Shown: positions 1 to 64,000 of the stretch, piece after piece | Numbering within the stretch: position 1 is the stretch's first letter | Layout of the letters: each line of letters begins with the position of its first letter | NCBI RefSeq assembly: GCF_014196455.1 | Contig: NZ_JACIDS010000007.1 | Span: 1 to 64,000, forward strand | DNA length: 64,000 nucleotides | Source: Kaistia hirudinis | GTDB taxonomy: Bacteria; Pseudomonadota; Alphaproteobacteria; Rhizobiales; Kaistiaceae | Direction of reading: 5' to 3' | The notes under the pieces: model-generated | Told to the model about the DNA's origin: nothing | The model's input: the letters and a program-made list of their open reading frames with translations, nothing else | Databases searched by the model: none | Made by a program: the position numbers and the translations under genes

Positions 1-300
1 GGGGAGGGGCATGCGGCGGCCCTGTGCCTCGCCACGGCCGCCGGGGCGGTGGAGGCCTGCCGTCTCGCCGGCGAGATCGCCCGCCGCGCCGCACGGCTCG
101 CGGCCGTGACCCCAAAGCTGCGCGCCAAGGGGGCCGGGGAGGCGATCCGCCGGCTGCTCGACGATGAGGCGGTGCCGGGCGCGCTGGTGACCGCGTCGCT
201 GTCGCGCTGGGCGAGCCGGCGGCTGTTCGAGCGGCTGGCGGCGCTCGAGGCCGTGCGCGAGCTCTCCGGTCGGTCGACCTTCCGGCTCTACGGGCTCTGA
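1..300 (+). CDS. DUF1403 family protein, C-terminal part
   Basis: The reading frame is open from the first base and ends with TGA just ahead of scpB, so this is the C-terminal end of a gene that starts outside the window. The visible part (about 99 residues) is rich in Ala, Arg and Leu and ends in [15 protein letters not shown], the ending I associate with DUF1403 proteins. These are found beside accessory scpB genes on alphaproteobacterial plasmids and islands. The biochemical role of DUF1403 is unknown. A GTG at 49 is in frame but is probably internal. The two-base gap to scpB suggests one operon. The family call rests on recalled similarity and gene order. Confidence 0.7.
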
Positions 301-302
301 CC

Positions 303-1028
303 ATGGCCCGCCGCCGCCGCGCCAATGGTCCACTGGACACCGAGCTCGTCGAGCTGCCGCCCGAGCTGCGCTGGCGCGAATGGATGGCGCGGGTCGAGGC
401 GGTGATCTTTGCTGCGTCCGGACCGGTGGAACGGGACGTGCTCGCCCGCGTCGTCGGGCGCGACTGCAGCCTCGAGCTCGTCATCGACGATATCCGCGAC
501 GCGTTGTGCGACCGGCCGTACGAGCTGGTGCCGGTTGCCGGTGGCTGGCAGCTGCGCACCCGGCCGCGCCATGCCGAGTCGATCCACGCGGCGTTCGGCT
601 CGGCGCCGGCACCGGTCCCGCTCTCTCAGGCCGAGATGCTGGTGCTGGCCTGCATCGCCTATCACCAGCCGGTGACACGCGGCGAGCTCGGCGAGATGAT
701 CGGCAAGCAGGTGAGCCGCGACACGATCGGCTATCTGCGTTCCCTCGGCTTTGTCGCCGCGGGCCCGCGTAGCCCGCAGCCGGGCGCGCCCTATACCTAT
801 GTCACGACGAAGGGCTTCCTGGCGCATTTTGGTCTCGACACGCTGCGCGACCTGCCCGACATGGAGGCACTCGAAGACGCCGGCCTGCTCAGCAAGGCTA
901 AGCTGCTGGCCGAGGATATGCCGCTGGGGCTCATGGCGGGCGAGGGAGACGAGGAGGACTTGGACGGAGACGACGTCACTGCTGACGGGCCTTACGACCT
1001 CGACGACGGATCAGGCGGGAACAGATGA
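303..1028 (+). CDS. scpB: SMC-Scp complex subunit ScpB, accessory copy
   Basis: ScpB is the paired winged-helix partner (kite protein) of SMC condensins and binds the kleisin ScpA during chromosome segregation. This 241-residue protein has the normal layout: an N-terminal winged helix (about residues 25-100), a second one (about 105-185) with the typical stretch LSQAEMLVLACIAYHQPVTR, and an acidic tail rich in Asp, Glu and Gly. It sits between a DUF1403 gene and an unknown gene, with no scpA or smc in view, so it is probably an element-borne paralogue. Its stop overlaps the next start in an ATGA, so the two genes are translationally coupled. The family is clear; what it does without a visible SMC is not known. 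Confidence 0.85.
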   Translation: MARRRRANGPLDTELVELPPELRWREWMARVEAVIFAASGPVERDVLARVVGRDCSLELVIDDIRDALCDRPYELVPVAGGWQLRTRPRHAESIHAAFGSAPAPVPLSQAEMLVLACIAYHQPVTRGELGEMIGKQVSRDTIGYLRSLGFVAAGPRSPQPGAPYTYVTTKGFLAHFGLDTLRDLPDMEALEDAGLLSKAKLLAEDMPLGLMAGEGDEEDLDGDDVTADGPYDLDDGSGGNR

Positions 1029-2410
1029 CCATTGTTGACGAACACGACGAAGACGGCGCCATGCGCTTGCGCGAACATCACCTCGTCGTTGCGACGGCCA
1101 AGCATGTCTTCCTGCATCGGGAATATGGCGTTGTCTTCGTCCGGGAAGCTGCTTCCCGGGAGGACCTGGCCACTTATGACCTGACCCCTTTGCTGCTCTA
1201 CGGGCTTTCGGTTCCAGGGACCTCGCTTCGATGGGTCATGCTCACGCCGGTCGACAATCCGGCATCGATCGTGAGTGTTCTCGGGAAAGCGTGGACGCGA
1301 GCCGACGGCCTGCGCGGTCGCCCGGATGTGCTGAAGGTGAGCCGCCATCTCGCCGCATCTGCGGTGGACTTGCCTGATACGCTGGCGGCGACCGATGTCC
1401 GGCTCGTCGTCGCGGACGGAAGCGACAAGGCGTTCTCGGCTTCCGTGCGGCGGTGCCAGGAGGATGCAATGTGGGCGAGCCTGCCTCGCAGACGGGCGAC
1501 GCCGAGCACGACGCTGGATCAACTGAACCGCTGCGCCACGGACCGCCACAATCATTCTTTCCAGTCCCCGCAGTCACGGGTGAATGCCACCATGGAGTGG
1601 TGGCGGAACCGGCCGCCTCGCGCGGCCGATCTGCCACCGGGCGATGAGATCGATTGGCGCCCGGGGGCCTGGCTCGATGCCTGGGAGAAGGGGCTGGCGC
1701 CGGCCGGGCGCCGATATTTCCACAAGGATACCTTCGACGGCGCCGTATGGCTGCTCACAACGCCTCCGGTTGCGGATGACGATGAGCTTCAGGAGGCTAT
1801 TTCCGCGGATCCCGAGTCGAACGATCTCCCGGACGTCGCCCGGGCCTTGGTGCGATGCTGGCCGACCTCACCCGGCGAGCTGAGCCGCTGCATCGGCTCG
1901 ACCGCTCGCTCGCTTGAATGGTTTCTCGATCGCAAAGCGGCTTTGGACTACCAGCAGCGGAATCAATTGTGTGAGCTCCTGGGTCTCGAGCTGGATCGTG
2001 ATTTCCGGACTTACGAAACCTGTGCCCCATGCGTTCTGATCGCCAGGACGTCGAACGCCGCGAAGGAAGCGTATGAGTTCCTGTCGCATGGCGGCGACCT
2101 CGTCTTCTCGAACGAGGCTGTTCCCGCCAGCGGCCTGCCAGATCCGAGTTGGCGATATTTAATGTTTCAAGCCTATGGAGGCGCGCCGAACATCATGCTT
2201 GTGGCGCGCGGATCTGGCGTTGATGCGAAGCTGTCGCAGGACCTCTTCATCAATTTCCAGGGCGCCAAGCCCATACGATTGGCGCTGTATCGCGATATTG
2301 TCCGCACGTGCGCCAAAGCATGTCGGGATAGTCGTTCAAACATTCGGGCAATGAAGGAACTCAGTGATCGGCACGTGAGCTTCTTCGCGGATATCGCATC
2401 TGAAATCTGA
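1025..2410 (+). CDS. hypothetical protein coupled to scpB
   Basis: This 461-residue protein starts in an ATGA overlap with scpB and so belongs to the same operon. I do not recognise the family. It appears soluble: there is no signal peptide or membrane segment, and the composition is mixed with many Trp and Arg residues. The C-terminal third (about residues 330-440) is the most globular-looking part, with alternating hydrophobic strands and a helical end. No nucleotide-binding or catalytic signature is obvious. Because it is joined to an accessory ScpB and lies next to a defence island, a role in element maintenance or DNA processing is possible, but that is inference only. Confidence 0.7.
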   Translation: MTIVDEHDEDGAMRLREHHLVVATAKHVFLHREYGVVFVREAASREDLATYDLTPLLLYGLSVPGTSLRWVMLTPVDNPASIVSVLGKAWTRADGLRGRPDVLKVSRHLAASAVDLPDTLAATDVRLVVADGSDKAFSASVRRCQEDAMWASLPRRRATPSTTLDQLNRCATDRHNHSFQSPQSRVNATMEWWRNRPPRAADLPPGDEIDWRPGAWLDAWEKGLAPAGRRYFHKDTFDGAVWLLTTPPVADDDELQEAISADPESNDLPDVARALVRCWPTSPGELSRCIGSTARSLEWFLDRKAALDYQQRNQLCELLGLELDRDFRTYETCAPCVLIARTSNAAKEAYEFLSHGGDLVFSNEAVPASGLPDPSWRYLMFQAYGGAPNIMLVARGSGVDAKLSQDLFINFQGAKPIRLALYRDIVRTCAKACRDSRSNIRAMKELSDRHVSFFADIASEI

Positions 2411-2419
2411 TTCTTTCTA

Positions 2420-2441
2420 CCCGCACCAATCCGGGTGCGGG
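2420..2441 (+). terminator. GC-rich hairpin after the scpB operon
   Basis: Ten bases after the stop of the 461-residue gene, CCCGCACC (2420-2427) pairs perfectly with GGTGCGGG (2434-2441) around a six-base loop. There is no clear run of T afterwards, so termination is only a plausible reading. Confidence 0.4.
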
Positions 2442-2541
2442 GCCTGATTGGTGATCGTGAAGGCCGCAGGGCAATTGACCTCTTTATTTGGGTGCGGAGA
2501 CCCCTAGAGGGTAAGACAGGGGACGCGGACTGCGCTGCTTC

Positions 2542-3249
2542 CTAGGACACCGGCTTCATTGAGCACTCTCGAAAATGACGTGGCATAGATGGCGCGAGCC
2601 GCTGGGCCAGGGCATCGCGGTTGTAGAGGCGAAACATCATCTCATCATCGCTTAGTCGGCACGTCAGATTGAACTCGATGATCTCACCGCTGAGCCATTT
2701 GATGACCTCCGACATCAGGCCGCCAATCGCGAGCCAGGCCATCGAGCAGAGTTGGACGATCTCCTCCTCATATTCCGGGAGGCGCCAGAATCTCCGAACG
2801 CAGGGGATCGTGTCCTCATCCGGAGTCATGAGGCCGAACGGATCACCCGCCGCCACAGCAGCGAGTATGGCCGTATCGCTGTCGTGGTCGGGATCGATGG
2901 GCAGCCCAACGCCGAAGCGCAGCCCGCCTTGATAGAGGCCGATCGCTCCTGAGCTTCTGAGCCTGAGGCGCCGCTGATGCACGACGACGTCGCGGTTCTT
3001 CTGCAAGGAGACTAGAAGCTTGTTATCACGCAGCGTTTGGTAGATGGGCTCCTTCCAGGCCTTGAAGCCTTCCTTATGCTGAAGCTCCTGATCCAGAATC
3101 GGGCGAACCTCTTTCAAGGCCTTCAGGAAGGAATTCAGGCTCCACCGAAATTGATCCGCGAAGTGGTAGTTCCTCTCCATCTGGTGCAGCCAGTAGTGCG
3201 CCTCCCGGAGGCGGTCGAGAGCGGAGGATATCTCGTCGAAGGCTACCAT
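2542..3249 (-). CDS. hypothetical HEPN-like protein
   Basis: The gene encodes about 235 residues from the ATG at 3249. A longer in-frame extension upstream looks non-coding. The N-terminal half is strongly helical. It contains an R-x4-H signature (NRDVVVH, Arg86 and His91), the pattern of catalytic HEPN RNases, which are common in toxin and abortive-infection systems. The C-terminal half has no motif I recognise. It lies between the scpB operon and ietAS on the opposite strand, at the left edge of the defence island. The HEPN reading rests on one short motif in a helical context, so the protein could equally be an unrelated helical family. Confidence 0.55.
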   Translation of the reverse strand: MVAFDEISSALDRLREAHYWLHQMERNYHFADQFRWSLNSFLKALKEVRPILDQELQHKEGFKAWKEPIYQTLRDNKLLVSLQKNRDVVVHQRRLRLRSSGAIGLYQGGLRFGVGLPIDPDHDSDTAILAAVAAGDPFGLMTPDEDTIPCVRRFWRLPEYEEEIVQLCSMAWLAIGGLMSEVIKWLSGEIIEFNLTCRLSDDEMMFRLYNRDALAQRLAPSMPRHFRECSMKPVS

Positions 3250-3579
3250 CGGGTGGTTCTCTACCGCAGAGTAGGTTATCTTACCGCGCCGACAGCAACT
3301 CGTCTCATCGGTTGCCTGATCTTCAAGCCGTAGGCGGTCGTCGCGGTACCCAAGCGGGTTGAGTCGCGGCCGCCACACCCGGCAGGAAAGCTGGGAATCG
3401 CGATCCACGGCGGGCTGATTCCGCTGGCCTTCACACCTAAACTCGTTCTTAACTTGTTCTTGGGGAGAAAGGCCTATCTCTCAGGACTTCTGTTCGAACG
3501 CCGCGAGAGGAATCCTGTGCTGCGATCCTGGGCAACCCGGTGTCTGGAGCTGCGCAGCGGTCTGCTGCGTTGAGATGTC

Positions 3580-4566
3580 ATGACGACCGCGCAGCAACTG
3601 ATCTCCCTTCTCAAGAGCCACGTCGAAGGCGACGATGAGCAGTTCCTGACGATCGCCTTACAGGCGGCTGCCAGCGAAGCGCGGCGGGGGCACGGCAAAG
3701 TGGCGATGCAGCTTCGCGAACTCGTCGACGCCGCTCGTGCCAACAAAGACCGACCTTCCGAGCGAAGGTCGGCTCCAGTTCCGTTGGCGCAGCCACGGGG
3801 TGATCTCGCCAATCTGATCGCGGTCCGGTACGCGGATGTCAGGCTGTCGAGCATGGTGCTTCCCGAAGCACTTGACGGGCGGCTTCGCCGCGTTCTTCGC
3901 GAACAACGTCAGAGGCATCGGCTCCTCAGTCACGGGCTCGCACCGCGCCACAAGCTGCTGCTGATAGGTCCCCCTGGTTCTGGCAAGACGATGACGGCTT
4001 CGGCCTTGGCGGGGGAGCTGCACCTGCCGCTCTTTACGGTCCAGCTCGACGCCTTGATGACCAAGTTCATGGGCGAAACCGCATCAAAGCTTCGCATGGT
4101 GTTCACCGCCATGGTCGAAACAAAGGGCGTCTATTTCTTCGACGAGTTCGACGCCATCGGGGCCCGTAGGGCGGAGCGCAATGACGTCGGCGAGATCCGC
4201 CGCGTCCTCAACTCTTTCCTGCAGTTTCTCGAGGAGGACGAAAGCGAGGGGTTGGTGATCGCCGCGACCAACCATCCCGAATTGCTCGACCCTGCCCTGT
4301 TCCGAAGGTTCGACGATGTGATCGAGTATGCGCTACCGAGCGCCGAGGTCGCGAAGCGGATACTCCAGGCGCGGCTGGCGACATTCGACACCGAAGGGTT
4401 GGATTGGGACGCGGTGGTCACCGCTGCAGGGGGGATGAGCCAGGCCGAAATCTCGCGGGCCGCGGCTGATGCCGCCAAGCTGGTCGTTCTTGAGGATCGG
4501 GATCGCATCACATTGCGGGATCTCACAGCGACCATCGCGGAGCGCAAGGGAGCTGCGCATCGGTAA
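3580..4566 (+). CDS. ietA: AAA ATPase of an IetAS system
   Basis: This 328-residue AAA+ ATPase has Walker A GPPGSGKT at residues 130-137, Walker B YFFDEFDA with Asp188 and Glu189, a sensor-1 region IAATNHPELLD and arginine-finger-like FRRFDD. The N-terminal 65 residues are helical and probably bind a partner. The next gene, a subtilase, begins at the base after this stop codon. That pair of AAA ATPase and S8 protease matches IetA-IetS, first described as a toxin-antitoxin-like stability and incompatibility system of the Agrobacterium plasmid pTiC58 and later reported as an anti-phage system. In that system IetA counteracts the IetS protease. The family assignment is firm; the function is inferred from the gene pair. 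Confidence 0.85.
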   Translation: MTTAQQLISLLKSHVEGDDEQFLTIALQAAASEARRGHGKVAMQLRELVDAARANKDRPSERRSAPVPLAQPRGDLANLIAVRYADVRLSSMVLPEALDGRLRRVLREQRQRHRLLSHGLAPRHKLLLIGPPGSGKTMTASALAGELHLPLFTVQLDALMTKFMGETASKLRMVFTAMVETKGVYFFDEFDAIGARRAERNDVGEIRRVLNSFLQFLEEDESEGLVIAATNHPELLDPALFRRFDDVIEYALPSAEVAKRILQARLATFDTEGLDWDAVVTAAGGMSQAEISRAAADAAKLVVLEDRDRITLRDLTATIAERKGAAHR

Positions 4567-7062
4567 ATGCCAGTCGATCCGCCGCGCCCACTCGCGCATG
4601 TCTATCTTCCTGGCCATGGTGTCGCACAGGACTATACGGCTCACGGTGGCGGCGGTGGTTCCGCGCCGCCGCAGCGCGATAGAGTCCAGCATGCCGAGAA
4701 GCTGACCACAGCCCTGACGGTAGCTTTGGCGGGCGCCGAAGCACAGCTCCGTGCGCGCGAAGTCGGTCTTGCCGCCGGAACGCCGGGATTCTATCTCGAA
4801 TTCGATCTGCCGGCGGCCCACGCCGAGATCGTCGATAAGCTCGAAAACCGGCAGGGGAAGTTCCCGATCGAGCTGGTGAGCGTTCGGCCAGGTAACGCCG
4901 ACGGCACGACGGTTGCCGCCACGGTCTTCGTACCGGAAAAGCAGCGCGAGTATTATCTGAAGAAGGTTGCTGATTATCGGGACAAGGACCGCGTTCGCAG
5001 GCGCGAGGTCGACGGTCAGATCATAGAGGAGGCGACCGGTCCAAAGAATGAGGTCCTGGTCGCCTCCATCGAGACCGCGCGACTGGCTGTAGCCCGGTCG
5101 CTCTACACCGACGATGAAACATTCTTTCCTCTTCCGGGTGTCGCGATCTGGTGGGAGGTTTGGCTGCGGCTAGGCACGAAAGAGCGCTTCGTCGCCGCGG
5201 CGGGACGTCTCGCACTTCCAATGCGCGAGCACGCGCTGACCTTTCCCGAGCGAGAAGTTGTCATTGTCCACGGCACGGCGGAGATGCTGGGGCGCATCAT
5301 CGCTAATACTGACACCATCGCCGAGCTGCGCACAGCGCGCGACACGCCCTCCTTCTTCATGGCCATGGATGGCGCTGAACAACGGGCCTGGGCTGCGGAA
5401 ACGGCGGATCGGATCGTTGCCCCCGCCGCCGATGTACCGGCCGTTTGTCTCCTCGATTCCGGTTCGACCCGCCGACACCCGCTGATCCGGCCGGCACTCG
5501 CCGCGGTTGATCAACAGGCCTTCGATGCAGGCTGGAACGTCGAGGACGTGAGCAACCAGGCACACGGTGGCCACGGCACCCAGTTGTCAGGTGTGGCGCT
5601 CTACGGGGATCTGGTCGACTTGCTCGCTGGCGACGGGCCGGTGACGCTCAGCCACAGGCTGGAATCGGTGAAGGTGCTGCCGGATCACGGTGCCAACGAT
5701 CCCGATCTCTATGGCGCGATCACCGCGCAGTCGATCTCCCGCACCGAGATCGTCGCACCGAACCGCCCCCGCGCGATATGTCTCGCCATCACCTCGGAAG
5801 GCGATCATTGGCGGGGCCGGCCGTCGTCCTGGTCCGCTGCCCTCGATACGCTTGCATTCGGCGCCGACAATGCGCCTCGCTTCATCGCTGTGTCGGCTGG
5901 AAATATCCGCGACGATATCCATCGTGACGACTATCCCGCACGTAACGACACGACGCCGATCGAAAGTCCCGCGCAGGCCTGGAATGTCCTGTCCGTCGGC
6001 GCTTTCACCGAAAAGGATACCATCGTCGATCCTCTATTCGCCGGCTGGGAGGCGATGGCAGGCGTCGGCGATATCATGCCGAGATCCCGTACCTCGGTCA
6101 CCTGGAACCACGACTGGCCGCTCAAGCCGGATGTCGTTTTCGAGGGTGGCAATATCGGTGTCGACCCGACAACCTTGCTTGGTGATCACGTCGATGATCT
6201 GGCACTTCTGACCACCTATCGGTTGCCGGAACACCGCGCTTTCACGACAACCGGCGAGACGAGTGCAGCCACGGCGCTTGCAGCCCGCATGGGCGCCCAG
6301 ATCATGGCCGAGAGGCCGGGCCTTTGGCCCGAGACGGTGCGTGGTCTTGTCGTCCATTCGGCTGAATGGACGCCGGCAATGAAGGCCCATCTCGGTGCGA
6401 TCGGTAAGAATGGCGTTTTGCGCCGCTATGGTTTCGGAGTGCCATCCCTCTCTCGGGCCCTCGGGAGCCTTCAGAACGACGTGACCATGGTCATTGAGAA
6501 TGACATGCAGCCCTTTGCGAGGGTAGCGGGCGGTGTCGAGACCAAGGACCTCGTTGTTCACGAACTGCCCTGGCCGCGGGATGAGCTCGAAGCGCTCGGT
6601 GAGACTCAGGTGCAGCTGCGCATCACGCTCAGCTATTTCATCGAACCCAATCCGGGAGAGCGAGGCCGAAGCCGGCGCCACAGCTACGCCTCTCACGGTT
6701 TGCGCTTTGCCCTTAAGCCGGGTGACGAACGCTTGGACGTCTTCGTCCGCCGTATAAATGCCAAAGCGGGAACTCGGCCTCCGGCGCGGGCAGCGGAGAC
6801 GCGATGGATGCTGGGCCCCAATTTGCGAAATCGTGGCTCGCTGCATGCTGACATTTGGGAAGGCGATGCCGTCGAGCTGTCTCAGCGCGATGCCATCATC
6901 GTCTATCCGATCGGTGGTTGGTGGCGAGAGAATCCCGGCTTTGATCGCGCTGACACCCGAGTTCGCTACTCGCTTCTCGCGACGCTCAGGACTGCGGCCA
7001 ATATCGATCTGTACACGCCGATCAGCACATCAATCCAACCCGAAATCGCTGTAGAAATTTGA
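4567..7062 (+). CDS. ietS: S8 subtilisin-like serine protease of an IetAS system
   Basis: The 831-residue protein has a complete subtilase triad: Asp297 in LLDSGS, His336 in HGGHGTQLSG and Ser566 in TTGETSAATA. There is no signal peptide, so it acts in the cytoplasm, unlike most subtilases. An N-terminal part of about 290 residues precedes the catalytic domain and a beta-rich part of about 200 residues follows it. The ATG directly follows the ietA stop, so the two are almost certainly co-translated. In the Ti-plasmid system IetS is the toxic component, restrained by IetA. Its protein substrate is not evident from the sequence. The Ser motif is GETSAAT instead of the commoner GTSMAAP. Confidence 0.85.
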   Translation: MPVDPPRPLAHVYLPGHGVAQDYTAHGGGGGSAPPQRDRVQHAEKLTTALTVALAGAEAQLRAREVGLAAGTPGFYLEFDLPAAHAEIVDKLENRQGKFPIELVSVRPGNADGTTVAATVFVPEKQREYYLKKVADYRDKDRVRRREVDGQIIEEATGPKNEVLVASIETARLAVARSLYTDDETFFPLPGVAIWWEVWLRLGTKERFVAAAGRLALPMREHALTFPEREVVIVHGTAEMLGRIIANTDTIAELRTARDTPSFFMAMDGAEQRAWAAETADRIVAPAADVPAVCLLDSGSTRRHPLIRPALAAVDQQAFDAGWNVEDVSNQAHGGHGTQLSGVALYGDLVDLLAGDGPVTLSHRLESVKVLPDHGANDPDLYGAITAQSISRTEIVAPNRPRAICLAITSEGDHWRGRPSSWSAALDTLAFGADNAPRFIAVSAGNIRDDIHRDDYPARNDTTPIESPAQAWNVLSVGAFTEKDTIVDPLFAGWEAMAGVGDIMPRSRTSVTWNHDWPLKPDVVFEGGNIGVDPTTLLGDHVDDLALLTTYRLPEHRAFTTTGETSAATALAARMGAQIMAERPGLWPETVRGLVVHSAEWTPAMKAHLGAIGKNGVLRRYGFGVPSLSRALGSLQNDVTMVIENDMQPFARVAGGVETKDLVVHELPWPRDELEALGETQVQLRITLSYFIEPNPGERGRSRRHSYASHGLRFALKPGDERLDVFVRRINAKAGTRPPARAAETRWMLGPNLRNRGSLHADIWEGDAVELSQRDAIIVYPIGGWWRENPGFDRADTRVRYSLLATLRTAANIDLYTPISTSIQPEIAVEI

Positions 7063-7119
7063 GGCAGGGGAGTGCTCTCCCATCGCGATCGAGCTGTTTC
7101 ACGCAATCGGGCGTCTAGC

Positions 7120-8985
7120 TCAGTAGCGTGATTTTTTCCCTGGGAGGTAGATCGCACATTTGTCGCGCGTGGCGTCGTCGATCGTGAAGTCGGCCGGCGA
7201 TTGCCCGCCAAGCTCAGGGCGGGAACTCCGCATCCAGAGATCTGCCCGTGCAGGGTCGATGTAGCGGTTGCGAGCGAGGGCCTCGAGCTCTCGGACGGCT
7301 TTATGCTTGCGCTCGCGGGCTTGCTCCTCGATCCTGAGCTGGTCCGCTTTTCGTCCGAGAGCATAGATTGCGTCGCGAAGCCCAGTTTCGCTCCGCGCGG
7401 ACTCCAGTGGAGACTGGCCGTTCAGAGCCGCATCGCCGGTGCTCAGCCAGATTTCATGACCTTCACCTAGGTCCGCCGCCGCGAGCTTCCGGAGCCGGAC
7501 TACCCGCGCTTCGGCATCGGCCTTCTCCTTCTCCCGCTTTTCCCGTTCTCTGTCTTCGGCCTCGAGGCGTTTCCTCTGCAACGCGCGCTCAAGCTTCCCC
7601 TCACATGGGAGCCCAAAAAGCTCGAGGTTGGCACGAGGCGAAAAGCGGATCTGGGTGCCGATGTTGGACAGTTGATGGCAAAGCGTCGTCCATTCAGGCT
7701 CGCTGCCGTGGATCGCGTCAGCGACGGACTGTCCACGATCCGATAGTTCGGCCTGGATCCATGTCTCGAATGAGAAGCCGCGCGTTTCCTCGTCTGGCAG
7801 GCCGAGAAGCTGCTCTGATACGATGCCCCGCATTTCGGCCAGGCGCTTCGCAGGGCGCGCCCGCAACTCCTTCGCTTCGTGAATTCTCTGCCGCAGCAGA
7901 CCTGACGCCTTCCAAATCTCCGAGGGCGCGGAGTGGATAAACCCAAGCTGCTCCAGCTGGCGAAGATAGCTCTCAACGGATTTTGCGGGAGAGGCGAAAG
8001 GCACACCCGATTCCTTCAGCGCTTTGGCAATCTCCTCGGAGACAGACCGAAAGAGCGGGTCGATCCAACCCCGCCTGACCAAAGCAGCGACCGCTGTTCG
8101 TGTTCTGAATGGTTGGGACTTCGATTGCAGCAGTGCGAGGACAATAGCACCTTGCCACTCAGCGAGCGGGGCGGTGAAACACCCGCTCCCGTCGACGGGG
8201 AGATTGATGAGATCATCCAAACCGTCCCTCCGCAGCATCGCCTCGCACTCCCCTTTACCCCCCTCGCGCGCGGGCAGGCGGTGCCGATAATTTCGACGGT
8301 GCTCGTCGATGGACTTTTGCCGATCTTCGGCACGTTGGCGCGCCCTCTCCGACAAGCGGTCCCGGGCAGCGGGCTCGTGCGGATTGTGAAGCCAGATCCT
8401 GGGAGCGTTGTGGAGGATGTCGTCGGCCAGCTCATCCAATGCTCGATCCCGGTAGCCGGACAGGTCGATCTCGATCGCCCCGACATTCATGGCCCGGATG
8501 CGCGCGATTTTTACGTCATCGCAGGGGTGAGTGACTTTGAATTCAACGATGAGGCGCCGATCCCGCAGCACCAGGACGACGTCCGGCACAATCGACCCAT
8601 CCTTGGTTTCAAGAATGGCCTCGTCGAATGCGAGTCTCGTTGCCCGCACCACGACTTCGGTATCGTCTCGATGCGAAATGACGAGCTCGGGAAGCGCAAT
8701 CTCCAGTCGCTCGTCGAGGACCTGTTTCGCGAACTTGTGGAGGGCCGTTTCGCCCGCGGACGTGCATGAAGCACCGTCGCGATCAACGTGATGCGCGAAG
8801 TGGTGTGCTTGCAGATCCCCCTTCTTTGCAACCATTCGCCGGTCGCAGCCGGGGCATTGGCATTGGCAGGCCAGTCCCGATGGCACGTCGTCGATGTGTC
8901 GAAGTGAACCATCAGCGGCTTCCGCAACCAGAACGCCGCCTTGCTCCGTACAATCGAAGAGCTGACCAAGCCGTATGCGTGTCAT
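7120..8985 (-). CDS. CoiA-like nuclease with tandem MbcA/ParS-like repeats
   Basis: The protein is 621 residues from the ATG at 8985, which is preceded by a GGGGGTGG stretch. Residues 44-83 match the zinc-finger start of competence CoiA-like proteins: CPGC (44-47), AHHFAH (60-65), then a Cys and the E-x3-H pair Glu79 and His83. A PD-(D/E)xK nuclease core follows (Pro134, Asp135, Glu148, Lys150). The middle is helical with a charged coiled coil. Near the C-terminus two segments, around IWLSTGDAALNGQSPL and DLWMRSSRPELGGQSP, resemble the Xre/MbcA/ParS toxin-binding domain (DUF2384). It probably follows the HEPN-like gene at 9070-10125 in one operon. A defence nuclease is likely; the target is unknown. 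Confidence 0.7.
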   Translation of the reverse strand: MTRIRLGQLFDCTEQGGVLVAEAADGSLRHIDDVPSGLACQCQCPGCDRRMVAKKGDLQAHHFAHHVDRDGASCTSAGETALHKFAKQVLDERLEIALPELVISHRDDTEVVVRATRLAFDEAILETKDGSIVPDVVLVLRDRRLIVEFKVTHPCDDVKIARIRAMNVGAIEIDLSGYRDRALDELADDILHNAPRIWLHNPHEPAARDRLSERARQRAEDRQKSIDEHRRNYRHRLPAREGGKGECEAMLRRDGLDDLINLPVDGSGCFTAPLAEWQGAIVLALLQSKSQPFRTRTAVAALVRRGWIDPLFRSVSEEIAKALKESGVPFASPAKSVESYLRQLEQLGFIHSAPSEIWKASGLLRQRIHEAKELRARPAKRLAEMRGIVSEQLLGLPDEETRGFSFETWIQAELSDRGQSVADAIHGSEPEWTTLCHQLSNIGTQIRFSPRANLELFGLPCEGKLERALQRKRLEAEDREREKREKEKADAEARVVRLRKLAAADLGEGHEIWLSTGDAALNGQSPLESARSETGLRDAIYALGRKADQLRIEEQARERKHKAVRELEALARNRYIDPARADLWMRSSRPELGGQSPADFTIDDATRDKCAIYLPGKKSRY

Positions 8986-9069
8986 GCGTCCACCACCCCC
9001 TCGCGACAAGACGCTGGAATGAGCCATGGAGCGACTCGCCATGGGCAACGAATTTCGGATCCATCGGGT

Positions 9070-10125
9070 CTACCGGTTGTCCATCGCGACATCTTCGAGG
9101 TACTGATGCCACCCGTACATGTCCTCGATCGGCTCGGCTATGATGTCCTCCAGCTGGTCGATCTCCCTCCGGATCCGGTCAAAGCTCCCCAGTGCGATGG
9201 ACGCCTTGCGTTTCGTGCTGATCGATGTCGCCTGCTTTCGCCAACTGTTGAAGGGTAATATTGGGTGTTTGGGGGTCCAGTTCGGTAGAAGGCGTGCGTT
9301 GAGGTCTTCAAGGACCCTCGTTCCCCGCGCCATCGCGAGCTGCTCATCATCGAGTGGCTTCGGCTCGATACCCTTCGCCTTCAGCTGCTTATCGCGATCG
9401 CGGCGATGGCGGCGAATTGCCGTCAGAGTATCGGCCTCGAGTTGGACCGTCCGCAGGGTCGCAGTAGGATCATCCGTCCCCGAACGTCCCGTCGCGATAA
9501 TGCTGAAAGATGCCTCAGCTTCGTCGACTCTGGCGAGAAGGTGCCTACTTAGGGCCTGCTCGATGGGCACCGGCGGCGGCGGACACTCGGCAACCCATCG
9601 GGCGCGCAGCCCCGCAATATCCACCTTCGCACCGTAGCGTTTCGCGGTCGCCAGCTCCGGCAAGAGGCGCCGCGCGGCGTCGGTGATGATCTCAGGCTCC
9701 CAACGCAGGTGGCGTTGAGTGCCGAGCAGTGGCTCAAGCAACTCGGCGGCGAAGTGGAAATACAGGTGGGCGAGCTGGCCGATGACCGGATCGTCGCGCA
9801 GGCCGACATGGTAAAGTTGGTTCCTGTAGCCGTGCAGGGTCGTGATTGCCTGAGCCTGCTCGGCCGGGATATGGCCGAGGTCCTGGAGGAGCCCGATTTT
9901 CCTGTCGAAGGCGCGTCCCCGCGCGTCATTCCTTTGTTCCTGGGTCAGCCCGCGCGGGCTTCGGCGGCGGTCGTCGGATAAGAGATCAGTGCATTTCAGA
10001 TGGCACATCAGCTCCAGGCCGTTGTCGACGAGGATCAGAGCGATACGGCCATTGAGCGGATGATTGATGGCCAGCTCGCTCAGGGCGCGGTCTAGCTGCT
10101 CGATGATTGGAATAACTGATCGCAA
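9070..10125 (-). CDS. HEPN-like protein upstream of the CoiA-like nuclease
   Basis: The chosen start is TTG at 10125, because a strong ribosome binding site (GGGAGGGGGAG) lies just upstream. A GTG at 10245 is in frame but has no such site. The 351-residue product carries LHGYRNQLYHVGL, which gives Arg101-Asn-x3-His106, the RN-x3-H form of the HEPN RNase motif, in a helical N-terminal domain. The rest is helical and charged. Its stop lies 84 bases ahead of the CoiA-like nuclease on the same strand, so the two probably form a two-gene operon. I infer an RNase or RNA-sensing effector; the motif is short and needs structural support. Confidence 0.6.
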   Translation of the reverse strand: MRSVIPIIEQLDRALSELAINHPLNGRIALILVDNGLELMCHLKCTDLLSDDRRRSPRGLTQEQRNDARGRAFDRKIGLLQDLGHIPAEQAQAITTLHGYRNQLYHVGLRDDPVIGQLAHLYFHFAAELLEPLLGTQRHLRWEPEIITDAARRLLPELATAKRYGAKVDIAGLRARWVAECPPPPVPIEQALSRHLLARVDEAEASFSIIATGRSGTDDPTATLRTVQLEADTLTAIRRHRRDRDKQLKAKGIEPKPLDDEQLAMARGTRVLEDLNARLLPNWTPKHPILPFNSWRKQATSISTKRKASIALGSFDRIRREIDQLEDIIAEPIEDMYGWHQYLEDVAMDNR

Positions 10126-10332
10126 GTCTCCCCCTCCCAAGCATGACGGTCCGAGCGATGTCGCTTCGACGGCAGGCTGCCGTGCCCGCCACGGGGTTCC
10201 TCGAGCCGGGACGAAGCGTTTCCCCGACGTCCGTCGCGTCGACACCGGCGCCGCGAGCTGAGCATGAGCCTGCCGGGGCCAGTCACGCGGATCGCATAGC
10301 CGGTGTTGATGTCTCCGGCTGCGCCATGATCA

Positions 10333-10968
10333 TCAGCCGGTAGGTTCGGCGGCCCTGCGTGCCCTCTTGGGCTTGGCAGCGGGCTGTGCAACGGGCTCGG
10401 CAACGGATTTCGTCTTACGCGGGGTGCGCTTTGCCGGGGCCGTCTCTGGCGCGGCCGCAACGGCGGTCGGCGCGCTTGCCTTAGTGCGCGGGGTGCGCTT
10501 CGGCTTCTCCATCACTGAGGGTGAGGACGCAACGACGGGTTCCGGAACTGGCGCAACCGCCTTGCGCAGCTGGCCAAGGCCTGACGCCTTCGCCAACGCC
10601 GAACGGGCTTCCGCATAGCTTGGCGCGACCATCGGATAGTCGGCGGGAAGGTTCCATTTCTGACGGTACTCGGCAGGCGTCAGACCATACTGTATGCGGA
10701 GATGTCGTTTCAGCGATTTGAATTTCTTGCCGTCCTCCAGGCAGATGATGAAATCCGACGTCACGGACTTGCGCACCGATACCGCGGGCTCAGGCTTCTT
10801 CTCCGGCTCAGTCGACGCTGTTGTGCCCAACGACCGGAGGGCACCGTGAATGTCATGGATCAATTTCGGCAGTTCGGCTGCCGGCACGGAATTATTGGAA
10901 ACATAGGCCGCGATGAGCATGGCGGAAATCTCCACCAGATCCGTCGCATCAGACTGATCGGACCGCAT
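10333..10968 (-). CDS. MucR/Ros-family regulator with histone-H1-like tail
   Basis: Residues 10-135 are a clear MucR/Ros protein: the helical oligomerisation region ([16 protein letters not shown]), then the zinc-finger-like DNA-binding core ([36 protein letters not shown]). Two ligands differ from the Ros finger: the second Cys is Asp79, and the last His is replaced by Gln93. Homologues without bound zinc are known in Mesorhizobium. Residues 140-211 form a long low-complexity tail rich in Lys, Arg, Pro and Ala with repeated KRTPRTK-like units, much like histone H1. MucR proteins act as H-NS-like silencers of horizontally acquired, AT-rich DNA. This copy may bind the defence island itself; that part is inference. 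Confidence 0.85.
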
Positions 10969-11063
10969 CCTTGAGCACCTATCGTTCAGCGAGAGCCGCG
11001 CTGGACCTGGATCTGCGCGGCAGCCACTCTTCCCAGACTTTCGTCGCCGACCTCAACGCTGGG

Positions 11064-12005
11064 TTACCGGATCGATACGACGACCTGCTTTAGACCAGTT
11101 CGGGGAACGGACATATCCTTTTCAAAGGCGACTGGATTGGTGATGAGTTTTTGAGGGTCGTGGACGAAAACAAATAGAAAATCATAACGGTCATCAGCAC
11201 CGTAAAGGACGAAATCGTCCGCTATCTGCTTCCTCAGTGTTGCATTATCCAGGCCGGCACGCGTCATCTTGAATTCGACGCAGCATCGATAATCGGGCAG
11301 GTAGGTGTCCACGCGCCCTGCGCTGCCGGCGACCGATCCGCCAAACTCCTCGGGGCGGATGTCGTCGATCTCGAGCGCGAGCAGCGATTGAAACAGATAT
11401 TGCACGTCGTACTCGTTCTCCATGACGAGTGCTGCGCGGTTCGCTCGGCGCTTCTTGAGGCGGAGCAGGACCTGTTCGAAACGATCCGCGATATGCGCCA
11501 AGTGAGCCATGATATGGAACGCCTCCGCGTTCGCGCTCGCCGGACTTGATCCGTCCAATTGCCTCAACGCTTCTCTGACTCCATGCTGGGCCTTCTCAAC
11601 GGCGTCCAGGACCATGGGAAGTGTCTCCAGATAAAGGTCGCGCTGTTGGCAGGCTTCCCAAGCCCGTGTGAGCTCTATCAGCCAGTGCTCCAACTGTTTC
11701 ACTGAAAGCTGGAGCATCTCACGCAGATCGGCCGCGGATGCGTAGTCTCTAGGAAACTGGCAGTTGAGCCACCTCGTATCAGACCAGTCGTAGAGCGCCA
11801 TCGCGATGTCGTATGCCTTGTAGGCCTCGTCGCTCCGGCCATAACCCTGGTTCGGATTGACTCCTTGCATCAGATCAGCCCAGTCATTCTGCTGAGCACG
11901 AGCGAAGGATTGCAAATAGACTCCGGCCTTTTTGGCCAGTTCAAGCTCGTCCATATCGAAAATCCGCAGATCGTATTCAGGTAGGTCTCTTGCCAACTTC
12001 GTCAT
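11064..12005 (-). CDS. PD-(D/E)XK nuclease-domain protein at the end of the AbiE operon
   Basis: The product is about 313 residues from the ATG at 12005. A TTG at 12026, directly after the upstream stop, is the alternative start. The N-terminal two thirds are helical, with no motif I recognise. The C-terminal domain (about the last 115 residues) has the arrangement seen in DpnII/MboI-like restriction folds: NEYDVQYLFQSLL, then GGSVAGSAGRVDTYLPDY and the VEFKMTR strand, giving the D-x(n)-E-x-K catalytic set. It follows the GIY-YIG-like gene on the same strand with essentially no gap. No methyltransferase is adjacent, so classic restriction-modification is unlikely. An abortive or conflict nuclease is the best inference. 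Confidence 0.65.
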   Translation of the reverse strand: MTKLARDLPEYDLRIFDMDELELAKKAGVYLQSFARAQQNDWADLMQGVNPNQGYGRSDEAYKAYDIAMALYDWSDTRWLNCQFPRDYASAADLREMLQLSVKQLEHWLIELTRAWEACQQRDLYLETLPMVLDAVEKAQHGVREALRQLDGSSPASANAEAFHIMAHLAHIADRFEQVLLRLKKRRANRAALVMENEYDVQYLFQSLLALEIDDIRPEEFGGSVAGSAGRVDTYLPDYRCCVEFKMTRAGLDNATLRKQIADDFVLYGADDRYDFLFVFVHDPQKLITNPVAFEKDMSVPRTGLKQVVVSIR

Positions 12006-12026
12006 GTTGGGGTGGAACCGCCGCAA

Positions 12027-12869
12027 TCAGGCGAGGAGAGAGGCCGTCCACGCGGACTGCAGTTCTGTATCCGAGCACAGTACACGTTCGAAGCCGCTTC
12101 GTTTTGTTTCCATTCGCTTCAGCACGCGTTGCTCCATCTCATAGGCCTCAACAGAGGTCTTCCATGTCTGGGTCAGGAAGATCTTCCATTTCTCGTTGAG
12201 CACCTCGACCGGGACGTGCTGGTTCACGGCCGCCAGCCGCGCGTCGATGTCCTCAGCATGGCCGATCTTGAAGACGTTCCTCTTGCCGAACTGCAGGGCA
12301 TAGGTTGACGCGGGGTTCTGGGCCGAGTGCTCAACGCGGTAGGCGACGTCGCCTGGCTTCGGGCCGGTGGTCGGCCGAAGAAGCTCGTTCAGTTGCCGCA
12401 TCCGCTGGAGAGAGGGAAGCTCGGGCAGCACCAGCGGCTCGGCAGCGAGCGCCAGGACACGTCGTACATCTTCCTCTTCAAGCTCTTCCACGCCCGGCGT
12501 CGCGAGCATGGTCAGCTGCGTGGACAGCGTGTCCGTCACCACCGGCTGCGGCACGAAGCGCCATGCCCGGGTCAGTGCGACCGCATGAGGAAATTTGTAG
12601 TTGCCGCGCTCGTCGAAGTCGCGGGCATCGAGGTCGGCGTGGGTGGCGATCTCGAGCGTGCGCAGCGGCTCGAAACCAATCTCCGCCATTCCCAGCAATC
12701 GCCCTTGGAGGGCGTCTGGCGTGCGCTCCGTCTTCGTGCCCACGAACAGCAGGCGGTCCCCGCGTTCGGCAAGCCTGAGGAGACGGTTGAGGTGGCCCGC
12801 CGATCCGAAGGTCGCGATCGGCAGACGTTCAAATCCCAGGCCCCAGACGCGGGTTGCGAACATCCTCAT
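12027..12869 (-). CDS. GIY-YIG (T5orf172)-like protein
   Basis: The start at 12869 overlaps the stop of abiEii in an ATGA, which fixes the start and implies translational coupling. An upstream in-frame extension is only the antisense-frame shadow of abiEii. The 280-residue protein has an N-terminal alpha/beta part (RLLFVGTKTERTPDALQGRL) and a C-terminal segment (about residues 190-265) that looks like a T5orf172/GIY-YIG nuclease: STYALQFGKRNVFKIGHAED with a downstream Arg and a conserved Glu region (EAYEMEQRVL). The canonical GIY triplet is degenerate (YAL), so catalysis is uncertain. Linkage to AbiE suggests a phage-defence accessory role. Confidence 0.65.
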   Translation of the reverse strand: MRMFATRVWGLGFERLPIATFGSAGHLNRLLRLAERGDRLLFVGTKTERTPDALQGRLLGMAEIGFEPLRTLEIATHADLDARDFDERGNYKFPHAVALTRAWRFVPQPVVTDTLSTQLTMLATPGVEELEEEDVRRVLALAAEPLVLPELPSLQRMRQLNELLRPTTGPKPGDVAYRVEHSAQNPASTYALQFGKRNVFKIGHAEDIDARLAAVNQHVPVEVLNEKWKIFLTQTWKTSVEAYEMEQRVLKRMETKRSGFERVLCSDTELQSAWTASLLA

Positions 12870-13996
12870 GGCGCTGTCGGGCCCAGCTGATCGGGATGCG
12901 ACGCCGAGGTCGTGTTGAGGTGTCGTTCGAGCGCCTCGATGCTCGCCATCACCTCCTCGAACGCGGGCGGTGTCCCGAATATCATTGCGGACATGCGCGC
13001 GTAATCGGCCGCCAGCTTTGCGCGCATCTCCGGGGTGGGGACAAGACGATAGGTCCCCGGCACCGCCCGGTCGTACCGATGATCCGGCGCGCGAAACATC
13101 AGCATCTTGTGTTGGCGGGAGGCTTCGGCGAGGTCGAGCATCGAGGCGGTCGCGACGCCATAGTCTGGATGGGTCCAGATCTGATGGACGTCGTAATAGT
13201 GGCGCGAGTAGCGATCGAGATTGGGTTCCGGGCGGTCGGGCCTGGCGTCGAGACGGCGCTTCTCGGTCATCTCGGTCATGGCGTGCAGGATCAGCACCTT
13301 TTCCCAAAAGGTCCGCTCGGGTTTGACCGTCATGACGCTTCCGACGGTGAGAGCGAGGCCTTCGGGCATTTCCGAGGCGACATAGGGAACGATTGTTCGA
13401 GGCTCGGCGGGCACGGGATCGGGCCGCGCGCCGCCCTCGATGCGGACCGCCGCCTGAACGTAGTCGTCGCCGGCGTCGAAGGCGCTCCTGTAGCCGACCA
13501 CCAGGATGTCGAGGGCCTCCCTGTTTCGGTAGGGATCGAAGCCGAAGCTGAGGGAAAAATGTCTCTTCTGTCCGGCCTCCCGTTCGAGGACGGTGATCTC
13601 CTCGCTCAGCAGAGTTCTGAGCGGGCCGGAAATATACTGCCGCGCAGCTTCGTCGACCCGGTCGGTCAGTGCCTTCTGCTGCTGGGTCGGCGAGGGCAGG
13701 GCGGCGATCTCGGCTTCCAGCGGCACCTTCAGATCCGCCTTGTAGATGCCGATGTCGATGTCTTCGGAGAAGCGGCGGATCAGGCCATAGGCCTTGCTGA
13801 GGCTGGTCCCACCCTTGAAATAGAGCCCGATGGGATCGTGTGATCGTCGGTTGAACAGGAAGTCGAGCACCCAGCAGACATAAAGGTCCTTCTCGACGTT
13901 CTCCGCGCGGGTCTCGAGCCCGGCGGCGACGGTCGAAAAGAGGGCGCGGCGATCGTCGACGCTCGCGCGGAGGATTTCAATGAACGTCTCTTGCAT
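12866..13996 (-). CDS. abiEii: AbiEii-type nucleotidyltransferase toxin
   Basis: This 376-residue protein is a nucleotidyltransferase of the AbiEii family, the toxin of AbiE type IV toxin-antitoxin systems. The nucleotidyltransferase signature is intact: KGGTSLSKAYG at residues 61-71 and SEDIDIGI from residue 77, giving the G-G-T-S and D-x-D elements. Family members transfer nucleotides to tRNA acceptor ends or similar targets and stop growth during phage infection. The ATG at 13996 lies inside the 3' end of the abiEi antitoxin gene (a 20-base overlap), the expected antitoxin-toxin order. The stop overlaps the next gene in an ATGA. Confidence 0.88.
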   Translation of the reverse strand: MQETFIEILRASVDDRRALFSTVAAGLETRAENVEKDLYVCWVLDFLFNRRSHDPIGLYFKGGTSLSKAYGLIRRFSEDIDIGIYKADLKVPLEAEIAALPSPTQQQKALTDRVDEAARQYISGPLRTLLSEEITVLEREAGQKRHFSLSFGFDPYRNREALDILVVGYRSAFDAGDDYVQAAVRIEGGARPDPVPAEPRTIVPYVASEMPEGLALTVGSVMTVKPERTFWEKVLILHAMTEMTEKRRLDARPDRPEPNLDRYSRHYYDVHQIWTHPDYGVATASMLDLAEASRQHKMLMFRAPDHRYDRAVPGTYRLVPTPEMRAKLAADYARMSAMIFGTPPAFEEVMASIEALERHLNTTSASHPDQLGPTAP

Positions 13997-14720
13997 GATC
14001 CCCCTTCGTCCGCTCGGGATCGGGTTCGTCAGCCTCGCCTTCCTGGCCAAGTAGCTTGCACGCGATCGTCTCCGCCAGGGGATACATCCATGCTGGCACC
14101 GCCTGGATGTTGTCGCGCAGATCCTGCGCGACCTGTCTTCGGTTGGGGGCCTGCGACAGATGCCGCACAATGCCGTTGACGGCCGCATCGAGGCTCGTTT
14201 TTTCGTCCCGATACCAGGTCAGGGCCTGGACAACGCGCATAGCCGGCCGGCCGGCCCAAAATGCGGTCTTGGCCGAAATGCGCTTGAAGTCGAGCTTGTA
14301 GATGACCGGCTGCGCGGCCTGCCGATCGCCTGCGTTGGCTTCGATCTCGATCGTTCGTGGATAGGTGTCAGCATGGATCGTCGACCGCGCCGGAACCGCT
14401 GTGGTCAGGCCGAGATCGTTCGCGGCCGTCATGCCGTCGACCAGCACGCGCAGCTTGTCGCGCCGGGCGATGGCGTCGATGAACGCGGCGCGCGGCGGAA
14501 ACACCATCTTGCCGGTCAGCTTGCTGGTTGTGGGCTTGTCGTAGAGGCCACGGTGAGGGCGGCGGATGTCGCTTCGAAGGGTCAGCCTCTGCAGCGCTTT
14601 CTCCACGGCATTGGGCGTCCCGATATCGAGGAAGTCGGCGCGGGACCACACTCCGGCCGGTGCCGCCTTGGCGATCCGGTCATGGATGCGATCGAGAGTA
14701 TCGGACGTGGGATCGGGCAT
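13977..14720 (-). CDS. abiEi: AbiEi-type antitoxin (DUF6088)
   Basis: The 247-residue protein matches the AbiEi antitoxin family. An N-terminal winged helix (residues 10-65, with RADFLDIGTPNAVEKALQRL) is followed by the C-terminal antitoxin domain (VDGMTAANDLGLTTAVPA and later strands). AbiEi proteins repress their own operon through the winged helix and neutralise AbiEii without a stable complex. It is the first gene of a four-gene minus-strand operon. The two AT-rich direct repeats just upstream are good candidates for its operator. The ATG at 14720 gives the expected N-terminus. Confidence 0.82.
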   Translation of the reverse strand: MPDPTSDTLDRIHDRIAKAAPAGVWSRADFLDIGTPNAVEKALQRLTLRSDIRRPHRGLYDKPTTSKLTGKMVFPPRAAFIDAIARRDKLRVLVDGMTAANDLGLTTAVPARSTIHADTYPRTIEIEANAGDRQAAQPVIYKLDFKRISAKTAFWAGRPAMRVVQALTWYRDEKTSLDAAVNGIVRHLSQAPNRRQVAQDLRDNIQAVPAWMYPLAETIACKLLGQEGEADEPDPERTKGDHARDVH

Positions 14721-14740
14721 CAGCCATCCGTTTGTGTCCG

Positions 14741-14809
14741 AAAATTATATCTAAAAATTGGTCAGTGACAATGTCCGGGCGACCAAAAATTATATCTAAA
14801 AATTGGTCA
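14741..14809. repeat. two perfect 24-bp direct repeats in the presumed abiE promoter
   Basis: Positions 14741-14764 and 14786-14809 are identical over 24 bases, 45 bases apart start to start. Each contains TTATATCTAAAAATTGGTCA and is much more AT-rich than its surroundings. The second copy is also flanked by GACCA on the left and TGGTC on the right, giving a partial dyad. They lie 21-89 bases upstream of the abiEi start codon. AbiEi antitoxins repress by binding repeats in their promoter, so an operator is the simplest reading. The neighbouring recombinase module could also own these sites. Confidence 0.7.
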
Positions 14810-14881
14810 CTGTATCGCGCGCCAGAGATACGCGAACTCGGGCAGACCAGTCGCTACGGCCTGATACCTGGGCGCGGCAAT

Positions 14882-15514
14882 TTATGGCTGGGGTCTGCGT
14901 AGCCGATACCGTCCTTTCCGCCTCGATCCCGTGAATGCAATCCACGCATTTGCCCTGAGCCCGGCTATATCGCGCTTCGCGGTTTTCTCGGAGATGCCGA
15001 ACCGGGACTGCAACCCTCCGGCTGAGACCCGCCTTCCGCCGGCGAGTTCGGCGAGAAACCAGCGCTGTCGCTCGTTCGGAACGAACGCTTCATCAGGGTC
15101 AGGGTCAGGGTCACCAACAGGGACACGACCAGGGTCATGGAAGAACGAGGTTCGCCCGTGCGCGTTCCGGCCCGCCGGGGCCGTTCCCGTGTTCTCGTCG
15201 GCACTTGATCCCGGGCGATCCATAAGCATCTCAACAATATCGAAGCGTCGGCTGGCGATCAGGAGCATGTGCAGCATCGTATCGGAATGGATGAGCATCG
15301 CGATGAGATGGTCTCCACCCGGGCCGCAGGAGCCGGCAATCCAGTTCTTGACCGTGCGCTCACTGGCATTCGTCCAGCGTTGAACCGTCTTGATCGTCCG
15401 GCGGCTGTCGTCGAGCTCTGTCTTCAATGCGAGAGAGACGATTTCGGCATAGCGCCGGGGAAGGCCTTCTCCCCCCGATCCTGGCGGTAATGATCTGCCC
15501 TTCTTCGGCAACAT
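14882..15514 (-). CDS. helix-turn-helix regulator divergent from the recombinase
   Basis: The start at 15514 follows GGAG with eight-base spacing. Longer in-frame versions lack a site. The 210-residue protein has two DNA-binding-like parts. The N-terminal one (residues 20-75) includes SRRTIKTVQRWTNASERTVKNWIAGS, a helix-turn-helix. The C-terminal one (about 150-205) is DeoR-like, with SRFGISEKTAKRDIAGL ending in a basic RRKGRYRLRRP. A Pro/Asp/Gly-rich linker lies between them. It is divergent from the serine recombinase with 109 bases between the starts, so it probably controls that operon. The exact family is not recognised. Confidence 0.65.
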   Translation of the reverse strand: MLPKKGRSLPPGSGGEGLPRRYAEIVSLALKTELDDSRRTIKTVQRWTNASERTVKNWIAGSCGPGGDHLIAMLIHSDTMLHMLLIASRRFDIVEMLMDRPGSSADENTGTAPAGRNAHGRTSFFHDPGRVPVGDPDPDPDEAFVPNERQRWFLAELAGGRRVSAGGLQSRFGISEKTAKRDIAGLRANAWIAFTGSRRKGRYRLRRPQP

Positions 15515-15623
15515 GCTTCGTCTCCATGAAGATACACTGAGAGAAGCAGAGGGTTTCCGGCGTGGGATCGTCCGTACAACGGTCGATTTCTTGGCGTGCC
15601 GGCAAGACGGGTCGTGATCGCCA

Positions 15624-17183
15624 ATGATAGTGCCGCGCAACGAGATCTCTTCCGGTTTTCCCGAGGTGCGTGCCGCGCAATATGTGCGGATGTCGACCGA
15701 GCATCAGCGCTATTCGACGGAGAACCAGGCCGACGCTATCCGTGACTACGCAGCCCGCTACAACTGCACCATCGTCAGGACCTATGCCGATGAGGGAAAG
15801 AGCGGCCTCAACATCGATGGCCGCGCCGGTTTGCAAAAACTGATTGCCGACGTGACGGGCGGGCACGCCGATTTCGAGATCGTGCTCGTCTACGATATCA
15901 GCCGGTGGGGGCGGTTTCAGGATGCTGATGAAAGCGCCTACTACGAATATCTATGCCGCCGCGCCGGTGTGCGGGTCGAGTATTGCGCCGAGCCCTTCGA
16001 CAATGACGGCAGCCTCGGCTCCGACATCCAGAAGATGCTGAAGCGCAAGATGGCTGGCGAATATAGCCGCGAGCTCTCGGTCAAGGTTTTCGCCGGCCAG
16101 TGCCGGCTGATCGAGAAGGGCTTCCGTCAGGGTGGTCCCGCCGGCTTCGGCCTGAGGCGGCAACTCGTGGATGAGGCCGGCCGGAGCAAGGCACTGCTCG
16201 CACGCCTTGAACATAAGAGCATCCAGACCGACCGTGTGGTGCTCATTCCCGGTCCGTCAGATGAGATCGAGGTGGTGCGGCGCATCTATCAGAGTTTCGT
16301 CGAAGATGGCCGCCACGAAGGCGAGATTGCCGCCATGCTGAACGCCGAGGGCATTCGAACGGATCTCGGTCGCGACTGGAGCCGCGGCACCGTCCATCAG
16401 GTGCTGATCAACGAGAAGTACATCGGCAACAACGTCTGGAACCGCGGCACAGCAGCCTTGAAGCGGAAGCGGACCCGCAACGAGCCGTCCATGTGGATCC
16501 GGGCCGAGGGCGCCTTTCCGGCCATCGTCGATCACCTGCTGTTCGACGCGGCGCAGGCGATCATCCGCGGCCGGTCGGCCCGGCTTTCGGATACCGACAT
16601 GCTGGATGTGCTGCGTCGCCTGCTCGCCGAGCATGGCTATCTCTCCGGCCTGATGATCGACGAAGCTTCCGGCTGTCCGTCGAGCAGCGCTTACCGCAGC
16701 CGTTTCGGTAGCCTGCTGCGGACCTATTCTCTGGTGGGATACGCGCCGGATCGCGACTTCGCCTATGTCGAGAGCAATCGCCGGCTCCGGCAGCGTAACC
16801 CGCAGGTGGTCGACGAGGTGCTGGCGGCGCTGCGAGCAGCAGGCGCCTCCGTCACCCTTGATCCGGAGACCGGGATCCTCACCATCAATGGAGAGGTCAC
16901 CGCCGCGCTGCTTCTGTGCCGCTGCACACAGACGGCTGCGGGGTCGCTCCGCTGGTTGATCCGCCTCGATGGGTCGGAGCCACCTGACATCACCATCGCG
17001 GTGCGTATGGAGCCCGGCGAGGAGGCCGTCCGTGACTACTACCTCCTTCCCGCTCTCGATGGCAGGGCGTCGCGACTTCGCCTCGCCGAACGGAACGAGG
17101 CGAGTCTCGATACCTTCCGTTTTGTGACGCTCGATGCGCTTTACGAGCTGATGCGCCGTGTTCCTCTTGCGGAGGTGGCGTGA
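15624..17183 (+). CDS. large serine recombinase
   Basis: The 519-residue protein has an N-terminal resolvase domain with the nucleophile Ser24 in YVRMSTEHQRYST, then EGKSGLNIDGR and VYDISRWGR. These are followed by a recombinase domain (about residues 180-300, with INEKYIGNNVWNRG) and a C-terminal extension. Large serine recombinases integrate or excise mobile DNA between short att sites. Two ParB/RepB-like genes follow in ATGA overlaps, which is unusual for a simple integrase and makes a three-gene unit. The zinc-ribbon region typical of this class is not obvious. I see no inverted repeats that mark att sites. Confidence 0.88.
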   Translation: MIVPRNEISSGFPEVRAAQYVRMSTEHQRYSTENQADAIRDYAARYNCTIVRTYADEGKSGLNIDGRAGLQKLIADVTGGHADFEIVLVYDISRWGRFQDADESAYYEYLCRRAGVRVEYCAEPFDNDGSLGSDIQKMLKRKMAGEYSRELSVKVFAGQCRLIEKGFRQGGPAGFGLRRQLVDEAGRSKALLARLEHKSIQTDRVVLIPGPSDEIEVVRRIYQSFVEDGRHEGEIAAMLNAEGIRTDLGRDWSRGTVHQVLINEKYIGNNVWNRGTAALKRKRTRNEPSMWIRAEGAFPAIVDHLLFDAAQAIIRGRSARLSDTDMLDVLRRLLAEHGYLSGLMIDEASGCPSSSAYRSRFGSLLRTYSLVGYAPDRDFAYVESNRRLRQRNPQVVDEVLAALRAAGASVTLDPETGILTINGEVTAALLLCRCTQTAAGSLRWLIRLDGSEPPDITIAVRMEPGEEAVRDYYLLPALDGRASRLRLAERNEASLDTFRFVTLDALYELMRRVPLAEVA

Positions 17184-18103
17184 TGGCCCGGGAGCGGAAG
17201 GAAGACGTTCCCCATCATGTCGGGGGCGTACAGGAGATCCGGTCGATCCCGGTCGACAGCGTCCGCATCGTCAACCCGCGGGCGCGAAGTCCGAAGATAT
17301 TCGCAGGAATCGTCGAGAGCATCGCGACGGTCGGTTTGAAGCGGCCGATTACCGTCACGGAGGCCCGGCGCGACGATGGTGGTACGGGGTATGACCTCAT
17401 CTGCGGACAGGGCCGGCTTGAAGCCTTTAAGGCCCTGGGAGAGACGCATATTCCGGCCCTCGTCGTCCGGGCGTCGGAAACCGAACTCTATCTGATGAGC
17501 CTCGTGGAAAATCTGGCACGTCGCAAGCATTCCAACCGGGATCTGCTCACGGCCGTGCGTGTGCTCGAGGACAGAGGCTATGGTCCGGCAGAGATTGCCC
17601 GCAAGACGGGTCTCGATGCGGGTTACATTTCCTGCATCATGCAATTGCTGAGGGCCGGTGAAGAACGCCTTATCGGTGCGGTCGAGAAAGGCTGGCTGCC
17701 TCTCTCGCTGGCCACGGATATCGCGAAGGCCGGTCCGGGCGAGGTCCAGATCGCCATGATGGAGGCTTATGAGACCGGGCTTCTGCGCGGTGAGCAGCTT
17801 CTCAAGGTCCGCAGGCTGATCGACCGGCGCCAGGCGCTCGGCAAGAGCTATGGATCATGGAAACGCAAGGGTGAGCAACCGCTCACCGCGAGCAAGCTGG
17901 CACAGACTTTTCAGGCTGAGGTGCGCCGGCAACAACTCGTCGTCCGCAAGTCGGAGGTCGCGGAGCAGCGCCTGCTGTTCGTCGTGACGGCGCTGAGAAG
18001 GATGCTCACGGATGAGCATTTCCGCACCCTCCTGCGGGCGGAGAGTGTCGGCGATATTCCGAAGCCGCTCGCGGACCGGATCGGCGGGGAGGTGCTGCCG
18101 TGA
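17180..18103 (+). CDS. ParB/RepB-like protein, first of a pair
   Basis: The 307-residue protein begins inside the recombinase stop (ATGA). Its N-terminal ParB/Srx-like domain (residues 20-120) has FAGIVESIATVGLKRPITV, LICGQGRLEAFKALG and the partial box LVENLARRKHSN. A helix-turn-helix follows (YGPAEIARKTGLDAGYISC), and the C-terminal domain matches the RepB C-terminal type. Classic ParB proteins bind parS and spread as CTP clamps. No ParA ATPase or origin is beside it, so partition in the usual sense is doubtful. It more probably helps the recombinase find or bridge its DNA sites, or measures copy state. That role is inference. Confidence 0.78.
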   Translation: MMARERKEDVPHHVGGVQEIRSIPVDSVRIVNPRARSPKIFAGIVESIATVGLKRPITVTEARRDDGGTGYDLICGQGRLEAFKALGETHIPALVVRASETELYLMSLVENLARRKHSNRDLLTAVRVLEDRGYGPAEIARKTGLDAGYISCIMQLLRAGEERLIGAVEKGWLPLSLATDIAKAGPGEVQIAMMEAYETGLLRGEQLLKVRRLIDRRQALGKSYGSWKRKGEQPLTASKLAQTFQAEVRRQQLVVRKSEVAEQRLLFVVTALRRMLTDEHFRTLLRAESVGDIPKPLADRIGGEVLP

Positions 18104-18987
18104 CGCGACACGCCTTTCAGAAGGACACGATCCGGGTCGCGATCGGTGACATCCTGCCGACCCGGGCGCTGGCGAAGGATATTCGCGATACGCCGAAGTT
18201 CCGGACGATCCTCGCCTCGATCCAGGAGGTCGGCATCATCGAGCCGCTCGCCGTGCATCCGGAACCCGCCGGCGGCGGCTATATCCTGTTGGACGGGCAT
18301 CTGCGTCTGGAGGCGTTGAAGGCGCTCGAGGCGGCGGAAGCGGTTTGCCTGGTTGCTACCGACGACGAGGGCTTCACCTATAACCGGCAGATCAATCGGC
18401 TCAGCGCGATCCAGGAGCACAAGATGATCCTGCAGGCGATCCGCAAGGGCGTACCGCCCGAACGGATCGCCCAGACGCTCAGCGTCAATGTCGAGCGCAT
18501 CCGGGAGCGCGAGCGGCTGCTCGACGGCGTCGCGCCTGAAGCGGTGGAACTGCTGAAGGACCGCATGGTCAGCCGGGGTGTGTTCGCCATCTTGCGCAAG
18601 ATGAAGCCGCTGCGCCAGATCGAAGCTGCCGAGATGATGATTTCCGCCAGCCGGCTGAACGTGCCCTATGCGAAGATGATCCTTGCCGCCTCCCGGCCCG
18701 ACATGCTCATCGAGGTGAAGAAGCCCCGCCAGCTCGACGCGACGCCGGAGGATATTGCCCGGATGGAGCGCCAGATGGAGAAGCTCTATCTGGACTATAA
18801 GGCGGTGGAAGACACGCTCGGCGAGACGCTGCTGGTGCTGGTGGTCGCGAAGGGCTTCGTCGCCCGGCTGCTGCGTAACAACGCGATATCGGGATATCTG
18901 AAGCGTTATCATCAGGATCTGACCGGCGAGCTTGCCATGGTCATGGAGGCTATCGGTGCCGATGCGCGGACGCCGGGAAGGGAATGA
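18100..18987 (+). CDS. ParB/RepB-like protein, second of a pair
   Basis: The start overlaps the previous stop. The sequence reads GTGA, so the start codon is GTG. The 295-residue protein is a diverged relative of the preceding one: a ParB-type N-terminal domain (FRTILASIQEVGIIEPLAV, ILLDGHLRLEALKAL), a helix-turn-helix (IAQTLSVNVERIRERERLL) and the RepB C-terminal domain, ending in a long helix. Two different ParB-like proteins made from one mRNA with a recombinase suggests a heteromeric DNA-binding complex. No parA is nearby. The family is clear and the function is inferred. Confidence 0.78.
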   Translation: MTRHAFQKDTIRVAIGDILPTRALAKDIRDTPKFRTILASIQEVGIIEPLAVHPEPAGGGYILLDGHLRLEALKALEAAEAVCLVATDDEGFTYNRQINRLSAIQEHKMILQAIRKGVPPERIAQTLSVNVERIRERERLLDGVAPEAVELLKDRMVSRGVFAILRKMKPLRQIEAAEMMISASRLNVPYAKMILAASRPDMLIEVKKPRQLDATPEDIARMERQMEKLYLDYKAVEDTLGETLLVLVVAKGFVARLLRNNAISGYLKRYHQDLTGELAMVMEAIGADARTPGRE

Positions 18988-19144
18988 AGAAGTCTCGAAG
19001 GGCCTGCTGCCAGCATTTTGGACACGAGGTTACGACGTCGCCCTTCGGGCCGGGCTTTCGGCATAGCTGAAGCTCTGCGCGTTTTTCACCCATATGGGCT
19101 CGATCCCTGACGCTTGGCCGGCTGCCACCGGAGAGAAGGAGCGC

Positions 19145-19423
19145 ATGTTCAGTGCCTTGAACTCCTGGCTGGAACGCCGCCGCGCCATTCGCCGGCGGTG
19201 GCAGGCCGACGCCCGTCGGCTCGTGCAGGAGGATGAGCGGAACGCCTACTATCAGGCACAACGTCTGGCGGCCCGGGCGCGGGCTGAGGGCCACGGCGGC
19301 GCGTTCGTACACTGGTCCAAGGTCGCGGCGGAGGTGGCGCGGATCTCACCGCGCGCGGAGATGGATCTCGCAACCGTGCAGGCGATCGTCGACGAGGAGC
19401 TGCGGCGAAGCGGCAGGACGTGA
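19145..19423 (+). CDS. small Arg-rich hypothetical protein
   Basis: The ATG at 19145 follows GAAGGAGCGC, a good ribosome binding site, and gives 92 residues. The N-terminal half is very basic and helical (LNSWLERRRAIRRRW), and the rest is a charged helix. There is no recognised domain. It opens the backbone block that continues with other small element proteins. It could be a nucleic-acid-binding accessory protein, but nothing in the sequence proves it. Confidence 0.6.
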   Translation: MFSALNSWLERRRAIRRRWQADARRLVQEDERNAYYQAQRLAARARAEGHGGAFVHWSKVAAEVARISPRAEMDLATVQAIVDEELRRSGRT

Positions 19424-19722
19424 GCGGCGTCGCGCCTTTGGGCCGGCGCGACAGGGACCATCAGGTGCGGTGTGGCAGCGGAGCTCTGGCGAGACGGTTC
19501 GTTCGGGAGACGGCTGCACCACCGGGAAGCAGATCAATCCCGCTCTTCTGCGATGTCTCCTGGTCCGGTTCCGGATCTTCCACGATCAACCCGCTGGCGG
19601 GGTCGGCTACGTGAACGTGCCGCCGCTCTCGTCTTCGCCTTCGCGGTGATCGCGACCGGGCCCGACCCATCTGGGGGAGCCATCGAGCGGGAATTGGCCT
19701 GCTCCCCGATGGAGCCTTCACA
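19424..19722 (+). other. non-coding spacer
   Basis: About 300 bases without a convincing gene: the open frames here lack good starts and codon bias. It probably holds the promoter of the small gene at 19723. I see no repeat or strong hairpin in it. Confidence 0.4.
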
Positions 19723-19908
19723 ATGTCGAACGACTTGTCCCTCGCCCAGAACGCCGCCCTCCAGCTCTCCCGCACCCTGATGGTCCCGGTCTCCCTGTTC
19801 AAGGTCGACGGCGCATACGGCGTCCTGCCGGCCGACGAGCTCGACGGCGACGATGTCACCGTGCTTTTCGAGTACGATCCGTTCTCGGGTGGGCGGCCGG
19901 TTCATTGA
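19723..19908 (+). CDS. small conserved-looking element protein
   Basis: This 61-residue protein reads as a real small domain, with regular strands and an acidic C-terminal half (ADELDGDDVTVLFEYDP). A GGAG sits ten bases upstream of the ATG. I do not recognise a named family. It lies directly before the primase-like gene in a run of small element-encoded proteins. Confidence 0.6.
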   Translation: MSNDLSLAQNAALQLSRTLMVPVSLFKVDGAYGVLPADELDGDDVTVLFEYDPFSGGRPVH

Positions 19909-20127
19909 ACCGGTTTTCCGCCGTGCCTTGTGCCGCTTGCGAGCCGGCACCCGCAAGGGAGGCTGCGCCGCGGGCCGGATCGGTCGCGACGGGGCTCATC
20001 AATTCCCCAGTTGCCGTCCCGCGCCCTTGCGGGCTTGGCGCTTCGCGCCCGGTGGGAGCGGTCCCGCGAGATGCGCGGGAAGGAAGACGCAGGAAAGGCC
20101 GGACGGAGATTGTCCGGGAAGAGCGAG

Positions 20128-21087
20128 ATGGAGACGAGCGAGGTCGAGTATCTGAAGGAGCGCGTCACCTGCGCCGCCGTGCTGGAGAAGGCGGGCTTCG
20201 CGGTCGACGTGAAGGAGAGCACGCGCCGCGCGGTGAAGTACCGGCGCGGCGACGACATCATCATCGTGATCCATGACGGCAAGGGCTGGTTCGACCCGCT
20301 GTCGGACGCCAAGGGCGACGTGTTCTCGCTGATCCGCCATCTCGACGGCGGCAGCTTCACGGACGTGCTCGCCACAGCGGCTGAGCTGGTGGGTTTCTCG
20401 CCGGCCGAGCCGACATGGACGAGGGCGGCGCGGGAACATGAACCCGCCGCCTCTCTTTTCGAACGCTGGCGCGCCCGTCGCACGCCCTGGCTGGGCTCGG
20501 CGACTTGGCGCTATCTGCGCGACGAACGTTTCCTCCCCGAGATGATCATCCGCGCCGCCATCCGGCAGGACTGTCTGCGCGAGGGCCCGCGCGGCAGTCT
20601 ATGGGCCGCGCATGTCGATGATGCCGGTGTCGTCACCGGCTGGGAAGAGCGTGGCCCGGAGTGGCGCGGTTTCTCGACCGGAGGGTCGAAGGTACTGTTT
20701 CGGCTGGGCGTGCTCGAGGGCTTGCGCCTCTGCGTGACCGAGGCGGCGATCGACGCCATGAGCCTCGCCGCCCTCGAGGGATTACGGGAGGGCAGCCTCT
20801 ATCTCAGCACGGGTGGCGGCTGGTCGCCGGTGACGGAGGCGGCGGTACGGGCGCTGGCGGTGCGTACCGGTGCGCAGCTCGTCGCCGCGACCGATGCCAA
20901 TGCCCAGGGTGAAGCCTTCGCCACGCGCCTGCGCGCCATCGCCGAGGAGGTGGGCTGCGACTGGCTCCGGCTGAGGCCGCCGGCCGAGGACTGGAACGAG
21001 GTCCTGAAGGCGAAAATGAAAGAGGAACGGGAACGGAGGGAGGAGAGACGCGGCCTGCCGCATGCCCGCCGGCCGCGTCAAGGGTGA
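20128..21087 (+). CDS. Toprim-domain (DUF3991-like) primase-related protein
   Basis: The start is ATG 20128 behind GGGAAGAGCGAG. Open frame upstream is a GC-rich leader. The roughly 319-residue protein has an N-terminal domain like the DnaG/DUF3991 zinc-finger-type start (VEYLKERVTCAAVLEKAGF to GDVFSLIRHLDGG) without clear Cys ligands. A Toprim domain follows, with the Glu motif VTEAAIDAMSL and the Asp motif AATDANAQGEAF, where the usual D-x-D reads D-x-N. A charged tail ends the protein (KMKEERERREERR). Such proteins are thought to prime the complementary strand after conjugative transfer. Loss of the second Asp leaves activity uncertain. Confidence 0.75.
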   Translation: METSEVEYLKERVTCAAVLEKAGFAVDVKESTRRAVKYRRGDDIIIVIHDGKGWFDPLSDAKGDVFSLIRHLDGGSFTDVLATAAELVGFSPAEPTWTRAAREHEPAASLFERWRARRTPWLGSATWRYLRDERFLPEMIIRAAIRQDCLREGPRGSLWAAHVDDAGVVTGWEERGPEWRGFSTGGSKVLFRLGVLEGLRLCVTEAAIDAMSLAALEGLREGSLYLSTGGGWSPVTEAAVRALAVRTGAQLVAATDANAQGEAFATRLRAIAEEVGCDWLRLRPPAEDWNEVLKAKMKEERERREERRGLPHARRPRQG

Positions 21088-21228
21088 CGCTTCGCCCGGC
21101 TTTGCCGGCCCTTGACCCGCCCGGACGGTGAGGCGGCTGCGGGGGAGGGGTCAGGAAGGGCTGAAGAGAGGATGGCGACCCGGAGGGTGAGCCGCGCTCC
21201 GGCCCGGACGAGGCCGAAGGAGCCTGCC

Positions 21229-21840
21229 ATGACCCTCTCCGTTCCTCCCATCCGCAAGGTGTATCAGGGCGTCGCCGATCGGCGGCAGATGTTCCGGATG
21301 TTCGACCGCCATGCGCAGCGCCCGAACCGCTGGCAGGGCGATGATGATGGCGCGCTCTATCGCGGCGAATGGTTCGAGATCGGCGGGGCCGAGCACGACC
21401 ATATGTTCGAGATCCTGCCGCCGCTGTGGATGCGTGGCGATATGTTCGCCCTGCGCGAGTTCCTCACCGGCTCGATCACCAGCGTCTTCTTCGAGCTGTC
21501 GATCGACGGACGCCTCCGGCACTTCCACGGCTATTGCGACCTTGCCGAGAAGGGTTCGCCCGAGGTCTTGCGCGCGGCGATCATCGCGCGCGAGTCTTGG
21601 CCGGTGCGTGCGATGACGCCGGAAGAACGCCTCGAGCATATCTGGAGCGCCACCCATGACGATTATCGCGGCTATGCCGGCGAGCGCTGGCCGCGCTGCC
21701 TGCAGGGCAAGCGCACCGTGCTCTGCTATGAGGGCCGGCGCGGCACCACGCTGAAGCTGCTGGAACATCTCACCGAGGCCGAGATCTCGGCGAAGCTGCC
21801 GGTGCATCTGCGCTACCTCCCCGACGCGCTCGCGGCGTGA
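21229..21840 (+). CDS. DUF1419 family protein
   Basis: The ATG at 21229 follows GAAGGAG with good spacing and gives about 203 residues. The sequence (RQMFRMFDRHAQRPNRW near the start, LPPLWMRGDMFALREFLTGS in the middle) matches my recollection of DUF1419, found on rhizobial plasmids and islands. It is cytoplasmic and Trp/Arg-rich, with no known activity. It is followed ten bases later by a DUF3085 gene, so the two are probably co-transcribed. Confidence 0.72.
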   Translation: MTLSVPPIRKVYQGVADRRQMFRMFDRHAQRPNRWQGDDDGALYRGEWFEIGGAEHDHMFEILPPLWMRGDMFALREFLTGSITSVFFELSIDGRLRHFHGYCDLAEKGSPEVLRAAIIARESWPVRAMTPEERLEHIWSATHDDYRGYAGERWPRCLQGKRTVLCYEGRRGTTLKLLEHLTEAEISAKLPVHLRYLPDALAA

Positions 21841-21850
21841 GGGCGCGCAC

Positions 21851-22249
21851 ATGTTCACCTTTCCGCTGGCCGACGTCCGCGCCGTCCTCACGCGTGGGCG
21901 GATCGACGCCGCCGCCAATGGCGGCTTCCGCAATCCCTATTACGGCCTTCGCCCGGGCGCGGGCGAAAAGCCGGGCCTTTGGCTGGTCGGCGACGAGGGC
22001 GTCTACCTCCTCTCGAACGGCAGGCTCGCTGAGGGGCAGCGCCCGCTCGTCGTCTATGCCGCGGAGTGCAGCCCGAAGACCAATCCGGATTGCTGGCATT
22101 ACAAGCGCCGGCATTTCGGGGCGGATGACGGGATCGAGTTCCTTGATGCCGCCGAACTCGACCGGCTGATGGCCGCCTCGGCCGACGCCACGCATCTGCG
22201 GATCGTGATGGACGATGCCGCGCTATCGCTCACGCTGATCCGCCGCTGA
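21851..22249 (+). CDS. DUF3085 family protein
   Basis: This 132-residue cytoplasmic protein starts MFTFPLADVRAVLTRGRID and contains YYGLRPGAGEKPGLWLVGDEGVY split by loops, which fits DUF3085, a family known from mobile elements with no assigned reaction. It is tightly linked downstream of the DUF1419 gene and ahead of the giant methyltransferase-helicase. It may be an accessory factor of that enzyme; this is suggested only by position. Confidence 0.72.
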   Translation: MFTFPLADVRAVLTRGRIDAAANGGFRNPYYGLRPGAGEKPGLWLVGDEGVYLLSNGRLAEGQRPLVVYAAECSPKTNPDCWHYKRRHFGADDGIEFLDAAELDRLMAASADATHLRIVMDDAALSLTLIRR

Positions 22250-22350
22250 GGCGAGCTTCCACGCTTCTCCCTTTTTCACATCCCTGCGCCCGTCCCGCCC
22301 GCCTCTCCGGCGGACGATGGCGCGCGCCTTCACGACAGGAGCTCTCCACC

Positions 22351-25300
22351 ATGGCGCATGACGATCCCTTCACGCTCAACCTGTTCGGCAACACCGACCT
22401 GTCCTCCGACCTGAGCCTCGGTGTCACGGCCTTCGCCGGGGATTTCGAGGGCGATCCCGGTGACGACGATCCCGATCCGACCACGCCAGCGCCGAGCCAG
22501 GCGTCGGCATCGACCGGACCAGTCGCTCGCGCGAAGCCGTCGTCCGAATGTGGCGTTAATTTCCATCTCGATGGTGATCGCGGCCTCGCCCGTGGCTGGA
22601 AGGCACGCGCTCGCGACAACATCGCGGCGATCCGCCTTGCAGCCGGGATCGAGGCTGGGAATCGTCCCGCCACTCGGGCGGAACAGGAGACGCTGATCCG
22701 TTTCACCGGCTTCGGCGCATCCGATCTCGCCAATGGCATGTTCCGCCGGCCCGGCGAGGCGGAGTTCCGCGAAGGCTGGGAGGAGATCGGGGCGGAACTT
22801 CAGGACGCCGTCGACGATACGGACTATGCCTCGCTCGCCCGCTGCACGCAGTACGCCCACTTCACGCCGGAGTTCATCATCCGGGCGATCTGGACGGGGC
22901 TCCAGCGTCTCGGCTGGCGCGGCGGCAGGGTGCTGGAACCGGGTATCGGCACCGGGCTGTTTCCGGCGTTGATGCCGGAAGGCCTGCGCGATGCCTCCCA
23001 TGTTACCGGCATCGAGCTCGATCCGGTGACGGCGCGCGTCGCCCGGCTGTTGCAGCCCTGCGCCCGCATCATGACGGGCGACTTCGCCCGCACGGACCTG
23101 CCGGCGAGCTTCGACCTCGTCCTCGGCAATCCGCCCTTCTCCGACCGTACCGTTCGGTCTGATCGCTCCTATCGCTCGCTGGCCTTGCGCCTGCACGACT
23201 ACTTCATCGCCCGGTCGATCGACCTGCTGAAGCCCGGCGCGCTCGCCGCCTTCGTCACCTCGCACGGCACCATGGACAAGATGGATGCCATGGCGCGGGA
23301 GCATATCGCGAAGGTGGCCGACCTGATCGCGGCGATCCGCCTGCCCGAGGGCAGCTTCCGCAGCGACGCCGGCACTGATGTGGTGGTCGACATCCTCTTC
23401 TTCCGAAAGCGGAAGACCGGGGAGCCGGAGGGCGACCAATGCTGGCTCGACCTCGACGAGGTCCGCGCCGCCGATGGCGAGGAAGCCGCGATCCGCGTGA
23501 ACCGCTGGTTCGTCCGGCACCCGGAATTTGTGCTCGGCACCCATGCCATGGCGTCAGGCCGATTCGGCGATACCTACACCTGCCTGCCGCGCGAGGGCGT
23601 TGAGCTGAAGGTGGCGTTGGATGCCGCCATCTCCCTTCTTCCGGAAGCCCTCTATGACGGTGAGCCGACGTCGATCGATGTCGAGAGTGACGATCACGGC
23701 GCCGAGGCCGGGATCCCGTCTCCCGCTGAGCACCACGTCCGCGAGGGCAGTTATGCCTTCGACCCGGTGCGCGGGCTCATGCAGCTGATCGACGGCGAAC
23801 CTGTCGCGGTGAAGGCCCGTAAGGGCCGCAGCGCAGAGGGCATCCCCGAAAAGCACATCCGCACCATCCGCAAGCTGATCCCGATCCGCGACGCCGTGCG
23901 CGAGGTGCTGAAGGCACAGGAGCAGGATCGGCCGTGGAAAGACGCGCAGGTCCGGCTGCGCATCGCCTGGTCCAGCTTCGTGCGCGACTTCGGTCCGATC
24001 AACCACACCACGGTGTCGATCGCCGAGGACGAGGAGACCGGCGAGGTCCGCGAAACCCATCGCCGGCCCAACCTGCAACCCTTTCTCGACGATCCCGATT
24101 GCTGGCTCGTCGCCTCGATCGAGGATTACGACCTCGAGACCGATACGGCGAAGCCGGGTCCGATCTTCTCCGAGCGGGTAATCGCACCGCCGTCCGCGCC
24201 CGCAATCGCCTCGGCCGCGGATGCGCTCGCCGTGGTGCTGAACGAGCGCGGCCATGTCGATCTCGACCATATCGCCGAGCTGCTGCACGCCGATGCCGCT
24301 ACGGTCATTGCCGAGCTGGGAGAGGCCATCTTTCGCAATCCCGAGACCGGGTCATGGCAGACGGCGGACGCCTATCTCTCCGGCCCGGTGCGCGACAGGC
24401 TGAAGGCAGCGGAAGCCGCCGCCGCGCTCGATCCTGCCTTCGTGCGCAATGTCCGCGCCCTTGTCGAGGTGCAGCCGGCCGATCTGCGGCCTTCCGACAT
24501 TACGGCCCGTCTCGGCGCGCCGTGGATTCCGGCATTGGATGTCGTCGCCTTCGTGAAGGAGACCATGGGAGCGGAGATCCGCATCCACCACATGCCGGAG
24601 CTTGCCTCCTGGAGCGTGGAGGCGCGGCAGCTCGGCTGGCTCGCCGCCGGCACCTCGGAATGGGGCACGGAACGACGCCATGCCGGCGAGCTGCTCGCTG
24701 ACGCGCTGAACAGCCGAGTGCCGCAGATCTTCGATATCATCAGGAACGGGGACAGCGAGCGCCGCGTCCTCAATGTCGTCGACACCGAGGCCGCCAAGGA
24801 GAAGCTCGCCAAGATCAAGACCGCCTTCCAGTGCTGGGTCTGGTCCGATACCGACCGCACCGACCGGCTGGCGCGGGTCTATAATGATCGTTTCAACAAC
24901 ATCGCGCCCCGCTCCTTCAATGGCGATCACCTGAAGCTGCCGGGCGCGAGCAGCGCCTTCACGCTCTATGCGCATCAGAAGCGCGGCATCTGGCGCATCG
25001 TCTCGGCCGGCTCGACCTATCTCGCCCATGCCGTTGGCGCCGGGAAGACGATGACGTTCGTCGCCGCCATCATGGAACAGCGCCGGCTCGGGCTGATCGC
25101 CAAGGCGATGCTGGTGGTGCCCGGCCATTGCCTGGCGCAGGCGGCCCGCGAGTTCCTGGCGCTCTATCCCAATGCCCGCATCCTCGTGGCGGACGAGACG
25201 AACTTCATCAAGGAGAAGCGCGCCCGGTTCCTGTCGCGTGCGGCGACCGCGACCTGGGACGCGATCATCATCACCCATTCCGCCTTCCGGTTCATCGGCA

Positions 25301-27459
25301 TCCCGTCCACCTTCGAGCAGCAGATGATCCAGGACGAGCTTGAGCTCTACGAGACCCTGCTGACGCGGGTCGAGAGCGAGGACCGCGTCTCGCGCAAGCG
25401 CCTCGAGCGATTGAAGGAGGGTCTGAAGGAGCGGCTGGAGGCCCTCGCGACGCGCAAGGATGATCTCCTCACCATCGCCGAGCTCGGCGTCGACCAGATC
25501 ATCGTCGACGAGGCGCAGGAGTTTCGCAAGCTCTCCTTCGCCACCAACATGTCGACCCTGAAGGGTGTCGACCCCAACGGTTCGCAGCGCGCCTGGGACC
25601 TCTATGTGAAATCCCGCTTCGTCGAGACGAAGAATCCGGGCCGGGCGCTCGTGCTGGCGTCGGGCACGCCGATCACCAACACGCTCGGCGAGATGTTCTC
25701 GGTGCAGCGCCTCATGGGCCATGCCGCGCTCACCGAGCGGGGCCTGCACGAGTTCGACGCCTGGGCGAGCACCTTCGGCGACACCACGACCGAGCTCGAG
25801 CTTCAGCCTTCGGGAAAATACAAGCCGGTCAGCCGGTTTGCGTCCTTCGTCAACGTCCCGGAGCTGATCGCGATGTTCCGGTCCTTCGCCGATGTCGTGA
25901 TGCCGGAGGATCTGCGGCAATACGTAAAGGTGCCGGCCATCTCGACGGGGCAGCGCCAGATCGTCACCGCGAAGCCGACAGCGGCGTTCAAGCGTTACCA
26001 GACGGTGCTCGACGCCCGCATCAAGGCGATCGAGCAGCGTGAGGGACCGGCACAGCCTGGCGACGATATTCTGCTCTCCGTCATCACCGACGGGCGCCAT
26101 GCGGCGATCGACCTGCGGCTGGTCGACCCTGGCAATGACAACGAGCCGGACAACAAGCTCAACGCCCTCATCGGCAACGCTTTCCGCATCTGGCGGGAGA
26201 CTGGCCGGAACACCTATCGCCAGCCGGACGGAAAGCTCTTCGATTTGCCCGGCGCCGCGCAGATGATTTTCTCCGATCTCGGTGCGATCAGCGTCGAGAA
26301 GACGCGCGGCTTCTCGGCCTATCGCTGGATTCGCGACGAGCTGGTCCGTATGGGCGTGCCAGCATCGGAAATCGCCTTCATGCAGGACTTCAAGAAGTCC
26401 GAGGCCAAGCAGCGGCTGTTCGGCGATGTCCGCGCCGGCAAGGTCCGATTCCTGATCGGTTCCTCGGAGACCATGGGCACCGGCGTCAATGCCCAGCTTC
26501 GGCTGAAGGCGCTGCATCATCTCGATGTGCCCTGGCTGCCTTCCCAGATCGAACAGCGCGAGGGGCGGATCGTGCGGCAGGGCAACCAGCATGACGAGGT
26601 CGATATTTTTGCCTATGCCACCGAGGGCTCGATGGACGCGCAGATGTGGCAGAACAACGAGCGGAAAGCCCGTTTCATCGCGGCGGCGCTCTCAGGCGAC
26701 ACCTCGATCCGCCGGCTGGAAGATCTCGGCGGGGGGCAGGCCAACCAGTTCGCCATGGCCAAGGCAATCGCCTCGGGCGACCAGCGGCTGATGCAGAAAG
26801 CCGGGCTGGAGGCCGATATCGCGCGGCTCGAGCGTCTGCGCGCTGCGCATGATGACGACCAGTTCGCGATCCGTCGCCAGATCCGCGATGCCGAGCGCGA
26901 TATCGCGCACGCGACCCGGCGCATCGAAGAGATCGGACAGGATATCGCCCGCGCCGTCCCAACTGGAGGCGAGGCCTTCGCGATGACGGTGAACGGCGCC
27001 CCTCACTCCGAACGCAAAGCTGCCGGCCGCGCCCTGATGAAGGAAATCCTGACTCTCGTGCAACTCCAGCACGAAGGCGAGACCGTGATCGCCGTGATTG
27101 GCGGGTTCGAGTTGGACTATTCGGGCGAGCGCTTCGGCAAGGACGGTTATCGCTATGATACCGTGCTCAGGTGCAGCGGCGCCGATCACGAGATCGAATT
27201 GCCGGTCACCGTCACGCCGCTCGGCGCGGTCTCACGGCTGGAGCGTGCGCTCGGCGGGTTCGAGGACGAACGGGAAGGCTGTCGTCGGCGGCTTGCCGAT
27301 GCCGAGCGGCGGCTGGCCTCCTACTGCTCGCGCCAGGGCGGGAACTTCGCCTTCGCCGGGGAGCTCACCGATAAGCGGCGGCAGCTCGCCGAAATCGAGG
27401 CGGCGCTGGCGACCGATGTCGAAGGGTTGCGGGGGGATGGAGAGCGGCAGGCCGCATAG
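22351..27459 (+). CDS. N6-adenine methyltransferase-SF2 helicase fusion, DarB-like
   Basis: This 1702-residue protein joins two enzymes. The N-terminal part is an N6-adenine methyltransferase, with motif I EPGIGTG at residues 196-202 and the catalytic NPPF at 260-263. The C-terminal half is a superfamily 2 (SNF2/strawberry-notch-like) helicase, with the Walker lysine Lys899 in GAGKT, DEAQ at 1053-1056, SGTPITNT and QREGRIVRQGN at 1402-1412, followed by a helical end. The same order and size occur in the phage P1 DarB antirestriction protein and in conserved proteins of conjugative elements. It may methylate or remodel incoming element DNA to escape host restriction. No specificity domain is recognisable. 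Confidence 0.85.
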   Translation: MAHDDPFTLNLFGNTDLSSDLSLGVTAFAGDFEGDPGDDDPDPTTPAPSQASASTGPVARAKPSSECGVNFHLDGDRGLARGWKARARDNIAAIRLAAGIEAGNRPATRAEQETLIRFTGFGASDLANGMFRRPGEAEFREGWEEIGAELQDAVDDTDYASLARCTQYAHFTPEFIIRAIWTGLQRLGWRGGRVLEPGIGTGLFPALMPEGLRDASHVTGIELDPVTARVARLLQPCARIMTGDFARTDLPASFDLVLGNPPFSDRTVRSDRSYRSLALRLHDYFIARSIDLLKPGALAAFVTSHGTMDKMDAMAREHIAKVADLIAAIRLPEGSFRSDAGTDVVVDILFFRKRKTGEPEGDQCWLDLDEVRAADGEEAAIRVNRWFVRHPEFVLGTHAMASGRFGDTYTCLPREGVELKVALDAAISLLPEALYDGEPTSIDVESDDHGAEAGIPSPAEHHVREGSYAFDPVRGLMQLIDGEPVAVKARKGRSAEGIPEKHIRTIRKLIPIRDAVREVLKAQEQDRPWKDAQVRLRIAWSSFVRDFGPINHTTVSIAEDEETGEVRETHRRPNLQPFLDDPDCWLVASIEDYDLETDTAKPGPIFSERVIAPPSAPAIASAADALAVVLNERGHVDLDHIAELLHADAATVIAELGEAIFRNPETGSWQTADAYLSGPVRDRLKAAEAAAALDPAFVRNVRALVEVQPADLRPSDITARLGAPWIPALDVVAFVKETMGAEIRIHHMPELASWSVEARQLGWLAAGTSEWGTERRHAGELLADALNSRVPQIFDIIRNGDSERRVLNVVDTEAAKEKLAKIKTAFQCWVWSDTDRTDRLARVYNDRFNNIAPRSFNGDHLKLPGASSAFTLYAHQKRGIWRIVSAGSTYLAHAVGAGKTMTFVAAIMEQRRLGLIAKAMLVVPGHCLAQAAREFLALYPNARILVADETNFIKEKRARFLSRAATATWDAIIITHSAFRFIGIPSTFEQQMIQDELELYETLLTRVESEDRVSRKRLERLKEGLKERLEALATRKDDLLTIAELGVDQIIVDEAQEFRKLSFATNMSTLKGVDPNGSQRAWDLYVKSRFVETKNPGRALVLASGTPITNTLGEMFSVQRLMGHAALTERGLHEFDAWASTFGDTTTELELQPSGKYKPVSRFASFVNVPELIAMFRSFADVVMPEDLRQYVKVPAISTGQRQIVTAKPTAAFKRYQTVLDARIKAIEQREGPAQPGDDILLSVITDGRHAAIDLRLVDPGNDNEPDNKLNALIGNAFRIWRETGRNTYRQPDGKLFDLPGAAQMIFSDLGAISVEKTRGFSAYRWIRDELVRMGVPASEIAFMQDFKKSEAKQRLFGDVRAGKVRFLIGSSETMGTGVNAQLRLKALHHLDVPWLPSQIEQREGRIVRQGNQHDEVDIFAYATEGSMDAQMWQNNERKARFIAAALSGDTSIRRLEDLGGGQANQFAMAKAIASGDQRLMQKAGLEADIARLERLRAAHDDDQFAIRRQIRDAERDIAHATRRIEEIGQDIARAVPTGGEAFAMTVNGAPHSERKAAGRALMKEILTLVQLQHEGETVIAVIGGFELDYSGERFGKDGYRYDTVLRCSGADHEIELPVTVTPLGAVSRLERALGGFEDEREGCRRRLADAERRLASYCSRQGGNFAFAGELTDKRRQLAEIEAALATDVEGLRGDGERQAA

Positions 27460-27733
27460 AAGGGACGGAAGGGTGGTGAGAAAGAGGGGGGGGGAAAACC
27501 CTCCTCGCGGATCGGCCGTGCCGGTGACGCTACTATCGCTCAACCGCGGCCTGCGCGATCCCGGCCCGTCGTCCTGCGCAGGGCTTGAAGCCCCGCTTGG
27601 CCGGCCGGGCAGGGATGCTCGCCCGCAGTTGCACCGGCCCGTCCGCTCCGCGGGCCGGGGGATGTCTTCGGGAAGAAGACGGAACAGGACCGGGGTGATG
27701 CCTCGCGTCCATAGCCCGGCAAGGAGCATTCCG

Positions 27734-29449
27734 ATGCAGATTATGAAGGTGGATCCGCGCGCGCTGAAGGAGAATCCCGACCGCACGCGGCAGACCAGAT
27801 CCACGCCGCAGGCCGATGCCCTGCTGCTGGCCACCATCAAGGCGGTCGGCATCGTGCAGCCCCCGGTGATCGCGCCGGAGAGCGGCGGGGGGAACGGCTA
27901 CATCATCGATTCCGGTCATCGCCGGGTGAAGCAGGCGATCAAGGCGGGCCTCGAGGAGATCGAGGTGCTGGTGGTCGACGCCGCCAACGACAATGGCGCC
28001 ATGCGCTCCATGGTGGAGAACATCGCCCGTGAGCCGCTGAACCCGGTCGACCAGTGGCGGGCGATCGAGCGGCTGGTCGCGCTCGGCTGGACCGAGGAGG
28101 CGATCGCCGTGGCGCTGGCCCTGCCGGTGCGCCAGATCCGCAAGCTCCGGCTGCTCGCCAATGTGCTGCCGGCGATGCTGGACCAGATGGCCAAGGGCGA
28201 TATGCCGAACGAGCAGCAGCTGCGCACCATCGCCGCCGCTTCGCTCGAGGAGCAGCGCGAGGTCTGGAAGGCACACAAGCCGAAGAAGGGGGACCCGCAG
28301 GCCGCGTGGTGGAGCATTGCCAATGGGCTCACGAAGAAGCGCATGTATGCACGTGATGCCAGCTTCGGCGAGGACCTCGCCCGGGCCTACGGCATCGAAT
28401 GGACCGAGGACCTGTTCGCGCCGGCCGATGAGGACTCGCGCTACACCACACAGGTCGAGGCCTTCCTCGGCGCCCAGCAGGAGTGGATGACGAGCCACCT
28501 GCCGAAGAAGGGGATCATCACCGAGGCCAATAGCTGGGGCCAGCCGGAATTGCCGAAGAAGGCCGAGCGGGTTCATGGCAAGCCGGGCAAGGGCGATTGC
28601 ACCGCGATGTATCTCGACCGCGAGGGCAAGGTGCAGAGCGTGCATTACCGCATGCCCGTGGAGAAGAAGCCGAAGGGCACGGACACCTTCGGCGCTGAGG
28701 ATGTCGGGACGCTGGCGAAGCCGCGCCCGGAGGTGACGCGCAAGGGCATCGAGATGATCGGTGACCTTCGCACCGATGCGCTGCACGAGGCGCTGTCCCG
28801 CGCGCCGATCGAGGACGACACGCTGATGGCGCTGTTGGTGCTCGCCTTCGCCGGGCAGAACGTGCGCGTCGACTCCGGCGCCAGCGGGGAATTCCGTTGG
28901 GGCCGTCGCCTCGGGCGTCATGCCGCGGGGCTGTTCGATCAGGAGGGCAAGCTCACCTTCGACAGCGATATGCTGCGCATCGCGGCCCGCGGCGTGCTGA
29001 TCGATGTTCTCTCGTGCCGGGAGAATGCGACGAAGTCGGGCCTCATCGCTCTCGTCGCCGGCGACGTCGTCGGTGCGGATGGCTTCCTGCCCAATATGGG
29101 CACGGAGGAGTTCCTGTCCTGCTTGTCCCGCCCGGCGCTGGAAGCTGCCTGCAAGGACACGCCGGTCCTGCCGCGCCAGCGCGTCAAGGACACGCGCGCC
29201 GCGCTCGTCGAGCACTTCGGGGCGGGATACTTCGTCCACACCTCGGCCCTGTTCGCGCCGGATGCCGTCGCGTTGAACGGGTGGCTCACCGAGAACAGTG
29301 TCGTCGCGGACGAGGACGACGGCACGCCGGTCGATCAGGACGAGCGCGACGGCGATGAGCCCATCGAGCCGGCGCACGACTTCGACGCGGATGAAGACGG
29401 CTTCGACGAGGCGGGTATCCCCGAGGGCTTCCGCGAAGCCGCCGAATAG
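27734..29449 (+). CDS. large ParB-domain protein of the element backbone
   Basis: The ATG at 27734 follows AAGGAGCATTCCG and the first domain begins at once. The open frame further upstream only overlaps the helicase end. The 571-residue protein has a ParB/Srx domain (residues 1-125, with IIDSGHRRVKQAIKAGL and MVENIAREPLNPVDQWRAI) and a helix-turn-helix (WTEEAIAVALALPVRQIRKL). A long C-terminal region of unknown fold ends in an acidic tail. Such ParB-like proteins are standard in conjugative elements, often without a ParA, and may act in transfer, stabilisation or regulation. A hairpin terminator follows. Confidence 0.82.
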   Translation: MQIMKVDPRALKENPDRTRQTRSTPQADALLLATIKAVGIVQPPVIAPESGGGNGYIIDSGHRRVKQAIKAGLEEIEVLVVDAANDNGAMRSMVENIAREPLNPVDQWRAIERLVALGWTEEAIAVALALPVRQIRKLRLLANVLPAMLDQMAKGDMPNEQQLRTIAAASLEEQREVWKAHKPKKGDPQAAWWSIANGLTKKRMYARDASFGEDLARAYGIEWTEDLFAPADEDSRYTTQVEAFLGAQQEWMTSHLPKKGIITEANSWGQPELPKKAERVHGKPGKGDCTAMYLDREGKVQSVHYRMPVEKKPKGTDTFGAEDVGTLAKPRPEVTRKGIEMIGDLRTDALHEALSRAPIEDDTLMALLVLAFAGQNVRVDSGASGEFRWGRRLGRHAAGLFDQEGKLTFDSDMLRIAARGVLIDVLSCRENATKSGLIALVAGDVVGADGFLPNMGTEEFLSCLSRPALEAACKDTPVLPRQRVKDTRAALVEHFGAGYFVHTSALFAPDAVALNGWLTENSVVADEDDGTPVDQDERDGDEPIEPAHDFDADEDGFDEAGIPEGFREAAE

Positions 29450-29483
29450 TGGCTCCCCCTCCCCCTCTTGCCGAATGCCCTCG

Positions 29484-29513
29484 CCGCCGCCGGTCAGCCC
29501 GGCGGCGGTCATG
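29484..29513 (+). terminator. intrinsic terminator after the ParB-like gene
   Basis: A perfect 10-base stem, CCGCCGCCGG (29484-29493) with CCGGCGGCGG (29499-29508), has a five-base loop and is followed by TCATGTTTT. It lies 35 bases after the stop and ends before the next ribosome binding site. Confidence 0.6.
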
Positions 29514-29542
29514 TTTTCACGCCCGCACACAAGGAGGACCTC

Positions 29543-30016
29543 ATGTCCGCGCACATCATCCATGACCATGCTCCCATCGGTTCCCTCGTCGCCTGGTCCG
29601 ACGGCACGCCGCGCCCGCCCGAGCGGCACCGGAAGAAGCTCGCAGCCTGGCAGAGCCGCAACAGCCGTGGGCGGCTGATCAGCAAAGGCGGTGGCCGCGC
29701 GATCGGGAATCTCTCGCTCTCGGCCACCTTCACCCTGCACGAGGCGGATTACGGTGCCGATGGTGTCATCGCCATTCGTGTCCATCGGATCTTTTCGGTG
29801 GAATCCGCGCTCAGCTTCACCATCGTTGAGCGGCCCGCGATCGGTTCGGTGCGCGTGTTCGACCGTGCCGGCGAGAACGCCGAGCTGGTCTACCTCGCGC
29901 CACATCGCGCCGCGGCGGAGGAATGGCTGTCACGGCACGGTTATCCGCGTGCCGTGCTCGATGAGGTGACGGAAGACGAGGTCGGCGCCGATATCGTCGA
30001 AGGGAGAGCGGCATGA
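29543..30016 (+). CDS. hypothetical protein
   Basis: The ATG at 29543 has an excellent ribosome binding site, AAGGAGGACCTC. The 157-residue protein has a basic N-terminal third (PPERHRKKLAAWQSRNSRGR) and a beta-rich remainder, with an acidic C-terminus. I know of no family name. The last bases overlap the next start in an ATGA, so it is the first gene of a three-gene coupled set (29543-31214). Confidence 0.65.
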   Translation: MSAHIIHDHAPIGSLVAWSDGTPRPPERHRKKLAAWQSRNSRGRLISKGGGRAIGNLSLSATFTLHEADYGADGVIAIRVHRIFSVESALSFTIVERPAIGSVRVFDRAGENAELVYLAPHRAAAEEWLSRHGYPRAVLDEVTEDEVGADIVEGRAA

Positions 30017-30888
30017 CCATCCCCCTTCCTTCCGGAAGCCCTGCGATGGTGGCACCGACTTTCGGCATCTCCGCCGATGGCCTCCCAGTTGCGCGCATCG
30101 GCGACAACGCCTTCGCTATGCTGCCCGGTCGCGACGGCCGGCATTACCTCGCCAGCGGCTGGAAGATCGGCCGGTCGCTGGCCGAATGGCGGCGGGATGA
30201 TTTCTACGGCCATTCCGGCGAGATCGCCGACGAGGCGGCGTTCCGTGCTCGGGTGCTGGAGCATGCCGAGCACCAGCGCGAACAGCAGGCGCTCGGACGG
30301 CGCGAGATTTCCTCTCCCGCCCACACGCCATGGGGACCCTCGCAGGGGGCGATCGTCTATGCCGAGGGTGTCGAGTGTCATTCTACCGCCGGCCACGGCG
30401 GCTTCAAACTTTCGGCCGAGCGCAATCGCAAGGTTGATCCTGTGCTGCGGGTTGCGGGCGGCTTCTACGAGGAGGATGAGGCCTGGGCGATCGTGGCAAT
30501 CACCTTCCCGCATCTGTTCACCAGCTTCGAGCGGCGCTGCGCCGAACGCACCATGAAGGATTCATGGCCGGATGCCTGGGAGACGATCTTCGGGACGATC
30601 CTCACTCCTGGTGAATCGCGGGAGAAGGACCGTAGGGCTTTCGAAGCCGCGCATGCAGAGGATTGGGTCGTGATCTCGGCGATCACGTCGGAGCAGCAGC
30701 CGGGGTTCGTCGAATGCGTCGCGGCACCGGGCGGGTATCGTGGATCGGGAACGGAGGAGCGGCGCTTCCTTGTTCCGTCGGATGACTACACGCTCGGCCG
30801 CTTCGGCTTCGTCATCGATCCCGACCGCCACGCCGTCTATGGCGGACCGTCGAGTTTCATCGGCTGGCAGGAGAGGACCGCGACATGA
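30013..30888 (+). CDS. hypothetical element protein (DUF7007-like)
   Basis: The 291-residue product starts in an ATGA overlap with the previous gene and ends in another with the next. The middle (WGPSQGAIVYAEGVECHSTA, HGGFKLSAERN) resembles the domain recently named DUF7007, found in mobile elements. I am not certain of the number. It is cytoplasmic with no membrane segment. His, Glu and Asp residues in the middle could bind metal, but no catalytic motif is clear. The triple overlap suggests the three products act together. Confidence 0.65.
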   Translation: MTIPLPSGSPAMVAPTFGISADGLPVARIGDNAFAMLPGRDGRHYLASGWKIGRSLAEWRRDDFYGHSGEIADEAAFRARVLEHAEHQREQQALGRREISSPAHTPWGPSQGAIVYAEGVECHSTAGHGGFKLSAERNRKVDPVLRVAGGFYEEDEAWAIVAITFPHLFTSFERRCAERTMKDSWPDAWETIFGTILTPGESREKDRRAFEAAHAEDWVVISAITSEQQPGFVECVAAPGGYRGSGTEERRFLVPSDDYTLGRFGFVIDPDRHAVYGGPSSFIGWQERTAT

Positions 30889-31214
30889 CCCCTCCATCCG
30901 AGGTCCGCGTCCAGCTCGCGCGCATGGAGGAGGCGCGCCGGGAGACCCAGCGCCAGCTTGACCTGATCGACCGGCAGATCATGCGGCACATGACGGTGCT
31001 CATCCCACGGCGCCAGCCGAAGCGCACGGGCTACCGGCATGGTAAGCCGCCCGATCCCAACGCCTTCCTTGAGCGCTACCGTTCACATCTCGCAGCACTG
31101 ACCGCCGAGCGCCAGCCCGAGGTCGACGCCCTGTCCCGGAGGCTGGCTCATCAGGACCAGGCGATCGCCGTTCTCCGTGTGCGTCATGGTCTCGTCCTGC
31201 CGCGGGTCGCCTGA
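30885..31214 (+). CDS. small coiled-coil hypothetical protein
   Basis: This 109-residue protein overlaps the previous stop (ATGA). It begins with a predicted coiled coil (residues 8-37: VQLARMEEARRETQRQLDLI), has a basic Pro/Arg loop (RRQPKRTGYRHGKPPDP) and ends with a second long helix. That helix-loop-helix shape suits a dimerising or nucleic-acid-binding adaptor. The family is not recognised. It is the third gene in the coupled set. Confidence 0.6.
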   Translation: MTPPSEVRVQLARMEEARRETQRQLDLIDRQIMRHMTVLIPRRQPKRTGYRHGKPPDPNAFLERYRSHLAALTAERQPEVDALSRRLAHQDQAIAVLRVRHGLVLPRVA

Positions 31215-31626
31215 TTGCGCGGGTTGGAGCAGGACCTTCTCTCCCGGGCCGTTCTGGGAGCGACCGTCGAGGGGGAACGGAGGTCGTCGGGCGGCGTGGA
31301 TCTTATCCTTTTCCCGGTTGCCGTGTTCCTCTCAACCCCCGCTCACCGGCATCACCTCGGGTTTGCTGCGGTCTGAACCGTCTGCCAGGCGCTTCAAGGT
31401 CGCGTGCCGCGCCGCGTGGCGGCCGGGCCTCGCCGATCTCGACAGACCGGGCCCGCGTCCTGCGCGAGGGCTGACGCCCTGCTGGTCCGCCGACCCTGTC
31501 CGCTCGCCTTCGCAAGGGCCGGACCCTGAACCGCCCGGCGGCCGCCGGTTCCTTTTGACCGCACCCGAGGGGACGCCGGCAAGCGGTGGACAGACCTCGG
31601 GAGATGAAACCGGAAAGGAATACATC
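31215..31626 (+). other. GC-rich hairpin-rich leader region
   Basis: This stretch of 412 bases has no convincing gene. It contains several short inverted repeats, for example AGGGCTGACGCCCT (31467-31480) and GCCTTCGCAAGGGCC. Similar leaders precede the genes at 20128, 27734, 32526 and 35151. It probably forms the 5' leader of the gene at 31627. Confidence 0.5.
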
Positions 31627-32214
31627 ATGGCCAAGACCGCCCCGTCCTCCCGTCACTCCGCCCGCGTCGTTTCCCTGAGAAAGGGCACCACCGTTGAGAT
31701 GGTCCGCCTTGCCTGCCCGGATGCCACGCAGATGACCCTGATCGCCGAGAGCTTCGGACTTCCGATCCTCGACAGCGACGGCATCCGCGACCAGCATGAG
31801 CGCCTGATCGTCGAGACCGCCGATGGCCTGAAGGAAGGGCTCGGTGAACGGGCGATGCAGATCCACCTGCAGCGCATCGTCGGCGCCTATGTCGGCTCGG
31901 CCCATGGTGCCGGACAGTTCTACAGCCGGGCTGTGACCGAGGCGCGCGATGCCACCGCCAAGGCGGCGAACGGCATGCGCGACGAGGATCGCGACGGTCC
32001 GGTCGGCTTCGACAGCGGCGCCCAGCGCAAGCGCGAGTTCGCGGCGGACATGGGACTTCAGGCCCATGCGCTCAGGATGGCCGTCGAGGGCGCGGTTGCC
32101 GCCTACGAGCTGATCGTTGGCGAGGCGTGGAAGCCCTTCGAGCGGCAGGTCGAGAACCCCGGCCAGAGCGTCGACCGCAAGGCGGCCGAACTCCAGATGG
32201 CGGCTCTCGGCTGA
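31627..32214 (+). CDS. hypothetical element protein
   Basis: The ATG at 31627 follows GGAAAGGAATACATC. The 195-residue protein is mostly helical after a basic N-terminus (KTAPSSRHSARVVSLRKG). Its centre contains GERAMQIHLQRIVGAYVGSA. No known domain is apparent. It stands alone, between a long leader and a strong terminator, so it is probably a single-gene transcription unit. Its arrangement in the backbone suggests a conserved element gene; the function is unknown. Confidence 0.65.
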   Translation: MAKTAPSSRHSARVVSLRKGTTVEMVRLACPDATQMTLIAESFGLPILDSDGIRDQHERLIVETADGLKEGLGERAMQIHLQRIVGAYVGSAHGAGQFYSRAVTEARDATAKAANGMRDEDRDGPVGFDSGAQRKREFAADMGLQAHALRMAVEGAVAAYELIVGEAWKPFERQVENPGQSVDRKAAELQMAALG

Positions 32215-32222
32215 GCCGCCTC

Positions 32223-32248
32223 GGGCGGGGCGTCAGTCCCGCCCTTTT
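32223..32248 (+). terminator. intrinsic terminator
   Basis: GGGCGGG (32223-32229) pairs with CCCGCCC (32238-32244) around an eight-base loop, followed by TTTT, nine bases after the stop of the preceding gene. This is a typical Rho-independent terminator. Confidence 0.7.
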
Positions 32249-32525
32249 CGCTTCCTCTCTCTACCTTCTTCTCGGCCGGTCTCGCGATGCAAGGTCAGCC
32301 TTTTTGATGTCGCGGCGCAGGGAAAAAAGGAGAACGAGAGAGCGGCTCGCGCTCGCACCCCGTCCCGGGCGTGGTCCTGCCGGGCCCGGCGGCCTGCGCA
32401 ACGGCTGCGCCGTCCTCCACTGACGTTCCGGTCCTGCGGATGCGCAGCCCTCCTGATCGACCCGGCTTCAGGACCGCCGTGACGGGGTCGCGATCGGCGC
32501 GACCTCCGGGACGGAGGTTCAGCAT

Positions 32526-33452
32526 ATGAGCAGGAAAGAAGAAAAGCCGCGCGTAGACATCTATGCGCGGATCACGGAGAGGATCGTGGCGGATCTGGAA
32601 AAGGGTGTGCGGCCCTGGATGCAGCCCTGGCGTTCCACGAATGCGATCGGCCGGGTGACGCGGCCGCTACGGCATAATGGCTTGCCCTATTCTGGCATGA
32701 ACGTGCTGCTGCTGTGGTCCGAAGCGATGGCGCGCGGCTATGTCTCGCCGGTCTGGATGACGTTCAAGCAGGCGATCGAGCTCGGCGGCGCGGTGCGCAA
32801 GGGCGAGACTGGCACCATGGTGGTCTTCGCCAGCCGCTTCACCAAGGCCGAGACCGATGGTCATGGCGGCGAGGTCGAGCGGGAAATCCCCTTCCTGAAG
32901 GCCTATACCGCCTTCAACGTCGCGCAGATCGACGGGCTGCCGGAGCGCTATTATGCGAAGGCGGAGCCGGTTTGCGATCCGATCGAACGGATCGAGGAGG
33001 CCGACCGCTTCTTCGCCAATACCGGCGCGATGATCCGGCATGGCGGTGATCGCGCCTTCTATTCCCCCGGCAGCGACCATATCCAGATGCCGCCGTTCCA
33101 GACGTTCCGCGATGCGGAGAGCTACGTCGCCGTCCTCAGCCATGAGGCCACCCATTGGACATCGGCGTCCCATCGCGTGAACCGTGATCTCAGCCGCTAT
33201 GGCAGGGACAGGAGCGAACGCGCGCGCGAGGAGCTCATCGCGGAACTCGGGAGCTGCTTCCTCTGCGCCGATCTCGGCATCGTTCCCGAGCTGGAGCCGC
33301 GGCCGGACCATGCGAGCTATCTGGATTCCTGGCTGAAGGTTTTGGCCGAGGACAAGCGGGCGATCTTCTCGGCCGCCGCCCATGCGCAACGCGCTGTCGC
33401 GTTCCTGCACGGACTGCAGCCGGCGGCTGCCGAGGATCGGGAGGCCGCCTGA
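32526..33452 (+). CDS. ardC: ArdC-family antirestriction protein
   Basis: The 308-residue protein has the ArdC layout. An N-terminal single-stranded-DNA-binding domain (residues 8-145, with YARITERIVADLEKGVRPW and GLPYSGMNVLLLW) is joined to a C-terminal zincin-like metallopeptidase domain with HEATH at residues 206-210. ArdC proteins protect incoming plasmid DNA from host restriction during conjugation. A long GC-rich leader precedes it, and its final base overlaps the first base of the next start codon. The assignment is strong; the protease substrate is unknown in this family. Confidence 0.87.
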   Translation: MSRKEEKPRVDIYARITERIVADLEKGVRPWMQPWRSTNAIGRVTRPLRHNGLPYSGMNVLLLWSEAMARGYVSPVWMTFKQAIELGGAVRKGETGTMVVFASRFTKAETDGHGGEVEREIPFLKAYTAFNVAQIDGLPERYYAKAEPVCDPIERIEEADRFFANTGAMIRHGGDRAFYSPGSDHIQMPPFQTFRDAESYVAVLSHEATHWTSASHRVNRDLSRYGRDRSERAREELIAELGSCFLCADLGIVPELEPRPDHASYLDSWLKVLAEDKRAIFSAAAHAQRAVAFLHGLQPAAAEDREAA

Positions 33453-34393
33453 TGTTGCAGGCTCCGATCATCTCAGGGGAGGGCGACAAGCCCTCCCCGA
33501 TCCGGCTGCGTGCGCTCTCGCTCGGAGCCGGCGTCCAGTCCACCACCATGGCGTTGCTTGCCGCTCATGGCGAGATCGGTCCCATGCCCGACTGCGCCAT
33601 CTTCGCCGATACCGGCTGGGAGCCGAAGGCGGTCTATGATCATCTCGCCTGGCTGATGTCGCCCAATGTGCTACCGTTTCCGGTGCATGTCGTCTCGGCA
33701 GGCAATATCCGTGACCAGCTCGTGCAGGCGGGTGAAGGGCGTCGTTGGGCCTCGGTTCCGGCCTTCGCGAAGACCGTCACGCCGGCTGGCGCCGAGGTGC
33801 CGGTTTTCGACGCGGACGATGAGGGCGAACTGATCGAGGTCGCCACACGGCGCACCACGACGGAGACCGTCTCGATAGGCATGATCCGCCGCCAATGCAC
33901 GAGCGACTTCAAGATCGTGCCGATCCGCCGGAAGATCCGCGAGCTCGCCGGGCTCACCCGCAAGCGCTCGCCCTCTTTCCCGGTCGTGGAATCCTGGATC
34001 GGCATCTCGACCGACGAGATCGTGCGCGCGAAGCCGGGCTTCGAGGCTTGGCAGGTCAAACGCTTCCCGCTGATCGAGAAGCGCCTCAGCCGGCGGGATT
34101 GCCTCGCCTGGCTGCGCCGGCACGGCTACCCCGAGCCCCCGAAATCCGCCTGTATCGGTTGCCCGTTCCACGACAATCGCCGTTGGCGGCATATGCGCGA
34201 CCATGACCCGGAAGCCTGGGCGGATGCGGTCGAAGTCGACCGCGCCTTGCGCAACGGTCTGCGCGGGATACGCGGCGAGGTGTTCCTGCACCGAACATGC
34301 GTCCCGCTCGACGAGGCAGATCTCTCCACCGCCGCCGATCGCGGTCAGCTCGATCTCTGGCCAAATGAGTGCGAGGGCATGTGCGGGGTCTGA
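33452..34393 (+). CDS. PAPS-reductase-like PP-loop protein
   Basis: The 313-residue protein has a PP-loop pyrophosphatase core: SLGAGVQSTTMALL near residue 28 and FADTGWEPKAVY near 50. Further conserved parts are RRQCTSDFKIVPIRRKIREL and, near the C-terminus, SACIGCPFHDN, a Cys pair that could hold a metal. The fold occurs in PAPS reductases and in DndC/phage-borne enzymes that modify DNA or nucleotides. Its start overlaps the ardC stop by one base, so it is coupled to the antirestriction gene. Sulfate assimilation is improbable here; a DNA-protection or modification role is a reasonable inference. Confidence 0.7.
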   Translation: MLQAPIISGEGDKPSPIRLRALSLGAGVQSTTMALLAAHGEIGPMPDCAIFADTGWEPKAVYDHLAWLMSPNVLPFPVHVVSAGNIRDQLVQAGEGRRWASVPAFAKTVTPAGAEVPVFDADDEGELIEVATRRTTTETVSIGMIRRQCTSDFKIVPIRRKIRELAGLTRKRSPSFPVVESWIGISTDEIVRAKPGFEAWQVKRFPLIEKRLSRRDCLAWLRRHGYPEPPKSACIGCPFHDNRRWRHMRDHDPEAWADAVEVDRALRNGLRGIRGEVFLHRTCVPLDEADLSTAADRGQLDLWPNECEGMCGV

Positions 34394-35150
34394 TCCCTGG
34401 CTTCCAACCTGCCCGCGCCAGCGTCAGCGTTCCCGCGCCAGTCGTCCTGCTGCCGTAGGCCCACTCACCGAGCAGCGGGCCTGATCGACGACGTGCAGCA
34501 TCAACTCCGGCCGCTGGCGATTGGGAATGCCGGTTTTCTGCGGCGCGCGACCCAAACGGAGCGGTGCGCCGAGGGGATGGAACGCCGCAGCGCCCAGTTG
34601 ACGAAGGACATCGGCAGCCTCCAATGCCCGGCGGTTCCGTGATTGCAGCAAGAGAGTTCGGTGCAAGGTTGATCCTGCCGTTCTCTCGCCGTTCCATGCG
34701 ATTTCCGCTGCGCGTAGACAAGATGGTACAGGCGGACATACGGATAGGCATTGTCGACCTTCACCGTGCAGCATTTGGGCCTTGGAATGTGGCCCGTGCT
34801 GCAAACCTCGTAATGCCTCCTCTGCATCGGTCTCGGCGTCATGAGCCGGGCTTCTCCCTAGACCGCTGACTGAGGTGCGGCCAATGCGGCCTTTCTTTCT
34901 GGCGTATCTCACATCGGGTCCGGCTGCTGCGCAGCCCGCCCTCGATCCCGCAACAGCACGTTCCCGACCTTCTTCCCCGCCGTGCTCGGCTGACGCCTGC
35001 GCGCGGCTTCCTCGCGAGGCAAGAAAGTCGGCCCCGCGCCGTCCTCCATTGCATTGCGGCCCTTCGGGTGCGGGCCGGTCGCCCGTTGTTCTCCGATCGC
35101 CATCAAGGCCGCGATGGTCGCGACCTGATACAATAGATGGAGAAGACAAA
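34394..35150 (+). other. long leader or spacer before the DUF736 gene
   Basis: About 757 bases with no convincing gene. The open frames on either strand (for example 34501-34842 on the minus strand) lack ribosome binding sites and recognisable domains. The last 270 bases hold many GC-rich short inverted repeats of the same style as the other leaders. A promoter-like stretch GATACAATAGATGGAG lies just before the start of the next gene, with GATGGAGAAG as its probable ribosome binding site. Confidence 0.45.
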
Positions 35151-35447
35151 ATGGCTCAGATCGGCACTTTCAACCGCAACGAAGACGGCTCGTTCACTGG
35201 GATTATCAAGACCCTCAACCTCAACATCAAGGCCCGCCTGGTCGTGTCCGAGAAGGAAAGCGACAAGTCGCCCGACCTTCGCGCCCTCGCAGGCACCATC
35301 GAGATCGGCGCTGGCTGGAAGAAGACCGCCAAGGAGACTGGCCGGGAGTACCACTCGGTCAAGCTCGACGATCCAAGCTTCCCCGCTCCGATCTACGCCA
35401 GCCTCGTCGAGAACGAGGGCGCCTACGCCCTCATTTGGTCCCGCTAA
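35151..35447 (+). CDS. DUF736 family protein
   Basis: This 98-residue protein is a clear DUF736 member: [19 protein letters not shown] at the N-terminus and a beta-rich body ending [15 protein letters not shown]. The family is small, abundant and encoded on rhizobial plasmids and conjugative elements. Its role is unknown, though high expression is likely from its position behind a long leader. A strong hairpin terminator follows 15 bases after the stop. Confidence 0.85.
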
Positions 35448-35462
35448 GGCGGCCAACCACCG

Positions 35463-35492
35463 GTCGCGGTGCTCCATCGGCAGCACCGCGAC
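35463..35492 (+). terminator. hairpin terminator after the DUF736 gene
   Basis: GTCGCGGTGCT (35463-35473) pairs perfectly with AGCACCGCGAC (35482-35492) across an eight-base loop. The T-run is weak, but the 11-base stem directly after a stop codon makes termination likely. Confidence 0.55.
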
Positions 35493-35875
35493 CCGGCAAA
35501 AGGACGCCGGAAAGGGTCTTTCCGAGCACCCCGAAGCCAGATCAACGGCTTCGAGGCACAAAGACGGTTGATGGCTGACCTAAGGGTATGGCCTTCAGCT
35601 GATTTGATCCTGCTCCATCCGTCAGCGCGGCCAAGCTGTTGTGGACGGGGGGCCTAAGGCCCCTTTCTTGTGATCGGCTCACGGACGGGAACGATCACCG
35701 ACATACCGTTGGAGCGGGCGGAAAGTCGCATGGGTGTGATGTCGTCGCTCCATGGCGCGCCGCCTGCGATCGCGAAGCTAATTGGCATGCCGCTGCATCC
35801 ATATCGTCTCCTTGAGCGCTCCGCCATGCTGCACTATATGATGCGTGATGGTTGATGCGCACGATGGAGGCGGCC

Positions 35876-36103
35876 ATGCGGACGACACTCGCGATCGATG
35901 ACGATGTCCTTGTGGCCGCAAAGGCCATGGCCCGGCAGCAGCACCGCAGCGTCGGCGAGGTCATTTCCGATCTGGCCCGCCGTGCGTTGCGCAGACCCCC
36001 GGCCGGCGGCGAGCGCAACGGCATTCCCTTGCTCTCGCCGCGTCCCGATGGCCCTCTGGTCACGCTCGACATCGTCAACGCGCTGCGTGACGAACTGCCG
36101 TGA
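35876..36103 (+). CDS. vapB: VapB-type antitoxin
   Basis: The start at 35876 has GATGGAGG ahead of it and gives 75 residues. The N-terminal ribbon-helix-helix (MRTTLAIDDDVLVAAKAMAR, then RSVGEVISDLARRAL) binds DNA and represses the operon. The C-terminal 30 residues (GIPLLSPRPDGPLVTLDIV) are the flexible toxin-binding part. Its stop overlaps the toxin start in GTGA. The pair is a canonical type II module that would stabilise the element. Confidence 0.8.
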   Translation: MRTTLAIDDDVLVAAKAMARQQHRSVGEVISDLARRALRRPPAGGERNGIPLLSPRPDGPLVTLDIVNALRDELP

Positions 36104-36537
36104 CCTTCCTCCTCGATGTCAATGTGCTGATCGCGCTGATCGACCCCGGCCATGTCGCGCATGAGGATGCGCATCGCTGGTTCGGATCCACCGGGCGATC
36201 TTCCTGGGCAACGAGTCCAATCACCGAGAACGGCGTTATCAGGATCATCGGCAGCCCAAAATACCCGAACTCGCCGGGCTCGCCGGCAGCCGTGGCGGAC
36301 ATCGTGGGCAAGCTGCGTGCCCATGCCGGGCACCAGTTCTGGCCCGACGATATCAGCCTGGTCGGATCCGCCGACATCGATGCGGCGAAGATCCTGACCG
36401 CGGCGCAAGTCACCGACACCTATCTGCTGGCACTCGCCAAGGCGCATGGCGGCCAACTGGCTACGTTCGATCGCAAGCTGTCGGTGGTGGCTGTGAAGGG
36501 CGGAAAGTCGGCTCTCCATCTGATTGCGAACGGTTGA
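36100..36537 (+). CDS. vapC: VapC-type PIN-domain toxin
   Basis: The 145-residue PIN-domain RNase uses a GTG start overlapping the antitoxin stop. The acidic active-site positions are visible: Asp6 in FLLDVNVLIALID, Glu43 in SPITENGVIRI and Asp105 in VTDTYLLALAKAHGG, with a further Asp in LATFDRKL. VapC toxins cut tRNA or rRNA when freed from VapB. A WGR gene converges on it from the right. Confidence 0.82.
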   Translation: MTFLLDVNVLIALIDPGHVAHEDAHRWFGSTGRSSWATSPITENGVIRIIGSPKYPNSPGSPAAVADIVGKLRAHAGHQFWPDDISLVGSADIDAAKILTAAQVTDTYLLALAKAHGGQLATFDRKLSVVAVKGGKSALHLIANG

Positions 36538-36566
36538 GCCGCAATTCTCAGGCGGCGCGCCGCGGT

Positions 36567-36824
36567 TCAGGTTTCCTCCCCCGGAGACGTGTATCCCCGC
36601 CGCCGCTTTCGGCGCTCGAGCCGTGCGTACGCTTCACCGGCAGCCGCGTTCTCGTCGAACGTCTCCACCATGGCCTGACCGTTCGTGCCGATCCGGCCCC
36701 AGTTGCGGATCAATGACGTCCCGCCGAACAGGGTGGGCTGAAAGGAGAGCACATAGAACCGCGCCATGTTGCGGGCGGGATCGATGCGGCGCAGATGAAG
36801 CGAACCTGTCTCTGGTTTGGGCAT
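36567..36824 (-). CDS. WGR-domain protein
   Basis: The 85-residue protein is a stand-alone WGR domain, with the strand YVLSFQPTLFGGTSLIRNWGRIG and a basic tail (RRKRRR). WGR domains bind nucleic acid in PARP-like and helicase proteins. Single-domain versions are common in rhizobia and have no settled role. It converges with vapC and marks the left end of a block of non-transfer cargo. Confidence 0.8.
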   Translation of the reverse strand: MPKPETGSLHLRRIDPARNMARFYVLSFQPTLFGGTSLIRNWGRIGTNGQAMVETFDENAAAGEAYARLERRKRRRGYTSPGEET

Positions 36825-37207
36825 GGGAGATAGTCTCGCTTCCTCCGAAAGCCCAGTCCAACGAGTTCGGTGAATCGATCAGGTTCGACCGATTCATTCC
36901 GGCGATGCCTCAGACGTGAGACATTCGGGAACGGCTGATGGTGCGCCGCCTCAGGTGAGGAGGCGAACTTTGTCTCCTCCATAGGCTCCAAACCCTCCTT
37001 TGTGGTGCTGGTCCACCCCTTTCATGAGGGCGAACCAGCCGCGGGCAACGGCTGGGAGCGAACGCCTCCAGCGGAGCTTGAGGCGCCCGCCCGTCCGTGA
37101 TCTGCTAGGTCGTGAACCCATAAATTCGGAGTGACCGCCGTGGGGTGGCAATCAGACTGTCAGCTTTCGGTTTGGCAGGTGAAAAAAGCTGGCCAGACAA
37201 TGAAGGC
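36825..37207. other. non-coding spacer
   Basis: About 380 bases with only short frames that have no good start. I see nothing specific in it. It could include a boundary of the cargo block. Confidence 0.35.
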
Positions 37208-37963
37208 TCAACCTGTCAAATCATGCAAGTATCGTTCGACGTGCTCTTTCCATAGCGGGGGCTTGAACATCAACGCGTGCCCCATGGGGGCTGCTACGAA
37301 TTTTCCCTGCCCGCCAGCCGACAGAAACCTTTCGAAATTTTCTCGACAGTGCTCTATTCGATAGTATTGATCATAACTCCCATGCAACCAAAGGGTCGAA
37401 ATTCCAGCACGAGCGCCGCGCTCGAAAAGGCTCGGATTTACGGTTTCATGGCTCGGGCAAGCTCTGCCGAGCCAACCACCGTTAAAATTGATGGCGCCCA
37501 GGAATGTGTTCGGTCGCATACCCGCATATGCTATCGCCAAGATGCCGCCGCGTGAAACTCCTCCTATGACAAGTTGGTCCTTGTCGATGTCGGACCGCTC
37601 GCGCAGATGGCTGACAACAGCGTCAACATCCTCAACCGCCCGCTCGAAACCGGCGATCGCAATTCTGACGTCGCAAGAATAGCCAGAGCCATCTGGAGCG
37701 AGCCCTTCTCCATAAAATCCACCTGATTTTCCTCTCCCCCGACGTTGAGGGAAGAGAACCATCCATCCGCGGTCAACGAAGTAGTTTGCTACAATGGCAG
37801 GAGCCACCGTTCTGGAATAAAGTGATCTATTCTGCCCTCTACCAGTCGACCCGTGGTTGAACACAACCGTTGGAAACGGACCTCCATCGAGGGGCTTTGC
37901 CGCAACGATTTCCAGTCGGACATCAGCCTCAGCGGACGGTACTAAGAACTTTTCAAATTTCAT
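37208..37963 (-). CDS. alpha/beta hydrolase (dienelactone-hydrolase/prolyl-oligopeptidase type)
   Basis: The 251-residue enzyme has a complete alpha/beta-hydrolase triad. Ser137 lies in GGVSRGG, Asp198 in HGSYDQYY and His229 in PMGHALMF, with the oxyanion-loop motif VVFNHGSTGRG near residue 35. There is no signal peptide. The nearest types are acylaminoacyl-peptidase-like or dienelactone-like hydrolases, so an ester or peptide substrate is likely. Nothing in the sequence names it. It sits in cargo beside the SphA-like outer-membrane protein. Its codon use is less GC-rich than that of the neighbours. Confidence 0.75.
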   Translation of the reverse strand: MKFEKFLVPSAEADVRLEIVAAKPLDGGPFPTVVFNHGSTGRGQNRSLYSRTVAPAIVANYFVDRGWMVLFPQRRGRGKSGGFYGEGLAPDGSGYSCDVRIAIAGFERAVEDVDAVVSHLRERSDIDKDQLVIGGVSRGGILAIAYAGMRPNTFLGAINFNGGWLGRACPSHETVNPSLFERGARAGISTLWLHGSYDQYYRIEHCRENFERFLSAGGQGKFVAAPMGHALMFKPPLWKEHVERYLHDLTG

Positions 37964-38080
37964 TGGAACTACTACCGGAGGTGTCTGCTTGCATCGCTGT
38001 TACCATTTCGATCAAGCGTCCGGAATGGGGTCGGTAGTCGAATGCGGTCTCATCTAGCGCCGCGGTAGTGAGTCGACGTC

Positions 38081-39115
38081 CTAATTCCGAGTGGCTGACG
38101 GAGGCGGCCCTGAAATCGAAAACGTCAGCCACGCGTTCCAGCCGGAGGGCCGGTTGACCGCAGCGAACTCGCCGTAGCCTTTCAGGTTCAAATATCCCTG
38201 CATGTTGCCGACCGGAAAAATGTAGCCAATCTGAGGTCCGACCCCCAGAACGCGCGACTCGAAAGATCCCAGAACGGGCAGTTGGCCGCTATCGGGAGTG
38301 ATCTGCTGATAGGCATATCCAACGAGGCCGACGAAAAGCTGCTTCGAGAGAAATTGCGATGCACCCCAGTCGAAATGGAAATCAATTCCGCTCTGATACT
38401 GCGTGTCCGGATTCTCGAAATTGTAGGTAAACCCCGCAACGCCTGAAAACTCGCGTCCGGTCGTGGCGTCGAGATAGGTATAGCCTCCGCCGATGTCGAT
38501 CGCGCCGTGACCGATCCCGATATTGGAAAGCCGCGCCGGATTGTAGTCGCCGACCGGAATATCCCCGGTGGCGTAGGTCATCCAGTTGTGGACGCCGTCA
38601 TTCCACTTGAGCGTCACCATCGGATAAAGGTCACCCACCCCCGTGACCGAATCCGAGATGCTTCCCGTGCGGGTAGCCGCGAGCGGACCCAAGGCGGACG
38701 TCAGCGTTCCGTCGATGCTGGTCGAGGATCCTCCGAACACACCGGTCATGCTGACGGCGAGCTGCCCACCAAGCACCGGCGTGGCGAAGGTGTAGGTCGG
38801 CGCGAGGAAGAGCAGATTGGCCTGGGAGTCGAGATTTGCGTTCAGGCCGACATCGGCGTTCGTCGTGAACCGGCCGACCCGATTCTCTCTCGCTACAGCA
38901 ACGCTACCGGAAGCACCGACCGACGTGTGATAATAGATCGACCCGAGCGACCAGCCGGGCGTCGTGGGAACGGCCGCGAGGCTGCCGAACTGTCCGGGAA
39001 GCCAGAAGGAGACGCCATCTTCATCGGCCCGAGCGGATTGAGCGGCAAAGACGGCCAGGAAGACAACTGCCGCGGCACTCAGCCGCCACGTCAAATCTCC
39101 TTCCACGCACTTCAT
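38081..39115 (-). CDS. SphA-like outer-membrane protein (phenol MetA degradation type)
   Basis: The start at 39115 gives a signal peptide (LSAAAVVFLAVFAAQSARA) after a short basic N-terminus. The mature protein of about 310 residues is beta-rich, with alternating aromatic strands (FWLPGQFGSLAAVPTTPGW, GGGYTYLDATTG, FHFDWGASQF) and a C-terminal strand ending in Phe-rich residues. That fits the outer-membrane family linked with meta-cleavage and phenol or steroid catabolism clusters. It probably admits or handles hydrophobic substrates. It is divergent from the formylglycine-enzyme gene, and the sulfatase cargo suggests sulfated or aromatic compounds. Confidence 0.72.
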   Translation of the reverse strand: MKCVEGDLTWRLSAAAVVFLAVFAAQSARADEDGVSFWLPGQFGSLAAVPTTPGWSLGSIYYHTSVGASGSVAVARENRVGRFTTNADVGLNANLDSQANLLFLAPTYTFATPVLGGQLAVSMTGVFGGSSTSIDGTLTSALGPLAATRTGSISDSVTGVGDLYPMVTLKWNDGVHNWMTYATGDIPVGDYNPARLSNIGIGHGAIDIGGGYTYLDATTGREFSGVAGFTYNFENPDTQYQSGIDFHFDWGASQFLSKQLFVGLVGYAYQQITPDSGQLPVLGSFESRVLGVGPQIGYIFPVGNMQGYLNLKGYGEFAAVNRPSGWNAWLTFSISGPPPSATRN

Positions 39116-39439
39116 CCAATGCTCAACCCTTTTGAACCGTCGCTTCGGCCCCATCCCGCGCCGCACATCGTACGAAGCGACGGAATCGTCCGCCACGCAT
39201 TTTACGCCACGGCTCGCATGCGCAGGGGCTGAGCGAGTAGTTCAGGGGCACAGACATCAGGCCTCCACAAGGCCGGACAGTCGTCGATCGCGGCCGCCAT
39301 TGCCGAGCTGGGGACCGGGTCGACGCTTCTCTTGGCTTGAGTGACTGGGTCGGTTTGCCATCTTGATGGTCGGCTATCGCTTTTCCGGCTCGTCGCGCGC
39401 GTGCTACCTGAAGTAGTCACCGCAAAGAGGGATTTGTTG

Positions 39440-40423
39440 ATGGCAAACTTTCGGCATACCGGACCTTCTGTCGAAGTTTCGCACGAGCAAGCGGTGCATC
39501 GGAACATGGTCCGGATTCCAGGCGGCACGTTCCGCATGGGGTCGGACCAGCACTATCCAGAGGAAGCGCCGGTCCATCGGGTAACCGTTGACGAGTATTG
39601 GATGGACCGGACGCCGGTAACCAACCGGCAGTTCAAGGAATTCGTCCGCGCGACCGGCCACGTCACAACGGCAGAGATCGCGCCCGATCCGAAGGACTAT
39701 CCGGACGCCCCGCCTCATATGTTGTATGCTGGCTCATTGGTCTTCACGCCGCCGGCGCGGGCGGTCGATCTGCGCCATTGGGGAGAATGGTGGAATTTCA
39801 TGAAGGGCGCGGACTGGCGCCATCCCGGCGGTCCGAGGACGAATATCAACGTCCTCGACAATCATCCCGTCGTGCACGTGTCATTTGCCGACGCGCTGGC
39901 TTATGCCACTTGGGCCGGGAAGGATCTGCCGACCGAAACCGAATGGGAATTCGCGGCGCGCGGCGGTCTCGACGGTGCCGAATATTCCTGGGGCGACGAA
40001 CTGACCCCCGGCGGCAAGCACATGGCCAACACCTGGCAAGGGAACTTTCCGAGACAGAATCTGGTCGAAGACGGATATGAGCGAACGTCGCCGGTCACGG
40101 CTTTCCCGGCGAACCGTTATGGTCTCTTCGACATGATCGGCAATGTCTGGGAATGGACGACGGATTGGTATTCCGCAAAACATCAGTCCGATGCGCCGAA
40201 AGCCTGCTGCGTGCCAGAAAACCCGCGGGGCGGCAGCGAAGAGGGGAGCTACGATCCCAACCAGCCGTTGATCAATATCCCGCGCAAGGTGGTGAAGGGC
40301 GGTTCTTACCTGTGTGCGCCGAATTACTGCCGCCGCTATCGTCCGGCCGCTCGCCAGGCCGAAGCCATTGATACCTCTACGGGGCATCTCGGATTTCGTT
40401 GCGTGGTCCGCCAGCCCGATTAA
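39440..40423 (+). CDS. formylglycine-generating enzyme family protein
   Basis: The ATG at 39440 follows GAGGGA and gives 327 residues. The FGE-sulfatase domain is complete: an early IPGGTFRMGSD, then LPTETEWEFAARGG, GLFDMIGNVWEWTTDWY and the C-terminal VVKGGSYLCAPNYCRRYRP. The two cysteines in that last stretch (Cys292 and Cys297) have the C-x4-C spacing of the copper-binding active site of real formylglycine-generating enzymes. This enzyme oxidises the sulfatase active-site Cys to formylglycine in the cytoplasm. An arylsulfatase with C-T-P-S-R lies 0.6 kb to the right, so the pair makes functional sense. Confidence 0.85.
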   Translation: MANFRHTGPSVEVSHEQAVHRNMVRIPGGTFRMGSDQHYPEEAPVHRVTVDEYWMDRTPVTNRQFKEFVRATGHVTTAEIAPDPKDYPDAPPHMLYAGSLVFTPPARAVDLRHWGEWWNFMKGADWRHPGGPRTNINVLDNHPVVHVSFADALAYATWAGKDLPTETEWEFAARGGLDGAEYSWGDELTPGGKHMANTWQGNFPRQNLVEDGYERTSPVTAFPANRYGLFDMIGNVWEWTTDWYSAKHQSDAPKACCVPENPRGGSEEGSYDPNQPLINIPRKVVKGGSYLCAPNYCRRYRPAARQAEAIDTSTGHLGFRCVVRQPD

Positions 40424-40504
40424 GCTGGCGTGGCCTCAGTTGGCAAAGGGATTGCCCGCAACAACGGTGCCGAGGGCCCTCTCAAGGCTGCGTGCGTTCC
40501 TTCT

Positions 40505-40954
40505 TCAATGGCCTGCTGGAACAAGGTCCAGCAGTACAGAGACAAAGGCGAACACCCCGACGCCGGCCAGGAGAATGGCAAGCCACACGACCGGGGATCG
40601 CAGCTCATCTGTCCTGGTTCCGGCTATCGGGGCGAATGGGCCCTGCGAAAGGTAGCGCCGAGTCCAATGATATCGCCACAACGAAGCGAGAAGCGCGAGT
40701 ACGCCGCACCCGATCAGAGCCAAGCCCAGATATTCCGGGGCGCGTGGAATATGGGCCTCGTGCACTCCGGGCATGTGTCCAAATCGGGCGAAGAACTGGA
40801 CGATCGCGAACCCGAAGCTGATCAGTGAGGCTGCGGTTCGCAGCCACGCCATCATCGTGCGCTCAAGCGCCAGGACCGAGCGAAGCCAGGCGAAGTGGTT
40901 ACTCACCGAGGGGCTGGCGTCGAATCGCGGATTGGGCTCCGGGAGCTCTGTCAT
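40505..40954 (-). CDS. DUF202 (YidH-like) membrane protein
   Basis: The start at 40954 gives 149 residues. The protein has the DUF202 signature (ERTMMAWLRTAASLISFGFAI) and three membrane helices: about 37-58, 75-98 and 125-146. The function of this inner-membrane family is unknown. It lies just after the sulfatase gene on the same strand with 46 bases between, so it is probably in the same transcript. Confidence 0.78.
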   Translation of the reverse strand: MTELPEPNPRFDASPSVSNHFAWLRSVLALERTMMAWLRTAASLISFGFAIVQFFARFGHMPGVHEAHIPRAPEYLGLALIGCGVLALLASLWRYHWTRRYLSQGPFAPIAGTRTDELRSPVVWLAILLAGVGVFAFVSVLLDLVPAGH

Positions 40955-41000
40955 GGCGATAATCCCTGCGGCGGCTGTCCTGCGGCTGGCTCTCCGCGGC

Positions 41001-42434
41001 TCACTGATAGCCTTCGAAGTCCGCACCGAGCGGGATGTTCGGATAGCGCTCGAGAGACCGCCGGTACTCCGAGACGACGCCCTCGATGGGAGCGATCACC
41101 CAAGCCATGCCCATATTGGTTTCAAAGAGATTCACCTGTTCGCCGGGATCGCTGCTGAGATCGTACAGGATCGGGAAGTATGGCGTGACGACAGGCCGGG
41201 TGATCCCTTCAGCGTAGCGGAATACGGCCTTCAGGTTGCGCCACTTGACGGACATGAGCTCTCCGTCCGGCCCGAAATACATCAGGCTCTCGCGGCCGGA
41301 AGTCGGCCTTTGCCCGAGCATGAACTCGGACGCGTCGATGCCGTCGATTGGACGGTCTGTCGGCATGCGCCCGCTCTCACCGGCCAGGCCGGCCAGCGTC
41401 GGCATCCAGTCGACCGAGGTCAGCATCTCGTTTGAAACCACGCCGCGCGGGATGCTTCCCGGCCAGCGGATCATCGCGGCGGTCCGGTAACTGCCTTCGA
41501 AGGGGGGCGTGAAGAAATTGCCTCGCCACGGGCCGTTCGATCCGCCGCCGCCACCGGCCGGGGCGTCGGCGGTGTTGTCGCTGCTGAAGACGACAATGGT
41601 GTCATTTTCGATCCCCGCCTCCCGGATGGCGTCGAGCACTTGTCCGACGCGGAAATCAATCTCCGCGATGCAATCCGCGTAAATTCCCTGGCGGTCCGGC
41701 GAGCCGCGGAGGAACGCCGGATGCACCGTGACGGGCGGATGGACGAGCGTCATGCCAAGATAGAGGAAGAATGGCTTGGACCCGTCGGCCGCCTGCCGCC
41801 GGATGAAGTCGGTACCGTGGCCGACGATCCGTTCGTCCATGTGCGCCTTCAGCTCGAGCGTAAAGGGCTCGACCGGGCGGGACGCCGATCCTCGCTGACC
41901 CTCCCAGATGTGCGGTGCCGGATATCCCAGTGACCGAAAGAGCGGCGACTCTGCATAGGCCGCTTCATCCGACGAGTTCAGTATGCCCCACCACTCATCG
42001 AAACCTTGGTCGGAGGGCATTCGGCCCGGCGTGTTCCCGACATGCCATTTGCCATAGAGCGCCGTCGCGTAGCCCGCGTCGGAGAGAAGCTTGGGCAGGG
42101 TGTATTCCCATGGCGCGAGGCCCATCTGGCCTTCGCCTGGGAACGGGACGCGCATATTGCCGGTGCGGACGGGATATCGACCCGAGAGAATCGCCGAGCG
42201 GCTCGGCGTGCACTGGCACTCGACGCTATAGTTGGTGAACCGCATGCCATCGGTAGCCAAGCCGTCGATCCGCGGCGTCGCGACCTGGCCACCATAGGCG
42301 CCGAAATCACCCCAGCCGAAATTGTCGGCCAGAATAAAGACGATATTCGGCTTTCGCCCGGGGGCCGGGCCGGCTCCCTGCGCAATGGCTGTGGAAGCTA
42401 CGAGCGACGAGGCGTGCTCATTGGACATGTACAT
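41001..42434 (-). CDS. arylsulfatase (type I, formylglycine-dependent)
   Basis: The 477-residue sulfatase has the active-site motif C-T-P-S-R at residues 75-79, in which Cys75 becomes formylglycine, and the family sequence SAILSGRYPVRTG. Metal-binding Asp37 and Asn38 lie in LADNFGWGD, where the commoner pair is Asp-Asp. Further landmarks are GKWHVG and SDNTAD. The N-terminus (MYMSNEHASSLVASTAIAQ) has no hydrophobic core of export length, so a cytoplasmic location is likely. It hydrolyses sulfate esters; the substrate is unknown. Maturation is probably done by the nearby formylglycine enzyme. Confidence 0.87.
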   Translation of the reverse strand: MYMSNEHASSLVASTAIAQGAGPAPGRKPNIVFILADNFGWGDFGAYGGQVATPRIDGLATDGMRFTNYSVECQCTPSRSAILSGRYPVRTGNMRVPFPGEGQMGLAPWEYTLPKLLSDAGYATALYGKWHVGNTPGRMPSDQGFDEWWGILNSSDEAAYAESPLFRSLGYPAPHIWEGQRGSASRPVEPFTLELKAHMDERIVGHGTDFIRRQAADGSKPFFLYLGMTLVHPPVTVHPAFLRGSPDRQGIYADCIAEIDFRVGQVLDAIREAGIENDTIVVFSSDNTADAPAGGGGGSNGPWRGNFFTPPFEGSYRTAAMIRWPGSIPRGVVSNEMLTSVDWMPTLAGLAGESGRMPTDRPIDGIDASEFMLGQRPTSGRESLMYFGPDGELMSVKWRNLKAVFRYAEGITRPVVTPYFPILYDLSSDPGEQVNLFETNMGMAWVIAPIEGVVSEYRRSLERYPNIPLGADFEGYQ

Positions 42435-42843
42435 TCACTCCCAATAGCGGTCCGCCTTCACAGGCAGTTGCAGTTGCCGGCGATTGAAACCATGGAGATG
42501 AACTCGCCCGGCGGAATCAGGCTCCATCTGGATCAAAGCAGGCGATCGTTTCAAGGTGGGCAGCTGGGATTCGGATGGAGCGGTACGATGAAATCAGGGG
42601 GCGTCACCGATCAGGAAGTCCTCCGGTTCGTCATGGCCTGCGCGCGATAGGGCGCGCGGCTTTGCCCAGCCTGCCTCACGTCACTTCAGCAGCGGCAGCA
42701 GGAGATGCTGGGCGAGCCGCCTGCGGCGGACGGCTCTGTTCGCTTCGCTCACGGAGCCCGCAGGCAGTCTCCGCCTTTCGGTGACGATCCTCTGGCGGGA
42801 TGAGGCGGCAGGATCGACCGGCCCGCGACACGGTCAAGGAGCT
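42435..42843. other. spacer between the cargo block and the transfer module
   Basis: About 409 bases without a gene, separating the sulfatase start from the traG stop. GAGCCG (42714-42719) and CGGCTC (42731-42736) form a hairpin that could terminate traG transcription from the right. No insertion-sequence ends or target repeats are clear, but this is a likely cargo-backbone junction. Confidence 0.4.
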
Positions 42844-44769
42844 TCACTCTACGGCCTCCGTCCGGTGGAAGCGATTGGCGTCGACACCGGCCTTCATATC
42901 GTCCCGCCTAAACCAGATGGCGCGGCCGCAGCGCAACGGCGCATTGCCGGCCGTGAACACGATCTGCTCGTCGGCGCGCATGCGCAGCACCTCGTGCGGC
43001 AGGATCAGCGGCCGGCACGCCAGCTGCTTGGAGCGTGTGCGCGACGATCCCGACATCTGGGACGAACGGCTGGTCTGGTCGACCTCAACCGTCGTGTCGC
43101 CGCAGCGCTTCGAAATGTAGTCGGCGGTCTCCGGATCGTTGATCGCCGCGAACGAGATCCACGATGCGCTCTCGAACCATTTCGAGGTGGCGTCGCGGCC
43201 ACCATAGGCCTCGCGCATCTGGCCGATCGACTGGAAGAGCAGCGTCATGGTGATGCCGTACTTGCGGCCGGCGTCGCGGGCAGTCTCCAGGATGCGCAGG
43301 AAACCGAGACGCGCCACCTCGTCGAGCAGGAACAACGTCCGTCCCTTCACCTCCCCGTTGCGATTGTAGAGGGCGTTCATCAGTGCGCCGATGATGACGC
43401 GGGCGAGGCCCGGATGGGTCTCCATTACCTTGAGGTCGAGGTTGATGAAAACGTCGGTTGCGCCCTCGGCAATATCCGCCGTGGTGAAGCTCGCCCCCGA
43501 GACCAGCGCCGCGTAGTTCAGGTAGGATAGCCAATGCGTCTCCTTCACCGCATTGGCATAGACGCCGGAGAACGTCTCCGGTGTCATGGCGATGAACGGC
43601 GCGACGTTCTCCTTCACGAAGTCCGAGGACGACTTGTCGTAGATCGCCTGAAGCCGCTCGCGCAGCTTCGGCTCCGGCTCGGAGAGATTGGCACGAACCT
43701 GCCGCAGATGCTGGTCGTGCCTTTCCGTATGACCGGACAGGCAGACGTCGGCGATGAGCGCCGTCAGGAGCTGCAGCGCGGCGCTGCGAAAGAAGTCGTC
43801 GCGCGCCGAGCCCTGGCGCGGATTGTCGGTGATGATCCATGAGGCGACGGCGGCGATATCCTCTTCCTTCGTCGCGCCGTGCTGGCCGATCCAGTCGAGG
43901 ACGTTGAAGCCGATCCCGGTCGAGCGGGGATCGAGCACATGGACCTGGCGGCCGGCGGCGCGGCGATGCCGCGTCACCATCGGTGCGACCTCGTTGGAAG
44001 GATCCAGCACGATGAGGCCACCGCCCCACTTGAGCGCCGTCGGCACCGTTACCGAAGTCGTCTTGAAGCCGCCAGAGCCCGCGAACACGATGCCGTGGGA
44101 CGATCCGAACGAGCCGTCGAAGCAGAGCAGGGGTGCGCGGCCGCCCACCCCCCAGGTTTCCTTGTCATCGGCACGAAAGGCCCGGCCGCTGGCGCCGCCG
44201 CGATCGACGCGATAGCGCTCGCCGATGACGATGTTCCCCGAGTCCGGGAACAGACGCTCGGCCTCGTTCATCGCCATCCAGTCGCTCTCGCCGTGGATTG
44301 CGCGCTTGCCGCGGATGCGGCGCGGCACAGGCGCAGCGAAGGCCGCATTGCCCTTCATGGCGACGCGGAGTCCGTAGACGCCGGCAATCGCTGCGACCAT
44401 TGCGCCAGCGATCGTCGAGGGGTCGACGTAGGCGAGAAGGCGCCCACCCGCCGGCACCATGCCGGCGATGGAAAGCAGACGGTCGGTCTCGCGCCAGACC
44501 GCGATCAGGATCACGGCGAGCGCGCCGAGCGAGACGCTGCGCCCGACCGCCTTGATCGCCGCCGCGCCGGCCGATGCGAACAGGAAGATCACGCCGATCG
44601 CTCCGGCCAGGGCGTAGGGCGCCGCGATGCCGATCCGGCCGAGCAACAGGCTCATGCTTGGCGTCGATCCGAACTTGGACAACCCTGCTTCCATCCCGAT
44701 GGTCGCGATACACAGGCCCAGCATCAGCGCGGCCGGCCCCATTGTGAGAGCGATCCTAGTCGCGGTCAT
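42844..44769 (-). CDS. traG: type IV coupling protein TraG (VirD4 family)
   Basis: The start at 44769 has GGAGG nine bases upstream. The protein of about 641 residues is the Ti-type coupling protein, which links the relaxase-DNA complex to the mating channel. It has four N-terminal membrane helices within residues 1-140, a Walker A reading GSGGFKT (about 231-237) and a Walker [11 protein letters not shown] with Asp483, plus the conserved C-terminal ATPase parts. It lies downstream of traC and traD in the order known from Agrobacterium. No trb channel genes are in the window to partner it. Confidence 0.92.
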
Positions 44770-44971
44770 TGCCAAAGGCCTCCGCGCCGATCTTGGTCAG
44801 GCGCGTTCGCTCGGACTCATCGGCGCCGAGGCGGCGACTTGCATCGATCAGCAGGCCGAGCAGCAACGCGCGTTTCTCATAGCGCAGGCCCGCCTTCACG
44901 ATCAGGCCGCCGAGCTCGATCTTCTCACGGGTGTCCTGCTTTCGGGCGTCGGTCGAGGTCGTCCGCTTCAT
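44756..44971 (-). CDS. traD: conjugal transfer protein TraD
   Basis: The 71-residue product from ATG 44971 contains the TraD core: [20 protein letters not shown], then [18 protein letters not shown]. This is a relaxosome accessory protein of Ti-type systems. A TTG at 45001 would add ten residues overlapping traC, but the ATG lies four bases after the traC stop and fits the known length. Its 3' end overlaps the traG start by 14 bases. Confidence 0.87.
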
Positions 44972-44975
44972 CCGC

Positions 44976-45272
44976 TCAAGCCTCGCCAGCGCTGCCCGCA
45001 ACCGCGCCAGTTTCGACCTTCGCGGCAGCTCCGGCCTCCTGGGTGTCGCCGCCGACGCTGATCTTGCCGGCCGTGCCTTTCTTCCTGCCCCGAAACCGCC
45101 CGGCCAGCTCTTCGAATGCCGCCTGGAGCTCGGTCTCCTCGATCTCGATCTCGCCGAGCCCGGCTTTCAGCGCCACGCGGCCAATCCTCTCGGCCTCCCG
45201 CGTTTCGGCCGACTTCAACTGCTCCTGCAGGCGAGCGATCTCTTCCCTGATCTTCGATGACGGCTTCTTCAT
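44976..45272 (-). CDS. traC: conjugal transfer protein TraC
   Basis: From ATG 45272 the 98-residue protein has the TraC sequence [19 protein letters not shown] and [19 protein letters not shown], a helical coiled coil, with a variable Gly/Ala-rich C-terminus. TraC is a relaxosome accessory protein needed for processing at oriT. It is the first gene of traCDG and faces away from traA across oriT. GGGAG lies upstream. Confidence 0.87.
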
Positions 45273-45414
45273 TCCGATCGTATCTCCCTGGGCGAAGCTC
45301 AGCTTCGGACGCGCCAAGGATCGAGGGAGGATGCGCGAAGCGCACCCCCGTTAATTCTACAGTCGGCGGAGCCGACGCCGCAGGCGATGATCCCGACCGT
45401 TCCGAAGGAGCGGT

Positions 45415-45455
45415 CCAAGGGCGCAATTATACGTCGCTACCGCGACGCCCTTGCG
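45415..45455. other. oriT: origin of transfer (oriT), Ti/MOBQ type
   Basis: Between the divergent traC and traA genes, the stretch beginning CCAAGGGCGCAATTATACG closely matches the origin of transfer I know from Ti and rhizobial plasmids. It contains two nested inverted repeats. The inner one is CGTCGC (45432-45437) with GCGACG (45442-45447). The outer one is AAGGGCG (45417-45423) with CGCCCTT (45446-45452). Nicking by TraA should occur within or beside this core; the exact base cannot be fixed by reading. The rest of the intergenic region holds small hairpins such as GTCGGCGGAGCCGAC (45362-45376). Confidence 0.85.
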
Positions 45456-45524
45456 CAGGGCGCCCGTGGTCCCTGACCTGCTCCCGACGGACGGCACTGT
45501 CGTTGCTCTGGAGCCTTCCTCGCC

Positions 45525-48500
45525 GTGGCCATCCCCCACTTCTCCGTCAGCATCGTCAGCCGCGGCAACGGCCGTAGCGCGGTACTGTCCGCGGCGTATC
45601 GGCACTGCGCCCGGATGGACTACGACCGCGAGGCCCGCATCGTCGACTACACCGCCAAACAGGGCCTTCTTCATGAGGAATTCGTCCTTCCGGCCGGCGC
45701 ACCGCCATGGCTCCGCGCGCTCATCGCCGACCGCTCGGTGGCGGGCGCGGCGGAGGCCTTCTGGAATAAGGTCGAAGCTTTCGAGAAACGCTCCGACGCT
45801 CAGCTGGCAAAGGACGTGACGATCGCCCTGCCGCTGGAGCTGAACGCCACGCAGAACATCGCGCTCATGCGCGAGTTCGTCGATCGGCACATCCTGGAAA
45901 ATGGCATGGTGGCCGATTGGGTCTATCACGATGCGCCGGGCAATCCGCATGTCCATCTGATGATGACGTTGCGGCCGCTGACCGAAGGGGGATTCGGGGC
46001 AAAGAAGATCGCCGTTGTCGACGTAAACGGCGCGCCGGTGCGCAACGCCGACGGCAAGATCACCTACAAGCTGTGGGCGGGCGATGCTGCTGATTTCAAC
46101 GCCTTCCGTGATGGCTGGTTCTCCTGCCAGAACCGTCATCTGGCGCTCGCCGGCCTCGACCTGACCATTGATGGCCGCTCTTTCAAGAAGCAGGGGTTCG
46201 AGGTCGAGCCGACGATCCACATCGGCGTCAGTGCGAAGGCGATCGACCGCAAGGCGAAGGAACGGAGCTGGTCGCCGAAGCTCGAGCGCCTTGAGCAGTT
46301 CGAGGAGACCAGACAGGACAATTGCAAGCGGATCCAGCGCCGGCCCGAGATCGTCATCGATATGATCAGCTGGGAGAAGAGCGTTTTCGATGAGCGCGAC
46401 ATTGCGAAGATCCTGCACCGCTACATCGACGATGCAGCGACGTTCCAGTCGATCATGGCGCGCATCGTCCAGAGTCCGCAGGTGCTGCGGATCGATCGCG
46501 ACAGCGTCGACTTCTCCACCGGCGAGTGCCTGCGCGCCCGCTACACAACGCGCGAGCTCATCCGGCTCGAGGCCGAGATGGCGAACCGCTCGATCTGGCT
46601 CGCCGGTCGATCCTCGCATGGCCTTCGAATGGAGACGCTGGCGTCGACCCTTGATCGTCACCCACGGCTGTCCGGTGAACAGAACGCGGCGATCGAACAT
46701 CTCGTTGGTGCGGAGCGGATCGCGGCGGTCGTGGGCCGTGCCGGCGCCGGCAAGACCACCATGATGAATGCCGCGCGCGAAGTCTGGGAGGCGGCCGGTT
46801 ATCGGGTTGTTGGTGGCGCGCTCGCCGGCAAGGCGGCCGAAGGTCTTGAGAAGGAGGCCGGCATCCTTTCGCGCACGCTCGCCTCATGGGAGCTGCGCTG
46901 GAAGGAAGGGCGCGACACCCTCGACCAGAAGACCGTCTTCGTGCTCGACGAGGCGGGAATGGTGGCCTCCCGGCAGATGGCATTGTTCGTCGAGGCAGTG
47001 ATGACGTCCGGCGCGAAGCTGGTCCTGGTCGGCGATCCGGAACAGCTGCAGCCGATCGAAGCTGGCGCCGCGTTCCGGGCGATTGTCGATCGCGTCGGCT
47101 ATGCCGAGCTCGAAACCATCTATCGCCAGCAAGAGGCGTGGATGCGCGTTGCGTCGCTCGACCTTGCACGCGGTCGCGTCGGGGCCGCGATCGCCGCCTA
47201 TCAGGCTCAAGGCAAGGTTGTCGGATCGCAGTTGAAGGTCGACGCGATCGCCAATCTGATCACCGAGTGGAACCGCGACTACGACCCGAGCAAGACGAGC
47301 CTGATCCTCGCTCATCTGCGCCGCGACGTGCGCCAGCTGAATGAGCTGGCGCGGGCAAAGCTCGTCGAGCGCGGGCTCGTTGGGGAGGGCTGCGACTTCC
47401 GCACCGAGGACGGGCCGCGCCGGTTCGCTGCCGGCGATCAGATCGTCTTCCTGCGCAACGAAGGGGCGCTCGGCGTGAAGAACGGCATGATCGGCCGGCT
47501 CGTCGAGGCCGGTCTGGGTCGGATCGTCGCCGAGATTGGCGAAGGCGAAAACCGACGGCGTGTGACCGTGGAGCAGCGCTTCTACGCGCACGTCGACCAC
47601 GGCTATGCGACCACGATCCACAAGTCGCAAGGGGCAACCGTCGACCGGGTGAAGGTGCTGGCCTCGCTCTCGCTCGATCGTCATCTCACCTATGTTGCGA
47701 TGACCCGACACCGCGAGGACCTCACGGTCCACTACGGGCGCCGTTCCTTCGCCAAGGCCGGTGGGCTCGTCGCGATCCTAGCGCGGCGCAATGCCAAGGA
47801 ATCGACGCTCGACTATGAGCGCGGCAGCCTCTACCGCCAGGCGCTGCGTTTCGCTGAGAACCGTGGCCTGAACATCGTCAGCGTGGCCCGCACGCTGGTC
47901 CGCGACCGGCTCCATTGGACGTTGCGCCAGAAGGGCCGGTTCGTTGAGTTGGCGGCGCGCCTGCGCGCGCTCGGCGAGCGCCTTCGGCCAGCGCAATCCC
48001 GCACTCCCGTCGTCAGAGAGGAGACCCCACCAATGGTCGCCGGCATCACCGTCTTTCCGACATCGCTCGAGGACAAGGTCAAGCAAAAGCTCCAGCTTGA
48101 TTCGGCCGTGTCGAAGCAGTGGGAGAACGTGTCCTCGCGTTTCCGCATGGTGTTCGCGGACCCCGAGACGGCCTTCCGGGCGATGAACTTCGGCGCGATC
48201 CTCACCGATCCGACGGCGGCCAAGGAGACGCTCGATGCCTTGGGCCGGGCTCCGGCTTCGCTCGGCCCGCTCAAAGGTCGGACGGGGCTTCTCGCGGGCG
48301 CGAAGGACAAGAATGACCGTCGCGTCGCCGAGCTCAACGTGTCCGCTCTGATCCGGGACATCGAGAGCTATCTGCGGGTTCGCCAGCAGGCTGTCGATAT
48401 GATCGAGAGGGACGAACGGAAGCTCCGCCAGCGGAAGTCGATCGACATCCCGGCACTGTCTCCGGAGGCGCGCGGTGTACTCGATAAGGTCCGTGATGCC

Positions 48501-48827
48501 ATCGACCGCAACGACTTGCCGGCGGCAGTCGGATTTGCGGTCAGCAACCGCGAGATCAAGGCCGAGATCGATGCGTTCGGAAAGGCCGTCTCTGATCGCT
48601 TCGGCGAGCGAACCCTGTTGGTCAATGCCGCCCGCGAACCCGGTGGTGGTGTGTTCGCGAAGGCGGCGGAAGGATTACGCGGCCCCAACCGTACGAGGCT
48701 GCGAGAGGCCTGGCCGCTCCTGCGTGCCGCGCAGCAACTCGCGGCTCACGAGCGGACCGCGGCGCGGATGAAGCAGGCAGAGGACCAGCGCCTCTCGCAG
48801 CAACAGAGCCGGGTGATGAAGCCGTGA
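45525..48827 (+). CDS. traA: Ti-type relaxase-helicase TraA
   Basis: The 1100-residue enzyme starts at GTG 45525, which gives the normal N-terminus ([19 protein letters not shown]). The relaxase domain of the MOBQ/MobA type (residues 1-230) carries the probable catalytic Tyr25 in AAYRHCARM and the His pair in NPHVHLMM (His142, His144). The helicase domain follows, with Walker A GRAGAGKT at residues 404-411, [10 protein letters not shown] and the C-terminal motifs [12 protein letters not shown] and YVAMTRHRE. It nicks oriT and unwinds the transferred strand. traF overlaps its stop. Confidence 0.93.
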
Positions 48828-49354
48828 CCTGCCGGCGACCATTCATCGTGCTGGCCGGGGGTGCCGCTCTCCTCATCGGGACCGCCGCCATGGGCGGATG
48901 GGGCGGTCTGCGGATCAACACGACCCCGAGCGAGCCGCTCGGGCTGTGGCGGATCGTGCCTTTGGCCCGCCCGCTCGCGCGAGGCGAACTGATCTTCGTC
49001 TGTCCGCCGCGGACGCCGGAATTCGAGCTGGCCTTCGCGCGTGGCTACCTCCGGCGCGGCCTCTGTCCAGGCGGCGTCGGGCCGCTCATCAAGTCCGTCG
49101 CGGCGTTGTCCGGCCAGCGCATTGAGGTCGGTGCGGACGTTCGGATCGACGACGAGCGTCTCGCCGGTTCCGTACTCCGTGCCTCCGACGCCGCGGGGCG
49201 TCCGCTCGTCCCGTTCGCCGGAGGAGTGGTGCCGGCCGGACAGATCTTCCTCCATTCCTCCTTCGCGGGATCCTATGACTCACGATATTTCGGCCCAGTG
49301 CCGATCGACGGCGTGCTCGGCCTTGCCCGTCCCGTCTTCACCGTCGATCCCTGA
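48824..49354 (+). CDS. traF: conjugative transfer signal peptidase TraF
   Basis: The 176-residue protein starts with GTG overlapping the traA stop (GTGA). It is an S26-type peptidase with an N-terminal membrane helix ([19 protein letters not shown]), the catalytic Ser36 in [10 protein letters not shown] and a Lys in LIKSVAA. In Ti and IncP systems TraF matures the pilin TrbC, here absent from the window. Its 3' end overlaps the start of traB. Confidence 0.9.
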
Positions 49355-50510
49355 TCGTTGGCACGCCCCGGTTCTCGTGCTCGCCGCCATCGGTGCCGGC
49401 GCCGTGGGCTGGAGCGGTCACGTTCTCACCTTGCCGGTCGCGCTGTTGTTCCCGGCACTGTGGTCGGCGGCACCGTCGCGATCGACGGCGGCGCTACTCT
49501 CGGCGGGCTATTTCCTTGCCGCCTCCCGCGGCCTTCCCCACGGGGTGGCGACCTACTTCGCCTCCGATCTCTGGCTCGGAGCCCTGCTTTGGTTCGGTGC
49601 GTCGACTTGCTTCGTGCTGGTCCAGACCGTGCTCTGGACCAAGCACACCGGACCGGGAAAGGGCATCCGCTTTCTGAGCGCAACCTTGCTGATGGCGATT
49701 CCGCCCTTCGGGATCACCGGCTGGGCGCAGCCCGTGACGGCTGCCGGTGTTCTTTTTCCTGGATGGGGTTGGTGGGGGCTTGCGGCCACGGTGTCTCTGC
49801 TCATCGTCCTGACGACGCGGCGCTGGCCGCTGGCCGCGATCATCGTCGCCGGATTCTGGTCATGGTCCGCGGCATCATGGACGTCGCCCGCCGAGCCCGC
49901 GGGGTGGACGAGCGTCAACCTGGAGCTGGGGCAGACCCTCGGTCGTGACGCCACATTGGAGCGGCAGCGCGATCTTGCACGCAAGGTCCGTCGTGCCGCA
50001 GCCGAAGGGGCTCGGGTGGCGGTTCTCCCGGAGAGTGCGCTCGGTCTGTGGACACCCACCCTCGAACTGTTCTGGCGGCATGAACTGCGCGCGCTCGACA
50101 TGACGGTGATCGCTGGTGTGGTCGTCATCGACCGGGACGGCTATGACAACGTCATGGTGGAGGTCTCCGCCGCGGCGGCAAGGGTTTTCTATCGCGAGCG
50201 CATGCCCGTCCCGGTCTCCATGTGGCAGCCATGGCGGAGCTGGATTGGTGAGCCGGGAGGCGCCCGCGCTCGTCTCCTCGCCGATCCCGCCGCCATCGTG
50301 GAATCGACGCGGATCGTGCCGCTGATCTGCTACGAGCAACTTCTGGTCTGGCCTGTCCTGCAATCGATGCTGGGCGCTCCCGATCTCGTCGTCGGAATCA
50401 GCAACGCCTGGTGGACGGCCGGCTCGTCGATCTCGGCGATCCAGCGGTCGAGCATGATCGCATGGGCGAAGCTCTTTCGCCTGCGGCTCATCATGGCCTT
50501 CAACACATAG
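49275..50510 (+). CDS. traB: conjugal transfer protein TraB
   Basis: The product is about 411 residues from ATG 49275, with an 80-base overlap into traF. A TTG at 49323 is the alternative. The N-terminal half has about six membrane helices ([25 protein letters not shown] and others). The C-terminal half is a nitrilase/apolipoprotein N-acyltransferase-like domain with the Glu in [10 protein letters not shown] and the Cys in [10 protein letters not shown]. TraB of Ti-type systems aids transfer; its reaction is not established. Confidence 0.88.
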
Positions 50511-50525
50511 ACTGGAGATCTGCCG

Positions 50526-51125
50526 ATGGTGGACGCCGCCCTCATCCAGGCTTGCGCCGATCCCGGCCTGAAGCCTGCCATCGTCGAGAAATTCGTCGAG
50601 CAGGCAGGATCTTCGGACCCTCTGGCGATCACTGTCCGATCCGGCACCCGCGTCGTGTTGGTGCTGAGGCCTTCGTCGCCCGACGCCGCAATGGAGCTGG
50701 TGCGACAATATGTTGGCAAAGCGGCCGTTCGCGTCGGCATCACACAATATCCTGCCGGTCTCGGGATGTCCGACGCGGCGGAACTCAAGCCAGATCTGCT
50801 CGATGCCTGCGCGAACATTCGGATGGGTACCGGAATGTTCGCCAAGGTCTATCGCATCGTCACGAAATGGTACGGCAGTGCGCGCGAGGAGGCCTTCGAC
50901 GATGCGATCGATGCGTGGAAGAGCGGGTACTTCGAAGGCACGTACGTCTTCACCGAGCCGGACCCCGGCGAGACGAAGCTCGCGGTGCCGCGCTCCGGCG
51001 CAGGTGATTCGAATGGCGACGCGGGACCCGTCGAGCCGCCAACGCCTGGACGAGGTGGCGATTCCGATCCCAACAAGGCGGAGACGCGCGTCGATCTATC
51101 AAAAATCGGCGGGCGCTCGCCCTGA
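50526..51125 (+). CDS. traH: conjugal transfer protein TraH
   Basis: The ATG at 50526 follows TGGAGATCTGCCG, 15 bases after the traB stop. The 199-residue product matches TraH of the Ti type over its first 145 residues (MVDAALIQACADPGLKPAIV, IRMGTGMFAKVYRIVTKWYG). The C-terminal 50 residues are a low-complexity, Pro/Gly/Asp-rich tail. It ends the traAFBH operon. Its role is accessory and not well defined. Confidence 0.87.
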   Translation: MVDAALIQACADPGLKPAIVEKFVEQAGSSDPLAITVRSGTRVVLVLRPSSPDAAMELVRQYVGKAAVRVGITQYPAGLGMSDAAELKPDLLDACANIRMGTGMFAKVYRIVTKWYGSAREEAFDDAIDAWKSGYFEGTYVFTEPDPGETKLAVPRSGAGDSNGDAGPVEPPTPGRGGDSDPNKAETRVDLSKIGGRSP

Positions 51126-51331
51126 GGCGCAGATCGGCGCGGCAACGCGACATGGACGCTACCTGAGGCCTCATCAACGCTGACACCACAGGCAGAGCCA
51201 CGTCCACATAAATGGGCTGCTTCTCATGGGGTCGTCGAGCAATTCTCGTGACCAATGCCCTCCACGCGATGGTCGTGGCTAGAACGCGGCAGCCTCCATC
51301 TCTATAAGAGACGCAGGGCGGTACGCGCCGC

Positions 51332-51483
51332 CCGGGGGCTTAGAAACCCCTTGCATAGCGGTTGGTGCCGGCTGTTGCGGCACCGGATCCTCTGGCCATT
51401 GGCCGGGGGCCTGTGACGCATGTCCAGGTGCCTCGGTACTAAAGGTCATAGGGGCCGTCTATGCACGGTTTTCTAACCCCCGG
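51332..51483 (+). ncRNA. structured RNA region with C4-antisense-like complementarity
   Basis: The arm 51332-51348 (CCGGGGGCTTAGAAACC) is complementary to 51467-51483 (GGTTTTCTAACCCCCGG): 16 pairs with two single-base bulges. A second pairing, GCATAG (51353-51358) with CTATGC (51459-51464), lies just inside. Between them is a perfect hairpin, GGTGCCG with CGGCACC (from 51364). Two separated complementary arms around a hairpin, upstream of an open frame, are the design of the C4 antisense RNA of phages P1 and P7, and the sequence resembles that family as I recall it. Family membership is not proven. The target would be the mRNA leading into traM. Confidence 0.55.
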
Positions 51484-51544
51484 CTTGGGTTCAAAGGATT
51501 GTCGTCGGCGGGGGCGCACCGCGGACTAACTTTGCTTGGTGGCG

Positions 51545-51859
51545 ATGTCGGATTCGGACCTTTCCAGCGAGGCGAAATGTGGAGAGGTTCTTCGGGACTA
51601 TCTCGCATCCGTGGACAAGACGATGCTGGAGCGCCTGGTCATCGACGCGATCCGGGAGCATCGATGTCTTCTGGAATCGGACCAATTGCTCCACGAGGAA
51701 TGGCAGCGCGCGGCCACAAGCCCCTCGGTTCCGCAGGAACATGCTGAAGCATTGCGCGCTCACTGCCTCGACAGGCAGCAAGCCACCGCGGCCCAGCAGG
51801 AGGTCCTATCCTACATGCTGAATCTGCTCGGTTATATCCCGAACGTGCCGACCGATTGA
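51545..51859 (+). CDS. traM: TraM antiactivator of TraR
   Basis: The 104-residue protein (ATG 51545; a TTG at 51536 is less likely) matches TraM: LERLVIDAIREHRCLLESDQ, an all-helical middle, and the typical ending LSYMLNLLGYIPNVPTD. TraM binds TraR and blocks quorum-dependent activation of tra genes. It converges with traR, with ten bases between the stops, the arrangement of Ti plasmids. The structured RNA region upstream may add a second level of control. Confidence 0.8.
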   Translation: MSDSDLSSEAKCGEVLRDYLASVDKTMLERLVIDAIREHRCLLESDQLLHEEWQRAATSPSVPQEHAEALRAHCLDRQQATAAQQEVLSYMLNLLGYIPNVPTD

Positions 51860-51869
51860 ACGGTGGCGG

Positions 51870-52586
51870 TCACTCGGGTCCAAGGAGCCCGTGATCCTTG
51901 GCGATAGCAACCGCCTGGACCAAGTTTGCAGCGTCGAGCTTGCCGCGCACATTGTCAAGATAGTGTTGCACTGTACGGTGCTGCACATTTGTCAGATCGG
52001 CGATGTCCTGCATCGATTTGCCCTTTGCCGCCCATCGGAGGCAAACAAGCTCCTTCGGCGACAGGCCGAAGTCGAGCACGTGGGCTGGGCGCTGTGCCAG
52101 CACCTTCAATCGATAGTAGGTACACAAGGCAGCCCGCACCGCGCCTTCCGCATCGCGTGCAAACGAAGAATCCGTCCGCGGACGTGAGGACGCCAAGGTC
52201 AACATCAAGGTGGACTGGAAACTGCCACGAACGGCCGTCGTAATGCCGGACCGAATGCCAAAATCCATCGCCTCCGACCGGAAGCGCTTAAGTTCACGGG
52301 ACTCGTCATGTTTCGCCCACCCCTCCGCTGACCAGTCGAACATCGCCATTCGGCGCTTTGCTTGGGTGACGACCGGATCGATCACTGAATATCTATTGCG
52401 GAGATAGATGCCTTCCCATTCCGACGGATAACTGTTGAAAGTCTTGATGTCAGACGCAGCAATCTGGAGATATGCGAAGCGCTCGAAGCCACACGAGACG
52501 GCATAATTCTTCAGAGCGATTTTGACCGTTCGCTCGTCGTTTGCGACATCGACTGTGTCGATCAGGGATTGGATCTGTTCGTTCAA
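51870..52586 (-). CDS. traR: TraR, LuxR-type quorum-sensing activator
   Basis: The 238-residue LuxR-family protein starts at TTG 52586 behind AGGAGGG. The autoinducer-binding domain (residues 1-165) has the conserved Trp, Tyr and Asp in SEWEGIYLRNRYSVIDPVV. The C-terminal helix-turn-helix is LSPKELVCLRWAAKGKSMQD with TVQHYLDNVRGKL. In Ti plasmids TraR with its acyl-homoserine lactone activates the tra operons. No traI synthase is in the window, so it may respond to a signal made elsewhere. Confidence 0.88.
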   Translation of the reverse strand: MNEQIQSLIDTVDVANDERTVKIALKNYAVSCGFERFAYLQIAASDIKTFNSYPSEWEGIYLRNRYSVIDPVVTQAKRRMAMFDWSAEGWAKHDESRELKRFRSEAMDFGIRSGITTAVRGSFQSTLMLTLASSRPRTDSSFARDAEGAVRAALCTYYRLKVLAQRPAHVLDFGLSPKELVCLRWAAKGKSMQDIADLTNVQHRTVQHYLDNVRGKLDAANLVQAVAIAKDHGLLGPE

Positions 52587-53722
52587 CCGTGTGTCCCTCC
52601 TATCAGCAGAGCGTGCTTTTTCGCGCCGTCTTGTGTTGTCGAGCGCTGCCCAATTGAACAGAGGAATGGCCTGCCTCCCACTGTGCTGCGCTGATCGGAG
52701 GTCAGCTTGATCGAGACGGCTGCACAGGGGGATGCGATTTCGGACACCGGAGCGGCAGCTGAATCCGCCGTGTCCGGTCTCATAGCGCTTACGTCTTCCA
52801 TCTAGGGATATGCCGTATGGGAACTGATCCAGACCATAATCGATTTAACGGGCCGATGACGCCGGCATTGGCCGCGAATACTGTCGCGGTTCCAGGAAGG
52901 CGCAGTCGTTCTCGGGCGACAGAATGGAGGATCGAAAGCGCTGCCGGAGATCCCTGTGAGCTGCCTATTGAGGCAGTTCTTGCCAGCATGTCCGAGACCG
53001 CGATCTGGCCCCGCCCAACGCCATGTGGGGTATCTATGATCGGAAGGTCGAAGATGTGCCCGGTAATGTCGTCGAACACGAGGTTGAGATCACCGCCTTT
53101 TCGTATCATCTGATGGCTGCCGTTGGGAAACCTCGGCCAGCATGGTCCACCTCTCACGCGCCTGCCCTTTCACACCCTGCTCAAGTTCTTTATGACGCAA
53201 CAAATGAACTCGCGCTCCGTCAAGCATGCGCCTCATGCGAGCCTAAGCAGCGGCTGGATTCGCTAGCCACTCATTTCACGACGGCCCGTCGCGTTTCGGG
53301 AGGGTTGCCGCGTGGGTCGAAGTCGCCGTCATTTCTGGAATGACATCGGGGCATGCTCGCCTTTCGCGCGATGAGGGCGGGAAAGAGCTTCACAGCACGC
53401 GCCGGCGACCGCCGTAACGTCGGGTGGGCATATGTGATCCCACTGTTACATGTGCGGTGCATCAAAGGGAGCAAACACGCATATTTTACATTGTGGTGGT
53501 CGATCGCGGTGTGGCGGGTCCAGTTCGGGCGCCGGCCCCGATCGGCGCGTTTGAAGATCTGCCCGGCATGTGGCAGACCTGTCGGGACAGGCGCAGGCAA
53601 TACGCGAGAGGCAACCCAAGAAACGCCCAGATGCATATCAACATCGGCCGGAGCGGCTCGGTGAAGCTAGCGAGTGATTCTTGCATAAGTAGGCTGTGCG
53701 TGGCGCCACACGGTTAGACAGT
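52587..53722. other. gene-poor stretch
   Basis: Over 1.1 kb without a convincing gene. Several frames of about 100-120 residues exist on both strands (for example 52789-53157 minus and 53353-53664 plus), but none has a clear ribosome binding site or a family I recognise. Base composition is lower in GC than around it, which fits decayed or recently acquired DNA at the right edge of the transfer module. Confidence 0.4.
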
Positions 53723-54838
53723 ATGACTGCGGATTTTCAACCTGCCCCACATCTGGCGCCCGCGGCTGAGCCCCTTTTGCGAAGCGCCGAGGGCAATGTG
53801 CCATCCATGATCTCGGCGACGGCCATGACCGGCGTGTCGGCCTTCGTGCGCGCCGCTTTCGGAGCGAACGTTCTGAGGCACGCCAACCAGGCGACGATGC
53901 TCGACATGGAGATGATCGAGACCCTCGACTGCTTCATTCCTCAGGCCATCATGACGACCTTCTGCGACGCGGTGGAGCGAAGTGCGGGCGAGGCGAACTT
54001 CGGCCTCATCCTGGCGCCATATTTGTCCGTTTCCGACCTTGGGCAGTGGGGGGAATACGTTCTGGCGGGGGACACGCTGCAGGACGCCATCGCCCGCGCC
54101 GCGACTTCCCTCGGCTATCATTGCAGCGGCGACCGGATCACGCTCTCCGCCAGCGGCCCCGAGGGGCGGCTGCGCTATGTCAGCGCCGCGCGCGGAATGC
54201 CGGGCTACTCCCATGTCGCCATCGGCAATGCGGGCTCGATGCTCAGCCTGTTCCGGTCCTATCTGTCGTCTGACTGGACGCCGCAAATGATCGAGCTGGA
54301 CATTCCCCGCCCGCGCATATCGACGCCGTTCGAAGATACGTTTGGTTGCCCCGTGACGTTCGACGCCGCCAGCGTTTCGATCCTCTTCGAGGCCCACGTG
54401 CTGGATCACCCTGCACGACGCCGGCCGCGCGTGCACCCGATCACGCTCGAGGACGTCGCCCGCAGCCGATTTGCGCCTGCGGATCTCGACAGCTTCGTGA
54501 ATGTGGTCGTCGCGCACATATGGGCCCAGGTGCTCGCGGGGGCCGTGTCGCTCGACAGCACGGCGCAGGCGCTCGATATGAGCGTCCGCTCGGTGCAGCG
54601 CGAACTCAATCGGGAAGGGGTTGATTTCCGGGCGCTCACGAATGCGATCCGCATTCAACGTGCCAAGGAACTGCTGGAAGGCACCAGGGCGTCGATAACC
54701 GAAATCTCGACCGCGCTCGGCTATTCGGCCCCCGCGAATTTCGCCCGCACGTTCCGAAAGGCGACGGAAGTGGCGCCGCAGGAATTTCGCCGGCTGGCAT
54801 GGTCGGCCGCGACACCCAGGCATTCAGGAAACAGGTGA
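53723..54838 (+). CDS. AraC-family transcriptional regulator
   Basis: From ATG 53723 the protein is 371 residues. The N-terminal 230 residues are the arabinose-binding-like sensor type found in OruR/ArgR-like AraC proteins (TMLDMEMIETLDCFIPQAIM). The C-terminal domain has two helix-turn-helix motifs: TAQALDMSVRSVQRELNREG and ITEISTALGYSAPANFARTF. It probably controls one of the nearby cargo operons, perhaps the DUF1254/DUF3604 set, in response to a small molecule. A perfect hairpin terminator follows 19 bases after the stop. Confidence 0.82.
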   Translation: MTADFQPAPHLAPAAEPLLRSAEGNVPSMISATAMTGVSAFVRAAFGANVLRHANQATMLDMEMIETLDCFIPQAIMTTFCDAVERSAGEANFGLILAPYLSVSDLGQWGEYVLAGDTLQDAIARAATSLGYHCSGDRITLSASGPEGRLRYVSAARGMPGYSHVAIGNAGSMLSLFRSYLSSDWTPQMIELDIPRPRISTPFEDTFGCPVTFDAASVSILFEAHVLDHPARRRPRVHPITLEDVARSRFAPADLDSFVNVVVAHIWAQVLAGAVSLDSTAQALDMSVRSVQRELNREGVDFRALTNAIRIQRAKELLEGTRASITEISTALGYSAPANFARTFRKATEVAPQEFRRLAWSAATPRHSGNR

Positions 54839-54857
54839 AGCTGCCTCCTGCTCTGTT

Positions 54858-54888
54858 AGGGTGGCAGAGGCTCAGCCTCTGCCACCCT
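54858..54888. terminator. bidirectional hairpin terminator
   Basis: AGGGTGGCAGAGGCT (54858-54872) is followed, after a single C, by its exact reverse complement ending at 54888. It lies between the convergent AraC gene and the minus-strand gene at 54906, so it can serve both. Confidence 0.75.
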
Positions 54889-54905
54889 GATGTTGTGCCT
54901 GCTTC

Positions 54906-55703
54906 TCAGTAGCAAGGTGGGTAGGGATAGTAGCCGCAGAGCGGACGCGACGCCGCAGCCGCGCCGATCGCCGCGCCGGCCGCCAGGCCGACGGCCGCGG
55001 CGCCCGCCGCGGGATAATAGGGATGGGCGTACCAGGCGCCGTGATAGACCGGCGCGTGCCAATAGGCGCCGCCGTGATAATAGGCTCCACCATAGCCGCC
55101 GAAATGGGCGACACCGCCACCATAAGGGCCGCGCACCGCCCAGGCGTCGATGAACACGGCGACCGGCCCGCCGGCGGCGAGCGTTCCCTCCAGGACCGAG
55201 ACGTCGAAGGTCAGCGTCGAGCCTTCGAGCTTCGGCGACTTCAGCACCATGACCGCGTCCGACACCTCGCCCGGATTGGCACCAAGAACCGACACGGTGG
55301 CGTTGGGCGGATCGACGGCAAAGCTGTTCTTGCCTTCGTCCCACTGCATGAGGAACTGGGAGATCATCTCGTGGCCGGCGGCACGCACCGGGCGGTCGGC
55401 AAAGACGATCGCATTGGGAGCGATGCCCGACAAAACCAGCTTGCCGCCGTCCAGCTTTGCCGACGCGGCATTGAGGACGGCGAGCGAGGGAACCGGCCGA
55501 TCGGCATAGGGAACGCCGATTGCCTTCTGCAACGGCACATGCGGCTGCGATGCCGCCTGCTGTGCCTGCGCGCCGCCGGCGAGAAAGAGAGCGATACCCG
55601 CCGCTCCTGCGAGCGACGCCCCCTTCCGGAGCCCCCGCATGGCGGAAAATAGCCCCGCCGTCTTATCGACGTGCATGTTTTCAGTAGCCTTTGCGCTTTT
55701 CAC
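54906..55703 (-). CDS. exported hypothetical protein with Gly/Tyr/His-rich C-terminus
   Basis: The start is GTG 55703 with GAGG seven bases upstream. An ATG at 55676 is in frame. A signal peptide is clear (ASLAGAAGIALFLAGGAQAQ). The mature part has a beta-sandwich-like region (residues 60-180: KLVLSGIAPNAIVFADRPV, EGSTLTFDVSVLEGTL). A low-complexity tail with many Tyr, His, Gly and Ala residues follows (YGGAYYHGGAYWHAPVYHG), ending in Cys-Tyr. It lies downstream of the DUF1254 gene on the same strand, though 245 bases apart. No named family is recognised; an envelope role is likely. Confidence 0.68.
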   Translation of the reverse strand: MKSAKATENMHVDKTAGLFSAMRGLRKGASLAGAAGIALFLAGGAQAQQAASQPHVPLQKAIGVPYADRPVPSLAVLNAASAKLDGGKLVLSGIAPNAIVFADRPVRAAGHEMISQFLMQWDEGKNSFAVDPPNATVSVLGANPGEVSDAVMVLKSPKLEGSTLTFDVSVLEGTLAAGGPVAVFIDAWAVRGPYGGGVAHFGGYGGAYYHGGAYWHAPVYHGAWYAHPYYPAAGAAAVGLAAGAAIGAAAASRPLCGYYPYPPCY

Positions 55704-55948
55704 GCGAGCACCTCATGTTTGACCATTGCTTCACACATCGCATCGACATGACCGGATCGAGCCCCACGCGAATTGTCGTCGCCGGTGACGGGATCGTGCG
55801 GCTGGCCATCTTCGCCGCATGCGGCAGCGACAGGACGCGGGCCTCGGCGAACGCCACTTCCTCCACCGGTCTGAGCCCCTTTCCCTCGGCTTTCCGGCGG
55901 CGCTCCTCGCTCTTGTCGAACCGCCGCTCGGCCCGCCGGGGCACGGTT

Positions 55949-57580
55949 TTACTTCGTCCCGCCGACGTTACCGGAAACCAGTTCCACCTCGCTCGGGCGC
56001 CAGCTTTTGTCGAAGAACGACGGCAGCGGGCTGTAGAGGCGCAGGATGGTGAACCAGCCCTTCTCGGGGGCAGTCTGGATCCAGTTGCCGCGCGCCACGC
56101 CTTCCGGCTGGGTCGGGCCGAAATAGATGGTGGTGGTCCCGTCCGCGACCGCCTCCGCCGCCGGGGACGGATAGCTCTGGCTGCCGGCGCGCGGATATTT
56201 CTGCGGCGTCTGCAGCATCGAGCGGGTCTGGTTGTCGTAGAGCGTGAAGGACCAGAACGCCGCCGCCGGAATGTCCTTCGGCAGCGTCACCTTATAAGTC
56301 TTCGCGCCGTCGAACGGCTTGCCGTCGGCATCGAGGAAACCCATCAAATATTGCGAGCCGACGCCGGGGATCCGCATGATCATGCCGGGCGAGTCGAGCG
56401 TGTAGGCGTAATAGAAGGCCGTGCGTGAATCGAGCGTGCGGGCGCCGGTCGGCGGCAGCGGCTTGAAGACGCCCTTCTCGAACAGCGGCGGCGGCGTCTC
56501 GAAGAAGGCGCCGCCCTCCCACAGCATGCTGCCCCAATGCGAGCCCTCGTAGTAGGCCCAGTCGGGGTGCTGCATCGCATAACGCCAATTGAGCGCGCGG
56601 CCGCTCGCCTGCCCGACCGCGGCGGCTTCCGAGAGGATCTTCTTCATCCGCGCGTCCGGCTTGAACGGCTTGCCGTGCACGATGCCGATGGCAGCGAGTT
56701 GGCCGGCCAGTTCCACGTCATAGCTGGTAGCCGGCTCGTTCTGGACGTTCTCGTTGATCAGCTCGAAGAAGCCGTAGTCGCTGGGCGGGATGGTATTGAA
56801 CGCGCGGCCGGTGGCCTCGATGAATGTCGTCTCGGGGATCTTCGGCTCGCCGGCGATGCGCACCGATCCGTCCAGCGCCTGGGCGATGCTGGAGCCGAAG
56901 CTGCCCGGCTGGTACGGATAGACCTTCATGGTCCGCTTGATATTCTCGACCGCCGGCTTCGGGTCGTTGCCGACCAGATTGGCGCGCGCCGCATAGAGCG
57001 CGAAGTTCGTCTTCGAACGGGCGACGAAATAGCCGCCCTCGGGCAGCGGGCCATCGTAGTCTGGCCCGACGATAAGGTACTTGCCACCGAGCCCGCGATC
57101 CGGGCCGGGCGCGCCGATGTCGATGATCCAGGAGAACCACATGTCGTTGATCGTGCCGATGCCGCCCGGCGGCTGCTCGATCACGACGGGGCCTTTGCTC
57201 AGGTCGAGCCCGGTCATGTAGTAGACCGTGTCGGCATTGGCGGTCAGGAACAGCGAAGCCGAGTCCATCAGCCCGGAGAAGATAACAACGTCGCCGGGCC
57301 TGGCGCCGATCTCCTGGAAACCCTTCACGAGGGCGAGCGCGGACGCTCCCCGGAAGCTGTTGTTGTAGACGTTGAGCGCACGGGTGAAGTCCAGCGTGTC
57401 GTAGACCTTCCGCGCCGTTTCCGCCGTCGGCACCCCGTCCCGAAACTCGAGCTTGCCCGCACGGGTGTCGACCGCCGCCGGCGCCGACAGGGATTTGACG
57501 GTCTCGGGGGAGACGTCGGAGAGCGCCGGTCCCGCAGCGAGGAGAAAGGCGCAGCCGCCGAGCAGGATTGCACGCATCAT
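55949..57580 (-). CDS. secreted DUF1254/DUF1214 protein
   Basis: From ATG 57580 the 543-residue protein has a signal peptide (MMRAILLGGCAFLLAAGPALS) and the two-domain DUF1254-DUF1214 structure. The first domain is seen in RKVYDTLDFTRALNVYNNSF and LTANADTVYYMTGLDLSKGP. The second is seen in AFWSFTLYDNQTRSML and a C-terminus with NWIQTAPEKGWFTILRLYSP. These periplasmic proteins often occur in xenobiotic or membrane-stress gene groups and have no agreed activity. The Trp- and Tyr-rich core is typical. The upstream frame extension is discarded because it precedes the signal peptide. Confidence 0.85.
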   Translation of the reverse strand: MMRAILLGGCAFLLAAGPALSDVSPETVKSLSAPAAVDTRAGKLEFRDGVPTAETARKVYDTLDFTRALNVYNNSFRGASALALVKGFQEIGARPGDVVIFSGLMDSASLFLTANADTVYYMTGLDLSKGPVVIEQPPGGIGTINDMWFSWIIDIGAPGPDRGLGGKYLIVGPDYDGPLPEGGYFVARSKTNFALYAARANLVGNDPKPAVENIKRTMKVYPYQPGSFGSSIAQALDGSVRIAGEPKIPETTFIEATGRAFNTIPPSDYGFFELINENVQNEPATSYDVELAGQLAAIGIVHGKPFKPDARMKKILSEAAAVGQASGRALNWRYAMQHPDWAYYEGSHWGSMLWEGGAFFETPPPLFEKGVFKPLPPTGARTLDSRTAFYYAYTLDSPGMIMRIPGVGSQYLMGFLDADGKPFDGAKTYKVTLPKDIPAAAFWSFTLYDNQTRSMLQTPQKYPRAGSQSYPSPAAEAVADGTTTIYFGPTQPEGVARGNWIQTAPEKGWFTILRLYSPLPSFFDKSWRPSEVELVSGNVGGTK

Positions 57581-57819
57581 TTGGTATCCCTGTCCAAGGG
57601 CTCCAATCAAATGGAGCACGCCCATTCCGTGCGGTTCGTCCTATCCATCCGCCGGCACGTCGTCGCATCGGATGGAGCACAGTTCGCCTCGCGCCGCCTA
57701 TCATTTTGCGCCAGTTCGCTCGGCATGAACGGGAGTTCTCGCGGCGAAGGCCATGATGGTCACCACACGATCCCGTCGTTCTGGCGCAAACTGAATAGTG
57801 GGCCACCTCACCTTTGGTC

Positions 57820-58689
57820 ATGCTCGAACCGGGTAAGAATCTCGTCCGCTTGAGGGGGCTGCGACGGAGAATGAACACGGAACTCATGGAGAATTCCCAC
57901 GAGATGGTCGCCATCGGTGGATCGGTCAATCTGCGCGACATTGGTGGTTGGAGCACGGGCAGCGGGCGGCGGGTCCGCTGCGGACATCTGTTTCGGTCGA
58001 GAGCCCTCGACCGCTTGGACGCGGACGGACTTAAGGCCGTCAGCAGTCTCGGCCTTCGGACCGTGATCGATTTGCGCACGGCGGCCGAGCGCCGGGCATC
58101 TCCCGACGCGTGTCCAGCGGGCGTCACCTGGGTTGCCTGCGATGTTCTGGGTGATATGCCGGCAGGCGTGCCGGCGCGGCTTGCGCAGGTGCTGGCCGAA
58201 CCTCGGAACGCAGCTGACCTCGTGGGTGGCGGCAAGATCCAGGCGATGTTCGAGCACGGCTATCGGCAGATCGTAGCGCTGCCGGGCGCGATCCGGGCTT
58301 ACCGCGACTTCATCGTGCTGCTTTCCTCGGGCGGCCGGCGGCCGCTCCTTTTCCACTGCACGACCGGCAAGGACCGCACCAGCTGGGCAACGGCCATCGT
58401 TCTCACTGTCCTCGGCGTCTCCCGCGACGACATCATGCGTGACTACCTGCTCACCAATGTCGAGCTCCGACCGGCGTTGCAGCCCGTTCTTGACGCATTC
58501 GCGATGGCAGGCGGCGATCCCGAATTGCTGGAGCCGGTACTCAGTGTCCGGAGCGCCTATCTCGACGCAGCATTCGACCAGGCCGGCAGGTGCTATGGTT
58601 CTATGGACGGCTATCTGACGAGCGGACTGGGGGTCAGTGATCGGCTGCGACAACGCCTTCGCGACGAACTGACCGCGGAAGCGACGTGA
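57820..58689 (+). CDS. protein-tyrosine phosphatase family protein
   Basis: The protein is 289 residues from ATG 57820. ATGs at 57871 and 57886 are possible later starts. It has the cysteine-phosphatase signature HCTTGKDRT at residues 179-187, with Cys180 and Arg186, and the N-terminal substrate region NLRDIGG, which is typical of bacterial tyrosine/lipid phosphatases of the MptpB type. It is cytoplasmic as written. It could dephosphorylate proteins or phosphoinositides. It is the first gene of a plus-strand pair with the GGDEF protein. Confidence 0.82.
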   Translation: MLEPGKNLVRLRGLRRRMNTELMENSHEMVAIGGSVNLRDIGGWSTGSGRRVRCGHLFRSRALDRLDADGLKAVSSLGLRTVIDLRTAAERRASPDACPAGVTWVACDVLGDMPAGVPARLAQVLAEPRNAADLVGGGKIQAMFEHGYRQIVALPGAIRAYRDFIVLLSSGGRRPLLFHCTTGKDRTSWATAIVLTVLGVSRDDIMRDYLLTNVELRPALQPVLDAFAMAGGDPELLEPVLSVRSAYLDAAFDQAGRCYGSMDGYLTSGLGVSDRLRQRLRDELTAEAT

Positions 58690-58815
58690 CTGAGATCGTG
58701 CCGCGGCGTCCGCGCGCTGTACCCGCCCGGTCCTATGACCGCCGCTCGCCCACGGATGCCAGCCACTCTCTGCGATCCACGCCGGACCGTCGAGGAAGAG
58801 TGATAGATATCGTGG

Positions 58816-59904
58816 ATGGCCCGAGCCGATATGCTATTCTTCTTCCCAGTGGGAGACCGCATCTCGTTCAATCGGGGCTCGCGGCGCGGGTTGTTCGGTA
58901 CGTGGCCGAAACAAGCCATCACCCCTATCGTCATACCAGAAAGTCCGACAGGGGTCCCCGTGGATGAATTCCTGAGGCGAGCTGCCGCCACCCGCGCCCT
59001 GACCTACGAGCAGCTGCACATTCTGCTCGATGCACTTCCGGTTGCGGTATCCTGGGCGACCCTTGCGGATCGCAGGATCAGGTTTCAGAACCGCTCCTTC
59101 AAGACTATCTTCGGCTATGCAGATGGCGACTTCGAGACGATCGACGAATTCGTCGCCAAGACGTACCTGCGCGATGCGGATCGCGCCCTCGCAATCGCAA
59201 AATGGCAGAGCGTGTGGGCTGCGGAGAGGAATGGAATTTCCGAGATCGATGCGTTCGAGCTCGAGATCCGCTGTGCCGATGGCAGCGTTCGCCCGGTCCA
59301 GCATCGCGGGATCATTCTTCCCGAACTTGGCATCGCCATCGCCGTGTATGACGACATCAGCGAGAGGAAGAAGGTTGAAAATGCGCTCCGGCAGATCGCC
59401 TTCACCGATCCACTGACGGGCCTTTCCAATCGCCGTGTCCTGCAGGACCGTTGGAACGAGAAGCAGGCCGATCCAGCTGAGGCCGCCAATGCCTGTGCCC
59501 TCCTGTTGATCGACCTCGATGGCTTCAAGGCCATCAACGACCGGTTGGGGCATGAGGTCGGCGACGCGGCTCTCGTCGCCGTCGCGGAGCGCCTTTCCGG
59601 CTGCGTCAGCACACACGACCTCGTCTGTCGCCTGGGCGGCGACGAGTTCGTCATTTTCGTTTCCGATCTCAGATTACCCGCGCAGGTGGAACAGATGTGT
59701 TGGCGCATTCTGTCCACTCTCGCATTGCCCTGGAGTGTCCGGGGACATTCCGTGGAACTGCGCGCCACCATCGGCGCAAGTCTTGGCCCTCACGACGGGA
59801 ACGATCTGCGCGCGCTCCTCAGGCGTGCTGACGAAGCTCTATATAGGTGCAAGCTCGCTCATCGCGGCACATGGCAGTGGTTCAACAGGCCTGAGGCCGC
59901 GTGA
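58816..59904 (+). CDS. PAS-GGDEF diguanylate cyclase
   Basis: The 362-residue protein has an N-terminal PAS domain (residues 70-195, with LPVAVSWATLADRRIRFQNR and VYDDISERKKVENALRQ), then a GGDEF domain with FTDPLTGLSNRRVLQDR and the active-site GGDEF at residues 274-278. It should make cyclic di-GMP. The residues ahead of the active site read STHD where an inhibitory R-x-x-D would be, so product inhibition is probably lost. No EAL domain is present. The signal sensed by the PAS domain is unknown. It follows the phosphatase gene by 126 bases. Confidence 0.88.
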   Translation: MARADMLFFFPVGDRISFNRGSRRGLFGTWPKQAITPIVIPESPTGVPVDEFLRRAAATRALTYEQLHILLDALPVAVSWATLADRRIRFQNRSFKTIFGYADGDFETIDEFVAKTYLRDADRALAIAKWQSVWAAERNGISEIDAFELEIRCADGSVRPVQHRGIILPELGIAIAVYDDISERKKVENALRQIAFTDPLTGLSNRRVLQDRWNEKQADPAEAANACALLLIDLDGFKAINDRLGHEVGDAALVAVAERLSGCVSTHDLVCRLGGDEFVIFVSDLRLPAQVEQMCWRILSTLALPWSVRGHSVELRATIGASLGPHDGNDLRALLRRADEALYRCKLAHRGTWQWFNRPEAA

Positions 59905-60337
59905 CAGTCGAGCGCGGCTTTGAGCCGGTGCGCGGTCACATGGGACGTCGGCGCGATGTCGACGACGGTCGCTGGAACACATGAGAACGCAGTACGGAAC
60001 GAAGCGGCGCCTCTGTCCGTCCGCGCAGGCATTCCACCGCCGGATTCTGCCCGCCCCTACCAAGAGCGGATCAGCCCGGTCACCGCGATCACGTCGATCC
60101 GCCCCTCGCAGGCAAGCGCACGTTGGTGCGAGGCATAATCTCAAAGCGGCTTGACCGTGGTCCTCACCGCGGGGGCGCAGACCGCTATCGTGTACTTCGC
60201 TTGGTCGGCACCGGATCGCTTCGGTCCTTGGGGGCCTCGATCGCTTGTAACCGTCGGTCGAGTGGATGGTATTCCTGCGCTGTAGCTGCTGCGCGGAAGC
60301 TATGGAACGAAGAAACGAACATTCGCCATCAGTTGCA
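59905..60337. other. spacer between convergent genes
   Basis: About 430 bases between the GGDEF stop and the esterase stop. The open frames here have no good starts or familiar sequence. I see nothing specific in it. Confidence 0.35.
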
Positions 60338-61477
60338 CTATCTGGGAGTATCCGCATTCAGACCGGTCAATTGGCTAACGACACCAACCGTCGCAAGGTT
60401 GAGGCTGTCGATCGGAGAAATACGCTGATCCGTCAAAGCCTTGCTGCTTGCAAGCTGCTGTCCAATCTGCTGGATAATGCGAGGGCTGTGGGCATATACA
60501 CCGTGATCGATCCAGCCATTGGTGCGGATATCGGTCATATTCACGATGCTGATCCGGTTCTGCTCCATGAATGCTTTGTACGGTTCCGCATTCGGATTGA
60601 AGTCACCGAGCCTTGCCTTGCTGCCCCAGAGGATCTTAGCTACCGCGAGCGCCTTGTCATCGCTATCGATGAACACGGTGAAGGCGGGCCGACTGGCGCC
60701 CATGGCGTTGACTTGCGTGCGAAACACGTCGATGTCGACATCGGCGTCCGCCAGCATGACGTTCCTGATCTTCGGCGAAATGGAGCGGTTCCGGATGGCC
60801 ATCTGCCTGAGTGCCTCCAGCGTGACCCAATTGCCCATGGAATGCGCCAGGATGGAAATTCCACCCACCGATTTGTCGGCGATGAGGTAGTCGAGTGTGC
60901 GCTCGAGGGCGTCGCGCGAATAGGTCGAACTGTCCCGATCGTAACCGTAGGCGAGCAGTTTCCCGGCCGAGGGCCAGGTGAAGAGCACCGGGACGTCGTC
61001 GGTACCGGAATCATGAACGATCTGGGCGAACCGGAATACCGCATCCTCAAAGGTATTGTTGAAGCCGTGAACGAAAACGAGAACGTTTCGCGTCGGCCCT
61101 TTTTCGAGCCGATTCTGGAATTTGGCGAGAATGCTGTGCCGGCTCAGCGTGTTGTCGTTTACGATGGCGAACGAGCGCTCCGGGTCAGCCGGCACCTGCC
61201 GGGGCCATTCAACCTGCCCCGTCTTGTGATCCGGCGGAATGGATATGGCGATCTGCGCGAATCCGGGCTCGCCGCGATTCCCGCCGAACATCTCGCCTGG
61301 AACCGCGGACGGCATCCGCGTCGTCGCGACCAGCATGTCGACCTGCGAGGTGCCACGCACTGGCGCTCGCTCTCCCGCAGTGAAGACGTGTTCCTGCGGC
61401 GGCGCGCATCCTCCGCCCGTCAAGGCGCAGCCGATCGCCGCCGCAATCCCGAGCCGCCTGATCGCGAATCCCATCAT
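60338..61477 (-). CDS. lipoprotein alpha/beta hydrolase (DUF900-like esterase)
   Basis: The ATG at 61477 gives a lipoprotein signal (RRLGIAAAIGCALTGGGCA) with the lipobox Cys in GGGC; the longer frame upstream is discarded. The 379-residue protein has the DUF900-type alpha/beta hydrolase core: LVFVHGFNNTFEDAVFRFAQ, then the nucleophile Ser in ISILAHSMGNWVTLEALRQ, and later Asp and His candidates (ADADVDIDVF, WIDHGVYAHS). It is probably anchored on the periplasmic side of a membrane and cleaves an ester or lipid. Its substrate is not evident. Confidence 0.8.
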   Translation of the reverse strand: MMGFAIRRLGIAAAIGCALTGGGCAPPQEHVFTAGERAPVRGTSQVDMLVATTRMPSAVPGEMFGGNRGEPGFAQIAISIPPDHKTGQVEWPRQVPADPERSFAIVNDNTLSRHSILAKFQNRLEKGPTRNVLVFVHGFNNTFEDAVFRFAQIVHDSGTDDVPVLFTWPSAGKLLAYGYDRDSSTYSRDALERTLDYLIADKSVGGISILAHSMGNWVTLEALRQMAIRNRSISPKIRNVMLADADVDIDVFRTQVNAMGASRPAFTVFIDSDDKALAVAKILWGSKARLGDFNPNAEPYKAFMEQNRISIVNMTDIRTNGWIDHGVYAHSPRIIQQIGQQLASSKALTDQRISPIDSLNLATVGVVSQLTGLNADTPR

Positions 61478-61814
61478 CCAATCCCGATTGCTTGCAGGCG
61501 CGCCCGAAATGCCATTGTGGCCAACCATCCGAACGTGGGGCGCACGCTGAGGCGGAGGGTGAAGACGCAACCGGCTGCCCGGGACGCGGCGAAGGGCTCG
61601 TCGATTGGCGTGGGCGCCCTTCATGCATCCACGGCGGTTGATCTCATCAACAATCGAGACGAGACCTACGACCGTCATCGCGTTTGCCCCTCTGCTCGAC
61701 GCGGCGCCATGAAGCATCAATTGGAAATCGGAACCACTCCTTTTGCGCCAACTCCGAGGACGCCCGACATCCTCCCGGACACCGGCATCGCATCGGGCGT
61801 ATGACCGCAAGCCG
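61478..61814. other. spacer upstream of the esterase gene
   Basis: About 337 bases with no recognised gene. It must carry the promoter of the minus-strand esterase gene. The frames here give low-complexity Arg/Pro-rich peptides only. Confidence 0.35.
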
Positions 61815-62069
61815 TCAGTCGTAGCGCATGCTGTTTGCACGACAGTTGTGCGGCGCGGCGACGGTCGCCTTTCTAAAGACGCGGGCGAAGTTAGCGGGTG
61901 AGGAATATCCTAACTCAACTGAAACGTCGGTGATGGATTCGCCCGTATCACGACGCAGCCCGGTCACGCGCCATATTTTCACTGCGCTCGCAAGGTGCCG
62001 CAACTCGGTGCCTGCGCGCTCAAGTTCTCTCGGTAATGAGCGAATACCGCCATCCATAGCCCTGCAGGA
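61815..62069 (-). pseudogene. remnant of an AraC-family regulator
   Basis: Read on the minus strand, the last 80 or so residues before the stop are the C-terminal helix-turn-helix of an AraC protein: SITDVSVELGYSSPANFARV with FRKATVAAP. They align closely with the C-terminus of the intact AraC gene at 53723. Further upstream the frame gives unrelated sequence, so the sensor domain and first part of the DNA-binding domain are gone. The remnant is therefore a decayed relative of the regulator 8 kb away. Confidence 0.75.
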
Positions 62070-62346
62070 CGCAACTGGAGGCCACAGGAACTGTGACCAT
62101 GTGGCTACTCCCCCCGATCGCGAGCATCGGTGGCGCAAAATGAGTGGCCCTGAATGTGGCTGCCGCCTAGCCTCGCTCCGATCATCGGTAGGTTGCTTCA
62201 GCGTCGATGTAAAGGGTTTGACGGGGTGGTTGTCGGCAACGACAAAATGGAGTCTACGCCTATTCATAGCGAATAAAAAGTTCATCCATGTAACGAAGCG
62301 GCGAAATATCCGCAAATGTCGCCACTCAAATACAATCGATAAATAC

Positions 62347-63144
62347 ATGACGATGCGCGGAATTATCGTAGCTCTCACAGTGGCCGGGTTTGCGACGCCG
62401 AGTCTGGGCGCGGACTTGCCGTCCGCACCGATCAGCGGCTCAGCCGTCACATCCGTGCCCCTTGCGGGCTGGACGTTCCAGGCTACCCTCTACGGTTGGG
62501 CAACCGGGCTGAACGGCGACATCGGCGTAAAGAACCTGCCGCCAGCCAACGTCAATGTCAGCGCATGGGACGCCCTCACGCATCTGGATGGCGCCTTGAT
62601 GGGCTCGTTTCTCGCCAGGAACGGCGACTGGACCATCCTCACGGACGTGGTCTGGGCACAGCTTTCCGACAAAGCGGCGGTCGGTCGCAATGCCACGCAG
62701 GTTGACTTCAGCGAGACGCAGGTCATCGCGTCCGCACTCGTGGGCTATCGCTTGCCGATCGGCCTCCCTGAGAATGTCGAGCTGAGCGGCACGGTCGGCC
62801 TTCGCTATCAGCATTTGAGTGCCGATATCGGAATTAGTCCTTCGCTGGTGCCAATCACCCTAAGCGGGGAAGGCACGCAGGATTGGGTCGATCCCACCAT
62901 CGGTCTCAGCCTGCAGTACAAGATCAACGACCGCTGGTTTCTCAATGCATTGGCCGATGTTGGCGGCTTTGGCGTGGGGTCGAAGTTCACCGCGCAGGGC
63001 TTCGCTTCGGTCGGCTATATGTGGACTCCGTCAATCTCTACCGCGCTCGGCTATCGCGCCATCTATACCGACTATGAAAACGATGGCTTCGTGTACAACA
63101 CGACACAGCACGGGGTTTTCACCAGTATTGCTTACCATTTTTGA
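62347..63144 (+). CDS. outer-membrane beta-barrel protein
   Basis: From ATG 62347 the 265-residue protein has a signal peptide (GIIVALTVAGFATPSLGA). The body alternates polar and aromatic residues in barrel fashion (GWTFQATLYGWATGLNGDIG, VELSGTVGLRYQHLSADIG, FASVGYMWTPSISTALGYR). It ends in a C-terminal Phe (FTSIAYHF), the outer-membrane assembly signal. It resembles the small Omp25-like or porin-type barrels of alphaproteobacteria. A second ATG at 62353 is possible. The region upstream is AT-rich and probably holds its promoter. Confidence 0.78.
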   Translation: MTMRGIIVALTVAGFATPSLGADLPSAPISGSAVTSVPLAGWTFQATLYGWATGLNGDIGVKNLPPANVNVSAWDALTHLDGALMGSFLARNGDWTILTDVVWAQLSDKAAVGRNATQVDFSETQVIASALVGYRLPIGLPENVELSGTVGLRYQHLSADIGISPSLVPITLSGEGTQDWVDPTIGLSLQYKINDRWFLNALADVGGFGVGSKFTAQGFASVGYMWTPSISTALGYRAIYTDYENDGFVYNTTQHGVFTSIAYHF

Positions 63145-63281
63145 GTCTGGGGGCGACCTCCCGGGCATCCTGACTGTCGCACGGTCACTCTGGGAGCAAG
63201 ACTCGACGTCAAGATGAGCGGGACGCTCTCATCTATCGAAGTTGAAATGCGGATTGATTGGATAGGATCGGAGGCTGGGCC

Positions 63282-64000
63282 ATGTCGAAATCACTGTTAG
63301 CGAAGGCATCACCGTTCGCGAGATTTTCCGGGATTAGGCCTGCCGCATGCGCGGCGATCCCGCTGCTGGGCCTTCTCGGCGCGCCCGCAACGGCGCAAAG
63401 CACGCCGGAGCGCAATGCCTATTTCGGCGAGACCCACGTCCACACCAGCTGGTCGTTCGACGCCTATATCTTCGGCAATCACATCACCGGGCCGGCGGAC
63501 GCCTACAAATACGCCAAGGGCGAGCCGATCAAGCACCCGCTCGGTTATGACGTGAAGATCACCACGCCGCTCGACTGGATGGGGGTGACCGACCATTCCG
63601 AATATGCTGGCGTCGTGCGGCTGTCGAACGATCCCAGTTCTCCGATCAGCAAGCTGCCGATCGCCGAGCAGCTGAAAGTGCGCGACGCCGCCGACATCCA
63701 GCGCATCTATCTCTGGCTCGGCACCAGCATGATCAAGGCGCAGCCGATCGAGGCGCTGGTGAAGCCGGAAATCTCGGACACGGTCTGGAAAGCCAACAAC
63801 ACCGCCGCCGACGCCGCCAACGAGCCCGGCAAGTTCACGGCGTTCTGTTCCTATGAATGGACGTCGAACCCCGACTTCCGCAACATGCACCGCAACATCT
63901 TCTTCAGGGACTGCGGCAAGGTTCCGAGCCGCCCGTTCAGCTCGCTCGAATCCCAGGCGCCCGAGGACCTGTGGAACTGGATGGACGGCCAGCGCAAGGC
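63282..64000 (+). CDS. secreted DUF3604 protein, N-terminal part
   Basis: The ATG at 63282 follows GGAGG with 9-base spacing, and the frame runs off the end of the window after about 239 residues. A signal peptide is visible ([19 protein letters not shown]). The mature start [20 protein letters not shown] and the later [13 protein letters not shown] are DUF3604 hallmarks. The His residues of THVHT and DHSEY are those of a PHP-like metal-binding phosphoesterase fold. Proteins of this family occur with DUF1254 proteins and sulfatases, as here. Substrate unknown. Confidence 0.85.

What the first reader, a model, noticed from the sequence alone, without database searches (positions are those of the whole stretch)
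51332..51860. C4-antisense-like RNA upstream of traM
Two arms 118 bases apart are complementary over 16 pairs (7, 7 and 2, with two single-base bulges), a second six-base pairing lies inside, and a perfect hairpin lies between. P1 C4 RNA uses exactly such complementary segments to block translation of a short leader frame overlapping the antirepressor gene. Here a short frame from TTG 51499 overlaps the start of traM in another register, similar to that design. If real, an immunity-type antisense RNA controls a quorum-sensing antiactivator in a conjugative element, which I do not know to be described.
Basis: partly seen in the sequence, partly recalled or inferred. Interest (0 to 1): 0.75.

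Follow-up and report, generated by a model that had tools for sequence, protein, structure and literature searches.

The report
C4-like RNA leader of traM
In front of the conjugation brake gene traM lies a large, conserved folded RNA built like the C4 immunity RNA of phage P1, which suggests that plasmids and phages share one kind of RNA switch; that it actually controls traM is not yet shown.

Summary
The traH-traM gap holds a ~210-nt structured RNA, from a promoter-like -10 box (start ~51315) to a hairpin at 51504-51526 just before traM.

On 96 aligned copies, 92.2% of base-pair cells hold and 48 of 69 pairs change on both sides. Part by part it matches phage P1's a1-b1-C4 precursor: 5' hairpin, short hairpin with a1 in its 8-nt loop, b1, spacer hairpin, three-stem domain with b' and a'.

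It is not a member of Rfam C4 (no match). Reciprocal model hits make it a relative of sRNA-Xcc1 (RF02221), which covers only its 3' domain. Some distant relatives precede phage antirepressors and repeat a1/b1 words at the ribosome site.

Not supported: the outer seven pairs (no compensatory change), the TTG 51499 frame (start codon in 3 of 40 rows), an a2/b2 target at traM here. In four Rhizobiaceae copies a TraR box sits 64.5-66.5 nt before the predicted start.

Control of traM by a processed antisense RNA remains inference.

The parts
51303..51308 (+). -10-like box (TATAAG) of the RNA's own promoter; predicted start ~51315
   Evidence: In 79 of 96 homologues a -10-like box ends 7-8 nt before helix A; mean best promoter score 7.5 against 5.97 for shuffles. 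In L010, L024, L046 and L048 a tra box is centred 64.5-66.5 nt before helix A, the class I spacing. The window itself has no tra box (9/18, P 0.78).
51316..51333 (+). Helix A: 5' hairpin with loop UACGCG
   Evidence: 6 of 6 pairs with two-sided changes, 95.1% of cells paired; counterpart of the first hairpin of P1 c4-a1b1
51335..51350 (+). Helix B: 4-bp hairpin whose 8-nt loop carries a1 (51340-51346)
   Evidence: 99.0% of cells paired; same form as the a1 hairpin of RF03163 in phage P1
51352..51358 (+). b1 segment, pairs with b' (51459-51465)
   Evidence: 7 of 7 pairs with two-sided changes; 87.3% and 87.0% of cells paired (helices 6 and 5)
51364..51384 (+). Helix D: spacer hairpin
   Evidence: 7 of 7 pairs with two-sided changes, 94.2% of cells paired
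51401..51485 (+). C4-like / sRNA-Xcc1-like domain: P1 stem 51401-51409/51477-51485, P2 51410-51417/51445-51452 with 51427-51432/51435-51440, P3 51455-51457/51466-51468 holding b' (51459-51465), a' strand 51470-51476
   Evidence: Helices 8-11 (97.9, 97.9, 79.4 and 98.6% of cells paired); RNAalifold predicts the P1, P2 and P3 stems by itself, not the inner 51427-51440 hairpin; topology as in RF01695 and RF02221; reciprocal model hits
51504..51526 (+). Helix J: 3' hairpin, core 51508-51522 (GCGGGGGCGCACCGC), just upstream of the traM ribosome site
   Evidence: Core stem identical in 96 of 96 sequences, but the core was part of the search pattern; the outer 4 pairs all have two-sided changes
51536..51859 (+). 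traM, TraR antiactivator gene (start TTG 51536 or ATG 51545)
   Evidence: PF09228, E 9.3e-24
51870..52586 (-). traR-like LuxR-type activator, convergent with traM
   Evidence: PF03472 E 4.7e-26 and PF00196 E 8.2e-13
50526..51125 (+). traH, last gene upstream
   Evidence: PF06871, E 9.3e-84

Best explanation
The traH-traM gap encodes a C4-type antisense RNA precursor that forms the leader of traM. Transcription starts at ~51315 at the RNA's own promoter, which looks TraR-activated in several Rhizobiaceae. The RNA folds into a 5' hairpin, a short hairpin presenting a1, the b1 segment, a spacer hairpin, and an 85-nt three-stem domain (51401-51485) with b' in a hairpin loop and a' in a single strand; in the full transcript a1/b1 can mask a'/b' by long-range pairing. 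By analogy with C4 and sRNA-Xcc1, the 3' domain is probably cut free at its 5' stem end and acts as a small antisense RNA that lowers translation of traM-type mRNAs, so the quorum-sensing brake would carry an immunity-type RNA control. Shown: fold with covariation, promoter-like box at a fixed place, relationship to sRNA-Xcc1, layout equal to that of P1 C4. Inferred: transcription start, processing, antisense action, traM as target.
For: Structure: 69 pairs on 96 sequences, 92.2% of cells paired; 830 two-sided cells against 239 +/- 17 in shuffles and 99-136 in slid versions. Same part order as P1: a1-b1 gap 5 nt against 7, domain 85 against 77 nt (Rfam alignments). The model of 51335-51485 finds 12 of 30 loci brought in by RF02221 at E < 0.001 over its full length. 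Relatives precede AntA (2), P22_AR_N (1) and Phage_pRha (1) proteins among 8 tested; L208 carries both a true C4 and a relative. In the distant set b' shares 7 nt or more with the ribosome site (as complement) in 12 of 41 loci (1.98 expected) and a' in 15 of 41 (2.17 expected). In the close set the a' strand does so in 24 of 90 (11.5 expected), TraM subset 8 of 26 (3.04 expected, P 0.0012); cognate a' duplex energy P 0.0005. GGU, a GGW site as described for RNase P on C4, stands at the P1 stem start in 62 of 96. sRNA-Xcc1 was mapped as an 88-nt RNA with a ~100-nt Northern band. tra boxes at -64.5 to -66.5 in L010, L024, L046, L048 (0 of 200 shuffles as good), weakly in L011 (P 0.085).
Against: No match of the window to RF01695 or RF03163 at E <= 10; in the own genome the best RF01695 score is 18 bits, elsewhere; the model built here does not hit P1 C4 (0.7 bits) and misses 16 of 30 RF02221 loci even at E 10. 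b' shows no cognate fit to the ribosome site in the close group (P 0.76 by energy; P 0.93 by shared words). In this window 26 of 210 mechanical ORF starts pair better with b'/a' than traM does. The first, simple duplex test found no excess in either set (mean z -0.21 and -0.35); in the non-redundant distant set the energy test was significant for a' only. 20 of 26 traM loci, the window among them, show no tra box, and L011 only a weak one. Rows are related, so P values from swapping are optimistic. No expression data for this RNA were seen; the main text of an A. tumefaciens C58 RNA survey does not mention traM.
Confidence: 0.6

Rival explanations
1. A purely cis-acting structured leader of traM (riboswitch-like or protein-binding) that never acts in trans; the a1/b1-a'/b' pairings are only its tertiary fold.
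For: The a1/b1-a'/b' pairings covary strongly; b' has no cognate fit to the ribosome site in the close group; the same leader precedes unrelated genes (TraM 27, PF10074 19, HTH_3 7 of 90); the internal loop with ATGTCCAGG and CTAAAG is highly conserved, though CTAAAGG was part of the search pattern.
Against: The fold is that of a known antisense precursor; distant relatives repeat the a1/b1 words at the ribosome site beyond swapped partners; its relative sRNA-Xcc1 accumulates as a separate 88-nt RNA.
Confidence: 0.25
2. An independent small RNA gene with targets elsewhere; traM merely lies downstream.
For: sRNA-Xcc1 is called trans-acting (title of its paper seen in a reference list) and was mapped as a discrete 88-nt RNA; b' does not fit traM.
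Against: 138 of 142 copies have an ORF of 50 aa or more starting within 130 nt downstream in the same direction (mechanical ORFs, and the 142 hold the window's own element three times, so a weak test). In four Rhizobiaceae copies a tra box sits at class I spacing from the RNA's start, and traM is known to have a tra-box promoter (passages).
Confidence: 0.12
3. A DNA-level repeat (transposon end, MITE or protein-binding dyad), not an RNA.
For: It contains inverted repeats and occurs on plasmids and contigs of many lineages.
Against: Single copy in its own genome by blastn and by the model (one match at E 5e-29, the next at 0.19; a weak RF02221 hit on contig C2 is not confirmed by the model); covariation including pseudoknots; -10-like box at fixed distance.
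Confidence: 0.02

Closest known systems
C4 antisense RNA of phages P1/P7 (Rfam RF01695) with its a1/b1 leader (RF03163, c4-a1b1)
   Same: Order of parts: 5' hairpin, 4-bp hairpin with a1 in an 8-nt loop, b1, spacer hairpin, P1/P2/P3 domain with b' hairpin loop and a' strand, promoter just upstream, regulator gene downstream
   Different: No profile match either way; P2 is longer with a conserved internal loop; conserved 3' hairpin J where P1 has a2/b2; downstream gene is traM and others, not icd/ant; no b2 found at traM
sRNA-Xcc1 (RF02221), Xanthomonas, in integron cassettes upstream of symE
   Same: Same consensus structure of the 3' domain; sub-threshold RF02221 hits in the window (24.1 bits) and in L005 (36.2 bits), reciprocal hits of the model built here in 12 of 30 loci; it too lies upstream of a gene (passage in PMC12444791)
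   Different: The Rfam family covers only ~87 nt of the 3' domain; the window score is below the gathering cut-off of 53
C4-like Group 1 sRNAs of Acinetobacter baumannii (PMC5320573)
   Same: C4-type domain accumulating from longer transcripts, starting at GGW (passages)
   Different: Matched the Rfam C4 motif; not tied to conjugation genes in the passages seen
TraR/TraM quorum sensing of Ti plasmids
   Same: traM next to traR here; TraR-activated traM promoter with a tra box (passages in PMC3907764)
   Different: No structured leader RNA is mentioned in the passages seen

Membership tests
C4 antisense RNA (RF01695, RF03163) | Scores with the family's covariance model | tested here: not met
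   No match at 51100-51900 at E <= 10; own genome best 18 bits elsewhere; positive control P1 gives 68.8 and 51.0 bits
C4 antisense RNA (RF01695, RF03163) | Three-stem domain with b' in a hairpin loop and a' in a single strand before the closing stem | tested here: met
   Helices 8-11 with covariation against the structure line of C4
C4 antisense RNA (RF01695, RF03163) | Upstream a1 in the loop of a short hairpin, then b1, complementary to a' and b' | tested here: met
   Helices 3-6; P1 layout
C4 antisense RNA (RF01695, RF03163) | a2/b2 target copies at the downstream ribosome site | tested here: inconclusive
   Not outstanding at traM in the window (26 of 210 ORF starts pair better); close set: b' negative, a' positive; distant set: both positive by shared words, only a' by energy in the non-redundant 28
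C4 antisense RNA (RF01695, RF03163) | RNase P cut at GGW at the 5' end of the closing stem | not testable with these tools
   GGU stands there in 62 of 96 rows, the window has GGC at 51401-51403; cutting itself needs an experiment
C4 antisense RNA (RF01695, RF03163) | Short leader frame (icd type) overlapping the regulated gene | tested here: not met
   TTG 51499 is a start codon in 3 of 40 rows with a letter, 56 gaps
sRNA-Xcc1 (RF02221) | Score above the gathering cut-off of 53 bits | tested here: not met
   24.1 bits in the window, 36.2 in L005
sRNA-Xcc1 (RF02221) | Common ancestry (reciprocal profile hits, same structure) | tested here: met
   Model R1 hits 12 of 30 RF02221-found loci at E < 0.001, full length; 2 more at E 0.02-0.11, of which one lies elsewhere in its locus
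FinP/FinO-type antisense control | ProQ/FinO-family RNA chaperone present | tested here: not met
   PF04352 absent from the own genome; 5 of 142 genomes of the class carry it, none among the 25 with an RF02221 match at E <= 0.1
TraM antiactivator (PF09228) for the downstream gene | Pfam model above cut-off | tested here: met
   84.2 bits against a cut-off of 22.2

The most novel reading that the evidence does not exclude
C4, sRNA-Xcc1 and this traM leader are branches of one superfamily of immunity-type antisense RNAs that phages, conjugative plasmids, integrative elements and integron cassettes share. Each guards the translation of a decision gene (antirepressor, TraM, QseM-like DUF2285 antiactivator, SymE, XRE regulator), and the fast-changing b1/b' words act as immunity groups, so that a resident plasmid's RNA can act on the brake gene of an incoming related plasmid.
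Probability: 0.3. Interest if true: 0.88.

Novelty: new variant of a known kind. Interest (0 to 1): 0.76.

Why it matters
TraR/TraM of Ti plasmids is a much-studied quorum-sensing circuit, yet traM is preceded there by a ~210-nt RNA with a complex conserved fold, apparently under the TraR-activated promoter. If it works as its architecture suggests, conjugation control gains an RNA layer shared with phage immunity. sRNA-Xcc1, whose mode of action is not given in the passages I saw, gains relatives and a likely mechanism, and specific tests of cross-plasmid immunity become possible.

Tried and rejected
FinO/ProQ-dependent antisense control: suggested by a ProQ/FinO gene beside the element in an octopine-type Ti plasmid, dropped because ProQ is absent from the own genome and did not co-occur with RF02221 matches.

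Transposon end or MITE: dropped, single copy and covariation.

Kissing between the loops of helices A and J: three pairs are nearly invariant and so say nothing; the fourth fails in 55 of 96. Left open.

Target tests, all told. Simple duplex z against the downstream 110 nt: mean -0.21 on 96 rows and -0.35 on 46 loci, 4 of them below -2. Swapped-partner energies: close set of 90, a' P 0.0005, b' P 0.76, both P 0.001; distant set of 41, a' P < 0.0002, b' P 0.037, both P 0.007; its 28 non-redundant loci, a' P 0.027, b' P 0.60, both P 0.29. Shared words: close set a' P < 0.0002, b' P 0.93; distant sets P < 0.0002 for a' and b'; TraM subset of 26, a' P 0.0012, b' P 0.20. I chose the shared-word test after the energy test, so it is not an independent confirmation.

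Rows dropped: of 137 copies 98 remained at 90% identity; L049 and L139 were left out of A1 because their 5' half is not homologous (96 rows). L050 and L113, whose 5' part is a group II intron end, stayed in A1 and in its counts and were left out of A2 (94 rows). 90 of 96 had a usable downstream ORF, 41 of 46 in the distant set. Some start codons are doubtful (distances of 55-127 nt). In some searches the traM start was entered as 51548; the ATG is at 51545, so the stem-to-ATG gap is 59, not 62.

Full report
What is there. The window holds traH, then a 410-nt gap, then traM (PF09228) and a convergent traR-like gene; traA, traF and traB upstream are named from their place and length and from the same gene order in Ti plasmids. 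The gap encodes a conserved structured RNA. Its stretch 51325-51500 folds far better than shuffles (z -4.0, 0 of 200). A distant blastn search at E <= 0.01 finds it in 353 plasmid records, 140 of them over at least 80% of the query, mostly Agrobacterium (184) and Rhizobium (75). 3 viral contigs also match, and one phage-labelled record. In its own genome it is single copy at E < 0.1.

Structure. From 137 copies, 98 were non-redundant at 90% and 96 were aligned. A structure of 69 pairs, including pseudoknots, keeps 92.2% of cells paired. 48 pairs have two-sided changes, and 830 cells do, against 239 +/- 17 in shuffles and 99-136 in slid versions. RNAalifold on 94 rows predicts B, D and the three stems of the 3' domain by itself. 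The parts are: hairpin A; hairpin B with an 8-nt loop; a strand (b1); hairpin D; a three-stem domain (F, G/H, C5); and hairpin J, whose core GCGGGGGCGYACCGC is invariant, though it was part of the search pattern. The loop of B pairs with 51470-51476, and b1 pairs with the loop of C5.

Start and direction. In 79 of 96 copies a -10-like box ends 7-8 nt before helix A. Among 26 traM loci examined, 4 have a tra box centred 64.5-66.5 nt before helix A that no shuffle of 200 equalled (L010, L024, L046, L048, each 14/18). L011 has a weak one at 64.5 (11/18, P 0.085), L028 has one at 44.5 (13/18, 0 of 200), and the other 20 show none, the window among them. [quoted passage not shown] So in those plasmids the RNA very probably starts the traM mRNA.

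What it resembles. The GenBank record of phage P1 annotates a1, b1, the 77-nt C4 RNA, a2 and b2 before icd-ant. On it, Rfam C4 scores 68.8 bits and c4-a1b1 51.0 bits; their structure lines show a hairpin, a 4-bp hairpin with an 8-nt loop holding a1, and a closing stem with two hairpins and an unpaired a' strand. This is the layout of the traM element part by part. Yet the window gives no C4 match at E <= 10, and a model built from the element (R1) gives P1 only 0.7 bits. It is built like C4 but cannot be filed as a C4 member.

The bridge. Rfam sRNA-Xcc1 matches the window's domain at 24.1 bits (cut-off 53) and L005 at 36.2 bits. A search for that family in 142 genomes of the class found matches at E <= 0.1 in 25, in 3 over the cut-off, up to 13 in one genome. 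R1 finds 12 of 30 loci fetched from those matches at E < 0.001 over its full length and gives nothing for 16 even at E 10. So at least for these the Rfam family is the 3' part of a larger RNA. R1 is found in 13 of 101 relatives and 23 of 200 genomes of the phylum, the own genome counted in both. Some hits precede antirepressor genes: AntA twice, P22_AR_N once, Phage_pRha once, among 8 proteins tested. One contig carries both a true C4 (51 bits, cut off by the contig end) and a relative (L208). In Xanthomonas integron cassettes sRNA-Xcc1 lies upstream of symE (passage of PMC12444791), and it was mapped as an 88-nt RNA (passages of PMC2996969).

Does it target the ribosome site? In the distant set the complement of b' recurs at the downstream ribosome site over 7 nt or more in 12 of 41 loci (1.98 expected from swapped partners), and that of a' in 15 of 41 (2.17 expected); in 28 non-redundant loci 7 (1.46) and 12 (2.18). 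By energy, the same 28 support a' only (P 0.027; b' 0.60). Four loci of one genome change b1 and the ribosome-site word together (L150, L172, L173, L174). Complements of a' and b' also lie upstream in 22 and 21 of 28 (4.2 and 3.0 expected). In the close traM/DUF2285 set b' shows nothing (P 0.76 and 0.93), while a' with the stem's 3' strand is in excess: 24 of 90 against 11.5. In two Ti plasmids GGGTTAG faces CTAACCC (L010, L011), and in three other Rhizobiaceae GGTTGGA faces TCCAACC (L024, L046, L048). In the window itself 26 of 210 ORF starts pair better than traM. Rows are related, so these tests overstate independence. The cis target in the traM group is thus open; hairpin J stands where P1 has a2/b2.

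Genes served. Of 90 downstream proteins, 27 match TraM, 19 PF10074, 7 each HTH_3 and HTH_31, 2 each MarR_2 and HD_5, with GGDEF and others once. The abstract opening of PMC10359603 (search listing) describes DUF2285 proteins in activation and antiactivation of conjugative element transfer; that the short PF10074 proteins here are QseM-like is my inference and recall.

Judgement. A C4-type precursor, new branch, leading traM: fold and relationships are shown; transcription start, processing and regulation are inferred. C4 biology comes from passages of PMC5320573, PMC8201110 and PMC8546580. PMC3738593 was seen as abstract and passages, PMC6341043 and PMC2864571 as passages. I saw no report of this RNA in searches; subscription papers and supplements were not available.

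Noticed in passing
L050:723-795 (+) and L113:889-961 (-): Group II intron 3' ends (RF00029, 67.6 bits each) lie directly 5' of b1 in two elements of Phyllobacterium phragmitis, so introns may have entered the same site twice.
   Followed up: partly
G193, 13 places (11 fetched: L152, L162-L171): A 1.4-Mb genome carries 13 sRNA-Xcc1 matches, several before similar small proteins of unknown function.
   Followed up: partly
G000:C2:31497-31620 (-), L179: Weak RF02221 hit (29.7 bits, E 0.0083) on another contig of the own genome; the model built here does not confirm it.
   Followed up: partly
L011:2072-2404 (+): A ProQ/FinO-family gene lies between traH and the element in an octopine-type Ti plasmid; no general link was found.
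   Followed up: yes
L010:772-863 (-) and L011:226-317 (-): The known Rhizobiales sRNA Atu_Ti1 (RF02506) lies antisense within traB.
   Followed up: no
L036, L086, L147: In Acidobacteria (L036, an HD-domain protein by Pfam; L086, similar by sequence) and a viral contig (L147, PAS-GGDEF) the element precedes signalling proteins rather than conjugation genes.
   Followed up: partly
L198:2889-2953 (-): A type II hammerhead ribozyme (66.4 bits) lies ~1.2 kb from a C4-like element.
   Followed up: no
L049, L135, L139: Copies that keep only the 3' half of the element.
   Followed up: no
L214:514-721: One unannotated phage-labelled record from human faeces (MT836939) carries the element at 75.8% identity.
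   Followed up: partly
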